From Candidatus Brocadia sapporoensis (GTDB lineage: Bacteria > Planctomycetota > Brocadiia > Brocadiales > Brocadiaceae): DNA of 64,000 nt. Positions within the stretch are counted from its first letter, which is position 1. Every line of letters starts with the position of its first letter. Under the pieces are notes generated by a model. It was not told the DNA's origin, did not search any database, and saw nothing but the letters and a program-made list of their open reading frames with translations. The position numbers were made by a program, and so were the translations under genes. Positions 1 through 64,000 of the stretch are shown piece after piece. The stretch is from positions 1-64,000 of the forward strand of contig NZ_MJUW02000122.1 of the NCBI RefSeq assembly GCF_001753675.2. Direction: 5' to 3'.

Positions 1-90
1 CAGACCATTTATCATCATGCGGTGTTCTTTGGACAATGCGTGTATGACATGCATTCTCGGAATGAGCGCGAATTTGTGAAAAGTAATTTC

Positions 91-220
91 GTAACCATTT
101 GGTTTTCGAAAAATTCCCAACAATAACCATGTTTCCCATGCCGTGTAGGGGCAGGTTTGAAACCTGCCCCTGCAATAAATACCATTCATGCAAAATGGTT
201 TTAAAAAGCTAAATTATTAC
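91..220. repeat. MITE-like element A, copy 1 (130 bp)
   Basis: The left end reads GTAACCATTTGGTTTTCGAA; the complement of the right end reads GTAATAATTTAGCTTTTTAA, so the ends are imperfect terminal inverted repeats. A second palindrome lies in the middle at 148-170 (arms GGGGCAGGTTT / AAACCTGCCCC). Related ends occur at 3425-3627, 6476-6710 and 20211, and the copy at 20211 shares the same central palindrome. No coding capacity is seen. Element boundaries are my reading of the inverted repeats, not proven by an empty site. Confidence 0.6.
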
Positions 221-273
221 AAAAGAAGATTTTGGCAAGTGTAAAATTGCCCCGATGCTTTTCAAAAAAAGGA

Positions 274-356
274 TGTTTTCGTTCAGACACTAACGATAGG
301 CCGGGGGTGTATTTCAGTATTTTACACACCCCTATATTACCTCTTTCCAGAGGGGA
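274..356. repeat. Half of repeat family B plus GC-rich palindrome
   Basis: Bases 274-292 read GTTTTCGTTCAGACACTA and match the right end of the element at 20712-20846. Directly after it, 325-356 holds a CACCCC...CCTCTTTCCAGAGGGG hairpin that resembles the palindromes at 10059-10125 and 61492-61530. The stretch 1-503 has no convincing gene; open frames on the plus strand here and across 448-818 look like shadows of the minus-strand gene. Confidence 0.45.
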
Positions 357-503
357 CTTAAAAGATCGAAATTCCTTATCATTTAATTGAGTTTACAGTA
401 ACTTATACCTGGTCTCCTCCTGTCTCTCCACTGTTTACAGGAAGATTATGGGGGCATTTAAAATTTGTGAATATCCATCTTTAGACAGTTTCATTTCAGA
501 AAT

Positions 504-1142
504 TCATCTTGGCAATCCGTTGTGCTCCTTGACGGAAGGAAGAATTGCGGTGAACACGTCGATTGCCGATATGGTACGGCCTGCTTTAAACCCAAAGCTT
601 GGATCATCAAGCAGGGGTGTCAGCATCAGTTCTTTGTCAGTGCAGTGTCCAATAAAATAGAGATTCAAAGCCGGTACTTGGACGGCAATATAAGAAGAAA
701 CAGGTATGCCCGTGGAGTCAGAGGCATTTCTTCGAATATTAGCAAGGATTTTAATCAGGTGAGGACCACCAAAATTTGTAGCATTCCAGGCCCCTTGAAT
801 TTTTTCTACAACAACTGAAGACCGTATCTGTTCTCTTGCTGTGAAAGGATAAATAATTTTATCGGCGTCTATGAGTAGTTTGTTGGAGTCGCTTCCCGGT
901 TTATACTCACGCAACTGATCAAGTTGTACGAGGAAAACACGAATAGGCTCCCCCAGGGCAACAGCAGACACTTTGTCGAGTGATTCAAAGCCCATTGCTT
1001 TGTAGTTCTGCCCGTTGACCAATTTGCGGAGTGTCACCATCGACTCAGATGCTACCTTCTGTGATTCGTTATTATCCGATTGAGCATTTGCATGCGCAAT
1101 CATCACTAACCATGGTAAGAGTAGTGCCATTAAGAGACGCAT
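504..1142 (-). CDS. Secreted protein of unknown function
   Basis: This is a 212-residue protein that I do not recognise. The N-terminus is a clear Sec signal peptide: a short charged start (MRLL), a hydrophobic core LLPWLVMIA and a likely cleavage after AHANA. The mature part is about 190 residues, soluble, with a mix of predicted helix and strand and a single GHC motif near residue 163. The start is supported by an excellent ribosome site (AAGGAGGAAAAC) immediately upstream; this site overlaps the end of the restored reading frame of the upstream protease-like gene, so the two genes form one unit. A role as partner, inhibitor or substrate of that protease is only inferred from proximity. Confidence 0.8.
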   Translation of the reverse strand: MRLLMALLLPWLVMIAHANAQSDNNESQKVASESMVTLRKLVNGQNYKAMGFESLDKVSAVALGEPIRVFLVQLDQLREYKPGSDSNKLLIDADKIIYPFTAREQIRSSVVVEKIQGAWNATNFGGPHLIKILANIRRNASDSTGIPVSSYIAVQVPALNLYFIGHCTDKELMLTPLLDDPSFGFKAGRTISAIDVFTAILPSVKEHNGLPR

Positions 1143-1156
1143 ATTTGTTTTCCTCC

Positions 1157-1746
1157 TTATTTATAGGTAATGTCGTAATAGTCATTCCAATGACTATCGC
1201 CTGAACCACTGACATACGCGGTATAGGTGATAACGCGTTGGTCGCCAATGTTTGGTGGCCATGGATCGTTGATGATTACATATCTGTCCCGTCTATAGTT
1301 ACATAACCAATTACAACCATCCTATGTCCTCCGCAGCCAGACCAGTGCCAGGAAAATGCAAATGGTTTCTTTTTACAGTAAATCGGGTCTTTTACTTGAT
1401 ACCAGCTTAAGGGTGTGCCGAAGGTGGTTTTAAATTCGAAGTTATACTTATCAAATTCCGGCCAAACGCTATTGAAGCATGTGGACGGCACGGGATTATT
1501 GCAGCAATCCGTGCTGCCGAATCTTTTGTTTGCTTGGTCACATTGGCTCACATCATGGCCCATAAAATCCATTATCATTTCACCACTGGCAGCCCAACAC
1601 CACATTGACGTCTCCTGTGGGTGCAACCTAACAGCTTGGGAGCCGATCACAGCAGGCTTGCACCAACCAGCCATAAATACTGAAGCCGCAAGTAAGCTGC
1701 CTAATAAAAGCCCCCGTCTTTTGGTTCTCACTAATTCTTTAGCCAC
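1157..1746 (-). pseudogene. Papain-like cysteine protease (C39/C70-type), frameshifted
   Basis: The uninterrupted frame (1276-1746, GTG start with AAGGAGGT eight bases upstream) gives 156 residues: a signal peptide, then HPQETSMWCWAASGEM with the nucleophile Cys in the typical Q..MWCWAA setting, and the catalytic His in GGHRMVVIGY. It stops early after DGTDM. In the shifted frame the sequence resumes at once as YVIINDPWPPNIGDQRVITY and ends YYDITYK at 1157. That tail contains the INDPWP motif that carries the third catalytic residue of this fold. A single-base change near 1280 therefore removes the catalytic Asn/Asp and about 40 residues. Either a recent inactivation, a phase-variable or programmed shift, or a sequencing error. 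Secreted location is inferred from the signal peptide. Confidence 0.75.
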
Positions 1747-1783
1747 GACAAGTACCTCCTTTTTCTTGTTAAATACCGTGTAA

Positions 1784-2358
1784 ATAACCTGTGTCTTTTA
1801 CATAACAATTGCCCACCATGACTTTTCAATTTGGCAATCAAAATGCAGCCAGCGTCATCATATATGACGAAGTGTAGGCCATGGGAGCAAAAACTGTTAT
1901 CTGCAGAGTCTATGTTATATGTTATGTTGTTAACTCTTTCGAGCTCCGTTTAAACCAACCTCCCTTCTCTGGGATGTCGTCGAGCGTCTATTTTGCCCAA
2001 CGGTCTCCCTTCTAAAAGTATTGAGCTGGAAGAACTCCTTTTTGGCAGATTTCTCCCCCTTTCCCCTGTATGCTTAACCCAGCTTTCTACGAAAGCTGGG
2101 TTAAATGGTAACCGGTTTCTGTCTTTCAAAATTACGGTTGATCTCGCCCACATGGAAACATCTTCGGCAGTAAGGCTGTTTTTTGTGTACAGTAAGGTTG
2201 TCTAAGGAACTCACTTCTCTGTGCTCTCAAAGACCCTTTGCTTTGCGTCCCCTGATTACTCAGGGTTTGCCCTTATCGTAATGTTTTTGTTTATTTCTTC
2301 ATTCTGTGAAAACCATTGCTATCAATCATCATTTAGATGTCAAGAAAAATAATAAATA
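1784..2358. other. Intergenic region without convincing gene
   Basis: Open frames at 1950-2153 (minus) and 1993-2205 (plus) overlap each other, have no convincing ribosome sites and resemble no family, so I leave them out. The only clear structure is the hairpin at 2074-2104. Confidence 0.5.
2074..2104. repeat. Perfect 14-bp-arm hairpin
   Basis: TTAACCCAGCTTTC, a three-base loop (TAC), then GAAAGCTGGGTTAA: perfect arms. It is followed by ATGGTAACC, reminiscent of the GTAACCAT ends of repeat family A. It has no U-tract, so a REP-like element is more likely than a factor-independent terminator. Confidence 0.55.
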
Positions 2359-2361
2359 GTA

Positions 2362-2389
2362 TTGAGTTCTTTTCGAAACATTCTATAAT
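2362..2389 (+). promoter_or_regulatory. Sigma-70-type promoter for nadC
   Basis: TTGAGT at 2362-2367 and a perfect TATAAT at 2384-2389 are separated by 16 bases. Transcription would begin near 2396, only about six bases before the upstream in-frame GTG at 2402, which favours the ATG at 2459 as the nadC start. Confidence 0.55.
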
Positions 2390-2458
2390 GACGAGTAAAG
2401 AGTGATTCGTGAGATGTTGACAGACAAAAGACAAAAAAATGGAAGACGGGTAGTTATT

Positions 2459-3370
2459 ATGTACTTACAAAACATATTCGAGCCAGCGAAAATTGACAAC
2501 CTTATTCAATTAGCCATTCAGGAAGACATTTTTACAGGGGATATTACGACCGAGAATCTTATTCCGGAAAACCTGATTGTTGAAGGGGCGTTTATTGCTA
2601 AAGAAAATGGGATTATTGCCGGATTGCCGGTTGTTGAGTATTTTTTTCTAAAACGGGACAAGAATGTTTTTTTTAAACAATGGGTAAAGGACGGGATTTT
2701 TGTTCATAAAGGTGAGACCATTGCCACGATACATGGCAGTGCGAAGATATTACTCTCTGGTGAGCGGATTGCCTTAAATTTCCTGCAAAGGCTTTCAGGA
2801 ATTGCGACGTTAACTGCGCAGTTTGTTGAACGTGTCAAACCTTCAAAAGCTTCCGTTTTAGATACAAGAAAGACAATCCCCGGCTGGCGATATTTGGAAA
2901 AATATGCAGTGACCGTGGGCGGTGGAGTTAACCATCGAATGGGACTCTACGACCAGGTGCTCATAAAAGACAATCATCTGGATATCATGAAAAACAAACT
3001 ATCCTATGATCTTCCTTCCCATGTCAGCATTATAGAAAAGGCTGTCTCGATATTGCGGCAAACGATAAACAAAGGTGTTTTGATCGAGGTAGAGACAAGG
3101 ACGCCGGAAGAAATAAAAAATGCCCTCAAGTCAGGGGTTGATATAATTTTGTTTGATAATATGAGCATCCAACAGTTAAATACTGCGGTGAGAATGGTTA
3201 ATGAATGGAACTATAGTGAGGGTGTACGCCGACCGCTTACGGAGGCGTCGGGAAATATTAACCTCGAAAGTGTACACCTTGTGGCACAAACGGGTGTAGA
3301 CAGAATCTCTATTGGCGCCATTACACATTCAGCAAAGGCTCTGGATATTTCGCTGGAAATATCCAGGTAA
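2459..3370 (+). CDS. nadC: Nicotinate-nucleotide pyrophosphorylase (carboxylating)
   Basis: Quinolinate phosphoribosyltransferase converts quinolinate and PRPP to nicotinate mononucleotide, CO2 and pyrophosphate in de novo NAD synthesis in the cytosol. From the ATG at 2459 the protein is 303 residues, close to the family length. Visible motifs: EDIFTGDITTENL near the N-terminus, LNFLQRLSGIATLT, DTRKTIPGWRYLEKYAV, the substrate-binding HRMGLYDQVLIKDNHL, IEVETRTPEE and the C-terminal DRISIGAITHS. The frame is open back to a GTG at 2402, but the predicted promoter leaves almost no leader for that start. No nadA or nadB is in the window, so it seems to be a single-gene unit. A short stretch (VRRPLTEASGNINLESV) is a little unusual between the last two barrel strands. 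Confidence 0.95.
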   Translation: MYLQNIFEPAKIDNLIQLAIQEDIFTGDITTENLIPENLIVEGAFIAKENGIIAGLPVVEYFFLKRDKNVFFKQWVKDGIFVHKGETIATIHGSAKILLSGERIALNFLQRLSGIATLTAQFVERVKPSKASVLDTRKTIPGWRYLEKYAVTVGGGVNHRMGLYDQVLIKDNHLDIMKNKLSYDLPSHVSIIEKAVSILRQTINKGVLIEVETRTPEEIKNALKSGVDIILFDNMSIQQLNTAVRMVNEWNYSEGVRRPLTEASGNINLESVHLVAQTGVDRISIGAITHSAKALDISLEISR

Positions 3371-3424
3371 ATATTTCAAAAATTGGTTGAATGCGAAAGA
3401 TTTGTTCAATAGAATTAAACTTTT

Positions 3425-3627
3425 GTAACCATTTGGCTCTTTGAAAAAGGTAGCGCCGGCCGTCCGACGAAGTTCACGACAAAATCCCTTGTGGTCGGCT
3501 GCCTACGGGCGGGCATTGTGCGGGGGGCTTCGTAGTGAACTCTGTCGAACGATAAACCACCCGCGCTGTGGGGTATATTTTGTGAAGATTCCCATTGCAG
3601 GTGTTTTTCAAAGAGCGAAATGGTTAC
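3425..3627. repeat. MITE-like element A, copy 2 (203 bp)
   Basis: Left end GTAACCATTTGGCTCTTTGA; complement of the right end GTAACCATTTCGCTCTTTGA, so the terminal inverted repeats are nearly perfect over about 24 bp. The interior is much more GC-rich than the surroundings and itself contains inverted pieces (CGAAGTTCACGACA and TAGTGAACTCTGTCG). The short opposing frames inside it are not believable genes. The element fills the 370-bp gap between nadC and kdsB. Confidence 0.7.
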
Positions 3628-3739
3628 CAATTTTTAATTCCTAAAAGGTGATTGTATCAGAATGGCCATGATTTTCTTTATACTCCGCGTTCGGCGGCAA
3701 GAAGTTGAGGCTGAAGAATTCCATGATTGAATGTAGCGT

Positions 3740-4495
3740 ATGAAGGCGGTTGTTATAATCCCTGCAAGATATGCGTCGACCCGGCTGCCTTGTAAATTGA
3801 TCCTGCCAGAAGTCAAGTCCGTTACCGGAAAATATATCATAGAGCACGTCTATCAAAACGTAAAACAGGCGCGACGCATTCACCGGGTTATTGTTGCAAC
3901 GGATAACCGGCTTATCTATGATATTGTGAAAGGTTTTGGCGGCGATGTGGAGATGACTTCCGTATCGCATACCTCAGGAACAGACCGGATTGCCGAGGTC
4001 GCGGGAAGGTTAGACGCCGATATCGTTGTGAATGTGCAGGGGGATGAGCCGGAAATGAATGCGGATATGGTCGACCAGGTTATTGATGCCCTGGCTGATG
4101 AAAAGACCGCCGTCATGGCAACTCTTGCACATAAGATAAGTGATACTACAGAATTATCCAATCCCAATGTGGTAAAGGTTGTACGGGATAATTGCGGATA
4201 CGCACTCTACTTTTCCCGCTCGCAGATTCCTTATGTGCGTGATAATAGAGAACCCCTCAGTGAACCCGGTATTATTTTTCTGAGGCATCTGGGTCTTTAT
4301 GCATACAAAAGAGAGTTTTTATTGCACTACTCCAAACTCACCTCTTCCGTTTTAGAACACGCGGAAAAGCTGGAACAGCTCAGGGCGCTTTCCAACGGTT
4401 ACAAAATCAAAGTGGCAATTACCGAATACACTTCCCGAGGCATTGACACGCGGGAGGACTTGATGGCTTTTTTGGAAAGATACAAACATGACTAA
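3740..4495 (+). CDS. kdsB: 3-deoxy-manno-octulosonate cytidylyltransferase
   Basis: CMP-KDO synthetase activates KDO with CTP for the inner core of lipopolysaccharide, so the cell is expected to have a Gram-negative outer membrane. The 251-residue protein begins [18 protein letters not shown], the nucleotidyltransferase signature; further family motifs are [43 protein letters not shown] and the C-terminal [12 protein letters not shown]. Length is usual for the family. Its last eight bases overlap the start of pyrG, which makes the CTP that KdsB consumes, so translational coupling is likely. Confidence 0.96.
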
Positions 4496-6083
4496 ACATA
4501 TCTTTGTTACAGGTGGCGTAGTTTCTTCTCTCGGTAAAGGGCTCAACTCTGCATCCATTGGGTTGTTGCTGGAGAGCAGAGGACTTAAGGTACGACTGCA
4601 AAAATTTGATCCCTATGTGAATATCGATCCCGGGACGATGAGTCCCTATGAACATGGGGAGGTTTATGTAACGGACGACGGTGCGGAGACAGACCTGGAC
4701 TTAGGGCATTATGAACGATTTACCAATAGCAGAACGAACCGGTACTGTAATTTTACAACGGGTTCGATCTATTATTCTGTTATCACAAAAGAACGTAAAG
4801 GTGAGTATTTAGGAAAGACCGTGCAGGTAATCCCCCATATTACCAATGAAATCATCGAATGTATCCAGAAGCTGGATGGGCCAGATACGGATATTGTTAT
4901 ATCCGAAATTGGCGGTATTGTGGGTGATATTGAAAACCAGCCGTTCCTTGAGGCTATCAGGCAGTTTGGCCAAAGGGTGGGGCGGGAAAACGTGCTCTAC
5001 ATTCACCTTACTCTCGTCCCTTTTTTGAGTGCAGCAGAGGAGATTAAGACAAAACCGACCCAGCATAGCGTTGGTATGCTGCGGCAGGCAGGCATTCAGC
5101 CGGACATTATTATTTGCAGGACAGAAAAGCACCTTGGCGTTGAGGTAAAAGAAAAATTGTCCCTTTTTTGTAATGTGGATAAAAATGCAATTATTGAAGA
5201 ACGGGATGTGAAGCCCTATCTTTATGAGATACCGCTTATCCTTATCGATCAGGGCCTGGATACGTTTATCATACAGAAACTAGAACTGAAAACAAATGGT
5301 AATACTATCGATCGATGGTTGTCAATATTGGAGATATTGAAAAATCCAACTCAGGCTACCGAGATAGCGATCGTCGGTAAATATATTGCACATCAGTCAG
5401 CCTATGAGTCTATTTACGAATCCCTGATTCATGGGGGCATTGGGAATAACGCCCGGGTACGGGTGCGCAGGGTAGAATCTGAGGACGTGGAAAAGAACGG
5501 GGCAAGGGCACATCTGGAAGGGGCAAGAGGGATTCTCGTTCCCGGCGGATTTGGGGTGCGCGGGGTTGAGGGTAAGATTGAAGCGATACGGTATGCACGG
5601 GAAAACAAGATCCCCTTCTTTGGCATTTGCCTCGGAATGCAATGCGCCGCCATTGAATTTGCGCGGAATGTATGCAATCTCAAGAGTGCAAACAGCACGG
5701 AATTTGACATCAATACTCCTGATCCGGTAATCAGCTTGTTGGAAGAGCAGCGCGCTGTGTCGTCTAAAGGCGGGACCATGAGGCTTGGGGCGCAACCGTG
5801 TGTCCTTCATGAAGGTACAAAGGCATTTAAGGCATACGGAAGCAGGGAGATCTCAGAACGGCACCGGCACAGGTATGAATTTAATAATCGCTATACAGAG
5901 CTGTTTGTGGACAGGGGCATGGTTTTTAGCGGATATACCTCTGACAAGCAATTCGTAGAAATCATGGAACTCAGGGATCACCCCTGGTTTGTTTGTGTGC
6001 AGTTTCATCCGGAATTTAAGTCGAAGCCCACCGACCCCCATCCCTTATTCAGGGAATTTATCCGGGCATCGTTGCAGCAATAG
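4488..6083 (+). CDS. pyrG: CTP synthase
   Basis: Converts UTP, ATP and glutamine to CTP. The 531-residue protein has the synthetase domain first ([21 protein letters not shown]-loop, [32 protein letters not shown]) and a class I glutamine amidotransferase domain in the C-terminal half, with [11 protein letters not shown], the nucleophile Cys in [11 protein letters not shown] and the His/Glu pair in [10 protein letters not shown]. Length is typical. It overlaps kdsB by eight bases and the pair probably forms one transcript. No terminator is obvious downstream; element A copy 3 starts about 390 bases after the stop. Confidence 0.97.
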
Positions 6084-6806
6084 GGAACACTTTTTCCCTG
6101 TATTTTCCAAAGAAAATATTGATATTTTAGCCAAAATGCTGACTCACAAATTTCGTGCTTCGCCTGCCTATCGGACAAATGGGGAACCTGCCTTTTCGGT
6201 AGGGCATTGATCACTGCTGTCCAAATTAGCTGAGAAGTCCAGGTACAGGCCTTGAATTTACTGGCATTTTGGACAAGTATTCGTTGTTTTTAAAATCGGG
6301 TTATCATAAACAATGGTTCGAACATTTTTTATTGAAAAAGTAAAAGAGGAGTATCATAGATCCTCGCGAGAGAATTTTACAAATGCCACAATAAGAGGAT
6401 ATATGGCACATCCAACTTACCGAGACGATTTTAAACCAAATGAAAGGTATACGCAAATCACAAGTTAAATTTATGGTAACAGCTTAGCTTTTTGAAAGGG
6501 AATTCCCATGCATTTTATTTGTATGGTAAGAGATGAAACATTTGCTGCCTTGTGACACACCCCCGACCTCTCTTTTTAGAAGGGGAGAGCAAGAGCCCTT
6601 TCTGGAAAAAAGGGATTTAGGGGTGAGTTTGATGCGATCAAACGCCTTGTCTTTTATAAAGAGCAGCAACCTTCATGTTGCTGGGATTTTTCAAAAAACG
6701 GAATTGTTACAAAAAATACAATCTGTTTATCAAGGACTGAGAAGTTACGGCGCTATTGCCGCTTAAATTTGTCTGAACTGTTGTATATACAAAGCACTAC
6801 TTAAAT
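6084..6806. other. Intergenic region, mostly repeat element
   Basis: I see no gene. The stretch 6084-6475 has no recognisable feature, and 6476-6710 is a family A element. Short frames on both strands have no ribosome sites or family resemblance. Confidence 0.5.
6476..6710. repeat. MITE-like element A, copy 3 (235 bp)
   Basis: Left end GTAACAGCTTAGCTTTTTGA; complement of the right end GTAACAATTCCGTTTTTTGA. Inside, sub-terminal GGGAATTCCCATG is partly mirrored by CATGTTGCTGGGA. It contains a nested CACCCCC...CCTCTCTTTTT...AAGGGG palindrome of the family seen at 325 and 10059. It lies between pyrG and the restriction-like gene. Confidence 0.6.
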
Positions 6807-9800
6807 TTATAAATGTAAATGGCTAAATATTTTTTTAATATATACCCAATCTTTTTCACTTTGAAAAACCACATGATTTGCCTCTAGTTCTTCTTTTTTC
6901 AATTGTTTTTCCCACCACTTTATCTGCTTAAATTCAGTAACAGAAACGACAAACGAATTCAAAATGGTATCGTGATCACCAATTTGCTTTTCCAGGGTTT
7001 TTATCTCTTTATGAAAACGTATCTTTGGATCATCAATGCCTTTTGCATGGCGAATGCCGTGCGGGTCGACAAAACTTACGTACTGCTTTCCAGAAAACAC
7101 TAACCACATAATAAAATCTGGATAAAAATTATGTGCCTGAAAAAAACCTACACCCCTACCTTTGCCCAGGTTCCGGAGCAAATATAACTCTTTATCCTGA
7201 AAATAGTCGGTATTGCCCTCGAAATAGTTCTTTAAATCAATAACAAACTGATTTTCACCCTCATTCAATGCAACTGGCATCACCTTTATTTCACTATCTT
7301 TTATGTAAATCAGGGGTTTGTATAAATGCTGATCAAATGAAAATGAACGGAGTGATCTAAACTCAAAATCGCTGAAATCGTGACGTCCTATCTTTTGCTT
7401 TAGCTCTTTCAGTTTGGCAATGATGTCATCACGTGACCTCTCAACGAGGAAGGTATATTCATCTACGATATTACCCTTTTTCCCTTGTGCTTCTAAGGCT
7501 GCTTCGACCTCATCAAGATACCTATACTCCATCTTGTCTTTTTCATAATCTAACTTCTTTGCATGGTAAAAATGGTCACAATATTTTTTTAGTAGTGTTA
7601 TTGCTATTTCCTGCCATAAACGCACCTGCTCAAAAGAACGAAATACAAGCTCTTCTTCCGGAATATAGAGAACATACCAATCCGTCCGTTCCAATAAAAC
7701 GGGCAGTATATCCTTTTTAATATTGAGATTATGATAGGCACGCTCGTTCTTATATTTTTGCAATTCAAAATAGACATTCTCATAATCAATAAAGGCACGT
7801 TGCTCATCTCCCAGCTTTCCTTCATGAAGTGTCGCTGTTGCTGAAGATCGTGCCAAACGACTCTGAATTGCTTCGATTTTTGGATACCAATCAACGATTA
7901 TGGGACGTTCAAGTAAATACTCATCAGGTTCTCCCAGTGTCGGTCTTTCGCCATCCTTCTTGAAATCTACCCCTTCCTTCAGTTGTGGATATTTCAGTTT
8001 TCTTGTACCAAGGTTGGAAATTGCAGGGATGACAATCTCTTCGTAATCATCCTTTCCCTTCACCCCTTCCTCTTCTAAATATTCACGAAATTGGCGCATA
8101 TAATCAGCCTTAATCCCAAAAACATTCAGCGTCTCAACGGTTCCAATGTGCTTTGGCACTTTGGTTGTTTTTATATACGAGCTTCGTTTTAAACTCAGCT
8201 CGTATCCCTTCAACCGGACTCCCCGACCAAACAATTGAATAATTTCCGACCCTTCTGACCTGCCTATGTTCATAAGCCCCATAGTGCTTACGCGCCAGCT
8301 GTTCCATCCTTCGGTAAATTTCTTTGACCCGATAAGTATTTTCACCGGAGAATGCCTCTCTGAGAGCTGGTGAAAAAGCGAGTCAGAAAAATCTTTATCC
8401 GATGCAGAAATACCATTCTGTTCACAGAGCTTTATCAGCTCACGATCATCGCCAACGTTAATAACACCAAAATACTCGTTATCTCCCAGTCTTAAACCAA
8501 TTTCACCCTGAACACCCTTTAGATTATCCAGATGCATCTGCGCCTCGGTAGTACCACAATTAAACACCAGCTTTCTAACATCTGCGTATACATCCAGAGC
8601 GCTCATCCCCTTTTCAATCAAATAGGTAAAACGTCCGGCAAAAAGGTCTCTGCCCTGGGTGTCGTTGAGTTGAGATGTGTCTGTTAAAAGTCTATCGATA
8701 TACTCAATCGATTGCTGTGTATTCTTCAGAAAACCATTCAGAAACAGTAAAATATCGACAACATCAGATACCTTCTTTTTCTCTTCTGTGCGAACCGCAG
8801 TTACCTTACTTCCTACAAATACCCACAGCGGCTCTTCCAATAAAAACGGAGAAAATTCCCTCTCGTGTTCTTCATATATGAGAAGTTGCTGGTAAAAACT
8901 CAGGAGGCATGCGGTAAGATAGAGTTCCCTTTGCTCCTCATGGCGGTCTTCCGCAAGGTTTAAGATAGAATATTCCTTGCCATACCCGTCCCGGTAAAAA
9001 TATTTATATGAGTAATCAAACACAATGCATTTCGCATACTGCAGAAGCATTTCTTTTTTACCCGATGCCTTCATTGCCTGGCCAAAGGTAGCTGAATACT
9101 CAAAGGAAAAACCCTGTTCACACAGTCGATTCCGCTTATCCATCCACTCCTCTCCGCCAGCGCCGCGGTGTCCCTCGTCAACAAGCACCAGATTATTTCC
9201 CTCAAAACAATCCACACCCACTGTCTTTTCCCCTGATTCTTCCTTGAGTTTGTGCACATCAATAATCTCAATGGCATTACTGCGAAAGAGTCCCATTGCG
9301 TCTTTGTTAAAAAGCTCTGCGTCCATGCCTGATAACAAGAATTCTCTTCTGTGCTGCTCTGAAAGCCCTTCATTCGGTGTTAAAAGGATGGTTCTGTTCA
9401 CCTCATTCTGTCTGCCATACTTCTTCAGATAATAATGGTACTGGAGTATATTGACGTGCATAATCAACGTCTTGCCGGAACCTGTTGCCTGCCAGAAGGC
9501 GATTTTGTTAAGGTCGTCAGATGTATATGATTCCACCTGTTCCCCTGGTTCTTTATCCCTGTTGAATTGTGTAACAAAGTTATTCAATTCAACCAGAAAT
9601 TTTTGGGGATTTTGGAAATACTTATCCAGATAAATCTCCGTAAAGAGGAGCGCCATATATTGGAAATATTTCCAGCGAAACCCTTCGCGTCTTCTGGAAA
9701 TGCGCAGTGTGTGGCTTACGATATTTTGATCGTATTCCAGAAGCATATCATTAGGCAGAGCCTGCCTTTCAAAAAGTTTATTCACCAGATGGTTATGGAA

Positions 9801-9971
9801 ACGAGACACGTTATCCTCGTCAAACCCTTCCAACTGGGATGCCTTCATGCCCTTGCACAAGTCACCAAGAGAGTCTGCTTCAAAAAGGCTCAGGATGTAC
9901 TGGAAAAGGACAAGGGATTTCCCGAAGTTGAATGTTGTCTGCCTTTGTCTGTTTTGTCGTCTTTTGGCCAT
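6807..9971 (-). CDS. Type III Res-like DEAD/DEAH helicase with C-terminal nuclease-like region
   Basis: A 1054-residue protein with superfamily 2 helicase motifs: Walker A in [14 protein letters not shown] (about residues 158-171), the DExx box LVDEGHRG (about 265) and motif III SATFGQA; the second RecA domain includes [20 protein letters not shown] and [13 protein letters not shown]. The C-terminal part (about residues 955-990) has [11 protein letters not shown] and [12 protein letters not shown], positioned like the PD-(D/E)xK nuclease of type III Res subunits, but the last core residue appears as His in DPH rather than Lys. Third gene of the cassette, 610 bases downstream of the methyltransferase. 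No strong ribosome site at the ATG. Likely the ATP-dependent cleavage or translocation subunit; enzyme activity is inference. Confidence 0.85.
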   Translation of the reverse strand: [1054 protein letters not shown]

Positions 9972-10058
9972 AGTTTTATAAAATATATTGCAAGAGTCTT
10001 TGTCTAATCATTACAAGGTTTGGGCTTGTAACAGACAGAAATTCCGCGTTCATTTTTA

Positions 10059-10125
10059 CCCACCCCTCAATCCCCTCCCAAGAGGGGACTTATCAAATTC
10101 CCCTCTTGGGAGGGGCAGGGGTGGG
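10059..10125. repeat. GC-rich palindromic repeat (family C)
   Basis: CCCACCCCTCAATCCCCTCC begins the left arm and GGAGGGGCAGGGGTGGG ends the right arm; the inner parts AAGAGGGGA and TCCCCTCTT also pair. Similar palindromes occur at 325-356, within the element at 6476-6710, and inside mtaB at 61492-61530. It could form a large hairpin between the two cassette genes. Confidence 0.6.
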
Positions 10126-10369
10126 TTTGTTCATTGGTTAACTAAAAATATTGAAATTCCGAAACGTTAAGAATAGATTTTAAATGAGTTTGACAAAGAA
10201 GTCAGGCTTTGGTACTTTAATCATCAGCGGGTAAATCCTGCAATGTGCCTCTGGCGCTTCCTTCCATCGGTTGGCTATGAACCAGAGGAAATGGGCATTG
10301 CAGGGACCGCATTATTTATACGACAAAGCATGTTTTAGACAATTATGACAATATAAAACATGGAGTGCT

Positions 10370-10397
10370 GTAGAGACGTATTACAATGCGTCTCTAC
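10370..10397. repeat. Short palindrome GTAGAGACG/CGTCTCTAC
   Basis: Nine-base perfect arms around a ten-base loop (TATTACAATG). It has the look of small dispersed palindromes in bacterial intergenic regions. No U-tract follows. Confidence 0.5.
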
Positions 10398-10428
10398 TTG
10401 AACCTGTCGGGGTTACAAATAGTTATAC

Positions 10429-10511
10429 TTTTTGTCTCACCAAATATACACAAACATATTTGTGTCTCACAAACAACTAAAAATGAGACGCAAAATAAAT
10501 TGTGTTTCACC
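10429..10511. promoter_or_regulatory. Cluster of TTGTGTCTCAC-like repeats
   Basis: Four related words occur within 83 bases: TTTTTGTCTCAC (10429-10440), TTTGTGTCTCAC (10459-10470), the inverse copy ATGAGACGCAAA (10483-10494) and TTGTGTTTCAC (10500-10510). They lie just downstream of the methyltransferase stop and about 460 bases upstream of the Res-like start. They could be operator sites or recognition targets of the cassette; this is inference from repetition alone. Confidence 0.35.
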
Positions 10512-10582
10512 AGTTAAACACTAAACGTTATTCCACAATTTGGAATAAATGGTTTCATGTTCATTTTTTCAGATTTAATAAG

Positions 10583-13528
10583 TTAGACGTCCTTCACATC
10601 AAACATACGTTTTTTTAACTCTTCTTCTATAAGCGACACCTTCCACTTGTCTTCCGCAACCTTCAGATTTTCAAGGTTGTTGTCACCATTTACGAATATC
10701 CTGTCATATTCATAATCCTGTGTGTTATATTTCTGTTTTAGGAAAAATGTATCCAATTCCTTATTAGACTTTTCTTTTGTATTTCGCCAGATCACGAGCG
10801 TTTTTTCTCCTGTGCGCAACCTACCTCGAATTACCTTGAATCCACGAATGACCTCTGTCTGCTCCACATACAGTCCAATCAGATAGTTAAAGGTTTCCAC
10901 AAGGTCTACCCTCGTTGTCTTCAGTTCACTATCATGGCGAATTTGTAATGTGTAATTGAAAGGGTCTTCAAATTTGTCAATGTTAAGGAGGCTGTCACTT
11001 TCCCGTGTTTCCACATCAAGCCAGTAACCCAGCATGTACTCCTCTTTTGCTGTCTTGCTGGAGGTAAGCGCCTTTTGTTGTTTCTTGTCACGCTTGATAA
11101 TAAGGTTATCCAAGGTATCCTCATAGCTTTCGAGCTTCATATATTTGAACATGTGGCTAATGCCTTCTCTTGATACCGGCTTGCCGTCCTTCCAGTCTTT
11201 GGAATACACGACTTTCTGAATACGGGGTTTTAAGACCGTGTCGAAGTATTGCCCCATTTCCACGAGGATGTATTTGCGTTTTCCACCATCTTCACGGTTG
11301 AGATTGATGACTGCATGGGCTGTTGTGCCGGAACCGGCAAAAAAATCCAAAGTTAAATCATTTTTTGTAGTTGAAAAATTAATAAGATGTATTATTAACT
11401 CTTTTGGTTTTGGATTTGAGAAAAATTCTGGTATACCAAAAATATCATTATTTAATTCTTTAGCAGCACTATCAGAGGAACCATGTTCTAAAAGAAGATT
11501 TGGATGTGCAGATAAAGAATCTTCGTCTTCAAAATCATAAATCTTAAGCTTTACAATTCCCTCTTCAAATATAAACCTTTTTTTCTTTTCCAGTTTACGT
11601 GCCTTTTCTTCACCAATTTGCCATCGTTTCCCTTCCCTTGGTTTATGGCCAATAATTGAAAACTGCATAGAATCTCGTTTGTAAACGCCAACATTCTTTT
11701 TTTCTATTATTGTAGTGCGATATTTCCCTTCAGTATCCTCATAAGGATAACTTCGATTTTCAGCTTTTGTAATTCTCGGATAAATACCTCGTGTATTACC
11801 GTAAGTCAATGTGTTATCAACTAAAGAACTCACATATGCTCCTTCCACATTAGTAGACGTCCCTTTTTTCTTCCAAAGAAAGTTTGCGATAGGCTTATTA
11901 ACTCCAAAAATTAAATTCATAAGCAATATAAAGTTCGCCTGCTCGGTATCATCGAGACTCACAAAAATATTACCAGTATCTGACATTAAGTGTTTAGTCC
12001 GAAAAAACCTGCTATTCATCATAGAAACCCAACTTGAATGCTGATAATTATCCTTATAAACAAATCCATCTTCCCCTGTGTTATAAGGCGGATCAATATA
12101 AACACACTTCACCTGCTCACGGTATTTCTCTAAAAGTAAATTCAGCGCCTGAAAATTTTCCGAATTAACAATTACCCCATCACACATCTCATCAATATTA
12201 TCAAGGCTTGCCAACAGTCTTTCTTTGAACTCATTGCTAAAGAATTTCGTATCCACAATCAGATAAGGATTTGCCTTGAGAAATTTCACCGTAAGCGGTT
12301 TTGTATAGCCGGGGTTTGTTAAATTCTTTTTAATCTCGTCAATGGTAAACAATCTTACCCACTCTTCTCTTTGTGCATTATTTTTCGCTATTTCATCGTA
12401 TAGTTCTTCTGGCACACGATCCAGGGTCACGCAATATCCACACTCAACCACAAACTTTTTCTTAAGCCACAACTTCTTCTGATAGTCCTCAAGCTGGGCA
12501 AGAAATGTGATAATCTTGTGCGCAATGCGCTTTAAGACCTTAACCTTCCCAATGGACTGAAAGACCTTTCTCTCATCCTGCTCATCAAGGTCATCAATAA
12601 AAAGCACCTCGTTTTTGATGTAGAAATCAAGTTCACGCCGTAAGAAGCCACCCAGGTCTTTATGAATGAAAAAATCAAAATTAAAGCGCGCGGTGTAGTT
12701 ATTTAGATGCTTTTCAAGGAGTGTCCGATGTGGACTTTTTGCCGTTGGCATCATTTCAAACAATTCATGAAAGTCAACAAGTCCTTTTGGTTTTTTGTAC
12801 TCACCGATAATGTATTCCAATGTTTTTTTGTTGAGATCTGCCTGCTTTGTATTATCAGGAAGATAGGTAAACCGGATATAAAGATTATCATCTTCGGTTT
12901 TTAACGGCTCGTCCTCGCAGAGACGAAAACGTCTCTCTTTTCCCTGTTCCTGTTTTACGTTATCTTTTTCCTCCGTTGCATCAACAAGCTTAAAATGCAC
13001 CCGTTTTTGGAAAGGGAGTGTGAAAACATAGTCACGCAGATATTCGAATGACTTTATATAGTATTGATCTGCGTTTGCCCAGTGAAGCTTTACCTCTTCG
13101 CCTTCGTATGGAATGGCGTAGGTATCCTTTTTATAACGTCTGAGGCTTAAAAAGTCACCATTATCGTAATAGCGCCTGAAAAACATGGTTAAATGTGAAA
13201 AGACCTCATTTGCCAATGATTCCTCATCGCCATAAGCTGCCATTTCTTCTTTTATCTTTAAAACCTTTGAGTTTGTTTCAGGGTCAACATCCGCATCTTT
13301 CAGGGTTTTTATAAGCCCTTCCAATTCCTTTTGTCTTTCCCCGGCTTCGGCGCTTTTATATCTTGTAAATTCCTGTTTTACCTGCGGCAGCAGTTCTTTA
13401 TCAAGAAAGTGTTCTATTTCTTCACGCTTCTGGTTCATAATACGATAAATGCCAAAATCAAGGTCTGCCTGATCCATCTGGAACATCTGCCTGAGAATTT
13501 TCTTTAGTTTTTCATACTGGGTTTCCAT
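10583..13528 (-). CDS. Type III Mod-like DNA methyltransferase (beta class)
   Basis: A 981-residue DNA N6-adenine or N4-cytosine methyltransferase. The catalytic motif IV CVYIDPPYNTGEDGF has Asp at residue 479, and the AdoMet-binding motif I LDFFAGSGTTAHAV follows near residue 730, the beta-class order used by type III Mod subunits; the 250 residues between them would hold the target-recognition region. A long N-terminal region of about 450 residues and a C-terminal region of about 200 residues make it much larger than a usual Mod. The ATG has a good ribosome site (AGGAGTAGAACATA). It is 62 bases downstream of the SNF2-like gene, so those two are probably co-transcribed. Sequence target unknown. 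Confidence 0.9.
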   Translation of the reverse strand: METQYEKLKKILRQMFQMDQADLDFGIYRIMNQKREEIEHFLDKELLPQVKQEFTRYKSAEAGERQKELEGLIKTLKDADVDPETNSKVLKIKEEMAAYGDEESLANEVFSHLTMFFRRYYDNGDFLSLRRYKKDTYAIPYEGEEVKLHWANADQYYIKSFEYLRDYVFTLPFQKRVHFKLVDATEEKDNVKQEQGKERRFRLCEDEPLKTEDDNLYIRFTYLPDNTKQADLNKKTLEYIIGEYKKPKGLVDFHELFEMMPTAKSPHRTLLEKHLNNYTARFNFDFFIHKDLGGFLRRELDFYIKNEVLFIDDLDEQDERKVFQSIGKVKVLKRIAHKIITFLAQLEDYQKKLWLKKKFVVECGYCVTLDRVPEELYDEIAKNNAQREEWVRLFTIDEIKKNLTNPGYTKPLTVKFLKANPYLIVDTKFFSNEFKERLLASLDNIDEMCDGVIVNSENFQALNLLLEKYREQVKCVYIDPPYNTGEDGFVYKDNYQHSSWVSMMNSRFFRTKHLMSDTGNIFVSLDDTEQANFILLMNLIFGVNKPIANFLWKKKGTSTNVEGAYVSSLVDNTLTYGNTRGIYPRITKAENRSYPYEDTEGKYRTTIIEKKNVGVYKRDSMQFSIIGHKPREGKRWQIGEEKARKLEKKKRFIFEEGIVKLKIYDFEDEDSLSAHPNLLLEHGSSDSAAKELNNDIFGIPEFFSNPKPKELIIHLINFSTTKNDLTLDFFAGSGTTAHAVINLNREDGGKRKYILVEMGQYFDTVLKPRIQKVVYSKDWKDGKPVSREGISHMFKYMKLESYEDTLDNLIIKRDKKQQKALTSSKTAKEEYMLGYWLDVETRESDSLLNIDKFEDPFNYTLQIRHDSELKTTRVDLVETFNYLIGLYVEQTEVIRGFKVIRGRLRTGEKTLVIWRNTKEKSNKELDTFFLKQKYNTQDYEYDRIFVNGDNNLENLKVAEDKWKVSLIEEELKKRMFDVKDV

Positions 13529-13551
13529 TATGTTCTACTCCTAAGTATATC

Positions 13552-13588
13552 TTAACCCTGACAGGGTTCGGAACCCTGTCAGGGTTAA
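13552..13588. repeat. Perfect 17-bp-arm palindrome between SNF2 and Mod genes
   Basis: TTAACCCTGACAGGGTT, loop CGG, AACCCTGTCAGGGTTAA. Each arm is itself almost palindromic (AACCCTG/CAGGGTT), so alternative hairpins are possible. It occupies most of the 62-bp gap and has no U-tract on the coding side, so it may modulate rather than end transcription. Confidence 0.65.
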
Positions 13589-13590
13589 CT

Positions 13591-16473
13591 TTAAACGACC
13601 TTCCATCGTATCGTAAATAATACTTCTGAAGTTGTTTTTTGCTGCAATTTCTTTTTGAGTTTTTCAATTAAATCATTACGCTTTTCTTCGATTTCATCCT
13701 CAACATCAAATATCCTTTGCCTTTGTTTACGCTGAACCTTTTCTGTTTCCTTAATCTTTATCTCAAGGTCATGTTTTTCCTGCATTGACGTTGATTGGCG
13801 TAACAGACGGTTTAATGTCCTGATCTGATTTTTGGTATCTTTTAATTCCTTTTCTGCCGAAGAAACAAGATCGTCAGCCCATCGAAACAAGCGATCGCAT
13901 TCGTCCTGATAATAAGAATTGTTTCGCTCCAATGTTTTATCTATCATAGCGTTTATATGGCATTGGGCATCATCCTGTAATCTCATAAGGACATCGTCAG
14001 GCAAACGAACGTCTCTGCAAGTAGTTGCACCGCAATCAAATATTTTTTCACATATTTCAGGATGTATTACAGCGCCTGACTCATCAAAGGCATTGAAAAG
14101 CAGATACTCGTCCTTCCCAAAACTGTGAATGGTGAGCTTGGATAAAACCATGTAACCAGTTTTTCCTTTGAGAGATTCTACCACAGAAATCTTAACGGGA
14201 TGATTACTAATATCAAAGACTAGTTCTGCATGCGGTGTATTACACTTTTGTGACTCAGATAATACATACTCACCCAAAGGATGTGACATGCGATATAAAT
14301 ATACCCCTTCAATATTCTCTTTTCTCTTGGAAATGAGGGAATAATGTCCCGTTGGGAATTTATTACCAGGCGCTTCTTTAAGGTAAAAAGACAATCCATT
14401 GGGATTAAATTCGGCTCTATCCCGCAATGCATGTTCAGTTATTGCCCAAAACCGCCGTTCCATTTTATCAAGAAACGTTTGGGTTTGTTCCAGATGCACT
14501 TTGAGCCGCTCATGCACATCTTCATCAAAATGTTCTAAAAGGATTTGTTTGCTTTCCTCAATCTTTGATTGAATCTGCACATCCATGCGTTGTTGCAATT
14601 CGGAAAATGCCTTTTGAATTTCATCAGGCTTACGACATTCCTTATAAATTCTGAGCACTTCTCTCTCGAAATCAACCCCAGACTCAAGCGAACCAAGCAC
14701 TTCATCTGATGCACCGAAAACCCCGCTAAAGAGGTTAAATTTATATTCCAAGAGATCGTACACCTGGCAGTCTACCTCATTCCGTTCATTGAGAAAATTA
14801 ATCACAACAACGTCATATTTCTGTCCGTAACGATGGCATCTGCCAATTCGTTGTTCTATACGTTGCGGATTCCAGGGAAGATCATAATTAATCACCAATG
14901 AACAAAATTGCAGATTAATGCCCTCTGCTGCCGATTCCGTTGCAACAAGGATATCTGCCGTATCCCGGAAATGTTCGAGAATAGCCATACGTATATCTGA
15001 GCTTTTCGACTCTGTGATACGGCCAGTTTCTTTATTTCGTTCAAGCCAGCTTTCGTATAGATTTTTTGATTCCTGATCTGTATTTGTACCATTGAAGGTA
15101 ACAACCTTTCCCTGATAACCATTAGCATCGAGAAAATTTTTCAAATACTGCTGAGTCCTCCTCGATTCTGTAAAAACAACAACTTTTCTCTTCGCCCCCA
15201 TTCGCTCTGCTTCCATGAAACCCCGTTCAATACCTTCTTTGAGTCTTTTTGTCTTTGAGTCAATTTTAATATTCTTCGCATTTTCAATAAAGCTTTCCAG
15301 TAACGCAATCTCCTGCTTAACTCTTTCCTTGTCAATTTCTTCTTCACCCTGATTAGTTTCGGTTGCGTTATTACCCGAATCTTCTCCTGACGTTATCTCT
15401 AATTCTTCCAGTTCTTCTTCGTCAAGAGATTCGTCATCAACCAATTGCTCTATAATATTTTCACCGGGTAGTTGTTCATTCTGTAACTTTTCCAAACGGC
15501 ATTTAATCGTTTCCAATGTCTTTATAAGCGCATACGATGACGAGACTAATATTTTTCTGATAACAAGGGTAATTAAAGACTTTTGACTGGTAGGTATGGC
15601 ATACGTATCAGGCCGTTGAAGAAAAGCGGTTATGTCCTGATATAAAGAGACTTCCTGATCTGCCTGTGCAAAGCGAATGGTTATAGCCTTACGATGTGTG
15701 TAAGGGATATATTGTAAAACCTGTTTGCGAAGTGTACGTTTGCAAAAACCTTTTAATCGTGCCTTTAAACTTTCTAAATCCGTATCATTGACATATAACT
15801 GACGAAAACTTCTGCTATCGCCGAATATATAATCATCAATAATTGTGGATAATCCAAAAAGCTCCATTAAGGAATTTTGTAACGGTGTTGCGGTGAGAAG
15901 AATCTTTTTTGTATCTTCCAGAACCCATTTAATTGCCTGACCAAGTACATTTGTGGATCGGTATGCATTTCTTAGCTTATGTGCTTCATCAATAATTGCT
16001 AAATCCCAGGGCACGAGCTTTCCCGTTTCCTGTTTCTTATTTATAAATTGATATGAACAGATAACAACTTTATTTTGAAGAAAAGGATTCTCGTGCCCTT
16101 CACTTTCAAGTCGATTGTATACCACTGATTCAAGGATTACGGATGGTATATTGAATTTTTCTTCAAGTTCTATGCACCATTGCTTGCGAATAGAAGCGGG
16201 GCAGATGATGAGTAATTTACGCTTCCGTTCTGCCCAGTATTGGCACAATACCAGAGCGGCTTCTATCGTTTTACCCAAACCAACCTCATCGGCCAGGACA
16301 ACGCCTTTTGATAAGGGTGAATTTAAAGCAAAGAGTGCCGCTTCAATTTGATGTGGATTCAAATCAACTGCAGCATCGAAGAGTGAACGGGATATTTTTT
16401 CAATCCCGTCTTCAGTAGAAGATCGTAACAGATCGTGGGCGAAATATTTTGCGTGGTAATCAGTGATATTCAC
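13591..16473 (-). CDS. SNF2/HepA-family helicase-like ATPase
   Basis: A 960-residue superfamily 2 protein of the SNF2/RapA type: LNPHQIEAALFAL, Walker A in LADEVGLGKTIEAALV (about residues 60-75), AIIDEAHKLRNAYRST (DEAH box), LLTATPLQNSLMELFGL, and in the second RecA lobe VVFTESRRTQQYL, ATESAAEGINLQFC and QRIEQRIGRCHRYGQ (motif VI). An acidic insert (DDESLDEEELEELEITSGE) lies between lobes, and the C-terminus (about 880-950) is Glu/Lys-rich and likely coiled coil. Starts with GTG, weak ribosome site. First gene of the cassette, followed by Mod and Res-like genes; resembles DrmD of DISARM in class, but DrmA, DrmB and DrmC are absent here. Confidence 0.88.
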   Translation of the reverse strand: MNITDYHAKYFAHDLLRSSTEDGIEKISRSLFDAAVDLNPHQIEAALFALNSPLSKGVVLADEVGLGKTIEAALVLCQYWAERKRKLLIICPASIRKQWCIELEEKFNIPSVILESVVYNRLESEGHENPFLQNKVVICSYQFINKKQETGKLVPWDLAIIDEAHKLRNAYRSTNVLGQAIKWVLEDTKKILLTATPLQNSLMELFGLSTIIDDYIFGDSRSFRQLYVNDTDLESLKARLKGFCKRTLRKQVLQYIPYTHRKAITIRFAQADQEVSLYQDITAFLQRPDTYAIPTSQKSLITLVIRKILVSSSYALIKTLETIKCRLEKLQNEQLPGENIIEQLVDDESLDEEELEELEITSGEDSGNNATETNQGEEEIDKERVKQEIALLESFIENAKNIKIDSKTKRLKEGIERGFMEAERMGAKRKVVVFTESRRTQQYLKNFLDANGYQGKVVTFNGTNTDQESKNLYESWLERNKETGRITESKSSDIRMAILEHFRDTADILVATESAAEGINLQFCSLVINYDLPWNPQRIEQRIGRCHRYGQKYDVVVINFLNERNEVDCQVYDLLEYKFNLFSGVFGASDEVLGSLESGVDFEREVLRIYKECRKPDEIQKAFSELQQRMDVQIQSKIEESKQILLEHFDEDVHERLKVHLEQTQTFLDKMERRFWAITEHALRDRAEFNPNGLSFYLKEAPGNKFPTGHYSLISKRKENIEGVYLYRMSHPLGEYVLSESQKCNTPHAELVFDISNHPVKISVVESLKGKTGYMVLSKLTIHSFGKDEYLLFNAFDESGAVIHPEICEKIFDCGATTCRDVRLPDDVLMRLQDDAQCHINAMIDKTLERNNSYYQDECDRLFRWADDLVSSAEKELKDTKNQIRTLNRLLRQSTSMQEKHDLEIKIKETEKVQRKQRQRIFDVEDEIEEKRNDLIEKLKKKLQQKTTSEVLFTIRWKVV

Positions 16474-16883
16474 TAAAACAAATCAATACAAAATCGGTCA
16501 GATGAAAACGGATATATACTTCTCAAAATCATTCCTATCATCTCATCAGGCAGTTTTATACAAGATGGTTTTTTTGGCAACAAAAGATACTTCAGCAGGT
16601 GTGTGGATAGTTTTGGAAGGGCTTATTAGAGATGTTCTGGAGAATGGCTACGACAACTACTCCGCTGTATACAACCAGCAAGTAAGGGGTGCACCTTATA
16701 CGGTCCAACCTTTTTCCTGATTATAGTGCGTCAGAGTTTCCAACAGCCCGCTGAAGATATCCATTGTTTCAAAATACGTTGCGGAATATTTTCTGTGTAT
16801 AGTATTTGCTCTGAATTCTTTGTCATGCTATTAACCGCAACAAGCCATTTTGTAATATTGTAAACAGGTGGAGATATACATAA

Positions 16884-16908
16884 AAAAAGCCAACCGGGAA
16901 TATCCCGG
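16884..16908 (-). terminator. Possible minus-strand terminator
   Basis: Read on the minus strand, CCGGGATATTCCCGG is followed by TTGGCTTTTTTTA, a hairpin followed by a U-rich run. No minus-strand gene is recognised directly upstream, so its role is uncertain. Confidence 0.35.
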
Positions 16909-17200
16909 CCCCTATAGTTAGTCTTTGTATAAGCATTACATCATCCTTTTGTGTTTTCAGCAATATCCTCAACACAGCGTGGATTTGTTTTCTGATGGTT
17001 TGATTCTATTCACTAAGTTTTGATTTATCAAGCTATTTTTCGTTTTTCTGCATGCGTCCTCGAAGATGCCTCGGTGATTTCAGAAGCACGGATGGCTTTA
17101 TTGGGGGGGTAGGGTAATTCCTTCTACTATTTCTAAGACTCTTCTAACAAATCCTAACACGGAAAATGTAAGGGATAATCTATTAATTCCTAGGCTAAAC

Positions 17201-17217
17201 CACCCGCTAGGCGGGTG
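17201..17217. repeat. CACCCGC/GCGGGTG hairpin
   Basis: Seven-base perfect arms with a TAG loop in an AT-rich surrounding. No associated gene. Confidence 0.4.
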
Positions 17218-17901
17218 AGAATAGGAAAGGCTATGCTGTGGTATTTACAAAAGAAGTCTCCGCCGGTAAAGTGCAAATGGGAATGCCCGGAATTTGTACA
17301 ATGCCAGGGGGAGACGAAGATGAAAAAGAGTTTATCACGTGCCGTATGGGGGTGCAAGTATCTATACTGAACCCCGCATCTGAAACATTATCTCCCTTAA
17401 TAACAGCAGAGGAAGGAAAAAAGCCACCCTATAACCGAAGACATAACTTGAATGAGCCTTTGGGCATATCCAAAAATCGGTCTCATGCCCAAAACGTAAA
17501 AGCCGGTTTCATGACTATACCCATTAATCATTTATGATGCTCAATATCTGAAATATTGGAACAACAGATTCCAGGTTGGTTTTGTAAATTAAAAGGATTT
17601 CATGCCGGTAGAAACATTTGCGCCGTCTATAAGGTGTCGTGTAATAAACATCAATACGCTTTGACCATGTCTGTTGCTGTTCAGCGAAGATGGTATTGCC
17701 GGTTCTTATGCGAATGTAGCATATCGAATATTTGGCTGGCTCCATGAGATACAATATACATATTTAATAAAATGATTCTTGAGTTTACTCGGCAAGTATC
17801 AATATATGGCACAAATTCCCCAAAACATCCTTACCCGTGGTGGTATGCTGAGGGGACCCAATAAGCATTTTAATGAATTTCTGGAAATTAAAATTTGTTG
17901 A

Positions 17902-17929
17902 TTGACAACAAATACACTTATGATATACT
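17902..17929 (+). promoter_or_regulatory. Strong sigma-70-type promoter for the amidase gene
   Basis: Perfect TTGACA at 17902-17907 and TATACT at 17924-17929, separated by 16 bases, 79 bases before the start codon at 18008. This predicts a leader of about 70 bases. Confidence 0.6.
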
Positions 17930-18007
17930 GCCAACACCTTAACACCTTGGTAGAAGCATGTTTGATAAATCAGAGAGGTATAGTTCTTACATTTCAGGAG
18001 ATGCAAC

Positions 18008-18607
18008 ATGCGATTTATGACAAAATTTTATCTTCGCCTATCTCTTCTTGTGGTCATGGCTTTATCCGGCTGCTATGCACCGCCTGCTTTTAAACCGATA
18101 ACAACCATACCTGTGAAACCACCAAAAAAGGAAGTCCCCTATATAGGAAGCCAATTGGATCGTTACTTTGTGAGAGACTGGAAGTATATTGTCATACATC
18201 ATAGTGCATCCGCATCGGGTTGTGCTGCGGAATTCGACAGATTTCACCGGCAGAAGAGAGGATGGGAAAACGGTTTAGGGTACCATTTTGTCATAGGAAA
18301 CGGAAATGGCTCTGGTGACGGACAGATTGAGATTGGTAATCGTTGGGTGAATCAGATCGATGGTGCTCACGCTGGGGTACAGGAATATAATCATTATGGT
18401 ATTGGGATTTGTCTGGTTGGAAATTTTAATAGCTCATCTCCGACAGCGAGCCAAATGTCCTCGCTTTCATCATTAATAGAATATCTCCAGGAGCGTTGTC
18501 ATATCCCTTCAGAAAACATTATCATGCACCGGCATTTTAGAGAAACAGAATGTCCCGGCAGAAATTTTCCTTATTATAAATTGCTTGCGAAGACTACCCG
18601 GCGGTAA
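18008..18607 (+). CDS. N-acetylmuramoyl-L-alanine amidase (Amidase_2/PGRP), lipoprotein
   Basis: A 199-residue lipoprotein that should cleave the amide bond between N-acetylmuramate and the peptide stem in the periplasm. The N-terminus is a lipoprotein signal ending in the lipobox LSGC (Cys about residue 22). The amidase domain follows: YIVIHHSASASG with the first zinc His, LGYHFVIGNG, the INQIDGAHAG-type stretch, YGIGICLVGNF, and HRHFRETECPGRNFP with the second His and the Cys zinc ligand. It is preceded by AGGAG and a strong promoter. Likely a peptidoglycan recycling or remodelling enzyme of the AmiD/AmpD fold. Next gene is a rhomboid protease on the same strand. Confidence 0.9.
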   Translation: MRFMTKFYLRLSLLVVMALSGCYAPPAFKPITTIPVKPPKKEVPYIGSQLDRYFVRDWKYIVIHHSASASGCAAEFDRFHRQKRGWENGLGYHFVIGNGNGSGDGQIEIGNRWVNQIDGAHAGVQEYNHYGIGICLVGNFNSSSPTASQMSSLSSLIEYLQERCHIPSENIIMHRHFRETECPGRNFPYYKLLAKTTRR

Positions 18608-18716
18608 GCGTCCGCCTCGTTTCCGAGCCGTAGCAAACAAATATTGCAGATTTTAGCCAGTATTTTGTTTCATTCCACTTTATCCTCGTTACATTATCTC
18701 TTTGGTGGAAGTCTGA

Positions 18717-19397
18717 ATGATACCTATCCGCGACCGAAGTCCGTCGGGAACGTTTCCCTTTGTTACTGTTGGTATTATTCTTGCTAATGTTTTCGTTTTT
18801 CTCATTGAGCTTTCTTTGGGGGGGCAGCTCGAATCTTTCCTGTTTCGATTTGGTGTGGTTCCCGTTAAGGTGTTCTATTCTTCCGAAATTCCTGATTCCA
18901 CGTTAATCAATACCTATTTTCCCTTTCTGAGCTATATGTTCCTTCATGGTGGATTTGTTCATCTGATAGGAAATATGTGGTATCTGTGGATTTTTGGTGA
19001 CAATATTGAGGACCTGCTCGGACGCGCCAGATTCATTCTCTTTTATCTTCTGTGCGGCGTGGGTGCCGCCATCGTACACGTGTTTTTTAATCGTCAGTCC
19101 GGGATTCCCTGCATAGGAGCAAGTGGGGCAATTGCGGGTGTGCTGGGCGCTTATATGGTTACTTTCCCAAGGGCGCGGGTACTTGTCATTCTTCCCCTTT
19201 TTATTTTCTGGGAATTCATTGAACTGCCTGCCATCATTGTGCTGGGCTTCTGGTTCCTTATTCAGTTTTTTGCTGGCACTGCGGCTATTTCCGCTGCACA
19301 GGGAGGAGGTGTTGCATGGTGGGCACATATCGGCGGGTTTATTCTTGGCATAATCTTTATAAAAGTATTTCCGAGACATCGCCATCGTCATCCATAA
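18717..19397 (+). CDS. Rhomboid-family intramembrane serine protease
   Basis: A 226-residue polytopic membrane protein. The family N-terminus MIPIRDRSPSGTFPFVT is followed by TM1 (VGIILANVFVFLIEL), a loop containing GGFVHLIGNMWYLWIFGDN, the catalytic Ser in CIGASGAIAGVLGAYM and the catalytic His in WWAHIGGFILGIIF. These form the Ser-His dyad within the membrane. Typical length. It is 109 bases after the amidase gene and possibly co-transcribed. Substrate unknown. A positively charged tail RHRHRHP ends the protein. Confidence 0.93.
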   Translation: MIPIRDRSPSGTFPFVTVGIILANVFVFLIELSLGGQLESFLFRFGVVPVKVFYSSEIPDSTLINTYFPFLSYMFLHGGFVHLIGNMWYLWIFGDNIEDLLGRARFILFYLLCGVGAAIVHVFFNRQSGIPCIGASGAIAGVLGAYMVTFPRARVLVILPLFIFWEFIELPAIIVLGFWFLIQFFAGTAAISAAQGGGVAWWAHIGGFILGIIFIKVFPRHRHRHP

Positions 19398-19644
19398 AAA
19401 TCTGCCTGTTTGCAAAACCTGATGATAACTTGGGACACGAAATACGCCGGCATGCTTTTTCATAACGCAGTAGAGTCGCAACCAAATCCGATCTATCAAG
19501 GGAGATAAAGTTCTATAGTTCTGCGGGCGTTCTAGTCAAGTTTTAATTTCAAAAAGAAAAAAGAGCAATAAAGTTCTTTAAATATAAACAATTACAGCGC
19601 CATAGCCTAACCCGACTTTCGCAATTCGAGGAGTATGCAAGCTG

Positions 19645-20690
19645 CTAAGCCAGCAAATTCAAGGGGACAAACAAAAAGGTCGGCACTACAGCCCGATCTG
19701 TCCTGATGCATAAAGCTTGGGCAGCGGTTGTCCGGGAAGCGATAACCCCCTTATGCCAAAAGGAGGGAAACACCTTTTCTGTCTGTGTATAGTGGCTCAT
19801 GACAATGTGGCGGCCATCCGTGGTTGGTAAATGAACATCAATCATTTGAATATTCGACATTTTTTCCAAAATGGCTTCGGATATCAGCCCTGCGGCTCGC
19901 CTACGCACAAGATTTCGCAACATGGTGTGGAGACAAAAAGCCAAAAGGGAGACCAAAATATGGGCTTCCATTCTCCATTCCAATTGTTGCCAGAGGGGGC
20001 GGATGGGAAGCGATCCCTTCAAATCCTTAAACGCCTGCTCACTGCGTGTCAAAAGTAGATACGATTTCCAGACGGTTTTAGGCGAAGCGGCCTGCATGTT
20101 GGAACGAAGCCGATAGCGTCCCTCACGCCGTAACGTTCGCCGCAGGCGTTCACGATCCAGGCTGAAATGGAACGTATTCCCATTGACCGGTTCCTGCGGA
20201 TTGGGAGGGGGTAACAATTTAGTTTTTTGAAAAATTCTCTATATGAATAACCTTGTCTCGTAGGGGCAGGTTTGAAACCTGTTCCTACCTGCAGGTAATA
20301 CGTTGTTTTTGTTGAAATATTTTCACGCGGATATTCTCCCGCGTCTGCATTCAGGTCTCTTCGAGCAACGGTTTTTCAACACGCGTCAAGTGTCCCTTCG
20401 GGGTGCTTACCAAATAATCAATCCCTCGTTCACGCATCTTTTCCAAGGTATCCTCCGTTGGAATACCGGGATCCATGAGCCAGGTGCGCCGGAATTTCCC
20501 ATACCGCTTTTCGATCCAATCCAGAAACTCCTCCAATGTTGCCGTGCCTCTTGTATTCCCGGGATATACTTCATAGGCCGCGGAAAATCCTTCCGACGTC
20601 AACACCAACGCTACTCTACCACCTGCACGCAATCCGAACGTTTGTCACAACCGTATCCCAACTGTTTTTTACCTCCCGATCCAGCCGATG
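19645..20690 (-). pseudogene. IS1634-like transposase remnant, interrupted
   Basis: Three pieces of one DDE transposase are readable on the minus strand. Near 20690-20635 there is LGYGCDKRSDCVQVV; after a frameshift 20632-20351 continues ALVLTSEGFSAAYEVYPGNT and WLMDPGIPTEDTLEKM, typical of IS1634. A TGA then interrupts, but the same frame goes on with RENIRVKIFQQK to about 20300. A family A repeat occupies 20211-20300, replacing about 60 expected residues. The C-terminal part (20217-19645) contains FHFSLDRERLRRTLRREG, LLLTRSEQAFKDLKG and RMEAHILVSLLAFCL. The N-terminal part is lost. It is clearly non-functional. Confidence 0.8.
20211..20300. repeat. Element A, copy 4, inside the transposase remnant
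   Basis: It starts with GTAACAATTTAGTTTTTTGA and contains the same central palindrome as copy 1 (GTAGGGGCAGGTTTGAAACC). The left boundary falls exactly where recognisable transposase coding sequence stops. The right end is not well defined, and may be truncated. Confidence 0.55.
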
Positions 20691-20711
20691 GCGGTTCGCT
20701 ATTAAAATATA

Positions 20712-20846
20712 TAGTGTCAGAGCGAAAACTACTAAACAGGTCATTTCGAGCAGAGCAAGAAATCTTTTGTGCATTGAAATTGTAGGGTTTGAAGATTTCT
20801 CCCTTCGGCCGAAATGACAAAAGTATGTGTTTTCGCTCAGACACTA
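20712..20846. repeat. Palindromic element, family B (135 bp)
   Basis: Outer ends are inverted: TAGTGTCAGAGCGAAAAC at the left and GTTTTCGCTCAGACACTA at the right (one mismatch). Inner inverted repeats begin GTCATTTCG (20740) and end CGAAATGAC (20818), and AAGAAATCTT/AAGATTTCT also pair. A half copy of the outer end lies at 274-292. No gene inside; open frames are shadows. Confidence 0.65.
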
Positions 20847-20887
20847 AAGTTTATGCAGTTTGGGTAAAGCATCTCGGTAATTGTGAT

Positions 20888-22063
20888 TTACAATATCCCA
20901 AAACATGAACGCAGCGTTTCTGAGGCTTGACGAATTATATGTAATTTTTGCAGGATAATTTCTTTTGTGTTAACCGGCCGATCGGCAAACGTACCAAAAC
21001 CACAATCCGGATTCAGGTAGATTTGTTTAGGATGACGGTGCTTTATGAGCGATTTAACGTTATTCACGACAAAGTCAACCGTTTCCACTCTGGTCGTGCG
21101 TGGGTCAACAACGCCCAGTCCGATCTCTTTGTCCGGAAGCAAATCAGCAAGCGCATCAATGCTTCCAGCCCTCTCTGTGGCACACTCCAGCACGAATTGA
21201 TGAATATCCATCCGGTTGAAATAGGGAATCAGAGGACTATAGGCGCCCCGGAGCAAGACGTCTTCCCGCTGACTCCAGTTGCCCCGGCAAACATGCAGAG
21301 CCGTCTTCATCTTCCCGCTAATACCTTCTACAACCCGGTTTAGCAGGTCAGCGGCAAAATCCAATTCCTCTTCAGGACTGCTTTTTTCTGACAATGCCGC
21401 ACACATAAAGGTGTGTGTGTCATGAGGTCCTGTAAAAGCCACCTCGGCAAGCACCGGCTCATCGAACTGAATAAACGTGCAACCTGCTTTACACAACGCC
21501 ATAAGTTCTTCCCGGAGAATATCGACGACATCATTTCCTAAAGATACTTTGTCAGGATAAAAATTATAAGACAGGCTTTTTACCCACATAGAACGGGTCA
21601 GGAGATACGGCCCCGGCAGGGTTGTTTTGATGGGCTTATTGGTATGCTGCCTCAAAAACAAATAATCGTTAAGAACTAATGGGTGCTTCCGCTTCAACTT
21701 GCCGGTCACTACCGGATTTTTCAAAGCAAAGGCCGGTACATCCAGGGCATTGAGCAGTCGTTCGAAGGTAGCCTTATCTTCTACATAATTGAGCATTTCC
21801 GTCAGGGACATCAATTGAATGCCATCAATATGCCCTGCGACAAAGGAGTAAAAATTGTCACGGCGCTGCTCGCCATCCGTCACGATATCGACACCTGCTT
21901 CTTCCTGTAGTCTGAGCGCCTCCAGCGTTGCATCACCGACAATTGAATCAAATTCTTTGTCCCCGATCAGACCTTTTTGTCTTCTGCCCAAGGCTTTGAT
22001 AACCGCCTTTGATCGCGGCAAACTACCAACCATAGTAACAGGAAATAATGGAATGTTTAGCAT
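20888..22063 (-). CDS. Core MetE-type (B12-independent-like) methionine synthase
   Basis: A 391-residue protein equivalent to the C-terminal catalytic half of MetE; the N-terminal half is absent. Zinc-site motifs are present: FIQFDEPVLAEVAF (Glu), TALHVCRGNW (His and Cys) and YLNPDCGFGTF (second Cys). The start PVTMVGSLPRSKAVIKAL and GVDIVTDGEQRRDNFYSF are family hallmarks. Stand-alone core MetE proteins are known to make methionine from homocysteine using a methyl donor other than the polyglutamyl folate, in some cases a corrinoid protein; the donor here is unknown. Last gene of a tight operon behind TusA-like, DsrE and TusA-OsmC genes (12-base gap), suggesting coupling to sulfur delivery. 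Confidence 0.88.
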   Translation of the reverse strand: MLNIPLFPVTMVGSLPRSKAVIKALGRRQKGLIGDKEFDSIVGDATLEALRLQEEAGVDIVTDGEQRRDNFYSFVAGHIDGIQLMSLTEMLNYVEDKATFERLLNALDVPAFALKNPVVTGKLKRKHPLVLNDYLFLRQHTNKPIKTTLPGPYLLTRSMWVKSLSYNFYPDKVSLGNDVVDILREELMALCKAGCTFIQFDEPVLAEVAFTGPHDTHTFMCAALSEKSSPEEELDFAADLLNRVVEGISGKMKTALHVCRGNWSQREDVLLRGAYSPLIPYFNRMDIHQFVLECATERAGSIDALADLLPDKEIGLGVVDPRTTRVETVDFVVNNVKSLIKHRHPKQIYLNPDCGFGTFADRPVNTKEIILQKLHIIRQASETLRSCFGIL

Positions 22064-22075
22064 AAGAAAAAGATC

Positions 22076-22816
22076 TTAGACAACTCTCAAATCAACATGT
22101 ACTCCAACCTGGCGGATTAATGTGCTGGTAACAGGTGAGGCAGCTATTGTTTCCTGCAAGATTTGACTTAAAACTTCCTCGTCCGCATCGGATTTGACGT
22201 AAATCGTACCTGTTATCTCTTTCAAACCGCTGTGTCCATTCTGTTCGATACCGAGAAAAACGAAGATGTTATCGATCTGTCCACTTAGAGAAATTTCCAG
22301 TTCATCAACCCTGATATTTTGTCGGGATGCACGAATCTGGAAGCCCATCACCAAGCAGGCTCCGAGAGCGCTTAAGATATACTCAACGGCGCTAGGGGCT
22401 TCATCTTTGACATCAAAACTGGCAGGTTGGCCAACTGCCCAGGAATGGTTGCGACAGAAGACTTTTACCTGCATTCCACCATTCCAGTGAATGCGTGTCT
22501 GCCAGCGGTAGTTACGGGCTTTCTCGTAATCTTCTTCCGCCTTTTTATCATTGTCGCCTTTCCTGATAAAATATTTATAATGTTCGGTACCCGGCTGGCA
22601 GCCAAGATACGGATTTTTCGTCATCCGACACCAGGCAGGCAGGTCTTCCTTAACACTAACCTCCGTACTGCGGATTTCCAAAATCTGGCCATCCGGCACC
22701 TGATGTATTGCCTTGCGAATGAGCAAAAGCAAACCCGAACCACAGTCAAGGTTGCCGCCTTCACAGACATGTGATGTTTCAATGTTGTCTGATAAACGAA
22801 AATCACTTGGTAACAT
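22076..22816 (-). CDS. TusA-like/OsmC fusion protein
   Basis: A 246-residue two-domain protein. Residues about 15-80 are TusA/SirA-like: GGNLDCGSGLLLLIRKAI carries the Cys position normally found as CPxP, and DLPAWCRMTKNPYLG is the second family motif. Residues about 105-246 are an OsmC domain with VKVFCRNHSWAVGQPASFD and ILSALGACLVMGFQI, which supply the two redox Cys of the OsmC/Ohr fold, plus ASPVTSTLIRQVGVHVDLRV at the end. OsmC proteins reduce peroxides or handle persulfides; the fusion to a sulfur-carrier domain favours persulfide chemistry. Six bases from DsrE and 12 from core MetE. Confidence 0.88.
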   Translation of the reverse strand: MLPSDFRLSDNIETSHVCEGGNLDCGSGLLLLIRKAIHQVPDGQILEIRSTEVSVKEDLPAWCRMTKNPYLGCQPGTEHYKYFIRKGDNDKKAEEDYEKARNYRWQTRIHWNGGMQVKVFCRNHSWAVGQPASFDVKDEAPSAVEYILSALGACLVMGFQIRASRQNIRVDELEISLSGQIDNIFVFLGIEQNGHSGLKEITGTIYVKSDADEEVLSQILQETIAASPVTSTLIRQVGVHVDLRVV

Positions 22817-22822
22817 TTTGGA

Positions 22823-23182
22823 TTAATATGTAATACATGAGCCTCCGGTAGTTAAAAATTCAACCACTTTTGCCCCACCAACAATCGTTGCCCCTTTCAC
22901 AAGATTATTCATATCCAATCCCCGTTTCTTAAAACAGGGAGAACAGACCCAAATTTTTCCCTCTGCTTCCACAAAATCAGCCATGAGCTGTTTGAGAGGA
23001 GCAAACCCTTCTTCATGGACATCATCCGCATAGCCATTTGAGGAGAGACGCACGCCTTCCGTAGTCAGAAACACAACCGTTTCAACACCGGATGCGGCTG
23101 AAGCATTTGCGACCACAAAACCGACAGTTGCGTTGTCGGAATTATCTTTCGCATGAGTGATACTAACCATAAATTTTGCCAT
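22823..23182 (-). CDS. DsrE/DsrF-family protein
   Basis: About 119 residues from ATG at 23182, whose first base is the last base of the preceding TAA stop (TAATG), so translation is coupled. It has the DsrE fold signature: FMVSITHAKDNSDNATVGFV, VETVVFLTTEGVRL, and a WVCSPCFKKRGL motif with two Cys, either of which could carry a persulfide; it ends in TTGGSCITY. DsrE-like proteins pass sulfane sulfur to TusA-like carriers; the neighbours on both sides contain TusA-like domains, so a relay is likely. Cytosolic. Confidence 0.87.
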   Translation of the reverse strand: MAKFMVSITHAKDNSDNATVGFVVANASAASGVETVVFLTTEGVRLSSNGYADDVHEEGFAPLKQLMADFVEAEGKIWVCSPCFKKRGLDMNNLVKGATIVGGAKVVEFLTTGGSCITY

Positions 23183-23445
23183 TATGTGCAACCTCCTTTC
23201 TTGATGTAATAATACTCATTGTTTTCACCACAGGGACCAGCAAGAAATACATGCCCCCTCATCCTGCACCAGGACGGAATGTCAGCTTGCGCTCCCGAAT
23301 CAAGGGAACGCACCTTCATTACCTGGCCGTCTTTCAGTAATTTTAACGCCTTCATCAGTGCAATAATTAAATCACCACACCCCATCTCCCCTAAATCAAT
23401 TTCGGCATCAGGCAGAATATTTTTTTGATCATTCGTTTCAGACAT
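23182..23445 (-). CDS. TusA-like sulfur-carrier protein
   Basis: About 87 residues. IDLGEMGCGDLIIALMKAL aligns with the TusA CPxP helix but the residue after the Cys is Gly, not Pro, and DIPSWCRMRGHVFLAG is the second family motif. The ATG at 23445 is chosen; a TTG three codons upstream is also possible. The ribosome site is weak. Its stop overlaps the DsrE start by one base. It likely carries a Cys persulfide between DsrE and the TusA-OsmC fusion. The close match between its C-terminal half and the first domain of the fusion suggests duplication. Confidence 0.83.
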   Translation of the reverse strand: MSETNDQKNILPDAEIDLGEMGCGDLIIALMKALKLLKDGQVMKVRSLDSGAQADIPSWCRMRGHVFLAGPCGENNEYYYIKKGGCT

Positions 23446-23502
23446 AATACGCAAATCAATTTTTCACTTTGGCCGGTATTGAAGACGACCGTCAAACAAA
23501 CA

Positions 23503-23820
23503 TTATCTGCTAAGTATCCTGAGACCAGCCACACCTATGAGAATAAATATAATGCAACAAATACGACCCCAGTCACGTGGCTCGTGAAAGAGAAATATCC
23601 CTGCTAGTACTGTTCCAACACTGCCGATACCCGTCCATATCGCATAAGAAGTACCGACTGGAAGGCTGCGCACTGCGATGCCTAAGAGCACAAAACTTAT
23701 TATCATGGCAAATGAAGTTACCACGGACGGAAAAAACTGTGTAAAACCCTTCGAATATTTGAGCCCAACGGCCCATACTACTTCAAAGACACCTGCTGTA
23801 ATTAGAATAATCCAACTCAT
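23503..23820 (-). CDS. sugE: SMR-family exporter, Gdx/SugE type
   Basis: A 105-residue inner-membrane protein with four predicted TM helices. TM1 contains the essential Glu in GVFEVVWAVGLKYSKGF, the pattern of the guanidinium exporter (Gdx/SugE) branch; TM3 has YAIWTGIGSVGTVLAG. The N-terminus MSWIILITAG is typical. SMR exporters swap protons for guanidinium or quaternary ammonium ions. It is 57 bases upstream of the TusA-like gene and could head the same transcript, but the functional connection is unclear. I did not recognise a guanidine riboswitch in the sequence upstream. Confidence 0.92.
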   Translation of the reverse strand: MSWIILITAGVFEVVWAVGLKYSKGFTQFFPSVVTSFAMIISFVLLGIAVRSLPVGTSYAIWTGIGSVGTVLAGIFLFHEPRDWGRICCIIFILIGVAGLRILSR

Positions 23821-24277
23821 GTTGACCCGTATACAATCCTTATGATGAACAGGGAATAACCTGTCGCCATAAAATTTATTGATTTTATCGCAAGCTGCTA
23901 TTTTATAATTGAAATTTCAATAAATTACAATACTAAATACATTGCCGAATCTTATATTTTTACGTAAGAAAGCACTTTCTCATCCTGTTTAAAAACTCAG
24001 CCATGAGAATGTATCCGAACGGGAAACTTTCCTGTCGTCAGGAAATGATGCCGCTTGTCTTGAGTTCTTTATATTGTTCGATACACGATACGCTAGGGTC
24101 GCCAAAGAGTTTTTTCCCAAATAGAGAACCTTTACGGCATCCCTTTTTCTTTAGTATGTGTCTATAGGGTAGGCCAGCACTATCAGGCTTTTGAAATGAG
24201 CTCCATTAAAACCAAAGATATTCCGGTGATTCTTACCCCAAAATGATCTTTTTTTATCGCGAAATGCGAAAGCCGGA
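23821..24277. other. Intergenic region with a coding-like minus-strand scrap
   Basis: On the minus strand about 24173-24048 reads LPYRHILKKKGCRKGSLFG, then KKLFGDPSVSCIEQYKELK and a stop, without a start codon or ribosome site. It looks like the C-terminal end of a lost gene but I cannot name the family. The rest is AT-rich without visible features; the promoter for the SMR gene is probably within 23830-23960. Confidence 0.3.
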
Positions 24278-25336
24278 TTAGCTCAATGAAGATAAAATAG
24301 AAGGGGTGATTTTATTCAGTGGGACGATCGCATCAACTGCTCCCAATTTGATTGCTTCCTTGGGCATGCCAAATACCACGCAACTTTCCTCATCCTGTGC
24401 CAGCGTTGTAGCGCCTGCTTCTTTCATTTTTAAGAGACCGCTTGCGCCATCATTACCCATGCCTGTCATGATTACACCAACGGCATTGACGCCTGCGTAT
24501 TTTGCGACCGATTCAAATAATACTTCGGCGGATGGTCTGTGACGGCAAACCGGAGGCCCCTGATGTGTTGTTACGAAATACCTGGCGCCGTTTCTTCGCA
24601 ATTCCATGTGATAATTTCCGGGTGCAATCAGGGCCAGTCCGGGAATAATACTGTCTCCATCTCTGGCTTCTCTCACTTCAAGAGAACAAAGAGAATTTAA
24701 ACGGTTAGCAAATGATTTTGTAAATGACTGTGGCATGTGTTGTACAATCAGTATTCCCGGTGCATTCGGTGGCATTTGCATTAATACCTCTTTGAGCGCC
24801 TCCGTTCCTCCCGTAGAGGCCCCAATGGCGACGATCTTGTGCGTACTATTGATCAATGCATGGCTTCTTTGTGTGTTTCTGGCTATAGTATTTTTAGTAT
24901 CAGTATTTTTAAAATATTCCTTTTTTTTAACTTTAACACCTGCTGATTCTTTTATTTTTTCTGCTAATTCGGTTACTATCTCGTTCAGGGTGTGGGATAC
25001 ATCCAGTGAAGGTTTTGCGACAAAATCCAGTGCACCAACTTCGAGTGCCTTTAGTGTGGTTTCACAGCCCGACTGTGTCAGGGAACTGACCATGATGACA
25101 GGTAGAGGATAGTATGTCATTAATCTTTGCAGGAAGGCGATGCCATCCATCCTGGGCATTTCCACATCAAGGGTAATTACATCGGGTTTTAAATTTATAA
25201 TTTTGTCTCTGGCAATAAATGGGTCTGCTGCTGTTCCTACGACTTCGATCCCTTGATCTTTACTCAGTCCGGCAGACAAAATTTTTCTGACAACGGCAGA
25301 GTCATCCACAATTAACACCTTTATTTTTTTTCCCAA
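24278..25336 (-). CDS. cheB: Chemotaxis methylesterase/glutaminase CheB
   Basis: A 352-residue two-domain protein: an N-terminal receiver (KVLIVDDSAVVRKIL, phosphoacceptor Asp in ITLDVEMPRMDG, Lys in VAKPS) and a C-terminal methylesterase with the Ser in AIGASTGGTEAL, the His in IVQHMPQSFTKSF and the Asp in MTGMGNDGASGL. CheB removes methyl groups from receptor glutamates and deamidates glutamines, which resets receptor sensitivity. The start is a TTG, set by an almost perfect AAGGAGGTG four bases before it. It is the last gene of the chemotaxis locus, 93 bases after CheR. Confidence 0.97.
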   Translation of the reverse strand: MGKKIKVLIVDDSAVVRKILSAGLSKDQGIEVVGTAADPFIARDKIINLKPDVITLDVEMPRMDGIAFLQRLMTYYPLPVIMVSSLTQSGCETTLKALEVGALDFVAKPSLDVSHTLNEIVTELAEKIKESAGVKVKKKEYFKNTDTKNTIARNTQRSHALINSTHKIVAIGASTGGTEALKEVLMQMPPNAPGILIVQHMPQSFTKSFANRLNSLCSLEVREARDGDSIIPGLALIAPGNYHMELRRNGARYFVTTHQGPPVCRHRPSAEVLFESVAKYAGVNAVGVIMTGMGNDGASGLLKMKEAGATTLAQDEESCVVFGMPKEAIKLGAVDAIVPLNKITPSILSSLS

Positions 25337-25429
25337 ATTACACCTCCTTCTCGCGTATATCTCCGATCCGGAGATATACGGAACTATAAAGATACAAAGG
25401 ACACGAAGAAGTCAAATTGTCACAATGGC

Positions 25430-26263
25430 TCACTTCTGATAAATTGTTGGTTGTATGTACCGGAATTTGCTGTCTGTACCGGTAAGGCTTTCGGAATGAC
25501 CGATGAAAAGATATCCATCAGGGGCAAGATGTTTATAAAATTTTGATACCAGATTACTCTGGGTTTGTTTATTAAAATAAATCATTACGTTTCTGCAAAA
25601 TATGAAATCAAATTGTCCTTTAAAAGGAAAGGCTTCATCGGTAAGATTAAGCCTTCTGAATACGACCATGTTTCTCACGAAATCTTTTATTTGATAATAA
25701 TCTTTGAAATTATATATTACCTTTTCGAAATAGCTATTTTGCATTTGAATAGGGATTGCCCTTAACCGGTCTTTTGCGTATATCCCCTGCACAGCCTTTT
25801 TTAAAACCCGGGTCGATAAATCGGTAGCCAATATTTTTACATCCCATTCTCCAATTCGTTCCATAAATTCCGCCAGTATCATAGAAATGGTATAAGGCTC
25901 CTCACCCGTGGAGCATCCCGCGCACCATACCCTGATTTTTTTTTCATGGTGTCCCTTTTTTGTTGCTAATAAGACAGGAAGTACTTTTTTCGAAAGGAAT
26001 TCAAAATGCGCCGGTTCCCGAAAAAATTCTGTCAGGTTCGTAGAGATGCAATCAAGCATGCTGATCAGCTCTTCGCCCGTGGTATCTACTTCGGTAACAT
26101 ATTGATAATATTCCTTAAATGAGGTCAGTGATCTTTCCCGTAAACGTTTCATTAAGCGGGATTTCAACAGCTCTTTTTTGGCTGAGGTAAGACTTATTCC
26201 GCTTTCGTTATAGATTAAGCGCTGAAAAAGATAAAATTCCTTATCCTTGATATCAATATCCAT
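25430..26263 (-). CDS. cheR: Chemotaxis protein methyltransferase CheR
   Basis: AdoMet-dependent methylation of chemoreceptor glutamates. The ATG at 26263 has AAAGGAAA eight bases upstream and gives a normal 277-residue CheR: the helical N-terminal domain FQRLIYNESGISLTSAKKEL, SRLMKRLRERSLTSF, then TNLTEFFREPAHFEFL, the AdoMet loop VWCAGCSTGEEPYTISMIL and FDFIFCRNVMIYF. The frame remains open for another 77 residues to 26494; this extension (KISDTDRKNSETRICVDFG and more) is not part of CheR. Possibly it encodes part of a fused or decayed small domain. Confidence 0.95.
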   Translation of the reverse strand: MDIDIKDKEFYLFQRLIYNESGISLTSAKKELLKSRLMKRLRERSLTSFKEYYQYVTEVDTTGEELISMLDCISTNLTEFFREPAHFEFLSKKVLPVLLATKKGHHEKKIRVWCAGCSTGEEPYTISMILAEFMERIGEWDVKILATDLSTRVLKKAVQGIYAKDRLRAIPIQMQNSYFEKVIYNFKDYYQIKDFVRNMVVFRRLNLTDEAFPFKGQFDFIFCRNVMIYFNKQTQSNLVSKFYKHLAPDGYLFIGHSESLTGTDSKFRYIQPTIYQK

Positions 26264-26645
26264 GGGTTGTTTCCTTTGAGGATTTTCAATTATATAATCT
26301 AATAATATTCCTATTTCTGTTGACTTATTAAGAAGGTCTATTCGAGTTTGTTCATTTAGATATTCACAGTAAAAACCAAAATCAACGCATATCCGCGTTT
26401 CGCTGTTTTTCCTATCTGTATCAGATATCTTAATTATAAAAGATGCTGGGCACTGACTATTTTTATATTCTTCGGCAATGTTTGTATAGAACAAACGTGA
26501 CGACCTTCTGGTTTCGCTTGTCAGCGAAAAAAGTTCATCTCCGGGAAAATTCTTTGTCAGGCGGTAAATCTTTCATTGCCAAACAAAATATTTCTCTGTA
26601 GGCAAACAAATCCTTAAAATTATTACTTAGTAATGTATCCACTGC

Positions 26646-27038
26646 CTATTGTCTACTGCCTACTGTATCTTCCTGTTTCTTCGCAAATATATTTTTTATT
26701 GCCGCTACCATACGGTCGTCTTCAAACGGTTTTACTACATAATCTGCTGCACCATGTCGAAGGGATTCCACTAACGAGTCTCGCTGATCAATGGCGGAAA
26801 TCATGACTACCTTTGCCTGTTTATCGAACGCAATGATCTCTTTGAGCCCCTGAATTCCATCCACTTCTGGCATTACAATATCCATAGTTACTGCATCGGG
26901 TCTTAATTCCTTATACTTTTCTAATGCCTCTCTGCCATTGCCTGCTTCTCCCGCGATCTCAAATCCATTTCGTGTCAAAATCTGTCGGATTATCATTCTT
27001 ATGACTTTTGCGTCATCCACCACTAATATCTTTTTCAT
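26646..27038 (-). CDS. cheY: Response regulator CheY
   Basis: A 130-residue single receiver domain: ILVVDDAKVIRMIIRQIL with the acidic pair, phosphoacceptor Asp in AVTMDIVMPEVDG, the switch Ser in VVMISAIDQ and Lys in DYVVKPFEDD. In chemotaxis CheY-P carries the signal from CheA to the motor. It overlaps the stop of cheC by four bases (27035-27038), so the regulator and its likely phosphatase are translationally coupled. Confidence 0.94.
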   Translation of the reverse strand: MKKILVVDDAKVIRMIIRQILTRNGFEIAGEAGNGREALEKYKELRPDAVTMDIVMPEVDGIQGLKEIIAFDKQAKVVMISAIDQRDSLVESLRHGAADYVVKPFEDDRMVAAIKNIFAKKQEDTVGSRQ

Positions 27039-27640
27039 GTTTTTACTCCTATAGAATCTAACAATTTTACGAACGAATTCATTTCAGGAACTAAAAATAG
27101 ATAACATTCAAGTTCAGTACCACTAATTTCAAATATCGTTTCTATCAGCAAAAGCTTATCATCGATCATGCCTTGTTCTAGTACGAGGTTTGTAAATATA
27201 ACCCCTGCATAATCATTATGTACTTGTGGTGGCTGTGGAATTAACTGTGCATTAAAATCCGAGACTAATGCATTGCTGATGTGACTAGCAAGAATGTTTC
27301 CTAGCTCCTGTATCGCACTTTCAGTAAAAACATCGCATTCTTTTGAAGTTCCTATGCGTTGCCGAAGAAACAGATCCGTGAGAATTAATGATCCTTCCAG
27401 TGGTAACATAAATAAAAGCTTGCAGCCTTCATTTCCCTTAAAATTAACCATCACGCTTATCATTTCTCTTTGATCTTCATTCATCTTCTCGGTAGTCTCA
27501 CCAAAATCCGCAATGGATATTTTTGAAAGAGAAATTCTTGCGCCTGTCCTTAGAGATTTGGATAATGCTCTGGAAGCACGATCAATACTGAGGCTTGACA
27601 TGATCTCCAATATCTTTAGACGATCTTGAGTAATGTTCAT
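27035..27640 (-). CDS. cheC: CheC-family CheY-P phosphatase
   Basis: A 201-residue protein. Motif TESAIQELGNILASHISNAL contains the phosphatase signature ExxN, followed by a Pro-rich stretch IPQPPQV at the expected spacing. The hydrophobic strands GCKLLFMLPLEGSLIL and LLIETIFEISGTELECYLFLV are typical of the CheC/CheX fold. A second ExxN motif is not evident, so it may have one active site rather than two. It lies between cheD and cheY; CheC and CheD often form a complex. Activity on the adjacent CheY is inferred. Confidence 0.85.
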   Translation of the reverse strand: MNITQDRLKILEIMSSLSIDRASRALSKSLRTGARISLSKISIADFGETTEKMNEDQREMISVMVNFKGNEGCKLLFMLPLEGSLILTDLFLRQRIGTSKECDVFTESAIQELGNILASHISNALVSDFNAQLIPQPPQVHNDYAGVIFTNLVLEQGMIDDKLLLIETIFEISGTELECYLFLVPEMNSFVKLLDSIGVKT

Positions 27641-27668
27641 CTTTTACCTCTCCCATTCTATTTAATTT

Positions 27669-28148
27669 TTAATAGACTATGACTGATTCGCCAAATACGC
27701 GGCATGTCACATCCCCGGTTTCTGTATCAAACAAAATATTGTATCCTTTTACACCGCCAGTCCTCGACGCTGCTATCCTGATACCTTCTTTTTTCAATAT
27801 CTGTCGCACCTCTAATTCATTTGATTCTCCTATATTAAACAGGCCATTGGTTTCAAACATCTTTGCACCCCCAAAGATCTTTGCATAAAGAGATCCTCTG
27901 GATGCACCCGTATGCGTAACCATTTGATAAATAAAATAGGGCAGTCCAGTATTGGCATATTTAGTTATCTTTAAATCATTACCGCTTTTCCTGGGCAACA
28001 TAACATGCAAGAGCCCGCCGATTTTATTGATGGGGTCGTGTAATACTACGCCAATACAGGAACCTAATAATGTCTTTAATACATGTGGTGCTTGTGTAAT
28101 CTTTAAATCGCCGACGCCAACGGTAATCATACGCTCAGTATTATCCAC
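27669..28148 (-). CDS. cheD: Chemoreceptor glutamine deamidase CheD
   Basis: A 159-residue protein starting with GTG (AAAGGAATTTTCAG upstream). Catalytic Cys in TLLGSCIGVVLHD and His in GGLLHVMLPRKSG are visible; RGSLYAKIFGGAKMF and GGVKGYNILFDTETG complete the family pattern. CheD deamidates receptor glutamines and binds CheC. The gene order D-C-Y is the arrangement expected for an adaptation module using the CheC/CheD/CheY-P loop. Confidence 0.95.
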   Translation of the reverse strand: MDNTERMITVGVGDLKITQAPHVLKTLLGSCIGVVLHDPINKIGGLLHVMLPRKSGNDLKITKYANTGLPYFIYQMVTHTGASRGSLYAKIFGGAKMFETNGLFNIGESNELEVRQILKKEGIRIAASRTGGVKGYNILFDTETGDVTCRVFGESVIVY

Positions 28149-28348
28149 CTGAAAATTCCTTTCTCGAAGTGACCATTCGGATTAACGGCATAGATGCTTA
28201 AATTATTTGCTCAAGAAGAGATTCCTTTTGATTTCAAATCCGGCTACCCTGAAGTATGCCAATAAACCGTGTTTGCCGTTTTAAGCCAACAACCTTTTTG
28301 TGTATTATGACTTTTGCGGCTAGCACGGGATAGTCACACTTTCAGGCG

Positions 28349-30091
28349 TTAAAAATCCTTAAAATCATTGCTAAGCGGTATTAGTTCTTCCGGCGTTCTA
28401 ATGGTTACTTTTTTTCTTTCTTTTGAACCATTTCCACTCTTTCTTTCGTCGAGGTTTAAAGAGGTATTTGCTTTCTTGACCTGTGCAGATTGCTTACTTC
28501 CATTGACAATTATCTCTTTTCGTGAGGAACGGGGTTTCTTTTCAAAGGTAATACGTGATTGGAGTTGTTCAGAGTCCTCTAACTCATTGTCATTATGTCC
28601 AATTTCCAAAGCCAGTTCCTGTATAATTGATTTCAGATTTTCTGCCTGTGCGGATAGCTCTTCACTCGATGATGCCAATTCTTCGGCGTTAGCCGCATTC
28701 TGTTGTGTAACGACGTCTACCGCCGTAACTGCCTTGGATATCTGACCGATTCCATCCGATTGTTCCTGCGAGGCAGCGGCAATTTCACCGGCTAAGTCCG
28801 TGACCTTCTTTGCCTCTGTTGCAATTTCTCTGAGATTGGCTGCGAACTGATCAGAAATCTTTGCAGCATTTTCACTACTTACTACCCTTGAATTGATTAA
28901 ATCTGCAGTTTCCTTAGATGCTACAGAACACCTTTGCGCAAGATTGCGTACCTCCTCTGCTACAACGGCAAATCCCTTTCCGTGTTCTCCTGCCCGTGCT
29001 GCCTCAACGGCTGCATTGAGAGCAAGGAGATTCGTTTGAAATGCTATTTCATCAATTGATTTGATTATCGAAAGAATTTTATCGTTGCCCGAATTTAGAT
29101 CTCGCATCGTTGTCTGCAAGGTATCCAGTGCCTCATTTCCACTTTCCGCAGATATTTTTGTCTTTATTGCAAGTTGGTTGGCTTCCTTCGCATTATCAGC
29201 ATTTTTCATTGTCATAGAGGCCATTTCTTCGATTGAGGCAGAAGTTTCCTCAATTGACGATGCCTGCTGTGATGCCCCATCAGCGAGGGATTGACTGGAA
29301 GAAGAAATCTGGTTTGCTGCCGATGAAACCTCTTCTGCACCATTTTTTAAATTGTAAACTAACCTTTTAAGTAAGGACACGATACTCCTGGCTATGAGAA
29401 AGACGATGGTCCCTACCAGTATCACGTAAACTCCGTTTCCTAAGATGTTAAAATTTCTATTGGAGGCAATTGCTGAATTTATGGTATCCATTGGCGCCAT
29501 TACGCTTATCCCGCCGCGGATATCTCCTAGTTTGTAATTTTCCATTTGTCTGCCGGTAAGGTCTTTTCCATCACCAGTTGGACTTGTTGCCGGATCACCA
29601 TGACATTTCAGACATGCCTCTTCGATTTTTAAGGGTACTACGAATCGAAAGACCTCTGATCCGTTTTCCAATTTTGCTATTTCAGAGATGTCTTTTAAAT
29701 TTTGATCTTTCTCAAATTTTTCTAACTGCTGAATCTCCCATGCATCAGGTTTGTTTAATGGGTTTCTGTATTTAATACTCGTCTGTTTCATCTTAAAGAT
29801 GGTTTTTTGGCTGAAATCTTCAGAAATCTCACGTCCTACAAGCGCAGGAAATACACCTTTGAATTCAAAGCCACCTTTTGAATCCGTGTTTATTAACTTT
29901 TGTTTCTCCGCAATCACTTTTCTGGCAGAGATGAGTTGATCCGCCATCATTTTAGCCTGTTTTTGCACTTCTACCAACATTTGTGCTTTCTGTTTTTTCG
30001 TGTTGATGTATGTCAAGATACTAGTCGATATCACAAGCACTGAGACGATGGTAACAATAAGTCTTGTCATTATAGTCATTTTGCCAAACAT
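28349..30091 (-). CDS. Methyl-accepting chemotaxis protein with c-haem (DUF3365-type) sensor
   Basis: A 580-residue receptor. TM1 is about residues 8-28. The periplasmic domain (about 30-215) resembles DUF3365/Tll0287 sensors and has a CLKCH haem-attachment motif at residues 160-164. TM2 is about 220-243. The cytoplasmic part has the hairpin core with [20 protein letters not shown] near residue 355 and many Ala/Gln/Glu methylation-like repeats. It ends with PLSNDFKDF, very similar to the tail of the other receptor in this locus (TYNEFKDF), perhaps an adaptation-enzyme tether. Good ribosome site (GGGAGA). It probably detects redox state, a gas or a small ligand through covalently bound haem. 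Confidence 0.92.
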
Positions 30092-30336
30092 TTTTTTTCT
30101 CCCGTTTTTTCATTTTGTTATTGTTCTGTTGTTATGCCTTTTACGCAGCTACTTAGGTTATCAGGTTCTTGGCTAGTTGTTTTATCTTTTTCATAATTCT
30201 TAGGATAACTGATAGTCCATGGATGGCAGTATGTGTTTTTTTCCTTGATTATAGACTTCTTTGGATCCATAGGATGATTCTATGCTCTTCATCCAGAACT
30301 ATATAAAGTATGCTCTGAACCCTCATACAAGGCAGT

Positions 30337-30399
30337 TCAATATAACATGCCGTAAGAACTGAATGGGCTTGGTGTTTGTACCGCGGCAATATTACGCAT
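30337..30399 (-). CDS. Possible 20-residue peptide
   Basis: A short open frame with AGGAG five bases before the ATG, encoding MRNIAAVQTPSPFSSYGMLY, located after cheW and before the haem receptor. No family recognised. The remaining sequence 30092-30440 holds no further clear feature. The call rests on the ribosome site alone. Confidence 0.25.
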   Translation of the reverse strand: MRNIAAVQTPSPFSSYGMLY

Positions 30400-30440
30400 C
30401 GATGCTCCTAAGCAATTATTTGATATAAAGAATCTGAATA

Positions 30441-30953
30441 TTAACTGACACTGGTCAGATTCTCGACCATACCAATCTCTTCCGTACCTACGACCTTATC
30501 GATGTCGAGAAGAATTTTTACCTTGTTCCTTATCTTCGCCATGCCCAAAAAGATTTCCGTATTTATACCCTCTCCAAGGTGAGGTGCGGGTTCCAGATCC
30601 TCACTACTGACGTCAAGTACTTCTGAAACTGTATCTACAAGAACTCCGGTGAGTTTGTTTTTGACTTCCACAACTATGATGCATGTTTCTTTTGTGTGGT
30701 CAGTCTCTTGAAATCCGAATTTTAATCTTAAGTCTACTACGGGAATCACCTTTCCCCTGAGATTGATTACTCCCTTCATGTAACCTGGGGTCTGAGGCAC
30801 GGGTGTTATATTCATAATGCCTATAATTTCTCGTACTTTTAATATCTCTATGCCGTACTCCTCACCGCACAGCACAAAGGTAAGGTATTTTCCTTCACGA
30901 GACGTCGCATCCATGGCATCTGATTTTTTCTTTTGTTCCATTACTGCCTGCAT
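30441..30953 (-). CDS. cheW: Chemotaxis coupling protein CheW
   Basis: About 170 residues from ATG at 30953 (AAAGGAAAAACAC upstream); a 45-base longer frame is possible but lacks a ribosome site. It has a single CheW/SH3-like domain: KYLTFVLCGEEYGIEILKVR, MKGVINLRGKVIPVVDLRLK and VKILLDIDKVVG. CheW bridges receptors and the CheA kinase. It follows the hemerythrin gene by 45 bases, so those two genes may be co-expressed. Confidence 0.95.
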   Translation of the reverse strand: MQAVMEQKKKSDAMDATSREGKYLTFVLCGEEYGIEILKVREIIGIMNITPVPQTPGYMKGVINLRGKVIPVVDLRLKFGFQETDHTKETCIIVVEVKNKLTGVLVDTVSEVLDVSSEDLEPAPHLGEGINTEIFLGMAKIRNKVKILLDIDKVVGTEEIGMVENLTSVS

Positions 30954-30998
30954 GTGTTTTTCCTTTCTTTTATTAAATGGAATGTGTAGAAAATGCAA

Positions 30999-31403
30999 TT
31001 ACACCTTCATCTTCAAAAACGCACCGATTTTTTTATCCTCGTTCCCGATGTGATTTGTCAGCCAGTTACATATTTTTTGTTGTACTTGGATTACCAGATG
31101 TGGGGTAACACCTTTTGTTTCAAATTCTTTTTTTAAGGCAGAAAAGTCTTTTATAAACAACGCATGCTCTGCCTTCTGCGATGGAAGGCCATCGTAGTTA
31201 TTCTTCGCCATAATTGCCTCTTCCGCACTGAAATGCTTTACGACATAATCTGCTAAAAACACTATTACTTTACCCACTTCATCCCTCCCCTTACCCTGTG
31301 CCATTGCGCTCAGCAGATTGTTTACTCTGCTAAATATTCCTTTATGCTGTTCGTCAATTGTACCTACCCCTACCGACAAGCTTTCAGTCCATTGAATTGC
31401 CAT
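30999..31403 (-). CDS. Bacteriohemerythrin
   Basis: About 134 residues from ATG at 31403 (GAAAGGAGAAAA upstream). It is a four-helix bundle with the di-iron ligands: His in TIDEQHKGIF, His and Glu in VVKHFSAEEAIM, His in KAEHALFIKDF and His and Asp in LTNHIGNEDKKIG. It reversibly binds O2. Its place between a receptor and cheW suggests a role in oxygen sensing, buffering or protection in the chemotaxis system of an anaerobe; this is inference. Confidence 0.95.
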   Translation of the reverse strand: MAIQWTESLSVGVGTIDEQHKGIFSRVNNLLSAMAQGKGRDEVGKVIVFLADYVVKHFSAEEAIMAKNNYDGLPSQKAEHALFIKDFSALKKEFETKGVTPHLVIQVQQKICNWLTNHIGNEDKKIGAFLKMKV

Positions 31404-31448
31404 TTTTTCTCCTTTCGTAATGTTAAAGAATTTCAAGGTTACGGTTGT

Positions 31449-31471
31449 AGAGCGACGAGGCTTGTCGCTCT
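31449..31471. repeat. AGAGCGAC/GTCGCTCT hairpin
   Basis: Eight-base perfect arms around a GAGGCTT loop between the Cache receptor and hemerythrin genes. It has no U-tract; it may be an intergenic palindrome or weak attenuator. Confidence 0.4.
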
Positions 31472-31511
31472 GCATTAAGAAAGCCGTCTAAAGACCTGAT
31501 TTACACCATAT

Positions 31512-33671
31512 TTAAAAATCTTTAAATTCATTATACGTCATGGGGATTATACGATTGGACTTAGTAGCCGAGACAACATGTTTATTTTTGTTCTCTCCCT
31601 GCAAGCTTTCGTCCAGTACATCGTGATGAAATTCATTGCCGTCTTTGCGCTTGTTTCCCCACGTAGTGCGGTAGTCTGGCTTTTTTCGGGCGGATACGGT
31701 TCTTTTGCTCGGATGGAGGAATACCTCCTTTTTCGATGACCGCGTCTTCTCCTTCGTTGAACCTTCTGTTTGTTCCTTATCGGTACCAACTTCTCTGGCG
31801 ATTCTGCTCACAAGCGAATTCAGACTTTCTGCCTGTGCGGAAAGTTCTTCACTGAACGATGCTGTCTCCTCAGCGTTTGCGGCGTTTTGCTGGATAACTT
31901 GATCCATCTGGGTAACTGCCTTGCCGACCTGGTCTATTCCATCTGCCTGCTCCTTCGAAGCGTTCGTTATCTCATTTACAAGATCGGTAACTTTCTTTGC
32001 CTTTGTAACGATTTCTTTGAGGATTTTGCTTGATTGTTTAACAAGGTCTGTGCCAGAATTAACCTTCTTTGCACTATCTTCAATCAGTCGGGCAATGTCC
32101 TTTGCTGCACTCGCGCACCTCTGAGCAAGATTTCGCACCTCTTCGGCAACCACGGCAAAACCTTTTCCATGTTCCCCTGCTCTTGCAGCCTCTACGGCAG
32201 CGTTGAGTGCCAAGAGGTTGGTTTGAAAGGCAATGCCGTCAATAACCTTGATAATGCTTACGATATTATTGCTACTTTCATTGATTTCCTGCATGGAGTC
32301 ATTTACCTTAGTGATGGACTCATCACCAGTCTGGGCGGACAGATAGCAGGAGGTTGCTAATTCGAATGACTTGTGGGCATTCTCTGCATTCTGTTTGGTC
32401 ATAGAGGACATCTCTTCCATAGATGAAGAAGTCTCTTCAATTGAGGCTGCTTGTTCCGATGCCCCCTGTGCAAGACTCTGGCTCGATGCTGAAATTTGTT
32501 CTGAAGCAGAGGCTACCTGCGTAGAACTCTCGGTCAAGTCATCCAGGAGTGCCCTGAAAAGTCCTGATATCTTGTTTGTAATCTTGACGACAATGATACC
32601 TAACCCGGTGACAAAGACTGCCGAAGCGATGCCAATAATAATAATCAATTTCCGTAAGTCATCAACAGCTTTGAACGCCTCTGTTCTGCCGATCTCAGCT
32701 ATAATTACCCAATTCATGCCGAGTACATTAATCGGTGCATATGCACTCAAAACAGGTACGCAGCGATAATCGTTAATAATCTTACAGTCGCTTTTCCCAC
32801 CGGCGGCCTCTTTTACAGCCTCTGTATCAACCTTATTAACCAAAATTGTGGATTTTTCTGAGAATCTTGAATTGGAACGCATCAGTCTATCCGAACCTAC
32901 CAGATAGGTCTCTCCCGTTTCTCCAAGACCTGAGCGTTCTTGCATGATGGCATCAATTTCACTGATAGGCATCTGGAATATGAGTACACCTACCTTCTGA
33001 TTACCGTCATAGATTGGAGAGGCAATAAAAGAGGCGGGGTCTCTATTTGAAGGGGCATAAGATTCAAAATCGGCCAGTTTTATATAGTTACGCGCATTGG
33101 CCGCATTCGCGGAGTCAACATCCTTATACAATCTCGCAATATTTGTTGTATTATAGGGACCAGTAACTATATTGGAGCCAAAATCCAGTTCTTTAAAAAC
33201 GGTATAAAGGACATTCCCTGTATCAGCATCTACAAGGAAAATATCATGATATGCATTTTCTTCGAGGTATTGTTTGAAGATAGGGTGAAGGCGTGCATGT
33301 AACTTGCTATAATTACTGCCGTCCTGTGCATCAACATATTCCAGTTTCTTCCCGGCCGGGAATGGATTTTTCGTAATATACAATTCCCGAATCTTTTCAG
33401 CCCCCAACTCGTAAAACGCCTTTTTAAATTCCTTTACGGCATTGATGGCCATTTCATTTCGTGCAAGAGTTATTGCATCGCTTTTTCTCTTTGTGAACCA
33501 ATCATCAATAAAGGCTTGCTTGATATTTCTCACAGAAACTAACTGATTAAATGCTTGTTTTTCCAATGCCTTGCTGGAGCTATAATAGCTTAATATTCCG
33601 ATAGCAATCAAAGGTACTAAACCACCAATTATAAATAGTGAGATAGTCTTTGTACTTAAATTCATCTTCAC
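31512..33671 (-). CDS. Methyl-accepting chemotaxis protein with dCache sensor
   Basis: A 719-residue receptor with TM1 about residues 9-29, a long periplasmic domain (30-335) of double-Cache type containing [40 protein letters not shown] and [18 protein letters not shown]2 about 340-362, then the cytoplasmic signalling hairpin with [20 protein letters not shown]. It ends in TYNEFKDF. A small periplasmic ligand is expected but cannot be named. Start is GTG at 33671 (or ATG two codons later) behind GGAGAAG. It sits between cheA and the hemerythrin gene. Confidence 0.95.
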
Positions 33672-33933
33672 GCAATTCTTCTCCTGCCTTTTAAAGGATT
33701 AATAATATGGGTCTATACATAGTTTTTGAATCTCAGATGTTCTTGATTATATAGAGATCCTTCCTTTCAAATGTGTATGATGAAATAGTTTTAAAATAAG
33801 TAACTTTTGAGCAATCAGCCATCAGGAGTCCGTGGGCTGGGCATCTGGGATCGAGGATTGGACGAAGGATCAATCGTCTAAAAATCGTTGATAAAAAGAC
33901 TGAACCTTATCCTTGATCCCTGATACCGGATCG
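33672..33933. other. Spacer between cheA and Cache receptor
   Basis: A 262-base gap without gene. It holds no clear hairpin with a U-tract; a promoter for the receptor may lie here, but I cannot point to a good one. Confidence 0.35.
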
Positions 33934-35733
33934 CTAATTTAACGCCATACTCATAATGCCCCCTACATCAAGGATAAGGCCTACGTGTCCATCTCCAAGT
34001 ATAGCGCTGCCGGAGATTCCTCTAATATTGCAGAACGGTTCTCCCAGGCTCTTAATGACTATCTGTTGTTGGCCAAGGAGGTCGTCGACAAGGATTCCAC
34101 ACCTTCGTCCCTCACCTTCAACGATTAAAATGAGGGCATCCCAAGGATCTGTTTTTTTTGGTTTAACGTTATACAAATTGTGGAGCCGCAACATAGGCAG
34201 CAAATTGCCGCGCACGTTAATCAGCTCGCCGCGCTGTTGTACGGTGGAAATGTCTTCCTTCTTTGGACGAATGGATTCTTCAATAGAAAGCATGGGAACG
34301 ATATATTTTTCTGAGCCGACCTGTACAATCATGCCATCGATAATTGCCAGAGTAAGTGGTAACTTAATAGAAATTTTGGTGCCTTTTCCTTCTATCGTGG
34401 AAATCTCGACCTTTCCTCGTAACCGTTCAACATTCTTTTTTACAACATCCATGCCTACTCCACGTCCTGAAACGTCGGTTACCTTTTCCGCTGTAGAGAA
34501 TCCGGCGGCAAAGATGAGATTATAGATTTGTTGATCGGAGAGTGAGGTATCTTCCTCAATCAATCCTTTTTCAAGAGCCTTCTTCAAAATTTTTTCTTTG
34601 CAAAGACCTTTGCCATCGTCTTCAATTTCAATAACGATATTTCCACTACGATGGAATGCGTTTAATCGAACAATGCCTTCGGAGGGTTTTCCTTTCGTCA
34701 TCCGCTCATTTTGAGACTCAAGCCCATGATCTATTGAGTTTCTGATAATATGCACCAGCGGGTCGCCGATCTCTTCGATAACGGTCCTATCCAGCTCTGT
34801 TTCTTCTCCGGAAATTTCCAATCGCACCTTTTTGCCTACCTTTGTGGAAACATCCCGTACCAGCCTGGCCATCTTTTGAAATGTTGATTTCAAAGGCACC
34901 ATTCTCATGCACATAACCTGATCCTGTATATCCTTGATGATTTTATTGAGGTGGGTAAGATTTTTATTTACGCCGTTATTATTGCTTCCCAACGTATCAC
35001 GAATAAGGGCGTTGGCAATCACCAGTTCACCTATAAGGTTGACAAGGTTGTCCAGCTTTTGAGTATCTACTTTAACGGTATCAGAAGATGGCTTGCCCAC
35101 CATGGATTGGGTCCTGAGCGCTTTTTCTACTCTCTCCTGCGTTGTTATACCTTTCTCAACCAGTATTTCACCTAATCGTTTTCCGTGTGCCTGTTCCTGC
35201 AATGCAATTTCCAGCTGATCTTTACTGATATCGTCGGTTTCCAGTAGTATTTCGCCGATATATTTATCTTTTGGAGAACTTGCTTGGGTATCTTCCGGTT
35301 GAGCCTGGTTCTGATTCTGTCTTAGAATAGCGGAAATTTCAGACAAAAGCGGTTGATAATCAATCACATCTACCGGTGCATCTTTGTTCTCTAGCTTCTT
35401 TGCTATGGTTTCTCTCAGTTTTTTCAGTACATCAACGCCTCCGTAGAGAATTTCAATAATTTCCGGTGTGAGTTTTATTTTTAACTTTCTTGCTTCATCC
35501 AGGAGGGTTTCTAACTCATGACTTACCTTGCCAATATCTTTCATACCCAAAAAACCTGCACTGCCCTTCATGCTATGAATCGGGCGGAATATGCTGTTAA
35601 TAACATCTACATCTTCCGGATTTTTTTCCAACTCCAGTATCTTGGCTTCAACGTCATCCATGTGGTCGTTAGATTCGGCAAGAAATTCTCTAACGATCTC
35701 AACATCATTCATAAAATTTGTATTTTCTTCCAT
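33934..35733 (-). CDS. cheA: Chemotaxis histidine kinase CheA with MshEN-like insert
   Basis: About 599 residues from ATG at 35733. Domains in order: Hpt with the phosphorylated His in FRPIHSMKGSAGFLG (about residue 53); then, in place of a usual P2 domain, YIGEILLETDDISKDQLEIA followed by RLGEILVEKGITTQERVEKA (about 160-210), a pattern like the N-terminal MshEN/GspE-type module; the dimerisation helices KLDNLVNLIGELVIANALI; the ATPase with VHIIRNSIDHGLES (N box) and SGRGVGMDVVKKNVERL (G box); and a C-terminal CheW-like domain. MshEN modules in some proteins bind c-di-GMP, so the insert could tune kinase activity; this is inference. Confidence 0.94.
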   Translation of the reverse strand: MEENTNFMNDVEIVREFLAESNDHMDDVEAKILELEKNPEDVDVINSIFRPIHSMKGSAGFLGMKDIGKVSHELETLLDEARKLKIKLTPEIIEILYGGVDVLKKLRETIAKKLENKDAPVDVIDYQPLLSEISAILRQNQNQAQPEDTQASSPKDKYIGEILLETDDISKDQLEIALQEQAHGKRLGEILVEKGITTQERVEKALRTQSMVGKPSSDTVKVDTQKLDNLVNLIGELVIANALIRDTLGSNNNGVNKNLTHLNKIIKDIQDQVMCMRMVPLKSTFQKMARLVRDVSTKVGKKVRLEISGEETELDRTVIEEIGDPLVHIIRNSIDHGLESQNERMTKGKPSEGIVRLNAFHRSGNIVIEIEDDGKGLCKEKILKKALEKGLIEEDTSLSDQQIYNLIFAAGFSTAEKVTDVSGRGVGMDVVKKNVERLRGKVEISTIEGKGTKISIKLPLTLAIIDGMIVQVGSEKYIVPMLSIEESIRPKKEDISTVQQRGELINVRGNLLPMLRLHNLYNVKPKKTDPWDALILIVEGEGRRCGILVDDLLGQQQIVIKSLGEPFCNIRGISGSAILGDGHVGLILDVGGIMSMALN

Positions 35734-35814
35734 ATCCTTTGTCCCTAAAATCAAAATTTTAAAGAAAACGACAAATCTCTCATTCTGTTTTTTTATTACT
35801 TCTGAGGTAATGTC

Positions 35815-36822
35815 TTATTGACAAGGCAACAATACGTTATTGTTTTTCACATGTTTATCAATTTTCTGAATTAATCTTTGTCTTGTGAAAGGTTTTGCGA
35901 GGAAATCTATAGCGCCAGCCCGAATAGCCTTTATCACATTTTCTTGTGTCGGAGAAGAGGAACATATTATGATTGGTACCGCATTGGATATGGCGTTTCG
36001 TTTAATTCGTTCGCAGAGTGTTATTCCGTCGACACCAGGCATATAAATATCCATCAGCACGAGGTCAACATGGTTTTTTTGGAGTATAGAGAGCGCGTTG
36101 TTAGGATTGTCAGTAACTACGATTTTATATTCGCTACTTAAAAGTTTTCTGACTATTCGCAGATCCGTGTTTGAATCATCTACAACCAGTATAGTGCCCT
36201 TGAATTGTTTATCATTTTCTTCGATGACTTCACAAAAAAACTCTTCACCGATTAGCTTTGGTATGCTTAACATGAATAGGCCGTCATCAAAGCCAAGAAT
36301 TCGCATGGTGACTGTGAGAACAAGATGTTCTTCATTCAAAACTTCTTCGCTGAGTATGGTATTCACATTTTCTTTGTTAATTAATACGGTACTTATTAAT
36401 TTTAAATGAATGGGCTTTGGTAGCTTAGATCTTAATTCGCTATCAAACATACCGCAAACCTGATTCGTAAATTCCTTAAATGCGTCTGTACAATCACCAT
36501 CATAAACACCCTTGCTTACATTTTCTCGTATTATCGCATCCTCAAGAGCTAACAAGAGACTGCCAATTGTGATAGCCTCCTTTACGGCAAAGATTAAATA
36601 CATTTCACCTTTGTAAAACTCTTCGATCGCAAATTTCGCCATTACATAACTCGTGTTAGCTTTCTCAATAAATGAGTTTAGTGTTGTACTTTGTAATGCT
36701 GGATTTGTTAAGAAAAACTGCTTGTTCGTTAGCTTGCCGCAATCAGTACAAATCCGTGGAAAAGTGCTTATCAGCGTTTCCTCGAGCCTGGATGAGGTCT
36801 TTTTATTTAAAGGGTTTTCCAT
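35815..36822 (-). CDS. Response regulator with N-terminal CheC/CheX-like domain
   Basis: A 335-residue protein. The C-terminal receiver (about 210-330) contains GTILVVDDSNTDLRIVRKLL, the phosphoacceptor Asp in LVLMDIYMPGVDG and Lys in DFLAKPF. The N-terminal 200 residues resemble the CheX/CheC fold: a strand-rich segment MYLIFAVKEAITIGSLLL, a helix CTDAFKEFTNQVCGMFDSEL in the place of the phosphatase helix, and VLTVTMRILGFDDGLFMLSI. The catalytic ExxN is seen only as EFTNQ, so activity is uncertain. It is seven bases behind cheX, suggesting co-translation. A phosphatase or adaptor controlled by its own receiver is a reasonable guess. Confidence 0.82.
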   Translation of the reverse strand: MENPLNKKTSSRLEETLISTFPRICTDCGKLTNKQFFLTNPALQSTTLNSFIEKANTSYVMAKFAIEEFYKGEMYLIFAVKEAITIGSLLLALEDAIIRENVSKGVYDGDCTDAFKEFTNQVCGMFDSELRSKLPKPIHLKLISTVLINKENVNTILSEEVLNEEHLVLTVTMRILGFDDGLFMLSIPKLIGEEFFCEVIEENDKQFKGTILVVDDSNTDLRIVRKLLSSEYKIVVTDNPNNALSILQKNHVDLVLMDIYMPGVDGITLCERIKRNAISNAVPIIICSSSPTQENVIKAIRAGAIDFLAKPFTRQRLIQKIDKHVKNNNVLLPCQ

Positions 36823-36829
36823 TGATGAT

Positions 36830-37357
36830 CTATTTAGTCGATTCTCGAAGCAACAAACCTATGTTAAACATTTCGTTATTGGATATAAAAGGTGTCATGA
36901 GCCACGGGTCTTTACTAAAACAAGAAAGCGTAGTGTCCGCTACAGCAGAATGGTTATTTACTGCAGTGACAGAGAGACCTTCCCCTGCAATAACCATTGG
37001 GATAGAAAGATGCATATCACCGTGTTGAGCCGCCAGTTTTGTCTTTACATTTCCTGCAATCATATTTGATACCTCACCGATTGCATCTTTAACCTCGTTC
37101 GTAAATTCGGTCAGTTCTGTCATCAGCATAGTTGATGCAATTTTTAATGCGAATTTTTTTGAACAGAACAAGGCAATAACCCCGTGATATCTACCAGTAA
37201 AACTCACCATGCCGATAACATCTGTTCTTATTTGTGTATCATCTACTAAGATTGCATCATCGTACTTTAAATCCATCAGAATCATCGTTTCGAATAATGT
37301 TTTAGTAGCATCAGCAATATCTGCGGCAATGCTTTCCATCAAGCTTTCTAACGCCAT
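36830..37357 (-). CDS. cheX: CheX-family protein
   Basis: A 175-residue protein with a good ribosome site (AGAGGAGAGAAC). The phosphatase helix is EVKDAIGEVSNMIAGNVKTK with the ExxN motif, followed by the expected hydrophobic region MHLSIPMVIAGEG. CheX dephosphorylates CheY-P. It lies between the proximal cheY and the CheX-like response regulator. The final part of the protein (TTLSCFSKDPWLMTPFISNN) is divergent. Confidence 0.88.
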   Translation of the reverse strand: MALESLMESIAADIADATKTLFETMILMDLKYDDAILVDDTQIRTDVIGMVSFTGRYHGVIALFCSKKFALKIASTMLMTELTEFTNEVKDAIGEVSNMIAGNVKTKLAAQHGDMHLSIPMVIAGEGLSVTAVNNHSAVADTTLSCFSKDPWLMTPFISNNEMFNIGLLLRESTK

Positions 37358-37414
37358 GGTATGTTCTCTCCTCTTTACATTGAATTTGTGAATTTCACAA
37401 AGGGGATATAACCG

Positions 37415-37792
37415 CTATTTTACGAGTAAATAATTCCCTAATTTAGTCTTTAATTGATCCGGGGTGAACGGTTTTGTCAGATAACCATTGGCGCCGCTGT
37501 TTTTGGCCTCTTCAATCCTTGTCTCACTGCTTTCCGTGGTTATCATTACAACAGGAATATTACTCTTTAGCCCTGATCCCCTGAGGGCTTTAACAAAATC
37601 TATTCCTGTCATATTTGGCATATTCCAGTCACACAGGATCAAATCAATATTACTGGAAGCAGCTTTTTCCAGCCCTTCCTTTCCATCGCCAGCTTCAACA
37701 AATTCGTCAATCAAGAAACCAGACTGCTGAATAATCCTTTGAATCATCTTTCTCATGACAGCAGAATCATCGATTATCAATACTTTTGGCAT
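37415..37792 (-). CDS. cheY: Response regulator CheY (second copy)
   Basis: About 125 residues from ATG at 37792, set by GGAGG seven bases upstream. Receiver motifs: KVLIIDDSAVMRKMIQRII, phosphoacceptor Asp in LILCDWNMPNMTG, Thr in VVMITTESSE and Lys in GYLTKPFTPDQ. This pattern is the CheY form seen next to CheA. The 5' end lies inside the upstream HTH gene (26-base overlap). It is the first chemotaxis gene of the locus. Confidence 0.95.
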   Translation of the reverse strand: MPKVLIIDDSAVMRKMIQRIIQQSGFLIDEFVEAGDGKEGLEKAASSNIDLILCDWNMPNMTGIDFVKALRGSGLKSNIPVVMITTESSETRIEEAKNSGANGYLTKPFTPDQLKTKLGNYLLVK

Positions 37793-37997
37793 GTGCTGTA
37801 CCTCCATTTTCATTGAAGTTGTTTATTTCACTTTTTTCTTGTATCCACTGATCGATTTTAGACCGCTCAAATCGCCACATATTCATTATCCTAAATGATG
37901 GGATTGTTCCTTCTTTCACCAATTTATATACCGTGCGTGGACTTATTTTAAGATACTCTGCGACTTGTTTTATTGTCATGATGTTCGGATTGTGCAT
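37767..37997 (-). CDS. Excisionase-like HTH DNA-binding protein
   Basis: A 76-residue protein of the helix-turn-helix 17 (MerR-like/excisionase) type: MTIKQVAEYLKISPRTVYKL, then KEGTIPSFRIMNMWRFERSK and a helical end. This family binds DNA as a small regulator or excisionase. Its 3' end overlaps the start region of cheY, so it is the first gene of the chemotaxis transcript and is a candidate regulator of it. An alternative origin as a leftover from a mobile element is possible. Confidence 0.85.
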   Translation of the reverse strand: MHNPNIMTIKQVAEYLKISPRTVYKLVKEGTIPSFRIMNMWRFERSKIDQWIQEKSEINNFNENGGTAHAKSIDNR

Positions 37998-38490
37998 AGA
38001 TGTTAACCTTTTTGCATATAGTGTCTTTTTATTGCATTAATTACCTTGGATTATCGGAATAATAAAAAAATAATTTAGCTCGAATTCCATATTTCAAAAG
38101 GACAGTATGAGAGTTGAATCAGTACAAGCAATGTTGTGTAGTATAAGATTTTATGACTGATTTTTTATGAAATATGGTTTTTGCTATTGCGCATGAAGAA
38201 TAAAAATATACTTGGAGGAAGAAATTTACTATTGCATGGGTAACAAAAAGAGGAACATTCCGCTTCATAATATTACTCTGTAAAAGTTTCTTTTTTGGGG
38301 AAGTATGTAGGCGACATTTTTCAGAGGCATTGGAAAGTCTTTCTTTTTGAGTTTGGGAGACATCCCTAAAATACGATATCCCTTTTTGGCAACTTTATAT
38401 CTACCCGAACGGTGACTATTCAGCGAAAAAACAAGGGTAAAAAGCCTGTGCTATAATAGTCGCAGTAGATAAATGAGTGGCTCATTATAA

Positions 38491-38750
38491 AGGCGGGAAC
38501 CATTAACGATAAACAATATAGACATAGAGGTAACGCTCCAAAAAGCAGAGAAACTTCTTTCTGAAGAGAAAGGCATGGCGCCAGCCATGAGGTCAATGGT
38601 AGAGTTGTTGGTATTACTGATAACGCTGCTAGCGGGTCGTTTAAACCGGAACAGCCGCAAGTCTTTCTCAGGCGATCCGAACCGCAGGAAAGAGAGCAAG
38701 TCAAAAGACGAGAGGAAGGCTGGGGGGACAAAAGGGTCATGAGTGGGTAA
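38491..38750 (+). pseudogene. IS66-family transposase, N-terminal fragment
   Basis: The plus strand reads NIDIEVTLQKAEKLLSEEKG, then MVELLVLLITLLAGRLNRNS, RKSFSGDPNRR and ERKAGGTKG, the start of an IS66 TnpC protein (coiled coil, RLNxNSxNSSKPPSSDP-type linker, GGQKGH). An extra G in the GGTKGH region shifts the frame to an early stop; removing it restores GHEWVTL. The catalytic domain is missing. No start codon is clear. Confidence 0.65.
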
Positions 38751-38751
38751 C

Positions 38752-38804
38752 GCTAGTCCTAAAACAAGCGAGGTTTTTTAAACCTCGCTTGTTTTAGGAC
38801 TAGC
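38752..38804. repeat. Perfect palindrome with 25-bp arms
   Basis: GCTAGTCCTAAAACAAGCGA plus GGTTT, loop TTT, then AAACC plus TCGCTTGTTTTAGGACTAGC: every base of the two arms pairs. It lies exactly where the IS66 fragment breaks off. It could be a miniature element, an origin-like cruciform or a strong hairpin in RNA. Confidence 0.75.
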
Positions 38805-38913
38805 AGGTGGTACAAGATTCGAAGGAAGTGATGCCGTGAAAATAAAGGACAAAGGAAAGGGCGGTGCCAATAACCATGGAAAAAGAAGCACCATTAAATG
38901 AAACCGTTTTTAA

Positions 38914-38951
38914 AGTAAAAAAGGGAGGCTTTTTGGCCTCCCTTTTTTACT
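38914..38951. terminator. Bidirectional factor-independent terminator
   Basis: AGTAAAAAAGGGAGGC, loop TTTTTG, GCCTCCCTTTTTTACT: a GC-rich stem flanked by A and T runs on both sides, so it can end transcription in both directions. It separates the chemotaxis locus and IS scrap from the Fe-S protein gene. Confidence 0.75.
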
Positions 38952-39023
38952 TCATCTTTGCTACAATCATCCTTAGTAACAAACGAAATTTTTAACAATA
39001 AAACTATCATAACGAGGAAATAG

Positions 39024-40250
39024 ATGCTTACTAAGGAGTGGCAAACCGAAATTCATAAATGTGCAAAATGCGGCAAATGCCGGTCAATCTGTCCCGTCTT
39101 TATCGAAACGGGCAAGGAGTCCATGGTGGCACGTGGCCGTATAAGCCTGGCCGATGCGTTACGAAACGGTGAAATTTTTCACACCGAACTCCTAAGGGAA
39201 TATCTTCTTTCGTGCAAGAAATGCCTCCGATGCTCTCATATCTGCCCCTCGGGTGTTGATTATGATTTCATTATCCAAACTATGTTGGATGATCTGGCAA
39301 ACAACATCGGAATATGGTTAATACCGCGGATTGTATTCAGTATATTTTTAACCAGAAGGGGCATCTTTAATCTGCTTTTAAAAATAGCCAGTGTCTTTCA
39401 ACGGTTAGTTCCTTTAAAACGTCATGGCACTATGAGGCATCTGCCTTTCATGTTTATGGGTGGTAGATGGATTCCACCTTTGGCAAAAAAGCCGGTACTC
39501 AAAAAATATCGAGGTATGAAGACGATAAAACATCCTAAAATGAAGGTGGGGTTTTATGTGGGCTGCCTCATCAATTATGTTTACACCGATATTGCCGATG
39601 CAGTAATTGATGTGTTAAACCATTTTGAGATAGAAGTTGTTGTCCCCCAGGGCCAATTGTGCTGCGGCATTCCCGCAAGATCATTGGGGGACGTTAAAAC
39701 GGCACGACGATTAGCGGAAGTGAACGTTGCGGTATTTGAAAAGGCTGGCGTTGATTTTATTATCAATGCATGCGCCACGTGCGGAAGAACTCTGAAGAAG
39801 GACTACCCGCGCATTCTCGGTGAGCAGTGTCTGAAATTTTCCAACAAAGTATACGATATTACCGAGTTTATTGAGCAATATTGCAATTATACAACAAAAC
39901 TACAAAATACCAGGGTCGCCTACCACGACCCCTGTCACTTGTACTGGGGCCAAAATATTTCAAAGCCGCCCAGAGATATTTTGAGGCGTTCTGCTGTATT
40001 CCAAGAAATGGAAAATCCGGAACGATGCTGCGGCGGAGGTGGAGTATTCAATTTATTACACTATGATCTCTCAAAAAAGATCGGGGAGTACAAAGCAACG
40101 GCCATTGAAAAAAGCGGTGCAGAGATCGTAGCAACAGGTTGTCCCGGATGCCGGCTCCAAATCGAAGATCTTCTTGCAGCAAGGAACTCTCCGGTTAAAT
40201 GTACACATACGATACAGGTTTTACGGGATGCTATACTGCCACCGCCATGA
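39024..40250 (+). CDS. (Fe-S)-binding oxidoreductase, GlcF/CCG type
   Basis: A 408-residue protein resembling the iron-sulfur subunit of glycolate oxidase. Two ferredoxin-type 4Fe-4S motifs are at the N-terminus (CAKCGKCRSICPVF and CKKCLRCSHICPSGVDY), followed by two CCG domains (CCGIPARSLGD with CATCGRTLKKDYP, then CCGGGGVFNL with GCPGCRLQIEDLL) that bind a further cluster. It probably transfers electrons from a 2-hydroxyacid dehydrogenase or heterodisulfide-type partner; no such partner (glcD, glcE) is adjacent, so the substrate is unknown. GAGGAAA before the ATG fits a ribosome site. Confidence 0.88.
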   Translation: MLTKEWQTEIHKCAKCGKCRSICPVFIETGKESMVARGRISLADALRNGEIFHTELLREYLLSCKKCLRCSHICPSGVDYDFIIQTMLDDLANNIGIWLIPRIVFSIFLTRRGIFNLLLKIASVFQRLVPLKRHGTMRHLPFMFMGGRWIPPLAKKPVLKKYRGMKTIKHPKMKVGFYVGCLINYVYTDIADAVIDVLNHFEIEVVVPQGQLCCGIPARSLGDVKTARRLAEVNVAVFEKAGVDFIINACATCGRTLKKDYPRILGEQCLKFSNKVYDITEFIEQYCNYTTKLQNTRVAYHDPCHLYWGQNISKPPRDILRRSAVFQEMENPERCCGGGGVFNLLHYDLSKKIGEYKATAIEKSGAEIVATGCPGCRLQIEDLLAARNSPVKCTHTIQVLRDAILPPP

Positions 40251-40282
40251 TATTTTGGCACTATCTGCCAGTGAGAGGATAT

Positions 40283-41305
40283 TTAACCAGCGGTCTGACA
40301 TAACAACATCTCGGCAATCTGGATAGCGTTCAGTGCGGCGCCTTTTCGAAGATTATCGCTCACAACCCATAGGTTAATTCCGTTCGCAATGGATTCGTCC
40401 TCGCGAATACGTCCGACAAAAACATCGTCTTTCCCCACGGCGTTTGTTGCGAGAGGGTATACCTGATTTGCAGGATCGTCCATCAAAGTAACTCCCGGTG
40501 CCTTTGAGAAAAGTCTTTTTACTTCTGCTGCGGTAATTTTTTTTTCCGTTTCCACATTTACCGATTCGCTATGACCGCGAACAACAGGTACCCGAACGGT
40601 AGTGGCAGTCACTCTGATGCTGTTATCGCCCATAATCTTTTTCGTTTCATTTATCATCTTCAACTCTTCGGATGTGTACCCATTGGACAGGAAAGCATTG
40701 TTTTGAGGAATCTGCGGCAATACGTTAAAGGCAATCTGATGGGGAAACAAATATCTTTTAAAGCCTTCCTTGCCGGAGAGAACGCTCATTGTCTCCTTCT
40801 GAAGCTCGTCTATTGCTTTCAGCCCGGCGCCGGACACCGCCTGATATGTCGAAACAACGATCCTCTTTATCCTTGCAGCATCATGGATTGGTTTTAAGGC
40901 AACCACCATCTGAATGGTGGAGCAATTAGGGTTGGCAATCACACCATGATGTTTTGCAATCTCCTGAGGATTCACTTCAGGCACTACCAATGGCACGTCG
41001 TCATCCATCCGGAAGGCGCTGGAATTGTCCACGCAAACAGCACCACTCTCAATTGCATAAGGTACGTATTCCCTGCTGATGCTTGCCCCCGCGCTAAAAA
41101 GGGCGATCTTTATGCCTTGAAACGAATGCTTCGACAGTTCCTGTACGGTATAATCAGCTCCGCGAAACTGCATTTTTTTTCCGGCAGAACGTCTTGATGC
41201 TAATAATCTCAACTCTTTAATCGGGAATTTTCTCGTCTCCAGTATTCTGAGAAATTCCTCACCTACGGCTCCTGTTGCACCAACCACCGCTATATTTACC
41301 GCCAT
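40283..41305 (-). CDS. asd: Aspartate-semialdehyde dehydrogenase
   Basis: A 340-residue NADPH-dependent enzyme that reduces aspartyl phosphate to the semialdehyde, supplying lysine, diaminopimelate, threonine and methionine. N-terminal nucleotide loop VAVVGATGAVGEEFL-like (IAVVGATGAVGEEF), the catalytic Cys in VIANPNCSTIQMVVALKPIH, and the active-site His region RVPVVRGHSESVNVETE. Length is normal. It is convergent with the Fe-S protein gene with 32 bases between stops, and 93 bases upstream of it on the same strand lies the RNase HII-like gene. Confidence 0.96.
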   Translation of the reverse strand: MAVNIAVVGATGAVGEEFLRILETRKFPIKELRLLASRRSAGKKMQFRGADYTVQELSKHSFQGIKIALFSAGASISREYVPYAIESGAVCVDNSSAFRMDDDVPLVVPEVNPQEIAKHHGVIANPNCSTIQMVVALKPIHDAARIKRIVVSTYQAVSGAGLKAIDELQKETMSVLSGKEGFKRYLFPHQIAFNVLPQIPQNNAFLSNGYTSEELKMINETKKIMGDNSIRVTATTVRVPVVRGHSESVNVETEKKITAAEVKRLFSKAPGVTLMDDPANQVYPLATNAVGKDDVFVGRIREDESIANGINLWVVSDNLRKGAALNAIQIAEMLLCQTAG

Positions 41306-41398
41306 TTTTCCTACAACTCCTTCCGTTGTTAAAAAACATCAGAGTAGCTACCAGTATGAAGCCTGAGTTACTGACGTTTATCACTAAAAGTGACTTAA

Positions 41399-42364
41399 TT
41401 ATTTGATACGTATGAGAATATCATCCTGAATTTTTTCCCTCTGTCTGATATGTGCTATTTGCGCTAAAAATCGCTGTGCATCACTATAATACCCTGCTGT
41501 GGGTTTCAAACCAGGTATAAATTGAAGCCAATATTGATTTTCCAACCGCACAAACAACTCCCGAAGATATTTGCTGAACATCGAAGCAAGGGCTACGGTC
41601 ATACACCTGTCTTCGCCCTTTTCTATGAAGGAAATCGTCATCTTCTTCTGTGCGGTTTTCACCTCGTATGTTGAAATTTTGTCTTCCTCCTTTAAAACAC
41701 GTATATCGGCAATCGATAATTGCTCTTGTAGTAAATTGGTATAGGTATTTCGACCCCCTTGTTTATCAACAATCAAACGAATATGGTCGTTGCTTAAATT
41801 CCAAAGCCGGGAAACAAGTGCAGCGCTCGCCTTAAACAAGACAATAGACTTATTCCGCAACAGCTTTACCTGTTCGTTAAATTCCCTCACCGCAACAACA
41901 CAACTGCTTGAGTGAAAAAACCTCACATCGCGCTTGCAAAAAGTGTGGTTTAAAGAATCAGCACTATTTAAGACAACCACACGATTTGTGGTTAAAGGTA
42001 ATGAAAAATCTTTTCCTGTATACCATGGGTATTGGTCAAAGATTCCGATATCATTGCACGACAGGCTGCCAAGCAATTGATAAAAGGACGTGATATTTAA
42101 ACCCTTTGATTCAAGGAATGAAAGAACACCGACTTCCAATGGTTTTAAGCCTAAGCCATGATGTGAACGATATAGTTTCTTACTATCCCGAACAGCGATC
42201 CGCTGGTTCCTGCTCTTGAGATCGTTTGAAATAGCATCTCTCAAGATTTCCCACAGAGAGAGATTAATCATTTCGTCCGGCACAGAAAAAGCAACTATAG
42301 AAGTCACCATTGGTCCAAGTACCGGGCCATATCCGGACTCATCAATGCCTGCTATGATGGCCAT
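41399..42364 (-). CDS. Divergent RNase HII/HIII-like protein
   Basis: A 321-residue protein with RNase H2-fold signatures: AGIDESGYGPVLGPMV holds the DE pair (D8, E9), AVRDSKKLYRSHHGLG matches the DSKKL motif (D60), IRLIVDKQGGRNTY would supply a third acidic residue and MTVALASMFSKYLREL the last motif (A-S-[IM]-x-[AS]-K). It is about 100 residues longer than RNase HII, with an insert (residues about 70-180) and no TBP-like N-terminal domain as in HIII. It may remove RNA from RNA-DNA hybrids, but substrate and activity are unproven. No standard rnhB is in the window. Confidence 0.72.
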   Translation of the reverse strand: MAIIAGIDESGYGPVLGPMVTSIVAFSVPDEMINLSLWEILRDAISNDLKSRNQRIAVRDSKKLYRSHHGLGLKPLEVGVLSFLESKGLNITSFYQLLGSLSCNDIGIFDQYPWYTGKDFSLPLTTNRVVVLNSADSLNHTFCKRDVRFFHSSSCVVAVREFNEQVKLLRNKSIVLFKASAALVSRLWNLSNDHIRLIVDKQGGRNTYTNLLQEQLSIADIRVLKEEDKISTYEVKTAQKKMTISFIEKGEDRCMTVALASMFSKYLRELFVRLENQYWLQFIPGLKPTAGYYSDAQRFLAQIAHIRQREKIQDDILIRIK

Positions 42365-43254
42365 ATCATGATATAATTAATCATAACCGCAACAAAACCA
42401 CAACCAAATACTCCCCGTTAAGAGGGGCGAAGGAGGGTATAAAAAATTTGCAAAAAAGATTTTACAAAGACGTGTTGATAAGTAGCGCATTGCCAAGATA
42501 GAAGATACTTTTTTTGTAAGTACCAAAACCTTAAGCTTACCATCCACACTAATTCCAGATCCAACAGCAGTTCCGTTATGTGCAACACACAGACATGATA
42601 TTGTAATAGTTCCGGATGTACGTTAAACGCAAAATCTATCCTGGAGGTAAGATAAAATTTCCCTTCCCAATGAAAAATGGCCAGGATAGTGGTAGCTACC
42701 TTTTCTTTAATGCCTAAGTCTCGGCTGACGATCGACGCTGCCTTTCCTGTGGGAAGGGCGGGAATAGTTTTAACGGGGATATGTGGTTCAAAACAGCTTG
42801 CCGGCGTGGTTGTAGACCATCCTTTAGCAGGAGGATGTTTCAGCAAGTCCTCCAGAAAGAAATTTAGTAACATTTTACTGCTCTTCCCACTTGATACTGA
42901 AATTTTTCAAAACTGTCTTTTCTCACTCTGCAAGAGCAATTCTTTGGCCTTTATTTGCAGAAACAGGAAGCCTTTCCCGCCATCAGAGTATTGAAACCAA
43001 GAATTATCATCAAAGATACAGCTGCTCGTGTCCAATATTTTTTAATGATCCTTTTCCTTTTTTTCGATGAGATTCAACAAAGAAAGAGTCATTTAAAATA
43101 TTTTTTTACTCATTGTCAATAAAAAATCTTTTGATGAACAAACAAAATCCCATGCCTTTTGAAAGAATATTGATATTTATGATTGCATTTGGTAGATTGA
43201 ACGATAAATCTTTATGTCTTGGTTTGAAAAAATTCATGAAAGGAGATGTAAATT
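42365..43254. other. Intergenic region with uncertain frames
   Basis: A 151-codon minus frame (42418-42873) and an opposing 105-codon plus frame (42677-42994) overlap. I do not recognise either; the minus frame has a GGGAAGAG-like ribosome site and could be a hypothetical gene. A short family C fragment (CCCCGTTAAGAGGGG) lies at 42414-42428. The sequence 42995-43230 is AT-rich and likely includes the promoter of the small gene at 43255. Confidence 0.3.
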
Positions 43255-43458
43255 ATGAATTTAACGGAAGCGATTGACATGGTAGCGAAAGACGAACGGG
43301 ATTTACAGTCAAAATACACGAAACTCGCGGATGGGGAAACAGACCCATTCGTAAAGGCATTTTTAAACAGAATTGTCAAAGATGCGATCAAGCACGAAAA
43401 AAAAATCTATAAAAAATACGAAAAAGTTATGGCTACTTTAAATAAGAAAACGTATTAA
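43255..43458 (+). CDS. Small helical protein, 67 residues
   Basis: Begins with AAAGGAGATGTAAATT before the ATG, an excellent ribosome site. The protein is highly charged and almost entirely helical (MNLTEAIDMVAKDERDLQSK, then FLNRIVKDAIKHEKKIYKKY), with EAID-KDE and KHE spacing reminiscent of ferritin/rubrerythrin-like helices but too few ligands in 67 residues to make a di-iron site alone; a dimer could. A terminator follows, so it is a single-gene transcript. Function unknown. Confidence 0.8.
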   Translation: MNLTEAIDMVAKDERDLQSKYTKLADGETDPFVKAFLNRIVKDAIKHEKKIYKKYEKVMATLNKKTY

Positions 43459-43493
43459 GCGCCTTTTTATAATAACCTGTTGAACCAAAGCAG

Positions 43494-43528
43494 AAAACCC
43501 CAATATCTTATGCAGATACTGGGGTTTT
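43494..43528 (+). terminator. Factor-independent terminator
   Basis: AAAACCCCAATATCT, loop TATGC, AGATACTGGGGTTTT: one mismatch in the stem, with the T run at the end of the stem. It lies 36 bases after the stop of the small helical protein gene. Confidence 0.65.
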
Positions 43529-43628
43529 GATGTCGCAATTATAATTTAATGACAACTCCATATTTTTATGCGTCAGCCGGCCGAAATGATTTTCGTTATA
43601 ATATAAGAGTGTGCTTTTTTAATAAATT

Positions 43629-43829
43629 TTATAATTTGACGACTTTTGCAGCCTTGTAGCCCTTCTGGTCTTTAATGACTTCAAATTCGACCTTGTCTCC
43701 CTCCGCAAGAGTTCTAAAACCCTCGCCTTGAATAGCAGTTTGATGTACGAATACATCTTGACCGTTATCCTGGGAAATAAAACCAAATCCTTTTTTGTCA
43801 TTGAACCATTTTACTGTCCCTGTTGCCAT
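43629..43829 (-). CDS. Cold-shock domain protein
   Basis: A 66-residue single-domain protein of the CspA family. RNP1 is KGFGFISQ and RNP2 is DVFVHQTAI; it begins [18 protein letters not shown]. It binds single-stranded nucleic acids as an RNA chaperone or antiterminator. GAGGGGGTGA upstream of the ATG is a strong ribosome site. A hairpin with a T run lies in its leader (43862-43905), suggesting attenuation. Confidence 0.96.
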
Positions 43830-43861
43830 TCAAAAATCACCCCCTCTCATTTTAAAAAATT

Positions 43862-43905
43862 CAAAAAAACAGAAAGACTACGAGGTTCTATCGCTTGTAG
43901 TCTTT
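43862..43905 (-). terminator. Hairpin with T run in the cold-shock gene leader
   Basis: On the minus strand AAAGACTAC...GTAGTCTTT (nine-base perfect arms, 15-base loop) is followed by CTGTTTTTTTG, about 35 bases before the cold-shock start codon. No minus-strand gene is upstream, so it is probably an attenuator of the cold-shock transcript or a fold that is temperature-sensitive. The remaining sequence to 44130 has no other feature. Confidence 0.5.
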
Positions 43906-44130
43906 ATTGTACCTAGAAACGACTTTACAAAACTGCTAACCAACGTAACAAAATGCTATCAAACAATAATTGTCAAATCAAGAGAAATAATAGAGATGTC
44001 GTGGAATATGGTATGATAAAATTTATTTGAATTTCTGTTGGGTGTTTGTTACACTCCAGCATCCAAACAAAGAGTTTATCGGTTTATTAGAATGCATTTT
44101 TTATGCAATGTATGGAGGTTTAACAATAAA

Positions 44131-45498
44131 ATGCCAACAGCGGTTGCAGATACAGACCTTGATACACTCCTGAAGGTAGAGACATTGTCAAGGGAGACCA
44201 TAAATTATATCAAAGAACAAGTATTTAGTTCCAAAGAAACTAGAGAAGATCTGGATGCAAAGATTGCTTCGTTAAGAATTGGCATAAAAAAGGTACACGA
44301 TGTGAACGAGGCGAAGGACTTAACCCTTTTATTGGGGATTTTGGAATGGATGATTGGAAATGTAAAAGAGGCTTCTGAATTCCTGAAAGAGGTGAAATCA
44401 AGAAAAATTGCTGCCTATTATTTGGGTAAATGCTATCAGGAATTAGGCGATTATGACCACGCTTTGGAATGTTTTGAACGAGCCAAAAAAACGGATACTG
44501 AAGAATTTGACATTTGTATGGATATTGCCGAAACCAAAAGACTAAAAGGCAATAACGAAGATGCCCTGAAAATCGTTAAAAGTTTTTCCCACTCCCACGA
44601 AAACAATCCAGACTTTCATTACCAATTGGGATGTTGCTTGGACGCCCTCGGAGAATATGATGATGCGCATAGTCACTATGAGCAGTCACTTCGAATAGCC
44701 CCAAGCTATGCAAAATCTCTCTTCCGTATGGCTTTTAATTATGATCTCGGCGGAGAAGATGAAAAAGCCATTGAGTACTATGAACAGTGCATAAAGTTGT
44801 GTCCTAATCATAAAAATGCATTTATCAATCTAGGAATATTGTATGAAGATGAAGGCAGCTTTGATGATGCGGTATATTGCTATGAAACTGTTTTAGAAGC
44901 CGAACAAAACAATCCCCGGGCCTTGTTGTTTTTAAAGGATGCAAAAGACTCCATGGGCATGTATTATGATGAAGAGATTTCAAAAAAACAAGGAAAGGAA
45001 AGTGAGGTGTTAAATATACCCATCTCAGATTTTGAACTCTCCGTAAGAAGTAAAAATTGTTTGGAGAGAATGAACATTCGCACCTTGCGAGATCTTACAC
45101 GAATTACGGAGGTCGACTTACTTTCTTTCAAGAATTTTGGAGAAACCTCACTCAACGAAATCAAGTTCATCTTATCACAAAAAGGATTACGTTTAGGACA
45201 GGCAGTTGAAAGCGATAGCGAAACAGAGGGTTTTGGTAATGACCATACAGAAAGGAAGACGGGCATTATACAAACTATTTCTGAACTCGGGCTCTCCACG
45301 CGCTGCAGAAATGCCCTGATCAAGGTCGGCATTGAAACAATAAAAGACCTTACTGAAAAGACAGAAATAGAGTTAGATCAAAAAGGGATAAAACAAAATT
45401 ATATCGATGAGATATGCGACAGATTATCCGAAGTTGGTCTAGTTTTAAAAAACGTTGATAACGGTAAGTCAGATTTGGACGGAACCGTCACAGAGTAG
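44131..45498 (+). CDS. TPR protein with two C-terminal RpoA alpha-CTD-like modules
   Basis: About 455 residues from ATG at 44131 (GGAGG 12 bases upstream; the frame is open to 44038). Residues about 60-290 form TPR repeats, e.g. AAYYLGKCYQELGDYDHALE, FHYQLGCCLDALGEYDDAHS, NAFINLGILYEDEGSFDDAV. Residues about 297-355 match RNA polymerase alpha-CTD: ISDFELSVRSKNCLERM and FKNFGETSLNEIKFILSQKG. The UP-element contact residues R265, N268, G296 and S299 (E. coli numbering) are kept, but K298 is Thr. A second, weaker copy (about 378-438) begins ISELGLSTRCRNALIKVGIE. It could bind DNA, sigma factor or activators; upstream of ruvAB. Function unproven. Confidence 0.85.
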   Translation: MPTAVADTDLDTLLKVETLSRETINYIKEQVFSSKETREDLDAKIASLRIGIKKVHDVNEAKDLTLLLGILEWMIGNVKEASEFLKEVKSRKIAAYYLGKCYQELGDYDHALECFERAKKTDTEEFDICMDIAETKRLKGNNEDALKIVKSFSHSHENNPDFHYQLGCCLDALGEYDDAHSHYEQSLRIAPSYAKSLFRMAFNYDLGGEDEKAIEYYEQCIKLCPNHKNAFINLGILYEDEGSFDDAVYCYETVLEAEQNNPRALLFLKDAKDSMGMYYDEEISKKQGKESEVLNIPISDFELSVRSKNCLERMNIRTLRDLTRITEVDLLSFKNFGETSLNEIKFILSQKGLRLGQAVESDSETEGFGNDHTERKTGIIQTISELGLSTRCRNALIKVGIETIKDLTEKTEIELDQKGIKQNYIDEICDRLSEVGLVLKNVDNGKSDLDGTVTE

Positions 45499-45550
45499 CC
45501 TCTTTAAAAAATTCGGATGGTGTGATTACGGAAGCTAAGGATGTGTGCAC

Positions 45551-46141
45551 ATGCTAGATTACATCCGAGGAAGGGTTGTTAGCAAATCTCCCACAAGGCT
45601 TATCTTGGAAGTAGCTGGCATCGGTTATCTATTACACATTCCGCTATCTACCTTTGAGAAGATACCCAATCACGAAGAGGTTACAATCCTTACGCAGTTA
45701 TTTATCAAAGAAGATCAGATAAAAATCTTTGGGTTTGCGACGGGGGAAGAAAGGGATTTGTTCCAACTGTTGCTTTCGGTGAATGGCATAGGACCTACTA
45801 CAGCAATCACAATACTTTCTGGTAGTCGTGTGAGTGACATCAAAGATGCAGTTGCCCGTGAAGATGCGAAATCCTTGGAAAAGATCAAGGGGGTGGGTAA
45901 AAAAACTGCTGAACGGATTATCCTGGAACTCAAGGGAATAATAAAGGAAATGTCGCTCACCTTACAATCAGGTATAGAGACCGGACAAAAGACGTTGATA
46001 TCTGATGCCGTCAGTGCGCTAATTTCTCTGGGTTATGGGAGATCTGTGGCAGAAAATGCCGTAAACGAGGCAATGAGAAAACTGGGAGCCATTACTAATG
46101 TTGAGGTGCTTGTTAGGGAGGCATTGAAACACAAAACCTGA
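45551..46141 (+). CDS. ruvA: Holliday junction helicase subunit RuvA
   Basis: About 196 residues from ATG at 45551 (AAGGATG nine bases upstream). The OB domain MLDYIRGRVVSKSPTRL, the two helix-hairpin-helix motifs FQLLLSVNGIGPTTAITIL and LEKIKGVGKKTAERIILEL, and a C-terminal domain ALISLGYGRSVAENAVNEA that binds RuvB are all present. RuvA tetramers load RuvB at junctions. ruvC is not in the window. 44 bases before ruvB. Confidence 0.97.
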   Translation: MLDYIRGRVVSKSPTRLILEVAGIGYLLHIPLSTFEKIPNHEEVTILTQLFIKEDQIKIFGFATGEERDLFQLLLSVNGIGPTTAITILSGSRVSDIKDAVAREDAKSLEKIKGVGKKTAERIILELKGIIKEMSLTLQSGIETGQKTLISDAVSALISLGYGRSVAENAVNEAMRKLGAITNVEVLVREALKHKT

Positions 46142-46185
46142 TTGCTCCGGCGTGCGACTTAGGATCTCACAGTAGGATATAGGTT

Positions 46186-47208
46186 ATGATAAAAGAAGAT
46201 ATTTTATCTTCTGTACCCATTGTTGAAGATAAAAACCTAGACTTTACCCTCAGGCCAAAACGATTCAATGATTTTATCGGACAGAATCGCATAAAGGAAA
46301 ATCTGCTCATTTATATTGAAGCTGCAAAAAAAAGGGGAGAACCGTTAGACCATATCTTATTTTCTGGCCCTCCCGGGCTGGGAAAAACAACGTTGTCTCA
46401 AATTATTGCTAACGAAATTAATGCCTCGATTAAGACAACTTCCGGCCCCATTCTCGATAAACCTATGGACCTTGCTGGTATTCTTACGAATTTGCAACAT
46501 GGGGACATTCTTTTTATTGATGAAATCCATAGGTTGAACACAACTGTTGAAGAGTATCTGTATTCGGCGATGGAAGATTTTTATATCGATATTATCATTG
46601 ATCAGGGACCGAAGGCCAGATCGGTAAAAATCAATTTACCTAAGTTCACCCTTATCGGTTCGACGACAAGAGAAGGGCTGCTTACAGCGCCGCTTCGTTC
46701 CCGCTTTGGTGTGCTGGAAAAATTAGAGTTCTATCCGTGGACCGATCTCTATAAAGTTGTGTGTAATTCAGCCCACGTTCTCTCTATCCGGATAGATGAA
46801 AAAGGGGGCGAAATTATTGCGAAAAGGTCCCGCGGTACCCCCCGAATAGCTAATAGATTTTTACGACGTATTCGGGATGTTGCCCAAGTTCGCGGGAACG
46901 ACATAATCAACAAAGAAGTTGCCCAAATGGGTTTAGAGATGTTAGGTGTGGATGAGAATGGTTTGGGAGAAATGGACAGGAAGATACTGGAAACCCTTAT
47001 TCGATACAGCGGTCCCGTCGGCTTGAAAACTATTGCAGTTTCGGTAAGTGAGGAAGAAGATACCATCGAGGAAGTATATGAATCGTATCTGATCCAACGG
47101 GGATATCTGGATAAAACACCGAGAGGAAGGGTTGCGACCAAGCTGGCTTACGAACATTTAGGATATCCATGCCACTCAGAAACAGGACTCCAAAAACGGC
47201 TATTTTAA
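46186..47208 (+). CDS. ruvB: Holliday junction helicase ATPase RuvB
   Basis: A 340-residue AAA+ motor that drives branch migration. Walker A HILFSGPPGLGKTTLSQII, Walker B ILFIDEIHRLN, sensor 1 FTLIGSTTREGLL, the arginine finger LLTAPLRSRFG and the winged-helix C-terminus VYESYLIQRGYLDKTPRGRV. Normal length. Follows ruvA; queH starts 12 bases after the stop. Confidence 0.98.
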   Translation: MIKEDILSSVPIVEDKNLDFTLRPKRFNDFIGQNRIKENLLIYIEAAKKRGEPLDHILFSGPPGLGKTTLSQIIANEINASIKTTSGPILDKPMDLAGILTNLQHGDILFIDEIHRLNTTVEEYLYSAMEDFYIDIIIDQGPKARSVKINLPKFTLIGSTTREGLLTAPLRSRFGVLEKLEFYPWTDLYKVVCNSAHVLSIRIDEKGGEIIAKRSRGTPRIANRFLRRIRDVAQVRGNDIINKEVAQMGLEMLGVDENGLGEMDRKILETLIRYSGPVGLKTIAVSVSEEEDTIEEVYESYLIQRGYLDKTPRGRVATKLAYEHLGYPCHSETGLQKRLF

Positions 47209-47220
47209 AGGAGCCGCCTT

Positions 47221-47853
47221 ATGAATCTTTTGTTACATATTTGTTGCGCATGTTGTTTATGCGCACCGCTGCAGGAGCTGAGAAAAGAAGGTTTCGCAGT
47301 AACCGGGCTCTTTTACAATCCAAATATACATCCGTTGCTTGAGTTTAGGCGGCGATTAAAGGCGCTGCGCGTATTTCAGGAAAGCGATCCTTTATCAGTA
47401 ATATACTACGAGGAGTATGGTTTACGGGAATATTTGAAACACGTTGATCATGAGGGCAATGATCGGTGTGCTGATTGTTATACCATGAGGCTTAGGTTTA
47501 CTACGGTATACGCACAGGAAAACGGATTCGATGCCTTTACCTCAACCATGTTGTTCAGTGTTTATCAAAATCACGAGCAGTTAAAAATATTTTCAGAAAA
47601 TCTGGCGCGCGAACATGGTATTGATTTTATCTATCGTGATTACCGTGCTTTATCTGAATGCAGTCATGATATAGCCAAAAAAAAGATGATTTACCGGCAA
47701 GGATATTGTGGTTGTATCTTCAGTGAATATGAAAGATACAAAGACACGACACGAGAGTTGTATAAAGGCAGCAGTCTGAATAAGAAGGATGAAGAAGGTG
47801 TCCAAAATGTCTTTAATATCAAAAACACGTTACATCGATGTGACTGTCTTTGA
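47221..47853 (+). CDS. queH: Epoxyqueuosine reductase QueH
   Basis: A 210-residue enzyme that performs the last step of queuosine synthesis in tRNA, the non-orthologous replacement of QueG (oxygen- and cobalamin-independent). Motifs: LLHICCACCLCAPLQEL at the N-terminus, CADCYTMRL, and YRQGYCGCIFSEYERY; the Cys residues hold an Fe-S cluster and an iron. Good ribosome site (AAGGAG). It forms a queuosine group with tgt, one gene downstream, with a SpoIID-like gene between them. Confidence 0.93.
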   Translation: MNLLLHICCACCLCAPLQELRKEGFAVTGLFYNPNIHPLLEFRRRLKALRVFQESDPLSVIYYEEYGLREYLKHVDHEGNDRCADCYTMRLRFTTVYAQENGFDAFTSTMLFSVYQNHEQLKIFSENLAREHGIDFIYRDYRALSECSHDIAKKKMIYRQGYCGCIFSEYERYKDTTRELYKGSSLNKKDEEGVQNVFNIKNTLHRCDCL

Positions 47854-47978
47854 TAGAGTATTGGGGAGTTCTTTTCTGCAAATCTGTCGGAGATCACGAA
47901 CTGGTTTGTGCCTTGCAGGATCTCGTAATGCTGGTTTAAATCAGAAGTAAATACGTTCCCAATAACAGCGAAAATAAC

Positions 47979-49172
47979 ATGACTATGAATAGGGTATCTT
48001 TTTTAACAATGGCTATGATATTACCAATTATTTCCGCAGGAGTCCATCTTTCGTGTTACAGGGATAGTGTGGTGGTTCAAGACGATATTCATGACTACGG
48101 ACCTCTGATGGATAAAACACCCGCTGTACGTGTACTTCTCGTAAATGATAAGCGGACTGCACAGCTAGCAATTCATGGATGCTATCAGATTACCGGCAGT
48201 CTGACAAACATTGTAGATCAAGGGCAGGATTTACGAAGGTGTGCCATATCAATAAGTAATGGCGGTATTAATATCGGGAATAAACATTATAATCACAACG
48301 AATTAAGAATTGTAAGTCAACAAAGTGGAGGGATTGAAGTAAATTCTGTACGATATCGTGGTGAGATAAGAATATTACAGCAACTTAATGACAAATTGTC
48401 CGTGATTGAAGAAACAGATATAGAAAGTTTTATCGATGGTGTCCTTGGGAGTGAAATGCCGCAATCATGGAATGAAGATGCCTTGCGTGCCCAAGCAGTA
48501 ACAGCAAGAACCTATGCGATGTATAAAAAAAAGATAAGGCGGGATGATGTTTACCACCTGGATATGTTAGAGCTTGCATATCGGGGTATAGCCAATGAAT
48601 CAGGTCGGCTTACCCAAATTGTGCAGGACACCAAAGGCATCGTGATGGTTTATAATTGGAATATTTTCCCTGCTTATTTTCATAGCACGTGTGGAGGTCA
48701 TACAGAAGATGTTCGCCATGTATTCGGGAAAGACAGCATACCACCCCTCAGTGGTGTGGCATGCAATTACTGTAGCGACTCCAAACATTCCAGTTGGAGT
48801 ACGGACATTAGCAAATCTGCTATTGAAAAAAAATTACAGGAAGCTAATGTTTATATTTCCAACATCAGCACAGTAATGGCTGTAAATCCAGGGGCTGGCA
48901 ACCATGGTTCGAGAGTTGAAATCGCTTCTGCTAATGGAAGTAAAGAAATGAATGCAAATGATTTTCGATTAATGATTGGGCCGAACAATTTGTTAAGCAC
49001 GTCCTTTCAGGCGAAGAACAATGGAAAAAGTATTACCTTTACGGGAAAAGGGTGGGGGCATGGTGTCGGGCTTTGTCAGTATGGTGCTCAGTCCATGGCA
49101 GAAAAGGGTTTCAAGTGGGCCGAAATTTTAAAGTATTACTATCCGAAGATAGAGTTGGTTCGGGTATATTGA
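47979..49172 (+). CDS. SpoIID/LytB-domain peptidoglycan protein
   Basis: A 397-residue secreted protein, with a hydrophobic N-terminus (VSFLTMAMILPIISAGVHLSC) that ends in a possible lipobox-like SAGVHLSC. The SpoIID core is FIDGVLGSEMPQSWNEDALR (essential Glu), AQAVTARTYAMYKK, YFHSTCGGHTEDVRHVFG and GKGWGHGVGLCQYGAQSMAE. SpoIID is a lytic transglycosylase acting on glycan strands stripped of peptide; non-sporulating bacteria use such proteins in cell-wall remodelling. Between queH and tgt without an obvious functional link. Confidence 0.88.
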   Translation: MTMNRVSFLTMAMILPIISAGVHLSCYRDSVVVQDDIHDYGPLMDKTPAVRVLLVNDKRTAQLAIHGCYQITGSLTNIVDQGQDLRRCAISISNGGINIGNKHYNHNELRIVSQQSGGIEVNSVRYRGEIRILQQLNDKLSVIEETDIESFIDGVLGSEMPQSWNEDALRAQAVTARTYAMYKKKIRRDDVYHLDMLELAYRGIANESGRLTQIVQDTKGIVMVYNWNIFPAYFHSTCGGHTEDVRHVFGKDSIPPLSGVACNYCSDSKHSSWSTDISKSAIEKKLQEANVYISNISTVMAVNPGAGNHGSRVEIASANGSKEMNANDFRLMIGPNNLLSTSFQAKNNGKSITFTGKGWGHGVGLCQYGAQSMAEKGFKWAEILKYYYPKIELVRVY

Positions 49173-50297
<1,125 letters not shown>

Positions 50298-50372
50298 AAT
50301 TGTCGTGAATACGCGACAAATCGGAGAAGTGTTTTTTTTGAGTGAAACTTTTTCATAATAGGTAGGAGGAAT

Positions 50373-50741
50373 ATGATGTTTTTTTTATTGCAAGCGGCTG
50401 GAAAATCGTCATCGCCGGGTGGTATGTTATCCATGCTGCTTCCGTTTATTCTCATGTTTGTTGTGATGTATTTCTTGATCCTGAGACCACAAAAGAGAAA
50501 GGAAAAAGAACGCAAGATTCTGTTGTCCAGGATTAAAAAGAACGATCGGGTCGTAACGGCTGGAGGAATCCACGGCCTTATTACGTCTGTCAGAGAGAAT
50601 GAGATTATCCTCCGTGTAGACGATGCAAAAGACGTAAAGCTTAAGATCGACAGGAGCGCAATTGTTACGGTATTAGAGGTCTCTGGCGATGATACAGAAG
50701 AACCAAAAGAACTTCCAAAAGAGAGTAAAGATACAAAATAA
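50373..50741 (+). CDS. yajC: Preprotein translocase subunit YajC
   Basis: A 122-residue membrane protein: one TM segment (LPFILMFVVMYFLILRP) and the conserved cytoplasmic domain RIKKNDRVVTAGGIHGLITS with VDDAKDVKLKIDRSAIVTVL. It associates with SecDF to help protein export. Ribosome site GTAGGAGGAAT. It sits before secDF as in many genomes. Confidence 0.96.
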   Translation: MMFFLLQAAGKSSSPGGMLSMLLPFILMFVVMYFLILRPQKRKEKERKILLSRIKKNDRVVTAGGIHGLITSVRENEIILRVDDAKDVKLKIDRSAIVTVLEVSGDDTEEPKELPKESKDTK

Positions 50742-50819
50742 CGTTTTATATATGATTATGAGTATGAATCAGCAGTTTATTTCAGACAATGAAAAAAGGA
50801 GCCTGTTGAGGAGAAAGAA

Positions 50820-53800
50820 ATGACTAAAAACTTAAGATGGAGGATACCTCTCATTGCGATAGTTATTGCTATTGGCAGTATGATCGTGTACCCACCGTCA
50901 GAAAAGGTCCTGAAGAAGGAGCAAGTTAAGGAAATCGATGGGAATGTAGTTGAGCGTACGACTCTGGAAAAATCATGGACACGTTTTTTCATAACAAATC
51001 CAATTATCCGCGAGACGATTGTTAACGAAGAGACTGACAAGGATGGCAAGAAAGTTTGTAACAAGGTCGTCGAGTATGTCTCAAAGGGTAAGATTAAGCT
51101 TGGATTAGACCTCAAAGGTGGCTCAGAGTTGTTGTATAAAGTAAGGGTAGATAAAAAAGAAGACCGACCAGGGATAACAAAGGAAATTATTGAAGTATTA
51201 AAAAAAAGGATAGACCCTCAAGGAGTTATAGAGTATAGGATCCAGGAACAGGGCAGTCATCGTGTGCTCATTCAGGTTCCGGGAGCAACAAAAGCAGAAA
51301 TAGAAAGCTTGAAGAACCGAATCACACGCCTTGGCAAGCTTGAGTTCAGGCTTGCAGCCAGCAGCGATAGCCCGGAATATAAAGAGGCGCTGGAGGGGAA
51401 ACAAGTTCCGGGGTATTATAAACACTGGTTGCGGAAGAAAAAAGGCGAAGAAGGGGAGGCCGGCAAATGGTACCTTGTTCGGAATAAGACCGAGATTTCC
51501 GGGGAACACCTATTCAGAATATATGCTGACCGGAAAGGGATCGAACCCATCGTTGGTTTTGAGTTCGACGCTATTGGTAAATCTAAATTTGGACAAATTA
51601 CAGAACGTAATATTGGTAAACCTCTGGCAATTATCCTGGACGGCACCCTCTATTCTGCACCTGTTATCCGCGATCGTATACCCGGGAAGGGAATTATTGA
51701 AGGAAACTTTACCCAAGATGAAGTCAATGAACTTATTGCTATTATGCGGGCAGGAAGTCTTCCTGCAGACCTGGAACTTGAAATGGAAACCATGGTCGGG
51801 CCGAGTTTGGGAAGAGATTCAATTAACAGGGCGTTGATAGCCGGCACGATAGGTGGTATCTTTGCAATCCTTTTTGTTGGAATTTACTATATGGGGGTGG
51901 GATGGGTTGCAAACTGTGCAAATGCTTTGAATATCTTTTTTACTGTTGGAATGATGGCATTACTCAATGCTACTTTGACTCTCCCGGGTATAGCGGGATT
52001 AGTGCTCATGATCGGTATGGGTATCGATTCAAATGTGTTAATCTTTGAAAGAATCCGTGAAGAAAAGGCCAAGGGAAAATCCTTACGGGCAGCGGTAAAG
52101 GCGGGCTATGAAAAGGCGTTTTCTGCCATTTTTGATTCCCATGTTACCACGTTAATTACGGGTGTAATACTTGCAGCGGTGGGTACTGGTCCTGTAAAGG
52201 GATTTGCATGGACATTAATCCTGGGTTTGATTATCAATCTGTTTACAGCCGTTTTTGTAACAAGGGTTGTATATGATTTGTTTATGGATTTAAACTGGAT
52301 CAAGAGCTTCTCGATGTTTAAGCTGATCGGCGTCCCCCACGTTAACTTTATAAGCTATCGTTTTATCCTGATTATTATCTCCGGCTCATGTATTATCGGC
52401 GGTATGGCAACCTTTGTTATGCGTGGGAACAAAAAATATGATATCGATTTTACTGGTGGTACACTCGTTCATTTACACCTGAATAATTCAACTTCTCCTG
52501 GATTTATAAGAACGGCACTTGGTGAGACGGGCTATAATGAAGCCGAGGTCCAGAGTATTTGGTCCGGAGAGAATCTGACACAGTTTGCATCAACATCAGA
52601 TGAATTCGGTATACGAATCAAAGGCCTTGATGATGAGAAGACAAAGCAAAAATTAACAGAGGATATCAAGCGAGTTCTGGATAAAACGGATTTATTTGCC
52701 GGAATCGATTTTATTGAACCCTTGATTTTTAATCTGGAATTGAAAAAACCGACAGATGAGATGGCTATTCAAAAAAGCTTGAAAGACGCTGGTTACAGCG
52801 ATGAGGATGTGGTGTCAATAACACCCGTTAATCAACTTGCAAAAGAGTACTTAGTGGATATCAGCGGTCTGGAAGATGTGAAAAAACGCCCACAATTAGT
52901 CGGTGCAGTGGTAGATGGTTTGAAGAATAACCTGGTCTTCCGCGAGGTTAAAATAACGTTGGGTGAGATTACCGAGTCATTGCAAACACAAGATGTCAAT
53001 ATGCAGGTGTCGAAACCTTTCGTGGATGCGGATGTAAGTGAATCCATTGATCCTGCCATTCTTAATTTTGAGCTGAATAAGCAGGGGTTTGGCAATATTA
53101 CAGTGACAGGACGATCAAAAGAATCATCAATGGCACGCACAAATAAACTACGAATAGAAAGTTCAAGGACAACTTTACAAGATATAAAACAGGCCGTGAA
53201 GGGATCGATCTCGGTGCCAAGCGTTTCTATCACAGGAAACGAAGAAATCCGTGTAGAGTTAAAAGAAGGTATCAGTAAAGGAAGTTTTGTGACGATGATT
53301 CGGGAGATTAAGCCCATTAAAGGTGTTGTAAAAGGTGTTTTTTCAATGAACGCTCCCGCACAATTATTTGCAATTCATATGCGACCTTTAAGTGCCGGAA
53401 AAGTGCAGGAAAAAATTAAAGAGGACATCATTAGTAAATTTAAGGACCACTTGTATAAAGAAAAAATCGATGTCTCTTTCGAACCGTTGAAAGATGCTTC
53501 CCCGGATACTGAGATAAGCACGGCCAGTCAGGGAAAAGAATCAAACCAGGCTCAATTCCGCATGACATTATCTAAACCTTTAAAAAAAGAGGTTATTGAA
53601 GAGGTGCTGATTACCGCAGGATACCCCACTATTCTTGAGCAGGGTCTGGAGGAGGGCAGAGAATATAAGAGCGTGGAGATCGCCCTTAACCCTCGTAATA
53701 CAGAGACGGCAGAAAAGGCCATCAAGAGTGCGTTTGAGATATCTCAGCCGTTAAAAAGGATCGTGAGTATTGGTTCCACTGTTGCAGGTGAGATGAAGAG

Positions 53801-54368
53801 TCGCGCCATTTTGGGGGTAATCTTTTCCTGTATTGCTACGATATTTTATGTGTGGTTTCGTTTTGGAGACTTTAAATTTGGCTCTTCAGCAATCATCGCT
53901 GTTATCCATGATATCCTGCTTACTTTGGGTGCCGTAGCTGTAGCAGATTATTTGTTTGGAAATATGAAAATTGACAGCTCTATGGTAGCTGCATTTCTTA
54001 CCGTAGTAGGCTACTCTCTGAATGATACAATCGTCATCTTTGACAGGATTAGAGAAAATATGGGAGGGCGGGGTAATCTACTTACGCCGCAATTGGTTAA
54101 CGACAGTATCAACCAGACATTAAGCCGAACTCTCTTGACAGGGGTTACAACCATTGGTGTATTGTGTGCCCTCTTTTTCGTGGGTGGACATGAGATTCAT
54201 GGATTTGCATTTGTTATGCTCGTAGGAATCGTTGTCGGTACGTATTCAACGATATTTGTCGCATGTCCTATGCTACTCAGGTGGAAGGGACTTTCTCCCG
54301 TAAGTCAAGTATTGCCGCGACAAAATTATCCGATGCAAGGAAAGGAGGTAATAACTAAAAAGAGATAA
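50820..54368 (+). CDS. secDF: Fused SecD-SecF translocase
   Basis: An 1182-residue single protein combining SecD and SecF. SecD part: N-terminal TM, GKIKLGLDLKGGSELLYKV, IRDRIPGKGIIEG, LEMETMVGPSLGRDSI and the TM4 motif GIDSNVLIFERIREEKAKG near residue 400. SecF part: GNKKYDIDFTGGTLVHLHLN near residue 540 and the final TM motif VGYSLNDTIVIFDRIRENMG near residue 1063. A long stretch (about 560-990) contains several poorly conserved periplasmic segments absent from normal SecF, so the protein is longer than usual. It uses the proton motive force to aid export. Good ribosome site (GAGGAGAAAG). Confidence 0.94.
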   Translation: MTKNLRWRIPLIAIVIAIGSMIVYPPSEKVLKKEQVKEIDGNVVERTTLEKSWTRFFITNPIIRETIVNEETDKDGKKVCNKVVEYVSKGKIKLGLDLKGGSELLYKVRVDKKEDRPGITKEIIEVLKKRIDPQGVIEYRIQEQGSHRVLIQVPGATKAEIESLKNRITRLGKLEFRLAASSDSPEYKEALEGKQVPGYYKHWLRKKKGEEGEAGKWYLVRNKTEISGEHLFRIYADRKGIEPIVGFEFDAIGKSKFGQITERNIGKPLAIILDGTLYSAPVIRDRIPGKGIIEGNFTQDEVNELIAIMRAGSLPADLELEMETMVGPSLGRDSINRALIAGTIGGIFAILFVGIYYMGVGWVANCANALNIFFTVGMMALLNATLTLPGIAGLVLMIGMGIDSNVLIFERIREEKAKGKSLRAAVKAGYEKAFSAIFDSHVTTLITGVILAAVGTGPVKGFAWTLILGLIINLFTAVFVTRVVYDLFMDLNWIKSFSMFKLIGVPHVNFISYRFILIIISGSCIIGGMATFVMRGNKKYDIDFTGGTLVHLHLNNSTSPGFIRTALGETGYNEAEVQSIWSGENLTQFASTSDEFGIRIKGLDDEKTKQKLTEDIKRVLDKTDLFAGIDFIEPLIFNLELKKPTDEMAIQKSLKDAGYSDEDVVSITPVNQLAKEYLVDISGLEDVKKRPQLVGAVVDGLKNNLVFREVKITLGEITESLQTQDVNMQVSKPFVDADVSESIDPAILNFELNKQGFGNITVTGRSKESSMARTNKLRIESSRTTLQDIKQAVKGSISVPSVSITGNEEIRVELKEGISKGSFVTMIREIKPIKGVVKGVFSMNAPAQLFAIHMRPLSAGKVQEKIKEDIISKFKDHLYKEKIDVSFEPLKDASPDTEISTASQGKESNQAQFRMTLSKPLKKEVIEEVLITAGYPTILEQGLEEGREYKSVEIALNPRNTETAEKAIKSAFEISQPLKRIVSIGSTVAGEMKSRAILGVIFSCIATIFYVWFRFGDFKFGSSAIIAVIHDILLTLGAVAVADYLFGNMKIDSSMVAAFLTVVGYSLNDTIVIFDRIRENMGGRGNLLTPQLVNDSINQTLSRTLLTGVTTIGVLCALFFVGGHEIHGFAFVMLVGIVVGTYSTIFVACPMLLRWKGLSPVSQVLPRQNYPMQGKEVITKKR

Positions 54369-54534
54369 AAATTATGATTAATAAGGCCATTCACAGGGTG
54401 CAGGTCTTGTTAAAAAGATGAAAATTTTTTGAAAAATGCAAATGCGTTTCAGCTTGTCGATTGGCATGAAAGAGCGGACAGAAGGTTCATTTTATTGTTC
54501 ATTCCTATAAAACCTACGAAAGGAATAAAAAACG

Positions 54535-55401
54535 ATGAAAAGAGATGTGCAAGTTGGTGTAACTTTAGGAGTGATTATTATGGCAATTATCGGTGTCTTT
54601 CTGAGCACAAGAACTGCGGTTAAAGAACCTGCGATCCCTATTCCAGAAATGGAGGAAGAAACCCAGGGTAATGTAGCGGATATCAACGAACTATCACCGG
54701 AACCACAAAACGTAAATCAAGAGTCTTTTAAAAAGGTAACGGCAAAGGAGCAACAGCCCAAACAAAAGGAATCATCCGTTTCAGACACAGCTAAAATCGA
54801 TGAACAAACGAAAGAGAACGAGGACAGGGTCATTGAAGTGGAGTGGAAGAAGGCAAAGGAAGCTAAGCCATTACCGACAACCAAAAACGATGAAAAACTA
54901 GCTGATATGTCAAACACGGAAGATTGGAAAGACATTTCTTCTGACGACAATAAAAAGATCGGTGCAAAAGCTACAACATACAAGGTAAAAATTAACGACA
55001 GCCTTCGTAAAATAGCAAGCAAATATTATGGCGACGAATCAAAATGGCTTCTCATTCTTAACGCTAATCAAGATAAGATTCCGGACAGAAACAGCCTCAG
55101 AATTGGTACGGAACTTTTCATACCGGAAGAAAAACTCGTATCAAAGACGACAAAGACAGGGATAAAAACGGAAACAACCACCCCCTCACTCTCTCAACTG
55201 GTTAATGTAGATGAAGTACAACCCGCTGAATCTGCTGTTAAAAAACACACGGTACTGCACGGCGATACACTGTACACGCTGGCTGTTAAATATTATCATG
55301 ATGGCGCGAAATGGGAAAAAATATTCAATGCGAACAAAAAAAACCTTAAGGATAAAAAATCCTTGAAAATTGGACAAGAACTTATTATTCCCAACATCTA
55401 A
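54535..55401 (+). CDS. Membrane-anchored protein with two LysM domains
   Basis: A 288-residue protein: a short N-terminus with one TM segment (VGVTLGVIIMAIIGVFL), a charged low-complexity linker (about 35-140) and two LysM domains: YKVKINDSLRKIASKYYGDE (about 145-195) and HTVLHGDTLYTLAVKYYHDG (about 240-288). LysM binds N-acetylglucosamine chains of peptidoglycan, so it probably tethers the inner membrane to the wall. AAAGGAATAAAAAACG before the ATG. 16 bases before the PQQ-propeller gene. Confidence 0.9.
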   Translation: MKRDVQVGVTLGVIIMAIIGVFLSTRTAVKEPAIPIPEMEEETQGNVADINELSPEPQNVNQESFKKVTAKEQQPKQKESSVSDTAKIDEQTKENEDRVIEVEWKKAKEAKPLPTTKNDEKLADMSNTEDWKDISSDDNKKIGAKATTYKVKINDSLRKIASKYYGDESKWLLILNANQDKIPDRNSLRIGTELFIPEEKLVSKTTKTGIKTETTTPSLSQLVNVDEVQPAESAVKKHTVLHGDTLYTLAVKYYHDGAKWEKIFNANKKNLKDKKSLKIGQELIIPNI

Positions 55402-55417
55402 GATTTAAGGTGTAAAT

Positions 55418-56569
55418 ATGATGAATTTGAAACGACGTAGTTTTTCTTTTCTTTCAAACCCTCTCTTTTATCTGATAGTTATTGCAATTACGCTATACAG
55501 TGTATTATCCGATCCTTCCATTGATGCCCAGGAAACAATGAACGCATTCCCTATGTTTCGATATAATTTAGAAAGAACAGGGCTGGTACCTTTTGTTGGG
55601 CCTTCCGGGAATACTTTTAAATGGAGTATATCGAGTGCCGGAGAAATTTGGTCATCTCCTGTCGTGGGTGCAGATGGAGTTGTTTACGTTGGCAGTACGG
55701 ATGGGAAGTTGTTATCTGTTACTCCCAAAGGAAAGATCTTGTGGGTGTTTAAGAGCGGCGACGAAATATTTGGCTCTCCGGCAATTGGTGCAACCGGTGT
55801 TATTTATTTTGGTTCTGTAAGCGGAAGAATGTATGCGGTTAATCCTGATGGAAAAACAAAATGGAAGTTCCAGGCAGCCGGTGCCATTCATTCGTCTCCT
55901 GCTTGTGTCGATAAAGAAACGGTGTACTTCAGTTCTTATGACGGGAAACTTTATGCGGTTGGTACAAATGGAAAACTTTTGTGGAGTTATAAAACCGGAG
56001 ACGCAATTATGCTTTCCTCGCCTGCGATTGGCAAGGATAAAACTATTTATATTGGTTCCTGGGATAAGCATTTGTATGCCTTGAATCAAGACGGCACTTT
56101 AAAATGGCGCCTGGAAGTTGAAGCCAAAATAGATTCTACGCCAGCCATAAGCAATGGAGCTGTTTGTGTGGTAGATATGAGTGGAAAGCTCTATTTCGTA
56201 AATTTGGATGGGACATTAAAGTGGGCATTTGACCTGGGCTGCAGATCACATTCTTCGCCGGCAGTAGGTGCGGATGAGACGATTTATGTAGGTGCACAAG
56301 ACGGCAACTTATCCGCAGTGACGAAGGAAGGCACATTAAAGTGGAAATTTAAAACGAAAAAGCCCATTACCGCATCGCCTGTCATTGACGCAAATGGTAC
56401 CATTTATATTGGTTCGTGGGATGGTTATTTGTATGCTATACAGACCGATGGAACCCCAAAATGGAACGTAAAAATTGGTGAACCATTATTGTCTTCTCCG
56501 GCAATTAGCGCAAATAGTACGCTATACGTTGGCTGCGTAGACTGGAAACTTTACGCAATAGGACAATGA
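55418..56569 (+). CDS. PQQ-like beta-propeller repeat protein
   Basis: A 383-residue protein with a TM or signal segment (LFYLIVIAITLYSVL) and about seven repeats of the type IWSSPVVGADGVVYVGSTDG ... LKWAFDLG, as in the BamB/PQQ-dependent dehydrogenase propeller family. No bound-cofactor residues are certain. In the periplasm it could serve as a scaffold (BamB-like) or bind a small molecule. Forms a pair with the LysM gene. Confidence 0.9.
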   Translation: MMNLKRRSFSFLSNPLFYLIVIAITLYSVLSDPSIDAQETMNAFPMFRYNLERTGLVPFVGPSGNTFKWSISSAGEIWSSPVVGADGVVYVGSTDGKLLSVTPKGKILWVFKSGDEIFGSPAIGATGVIYFGSVSGRMYAVNPDGKTKWKFQAAGAIHSSPACVDKETVYFSSYDGKLYAVGTNGKLLWSYKTGDAIMLSSPAIGKDKTIYIGSWDKHLYALNQDGTLKWRLEVEAKIDSTPAISNGAVCVVDMSGKLYFVNLDGTLKWAFDLGCRSHSSPAVGADETIYVGAQDGNLSAVTKEGTLKWKFKTKKPITASPVIDANGTIYIGSWDGYLYAIQTDGTPKWNVKIGEPLLSSPAISANSTLYVGCVDWKLYAIGQ

Positions 56570-56717
56570 TTTTTTCTTTCACAAAATGGTTTTACTTAAT
56601 CGCTATTTTTCGTTATACTATACTACATTTAAGTTTTGTGAAGAATAAATAATTGTATGTGGTGCTTCTATCCACATAATACATGAGCACAAATGTTCGT
56701 GCAGGAGATATTATTAT

Positions 56718-57944
56718 ATGATCGGCATATCAAAATTATACTGCGGGACGGTAGAACCATCAGATGCATTGCGTTATGGAAGAGAATCAAAAAGATTACC
56801 ATCTCATTTATTGCAATTTTCGCAAGATAAAAAACCTGTTGTGGTATGGAATGTTGGACAACGTTGTAATTTGAAATGCATTCATTGCTATTCTCAGTCA
56901 AAAGATATTGAATATCTCAATGAATTGTCTACCCATGAGGCAAAAGCAATGTTAGATGATCTTGCGGAATATGGGGCGCCAGTAATTTTGTTTTCTGGCG
57001 GAGAACCTCTTATGCGATCGGATCTTCTTGAATTAATAGGGTATGCAAAAGAAAAAGGTTTGCGGGCGGTAATTAGTACTAATGGTACATTGATTACCTT
57101 GGAAAAGGCAAACGAATTAAAGAAGTTCGGACTTTCTTATGTGGGAATTAGCCTGGACGGCCTTCAAGAAACCAATGACCGTTTCAGAGGGATTCATGGT
57201 GCATTTGATGCTGCGTTGTCGGGAATTAAGAATTGCCTGTCGGTTGGTATTAAAGTTGGATTGCGTTTCACCATTAACAAAAGAAATGCTCATGACATAC
57301 CCGGAATATTTCATCTCATTGAAAAAGAAAACATCCCAAGGGTTTGTTTCTATCATTTAGTTTACTCTGGGAGAGGTTCCAACTTAATTGAAGAAGACCT
57401 TTCCCATAAAGAGACCCGTGAGGTTGTTGATCTCATTATCGATAAAACGAAAGAAGCTCACGATAGAGGCAGAAAAATTGAGGTACTCACGGTAGACAAC
57501 CATGCAGACGGACCCTATGTGTATATGCGTTTATTGAAGGAAAATCCTGCAAGGGCAAAAGAGGTCTTTGAACTTCTCCAGATGAATGAGGGAAACAGCT
57601 CGGGCAAGGGACTTGCCTGTATTAGTTGGGATGGAGAAGTGCACGCTGATCAATTTTGGAGACAATATTCCTTTGGAAACATTAGGAAAAGAAAGTTTAG
57701 TGAGATATGGGAAGATACTTCGAATGAACTAATGGCCAAACTGAAGAATAAAAATCCTTATATTAAAGGGCGGTGTGCAAAATGCAGATGGCTTTCCATT
57801 TGTGGTGGCAATTTCAGGGCAAGGGCTGAGGCTTATTATGGTGACATGTGGGAACACGACCCGGCATGTTATCTTACTGATGAGGAGATTGGAATCGAGT
57901 CCTCATCTCCCAAAAAAGCAAGGCAGAAGACAACCGTTTCTTAA
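56718..57944 (+). CDS. Radical SAM enzyme, AhbC/NirJ-like (haem or haem d1 synthesis)
   Basis: A 408-residue radical SAM protein: CNLKCIHCYSQSKD binds the AdoMet 4Fe-4S cluster, followed by ILFSGGEPLMRSDL, ISTNGTLITLE, YVGISLDGLQETNDRFRG, VCFYHLVYSGRG, and a C-terminal SPASM-like cluster with CAKCRWLSICGGNFRARAEA and DPACYL. YHLVYSGRGSNL and the overall order match AhbC (didecarboxysiroheme deacetylase) and NirJ. This would make haem by the sirohaem route used by anaerobes, or haem d1. AGGAGATATTATT gives a good ribosome site. No other haem gene is nearby. Confidence 0.82.
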   Translation: MIGISKLYCGTVEPSDALRYGRESKRLPSHLLQFSQDKKPVVVWNVGQRCNLKCIHCYSQSKDIEYLNELSTHEAKAMLDDLAEYGAPVILFSGGEPLMRSDLLELIGYAKEKGLRAVISTNGTLITLEKANELKKFGLSYVGISLDGLQETNDRFRGIHGAFDAALSGIKNCLSVGIKVGLRFTINKRNAHDIPGIFHLIEKENIPRVCFYHLVYSGRGSNLIEEDLSHKETREVVDLIIDKTKEAHDRGRKIEVLTVDNHADGPYVYMRLLKENPARAKEVFELLQMNEGNSSGKGLACISWDGEVHADQFWRQYSFGNIRKRKFSEIWEDTSNELMAKLKNKNPYIKGRCAKCRWLSICGGNFRARAEAYYGDMWEHDPACYLTDEEIGIESSSPKKARQKTTVS

Positions 57945-58101
57945 TACACCTTCAAGAAACCACTTTAAGACGGGCTGTTTGATATATTTCAGACAGTACG
58001 GCTTTTCCTATCAATAGAGAATTTTAAAGCAGTTTGCGGTGATAATTCACGAATTGTCATGATGCTTTAATATTGACGGAAAACAGATTTAGGAGGAAAC
58101 A

Positions 58102-58902
58102 TCACATTTGTCTTTTCAGGATAAAAGGCAGATGTACCTGATCCTGTTTATAGTCACCGGTAAGTGCATACATGATTATATTTATACCGAGACGAAACGC
58201 CATAGACCTTTGTGTCTCACCACCGGGGATTACCTGATACTCCCAGCTTCCTAACGGATCTTTTGCCCAGGCACCGCCCAGATCGTTCTGCGAGTAAATA
58301 ATAGCTGCCCGGTTTTCTATCGTTATACCTTCCAAATAAGATTTTTCTATAGTCCTGCCGTAGGCCTGATTCAGTAAATAAAAGGATTTGAAAATGGTAT
58401 GGTCCTTTGGTAGTTTTTCGAGTAATTTATCCGGAAACAGGCGCTTGATTTCACGTCGAATAGATTTATCAAACCCAAAATCGCTCTTTCCCAGGCAGTC
58501 ATCAATTAAGAGTGTTCCGCCAAATTCAAGGTATAATTTTAAATTGCTCATCTCTTTTTCGCTAAATGGTGGAAATTCCTGATCGCCAGACATATAGAGA
58601 AATGGATATTCGAAGATCTTGACATCATCAGCCCGAAAGATTACGGTATCGATGCGCGCCTCAACACTGGTTCGTTTGGTAAGTTCCCACATAAGACGTT
58701 TTCCCACATGAGGCCGTGGATTCCAGTTTCCCCCTGAATATTCCAGTTGGGCAAAGGCAAACTTTGAAGCTTCTCCCATAGCAAGTATATGATGAGGTAA
58801 AAACAGGAAACCACCCATTGCGCAGATGACACAGATAAAGAATCTGAGATATCTGTAAATAATAGGCCATGGAAACACAGAGATACTGAAACTATAAAAC
58901 AT
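58102..58902 (-). CDS. DUF4159-domain protein
   Basis: About 266 residues from ATG at 58902, preceding a hydrophobic region (FFICVICAMGGFLFLPHHIL) that acts as signal or anchor. The DUF4159 domain follows: FAQLEYSGGNWNPRPHVGKR, EYPFLYMSGDQEFPPFSEKE, YLEFGGTLLIDDCLGKSDFG, LPKDHTIFKSFYLLNQAYG and AAIIYSQNDLGGAWAKD. The domain has a ThuA/glutamine-amidotransferase-like fold with unknown function, often near MoxR/VWA clusters; none is visible here. The frame continues upstream without ribosome site to 59004. Confidence 0.85.
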   Translation of the reverse strand: MFYSFSISVFPWPIIYRYLRFFICVICAMGGFLFLPHHILAMGEASKFAFAQLEYSGGNWNPRPHVGKRLMWELTKRTSVEARIDTVIFRADDVKIFEYPFLYMSGDQEFPPFSEKEMSNLKLYLEFGGTLLIDDCLGKSDFGFDKSIRREIKRLFPDKLLEKLPKDHTIFKSFYLLNQAYGRTIEKSYLEGITIENRAAIIYSQNDLGGAWAKDPLGSWEYQVIPGGETQRSMAFRLGINIIMYALTGDYKQDQVHLPFILKRQM

Positions 58903-59012
58903 AATCTTAATTCTCAATTTTAAAAATAACTTTGAGTTCTGACAATCGCAAAGCTGTTCGGTTGAATATGTCCTGCCAGATCCAACCTTAACAGTTTTAG
59001 ACAAAGCCCTTG

Positions 59013-59072
59013 TTATTTTTCTTTGTTTGCAAATATTTCAGAGGTTCTGTCTTTTACTACTTTTTCGGTCAT
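59013..59072 (-). CDS. Possible 19-residue leader peptide
   Basis: ATG with ideal GGAGG spacing (CATGGAGGAATACAATG) encodes MTEKVVKDRTSEIFANKEK and stops 111 bases before the DUF4159 start. Either a leader peptide or the remains of an N-terminal coding region. Confidence 0.3.
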   Translation of the reverse strand: MTEKVVKDRTSEIFANKEK

Positions 59073-59154
59073 TGTATTCCTCCATGGGTTGATTCTAAAT
59101 CAATCTATTCCCAATCGAAGTACCTCCACCCGTGGTAGCTATTTCATTGTCCAT

Positions 59155-59397
59155 CTACGATACCTCTGGGATTCCAAGATTTCTCCATGTCTTTAGCAGA
59201 TGTTTGCATAGAGGAATCGACTGTTTATCGGTAAGCTGACTCGCCCAGACAGTATGACCTGTAACATCAACCGTGTGAAACGTATAAAACCAGATAACCT
59301 TGCTCGCACCTCTGGGATATCCTGGTCGGTGAAGTTCCCTCATCTTTTTTGGCATAACATAAGAATAGCGGTGTTTTTTATCACTTTTCTTCTGCAT
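59155..59397 (-). pseudogene. Transposase/integrase-core fragment
   Basis: On the minus strand ASKVIWFYTFHTVDVTGHTV and LTDKQSIPLCKHLLKTWRNL, then GIPEV, resemble the integrase-core (rve) domain of transposases, ending abruptly. Upstream, EKPEARKIRRSASSG in another frame could be an earlier part of the same gene. Catalytic residues cannot be assigned. It is a decayed insertion-sequence remnant. Confidence 0.5.
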
Positions 59398-59777
59398 CTA
59401 TCCCAGAAGATGCAGAACGCCGTATCTTGCGAGCCTCCGGCTTTTCTCGAAGGGAAAGTATTAGGGTAGTCAATCGACCAGAATTCTTGCTCCAAACTTG
59501 TCTCGATGCATGACTGCAACCTCTGAGACCTTTGTGCCTACATTCTTTGTGTCCTGTGCTAAGCCATTTATGCAGTCATCCACGGCTCCTTTGTATCGAC
59601 AGAAGTATCTTGTTGAATCCCGCGCCCTTCCTTATTCAACGGAATTGTTAGATACGTTTTTCACATCATTTTTGACTCTTCATCGTCTCATCCCCCAAAA
59701 TGTTTTTGGAGAAAGTTTTGACGTTGTCGACTTGAGTTTGCGGTATTATGATATAACCCGTTAATCTCTCATGGAAC
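59398..59777. other. Intergenic region without convincing gene
   Basis: Overlapping frames (59498-59764 plus and 59666-59881 minus) do not match known families and lack ribosome sites. Confidence 0.4.
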
Positions 59778-59888
59778 TTAAATCTTATTACCTTGCCGTT
59801 CTGGGTTTGTTGACAATGCCTTTTCCATAAGATCTTTTTTAAAATCAATATCGATTTCGTCTGCCTCTTTACTATATCCAATCTTCAC
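59778..59888 (-). CDS. Possible 36-residue protein
   Basis: GTG start preceded by AAGGGGTGATAAAA. The peptide starts VKIGYSKEADEIDIDFKKDL, which recalls DUF2283-type small proteins (K[IV]xYxKEAD), and ends ERQGNKI. It is 45 bases downstream of the PLD-like gene stop and on the same strand. Confidence 0.4.
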   Translation of the reverse strand: MKIGYSKEADEIDIDFKKDLMEKALSTNPERQGNKI

Positions 59889-59932
59889 TTTTATCACCCC
59901 TTGTCTTTTCGCAAGTCTATCGATATCTTAAT

Positions 59933-60523
59933 TTACTTCGGTTGATATTTTGAGATTATCCTGAGCTTTTCTAGAAATGCCTCTGCTACGCTGCTTGATT
60001 TTATCAGGACGGATGCCTCGTGGTTCTTCCTGAGTGCACTGTATGTCCAGTTCGTACTTCCCAAAATAGTGATATAGTCATCTATGATCAATATCTTGTT
60101 ATGGGTAACGCGATCGATGCTGTCGTAATATACAGGAACCTCATTTTTCTTGAGCAACTCATAGGCATTGCTGCTTTTCCTCTCCGTTTTTTTCTTTTTT
60201 TTCCCTGTTTCCCAGAACATAATATTTTGATCAAAAATCACACTCACGGTGACACCACGCCGATGAGCGTTAATGAGATCATTTACCAGATTATATTCCC
60301 ATCCACGATTATACTTAGGATTAATGTCGGCCAGGTACATAACACACACAATAGATTTTTTTGCGGCAATTAATACTTGATGTACCTGTGGATAATAGTC
60401 TTCGTCAACGAGAGGTGTGACATCATCGGCAGGCAGACCAAAGGAAGACGCGCTGTAAAAGGCGCACAGAAGAAAAATGACCGTGGTGGAAAATTTAGTT
60501 ATTATATGTTTCTGGTATTTCAT
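59933..60523 (-). CDS. Secreted phospholipase D-like protein (single HKD)
   Basis: About 196 residues from ATG at 60523. Signal peptide TVIFLLCAFYSASSFG; then one HKD motif HNKILIIDDYITILGSTNWT, matching the Nuc/PLD superfamily in which two subunits build one active site. GVTVSVIFDQNIMFW is the preceding strand. Such exported proteins act as non-specific nucleases or phospholipases. It starts 20 bases after the mtaB stop and is probably co-transcribed with it. Confidence 0.88.
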   Translation of the reverse strand: MKYQKHIITKFSTTVIFLLCAFYSASSFGLPADDVTPLVDEDYYPQVHQVLIAAKKSIVCVMYLADINPKYNRGWEYNLVNDLINAHRRGVTVSVIFDQNIMFWETGKKKKKTERKSSNAYELLKKNEVPVYYDSIDRVTHNKILIIDDYITILGSTNWTYSALRKNHEASVLIKSSSVAEAFLEKLRIISKYQPK

Positions 60524-60543
60524 AAAATATCCCAATCCATAGT

Positions 60544-61872
60544 TTATTGTAAAATTCCCATTGCAAATGAGGGAGCAACATCTTCTATCCGTACCGAAAC
60601 CATTGAATTTTTGATCGTGTCAGGGCCTTCGAATAAGACCTTGATGTACCGTTCGGAATATCCACATAATTTGTTCGTTTTGGAATCTCTTTCCTTTTCT
60701 ACGAGCACTTCTGCATAAGCACCTAGAAATTGCTTTTTATAGGAAAAGGCTAAAGTTTTTGCCGTAACATCTAACAGTGTTTTTCTCCGGTTAATAGTTT
60801 GAGGTGAGCAATGGTTGTTCATCTTCGCCGCTGGAGTGCTTTCTCGCACGCTAAAAGGGAATATATGCATACGGCTAAAACCCGCTCTCTTGCAGAGGTT
60901 AACGGTGTTTTCAAAATGCTCGTCTTGTTCTCCTGGAAAGCCAACTATGATGTCCGTGGTAAATGATGGTATATTAATTTTTGAACGGATGTCATCAAGT
61001 ATCTCCAGATATTGCGATGAGGTATATCTCCTGTTCATCCTCTTCAGAATAGAATCATCTCCACTTTGTAATGGAATATGAAAGTGAGGGCAGATCTTTT
61101 TTGAATGCAACATGAGGTCAATTAAATCATGAGTTATTTCATTTGCTTCAATAGAGCTTAGTCGAAGTCTTTTTAGCCCGGACAAATTACTGAGTGTCTG
61201 AATAATATCCAACAAGCGGTAACTTCCCCGGGTGTCCTTGCCATAAGCCCCCAGATGAATACCGGTCAGTATAATCTCTTTAAAACCATTATCAATTAAA
61301 CGTCTCGCTTCTTCCAGAATGTCCTGCGGTCTTCTGCTCTTGATACTCCCCCGAACGTAAGGGATGATACAATAGGAACAGTACTGGTCACAGCCATCTT
61401 CTATCTTCAGGAACGCCCTTGTATGGCCTGCAAATTGGCTTATCTTAAGATGATAAATAGCTTCTTTTTCTAGCCCGGGAATAGATGCATCACCCCCCCA
61501 TTCCCTTCTTTTTGAAAGGGGGATTCGGGGCACCGTGTCCCTACAGACAATCTCTGCTATTTGTGCTTCTTCAGCCTTAGTAATCACAAAGTCGACACCT
61601 TCCAGTTTTTTGACAGCTTCGGCATCTGCCTCTGCATAACAGCCGGTAACAACTACCGTTGCATTAGGGTTTTTACGCTTAACCCTTTTGATGTGTTGCC
61701 GTGATTTATCGTCACTGGCTGAAGTGACTGTACAGGTGTTGATTACGTAAAGGTCAGCGGCTTGTTCAGGAACGGTTTCTACAAATCCTTTAGCAGTGAG
61801 AGATTCACGGATGGCCTGGGTTTCATATTGATTGACCTTACACCCCAGCGTAATAAAGGCACACGTCTTCAT
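60544..61872 (-). CDS. mtaB: tRNA t6A37 methylthiotransferase MtaB
   Basis: About 442 residues from ATG at 61872. Adds a methylthio group to N6-threonylcarbamoyladenosine-37. UPF0004 domain: FITLGCKVNQYETQAI, VINTCTVTSASDDKSRQHI, VVTGCYAEADAEAV (three cluster Cys). Radical SAM: IEDGCDQYCSYCIIPYVRG. C-terminal TRAM-like domain: KKQFLGAYAEVLVEKERDSK. A family C palindrome at 61492-61530 encodes the linker PRIPLSKRREWGGDAS between the two domains, an in-frame insertion. The upstream frame to 61920 overlaps the ald promoter region and lacks a ribosome site. Confidence 0.95.
   Translation of the reverse strand: MKTCAFITLGCKVNQYETQAIRESLTAKGFVETVPEQAADLYVINTCTVTSASDDKSRQHIKRVKRKNPNATVVVTGCYAEADAEAVKKLEGVDFVITKAEEAQIAEIVCRDTVPRIPLSKRREWGGDASIPGLEKEAIYHLKISQFAGHTRAFLKIEDGCDQYCSYCIIPYVRGSIKSRRPQDILEEARRLIDNGFKEIILTGIHLGAYGKDTRGSYRLLDIIQTLSNLSGLKRLRLSSIEANEITHDLIDLMLHSKKICPHFHIPLQSGDDSILKRMNRRYTSSQYLEILDDIRSKINIPSFTTDIIVGFPGEQDEHFENTVNLCKRAGFSRMHIFPFSVRESTPAAKMNNHCSPQTINRRKTLLDVTAKTLAFSYKKQFLGAYAEVLVEKERDSKTNKLCGYSERYIKVLFEGPDTIKNSMVSVRIEDVAPSFAMGILQ
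61492..61530. repeat. Family C palindrome inside mtaB
   Basis: CCCCCCATTCCCTTC, then TTTTTGAAAGGGGGATTCGGGG: a palindrome like those at 325 and 10059. It lies within the mtaB frame and codes for linker residues about 115-127, keeping the frame open. Confidence 0.65.
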
Positions 61873-61913
61873 GTTTTGACTGGATTTGCAAGATAGTATC
61901 AAATATAAAATAC

Positions 61914-61941
61914 TTGACAAGTATTGCCATCGATGTACACT
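61914..61941 (+). promoter_or_regulatory. Sigma-70-type promoter for ald
   Basis: TTGACA at 61914-61919 and TACACT at 61936-61941 with a 16-base spacer. It predicts a leader of about 130 bases for ald. Confidence 0.5.
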
Positions 61942-61997
61942 ACTATTGACGAATTAATTGTAAGGGGCTTATCAGCCATGGATAGGCATGAATTTAT

Positions 61998-62018
61998 ACG
62001 AATGTTTTTTTCATTCGT
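61998..62018 (+). promoter_or_regulatory. Hairpin in the ald leader
   Basis: ACGAATG, loop of seven T, CATTCGT, 60 bases before the ald ATG. It may affect message stability or translation. Not a terminator because the T run is in the loop. Confidence 0.35.
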
Positions 62019-62077
62019 GGCCGATTAGCTATGCGTGATTCTATCAGACTATACACTTGTTTTAAAGAGAAATTCAG

Positions 62078-63181
62078 ATGATTGTCGGCGTACCCAAAGA
62101 AATTAAACCGGATGAATATCGGGTGTCCCTGATTCCTGCCGGTGTGGAGGAGATGCTGAAACACGGGCATACCGTGCTGATAGAAAAGGACGCTGGTTCA
62201 GGGAGTGGCATCCCTGACCTGGAATACAAGCGTGCAGGAGCCAAAATTGTTGCAGGGCCTGAAGAAATTTATGAACAGGCGGGGCTTTTAATAAAAGTGA
62301 AAGAGCCTCTGCCTAAAGAATATCATCTTCTCAGAAACGACACCACGGTCTTTACGTTTTTTCACTTTGCCGCCTCAAAACAGCTGACGGATGCAATGCT
62401 CGGGGCTCGAGTGGTGGCCATTGCCTATGAGACGATCCGTGACGAACATGGTCAACATCCGATCCTGACTCCAATGAGCGAAGTGGCAGGGCGGATGTCC
62501 ATTCAGGAAGGTGCAAAATATTTGGAAAAACCCATGCATGGGCGCGGGATACTTTTAGGTGGAGTCCCCGGGGTAGCCCCTGCGGAAGTGGTTATTATCG
62601 GTGGAGGCATCGTAGGCACTAATGCCGCAAAGGTGGCTGCAGGGCTTGGCGCACGAGTTACTATTCTCGATGTCAATATAGGCCGGTTACGATATCTGGA
62701 CGACATTATGCCCAAAAACGTTGTCACGATCATGTCGAATACCCAAACTATTCGTGAGAAGGTTCGCGATGCCGATTTGCTCATTGGCGCCGTGCTGATC
62801 GAAGGGGCACGGGCGCCACATGTCGTAACAAGAGAATTGGTTCAAGCGATGAAACCTGGTGCAGTAATAATCGACGTAGCCATAGATCAGGGGGGATGTG
62901 TAGAAACGAGTAAACCCACAACTCATAGCAATCCCATTTACAAGGAATATGATGTCATCCATTACTGTGTGACCAATATTCCCGGTGCCGTAGCATGCAC
63001 ATCTACCCATGCATTAACCAATGTTACCTTGCCCTACGCCCTGGAGATCGCTGACAAGGGATATGAACGCGCAGCCCGTGAGAATCCTGCCATAGTACGA
63101 GGTATTAACATGGTAAAGGGAACACTTACCAATAAGGCTGTTGCTGATGCCTTTGGGATGCCCTATAACGCGTTAGGATAG
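62078..63181 (+). CDS. ald: Alanine dehydrogenase
   Basis: A 367-residue NAD-dependent enzyme that interconverts alanine and pyruvate plus ammonium. The start MIVGVPKEIKPDEYRVSLIP, EYKRAGAKIV, VKVKEPLPKEYHLL-type (LLIKVKEPLPKEY), TFFHFAASKQLTDAML, the dinucleotide-binding VVIIGGGIVGTNAAKVA, VIDVAIDQGGCVETS and the ending MVKGTLTNKAVADAFGMPY match the family; catalytic Lys (VKEP) and His (FHFAA) are in place. Ammonium assimilation is a possible role. Its stop overlaps the convergent rmlD stop by 19 bases. Confidence 0.97.
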   Translation: MIVGVPKEIKPDEYRVSLIPAGVEEMLKHGHTVLIEKDAGSGSGIPDLEYKRAGAKIVAGPEEIYEQAGLLIKVKEPLPKEYHLLRNDTTVFTFFHFAASKQLTDAMLGARVVAIAYETIRDEHGQHPILTPMSEVAGRMSIQEGAKYLEKPMHGRGILLGGVPGVAPAEVVIIGGGIVGTNAAKVAAGLGARVTILDVNIGRLRYLDDIMPKNVVTIMSNTQTIREKVRDADLLIGAVLIEGARAPHVVTRELVQAMKPGAVIIDVAIDQGGCVETSKPTTHSNPIYKEYDVIHYCVTNIPGAVACTSTHALTNVTLPYALEIADKGYERAARENPAIVRGINMVKGTLTNKAVADAFGMPYNALG

Positions 63182-64000
63182 CGAAAAGAGCATGTACCGA
63201 GTGTGCCGAGATACTCTTTTAGCGCCTCTTGCCACGACCTCATCGTATACCCGCTTGCCATAGTATATTTTGAGCAATTTAAAGAAGAATTCTGAGGCAC
63301 CGTAGCCGCTCGTTTATAATCCCCCGTTTTCACTGGACATACTGATACCTGGTCGCCAGTTAGCTCAAAAATCTTCTTTGCCCATTCGTAACGTGAACAT
63401 GTTCCTGTGTTTGCCACATGATATATGCCCTGAAGATTCTTTGAAATGATAATCCAGATGGCATACGAAAGATCGGCCGTATAGGTTGAAGTGCCGAACT
63501 GATCGGTCACAACGGACACCGAATGGTTCCTGTTTCCCATATCCAGCATGGTGGTTACAAAATTTTTTTTATACTGACCGTAAAGCCAGGAAGTTCTGAT
63601 AATCGCATATGTGCCGATCGTTTCCTGAATGGCAAGTTCACCCTTATATTTTGACTTGCCGTAGATGGAGAGCGGGTTAGGGTGATCCGTTTCGACATAG
63701 GATCCGTTCTTTGTGCCGTCGAATACGTAATCAGTGCTAATATGAATAATCTTTGCACCTGCTTCTTTTCCCGCAATTGCAATATTTTTTGCGCCCGTGG
63801 TGTTGACAGCAAAGGCCTCTGCTACGTATGTTTCGCATGCATCCACATTCGTGAATGCGGCGCAGTTAACAATAACGTCTGGCCTCTCCTGAGCTATGAA
63901 TCTGGACGTATCCAAGCTTTGTGTAATATCCACCTGTGCATGATTTGCACCAATCACAGTGAAAGGAGGAACTGTTGTAAGGGTGAAGCCAGGCAACCGG
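63163..64000 (-). CDS. rfbD: dTDP-4-dehydrorhamnose reductase, 5'-truncated by window edge
   Basis: The frame continues past the window end, so the N-terminal nucleotide-binding loop (GxxGQLG) is not visible. The visible 277 residues contain DVIVNCAAFTNVDACE, the family NTTGAKNIA, HISTDYVFDGTKNGSYVETD, the catalytic Tyr/Lys in PLSIYGKSKYKGELA, IIRTSWLYGQYKKNFV and GIYHVANTGTCSRYEWAKKI. RmlD makes dTDP-L-rhamnose for cell-surface polysaccharide. Convergent overlap with ald. Other rml genes would lie outside the window. Confidence 0.92.
   Translation of the reverse strand, partial: RLPGFTLTTVPPFTVIGANHAQVDITQSLDTSRFIAQERPDVIVNCAAFTNVDACETYVAEAFAVNTTGAKNIAIAGKEAGAKIIHISTDYVFDGTKNGSYVETDHPNPLSIYGKSKYKGELAIQETIGTYAIIRTSWLYGQYKKNFVTTMLDMGNRNHSVSVVTDQFGTSTYTADLSYAIWIIISKNLQGIYHVANTGTCSRYEWAKKIFELTGDQVSVCPVKTGDYKRAATVPQNSSLNCSKYTMASGYTMRSWQEALKEYLGTLGTCSFRYPNAL

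Follow-up and report, generated by a model that had tools for sequence, protein, structure and literature searches.

A conserved TusA, DsrE, TusA-OsmC and core MetE operon in Candidatus Brocadia sapporoensis, possibly for selenium handling

Results

Gene content and layout of the operon

The window analysed here is a stretch of 64,000 nucleotides from contig NZ_MJUW02000122.1 of Candidatus Brocadia sapporoensis, in which four tightly packed genes encode a sulfur carrier, a sulfurtransferase, a carrier fused to an OsmC domain and a methionine synthase core (Table 1). Read from the ORFs, tusA and dsrE overlap by the shared A of a TAATG, and the following gaps measure 6 bases (dsrE to the fusion gene) and 12 bases (fusion gene to the MetE core). 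Both this packing and the four protein identities had been proposed in a first-pass annotation made from the letters alone; the ORF and Pfam check confirmed the former, and every domain is backed by Pfam. An SMR-family transporter gene lies upstream and holds the same place in other Brocadia (loci L036, L037, L038 and L039). It was not seen upstream of the operon in lineages outside Brocadia in the flank survey, which was done by simple ORF calling, and it is uncertain whether the transporter is part of the system. A scan for promoters and terminators gave a signal no higher than that of shuffled sequences.

Table 1. Genes of the operon and the adjoining transporter gene, in positions of the window
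Feature	Position	Strand	Match and remarks
tusA-like carrier, 87 aa	23182..23445	(-)	PF01206, E 2.5e-9, 37.3 bits
dsrE-like sulfurtransferase, 119 aa	22823..23182	(-)	PF02635, E 1.7e-16, 60.9 bits; ATG at 23182
TusA-OsmC fusion, 246 aa	22076..22816	(-)	PF01206 + PF02566
core MetE-like zinc methyltransferase, 391 aa	20888..22063	(-)	PF01717, E 1.4e-33
SMR-family transporter gene	23503..23820	(-)	PF00893, 98 bits; 57 bases upstream of operon

Carrier proteins and the OsmC domain

Both TusA domains exceed the PF01206 cut-off. The 87-aa TusA carries the motif M-G-C23-G, with Cys-Gly instead of Cys-Pro, and the TusA domain of the fusion (residues ~17-87) carries L-D-C25-G-S-G. C23-G24 is present in 82 of 82 tusA relatives and Cys60 in 81 of 82, while C25 and C63 of the fusion are found in all 86 sequences, so that the Cys-Gly pair remarked on at first reading proves invariant in both domains (82/82 TusA and 86/86 fusion sequences). 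The Cys-Pro-x-Pro motif of TusA is absent, and the score against the NCBIfam TusA equivalog is below its cut-off. The C-S-P-C motif of DsrE (Cys80 and Cys83) is kept in 84 of 84 relatives.

The OsmC domain of the fusion (residues ~105-245) has a single cysteine, C154, which is present in 80 of 86 sequences and lost in 6, and Ser227 occupies the site of the resolving cysteine in 85 of 86. The single-chain model of the fusion (pLDDT 85.5) matched OsmC structures (2opl, 1lql) and TusA (3lvj) in Foldseek. The fusion lacks the two catalytic cysteines of Ohr/OsmC proteins. Since C154 is dispensable and Ser227 replaces the resolving cysteine, this domain probably does not act as an ordinary hydroperoxide reductase.

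The core MetE enzyme

Three homocysteine contacts (S14, E65 and D201) and four zinc ligands (H257, C259, E293 and C354) are present in all 77 MetE core sequences, their roles being assigned after PMC7857596. Given their invariance, the substrate that the enzyme activates should be homocysteine or a compound closely resembling it. At 391 aa it has no folate-binding N-terminal domain, and PF08267 scores below its cut-off. Aligned with MetE (1T7L) and MesD (3RPD), it contains two family-specific insertions at ~84-114 and ~206-235, the second of which bears a Cys221 in an F-M-C221 motif found in 77 of 77 sequences. The AlphaFold single-chain model has a pLDDT of 88 and a pTM of 0.90; the insertions are among its lowest-confidence parts, and they may be loops on which a partner docks.

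The best PDB matches to the model are 1t7l and 3rpd, MesD 3RPD ranks best in a PDB profile search, and fold alignment with the solved structures of MetE and MesD gives an identity of about 20-23%. A single clade (support 0.96) unites the operon MetE sequences in the tree and separates them from the other PF01717 proteins of their hosts, with which they share at most 34% identity. A second MetE copy at L169, 48% identical, falls inside this clade.

Conservation and distribution of the operon

We ran a profile of the fusion protein against the GTDB species genomes, which gave 165 relatives, and read the best 80 of them. It turned out that 71 of these 80 contain the complete set of four genes and that order and strand are kept in 69, while every gap is at most 150 bases in 45 loci; the exceptions are mostly loci at contig ends. 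The clustering of the four genes is far above chance, which bears out the view that they are a real functional unit and that their order is conserved in other genomes. The carriers span at least ten phyla: Poribacteria, Planctomycetota, Chloroflexota, Acidobacteriota, Methylomirabilota, Nitrospinota, Pseudomonadota, Armatimonadota, Actinomycetota and Bacillota. Aerobes are included, and the presence of the operon in Bacillaceae and Paracoccus removes the restriction to anaerobes that had been expected at first. The cross-phylum survey also rules out an oddity of Brocadia only. There was no match among phages, and among the plasmids searched a relative of the whole cluster occurred only in Paracoccus. 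The pairwise divergences of MetE and of the fusion correlate with r = 0.96, so the two genes travel together.

Within Brocadia, recognisable copies exist in five more genomes. Of these five, G008 has MetE on a separate contig and G003 has a broken copy of the operon. In other Brocadia, MetE is reduced to scraps of 26-33 residues (G001 and G010) or was not found (G004, G006 and G007). The fusion tree places Brocadia with Poribacteria and Chloroflexota, apart from the other Planctomycetota, which suggests that the operon reached Brocadia by horizontal acquisition. No Sec-encoded (UGA) operon protein was found among the sequences examined; in-frame TGA flags in the Brocadia survey look like local alignments that overran a normal stop.

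A MetH-type homocysteine domain was found in 21 of 24 carriers, 15 of these in ORFs of more than 1,100 aa, and in no Brocadia genome searched. In Brocadia, PF01717 is restricted to genomes with the operon or its remains (a weak match in G019 overlaps an aminotransferase-like ORF and is not MesB). The genomes without the operon, some of 99% completeness, lack MetH as well as PF01717 proteins, so these bacteria must, as far as their gene content tells, rely on an unrecognised methionine synthase. The MetH of most carriers and the operon-less Brocadia weaken the idea that the operon is the sole methionine synthase of its hosts, and a housekeeping role in methionine synthesis is less likely.

Carrier fused to MetE in Paracoccus

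The plasmid search found two clusters, on pFER4 of Paracoccus ferrooxidans and on a megaplasmid of P. versutus, with the order tusA, dsrE, a 168-aa gene, a 522-aa gene, TusA::MetE, selA and trxB. TusA::MetE is a single 493-aa gene, in which the TusA part shares 56% identity with the TusA domain of the Brocadia TusA-OsmC fusion, and the MetE part is 42% identical to the Brocadia core and retains the Cys221 motif. DsrE shares 66% identity with that of Brocadia, and SelA scores 565 bits against a cut-off of 268. There is no OsmC in the Paracoccus locus, so OsmC is dispensable. The 168-aa/522-aa pair also adjoins the operon in Gallionella (L069), Nitrospinota/Nitrospinales MAGs (L073 and L077) and Paenibacillus (L103), which links the clusters of these lineages with those of Paracoccus.

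The fusion in Paracoccus, the strongest piece of functional evidence obtained here, indicates that MetE and the second TusA are direct partners. It upholds the earlier proposal that carrier and MetE-like enzyme act together, and the first reading as a whole holds in part. A supply of persulfide is plausible, as cysteine desulfurase genes adjoin the operon (a SufS-type gene, divergent, beside the Paracoccus cluster and another directly 3' of metE in L086), but a housekeeping role in methionine synthesis is weakened by the MetH-type domain of most carriers.

Selenium-linked neighbours and SelD

Links to selenium, which were absent from the first reading, came from the gene neighbourhood. The LysR gene beside tusA in Bacillota belongs to NCBIfam NF040786 (selenium metabolism-associated; LysR_Se below), whose cut-off of 250 was passed by all 10 Bacillota LysR proteins tested, from nine loci, and in 13 of 18 Bacillota loci no more than about 200 bases separate LysR_Se from tusA. 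In Paenibacillus thalictri (L103) the run reads LysR_Se, the operon, LysR_Se, one further gene, selB, selA and tRNA-Sec. Together with selA in Paracoccus, the operon thus has selenium-linked neighbours in both lineages as well as at the nine LysR_Se loci, and these gene-neighbour links are the solid part of the selenium case. Sec genes adjoining the operon were not seen beyond P. thalictri and Paracoccus among the loci examined; in three Bacillaceae carriers selD and selA are located away from it.

SelD was above cut-off in 19 of 21 operon carriers from many phyla, including Ca. Brocadia sapporoensis, while it occurs in 38.3% of bacteria (PMC5322559). The SelD of carriers mostly has an in-frame TGA and is therefore probably itself a selenoprotein. 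In one Bacillota family SelD is found in 181 of 194 genomes and shows no enrichment with the operon (47 of 49 carriers vs 134 of 145 non-carriers, Fisher p = 0.52), because it is near-universal there and a ceiling effect applies. Two carriers of that family have no SelD, including Bacillus methanolicus DE0196; both are draft genomes. The co-occurrence of operon and SelD is suggestive.

Published work connects similar proteins with selenium. In selenium-depleted Methanococcus maripaludis, tusA/tusD and the SdmABC methyl-selenide methyltransferases rise together (PMC11097638), and the regulator HrsM of this archaeon is the archaeal LysR_Se (PMC11097638, PMC5322559). Besides, the corrinoid methyl-selenide clusters of anaerobes follow the Sec trait (PMC10418091), and YedF, a TusA+DsrE protein, follows SelD (PMC5322559).

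Discussion

Comparison with known systems

A search of the literature, limited to open papers, found no description of a TusA/DsrE/OsmC/MetE operon; the system has apparently not been described before and may serve selenium salvage. Among its closest counterparts are the core synthases MesD (with MesX), MesA, MesB and MesC (PMC7857596), which have in common with the operon MetE a folate-free MetE fold and the zinc and homocysteine residues. A dedicated partner is encoded alongside in both cases, MesX for MesD and the carriers for the operon MetE. The differences are the two extra insertions, Cys221 and an identity of only ~20-23%, as well as the partner itself, which is a sulfur-carrier relay in place of MesX (DUF1852, PF08908), in hosts both aerobic and anaerobic. 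Members of the MesD family are about 55-72% identical (PMC7857596), and at 22-23% to 3RPD by fold alignment the operon MetE is no close homologue of MesD. NCBIfam models of the core synthases score far below cut-off on it, e.g. PRK09121 with 117 of 392 bits. The anaerobic Brocadia host would argue against a MesD-like requirement for O2. Membership of MesB, which would call for an identity of at least about 29% to MesB and for CoFeSP (Wood-Ljungdahl) in the same genome, is unlikely because aerobic Bacillaceae and Paracoccus carry the operon. Neither MesX nor a corrinoid protein was seen beside the operon among the flanking genes, which include SMR, transglutaminase, OsmC, AhpD-type, LysR, SelA and others.

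The carriers resemble YedF (SirA/TusA + DsrE; PMC5322559) in the partnership of TusA and DsrE, the DsrE CxxC and the selenium link. However, YedF holds CPxP and CGxC in one protein, whereas the operon has separate genes with CG and CSPC and adds a second TusA, OsmC and MetE; the operon proteins fall far short of the cut-off of the E. coli-type YedF model. The operon can also be likened to the type I mlp clusters and SdmABC (PMC10418091, PMC11097638), selenium-linked methyltransferases which act on methyl-chalcogens. Both depend on a corrinoid protein, and mlp clusters occur in anaerobes only, whereas the carriers here are TusA and DsrE and no corrinoid protein adjoins them. TusA and DsrE-type proteins occur as well in the TusABCD relay for tRNA 2-thiolation, but the operon has no TusB, TusC, TusE or MnmA and ends at a MetE-like enzyme. 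Finally, the Ohr/OsmC thiol peroxidases have the OsmC fold in common with the fusion, in which, by contrast, the domain is fused to TusA and has a single dispensable cysteine.

Possible functions of the operon

We read the operon as a relay for a chalcogen (S or Se) with a homocysteine-binding zinc methyltransferase as its end point; the relay would most likely serve selenium handling, and we give this reading a probability of roughly 0.38. It is based on the conserved unit, the intact catalytic residues, the fusion of the second TusA to MetE and the links to selA, selB, tRNA-Sec and LysR_Se. The first TusA and the CSPC motif of DsrE would pass an atom at the persulfide or perselenide level to the second TusA domain, which would dock on the core MetE and bring its cargo to the zinc site for a methyl exchange with homocysteine. 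The direction we prefer would move the methyl of a carrier-bound methylated Se or S to homocysteine, giving methionine, and the freed selenide or sulfide would go back via TusA and DsrE. In sum, methyl-selenium would be salvaged without a corrinoid and would feed selenocysteine synthesis. We infer selenium rather than sulfur as cargo, a methyl-chalcogen as donor and this direction of transfer. A selenolate leaves more readily than a thiolate, and selenium is therefore the more plausible cargo. The main chemical doubt about the relay is that, with no corrinoid involved, an unactivated methyl-chalcogen or selenoether would not readily give up its methyl group. The full pathway, in which methyl-Se (or methyl-S) compounds are demethylated without corrinoid, in aerobes too, the carrier's methyl going to homocysteine on the core MetE and the selenide via TusA/DsrE to SelD/SelA, is rather unlikely; if it is true, both this route of selenium acquisition and this methyl donor for methionine synthesis would be new.

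Other functions have to be weighed against this relay. The operon may encode a fifth family of folate-independent methionine synthases without any special tie to selenium, with TusA, OsmC and DsrE supplying or activating some methyl donor, much as MesX presumably does for MesD, a reading we hold possible though doubtful. The invariant zinc and homocysteine residues, the missing folate domain, the top profile match to MesD 3RPD, the carrier fused to MetE in Paracoccus and the lack of MetH or another PF01717 protein in Brocadia all agree with it. MesD shares its genome with MetH in 75% of genomes (PMC7857596), so redundancy is no bar and the MetH of carriers is compatible with methionine-making by the operon. 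Nevertheless, the MetH-type domain in most carriers, full-length in 15, counts against it, operon-less Brocadia of 99% completeness must obtain methionine otherwise, and selA, trxB, selB and LysR_Se as neighbours and a sulfur relay of two carriers are left unexplained. Another reading is a detoxification of sulfide or selenide, in which MetE would methylate the persulfide or selenide on the carrier and release methanethiol or methylselenol, the methyl coming from some other donor or from methionine in reverse. The anatomy would be identical, the relay and the cysteine desulfurase neighbours would deliver persulfide, and control by a selenium-type LysR would suit selenium stress, but MetE-type chemistry proceeds to a thioether, the domain for binding a donor is absent and selA in the operon is left without a reason; on balance we consider it unlikely.

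Improbable, too, is the initial idea that persulfide sulfur flows to homocysteine and methionine synthesis, with the MetE-like protein as a sulfur acceptor or a builder of homocysteine-level thiols. TusA and DsrE are indeed sulfur-transfer families, the invariant extra Cys221 could take a persulfide and cysteine desulfurase genes adjoin the operon in two lineages, yet MetE methylates a homocysteine whose sulfur is already in place, and genes of the MetB, MetY or HcyS type were not seen in the flanks examined. As for peroxide protection, by which the OsmC domain as a thiol peroxidase would shield the thiol chemistry, the OsmC fold is supported by the structure match of the model, in many Bacilli the gene after metE encodes a two-Cys OsmC, and in two Gallionella/Nitrospinales loci it encodes an AhpD-type protein. 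The suggestion does not survive the cysteine pattern of the domain itself, with serine for the resolving cysteine in nearly every sequence and Cys154 missing in some, nor the Paracoccus cluster without OsmC; OsmC as peroxidase is rejected on that pattern, and the reading as a whole is hardly credible.

In conclusion, a four-gene order kept across at least ten phyla, together with a fusion of carrier and enzyme, is usually the sign of a real pathway, and the operon connects chalcogen carriers and the selenium regulon with a zinc homocysteine methyltransferase. It makes the methyl donors of folate-free methionine synthases testable, as well as the recovery of selenium from methylated or organic forms by aerobic bacteria, and it offers candidate genes for the poorly understood delivery of selenide to SelD.

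Neighbouring genes of the operon

The transglutaminase-like gene (PF01841), whose product is predicted to be secreted, occurs at 17 operon loci, mostly directly upstream of tusA (Acidobacteriota, Planctomycetota and NC10), while in one locus it is placed between the fusion gene and metE. The Paracoccus cluster, which encodes a TusA::MetE fusion and has no OsmC, includes a distant relative of this gene.

Paracoccus, Gallionella, Nitrospinota and Paenibacillus share a conserved operon-adjacent pair of uncharacterised proteins, which a DsbC-like protein accompanies in some cases. The smaller member (about 170-200 aa) is hydrophobic with a conserved CLAP motif, and the larger one (about 470-520 aa) has a signal-like N-terminus. 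No match was found to NCBIfam in the copies scanned, or to Pfam for the Gallionella and Paenibacillus copies.

In the window, fragmented transposase-like reading frames downstream of metE are apparently a decayed insertion element, and the upstream chemotaxis-type block, with CheB-like, CheR-like, CheY-like and CheD-like ORFs, is apparently unrelated to the operon.

Coordinates of features beside the operon (L numbers, operon loci in other genomes)
Feature	Locus and coordinates	Position
Transglutaminase-like gene	L071:886-1992; L083:1742-2854; L082:5707-6945; L070:1204-2283; further loci	
Protein pair	L195:6826-8910; L069:1805-5976; L073:9943-11908; L077:9805-13877; L103:3944-6077	
Separate two-Cys OsmC gene	L096:9918-10370; L100:9906-10346; L119:9926-10366	after metE
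Transposase-like frames	window 19645-20632	downstream
Chemotaxis-type block	window 24278-28148	upstream

Window proteins and Brocadia relatives

Residue 294 of the window MetE, adjoining zinc ligand E293, is an unusual Cys (Tyr in 75 of 77 relatives), and residue 73 of the TusA-OsmC fusion is also unusual, being Cys where Trp is commonest. In five other Brocadia genomes (G001, G004, G006, G007 and G010; 92-99% complete), neither the MetH homocysteine domain (PF02574) nor the MetE catalytic domain (PF01717) had a match.

Bacilli

In many Bacilli, metE is followed by a separate two-Cys OsmC gene, which matches the NCBIfam OsmC (seleno)protein model with a score below cut-off. Because Bacillus methanolicus DE0196 (L119, G117) retains the operon and the selenium-type LysR with no SelD above cut-off, this LysR subfamily (NF040786) may act on a target that does not depend on selenophosphate.
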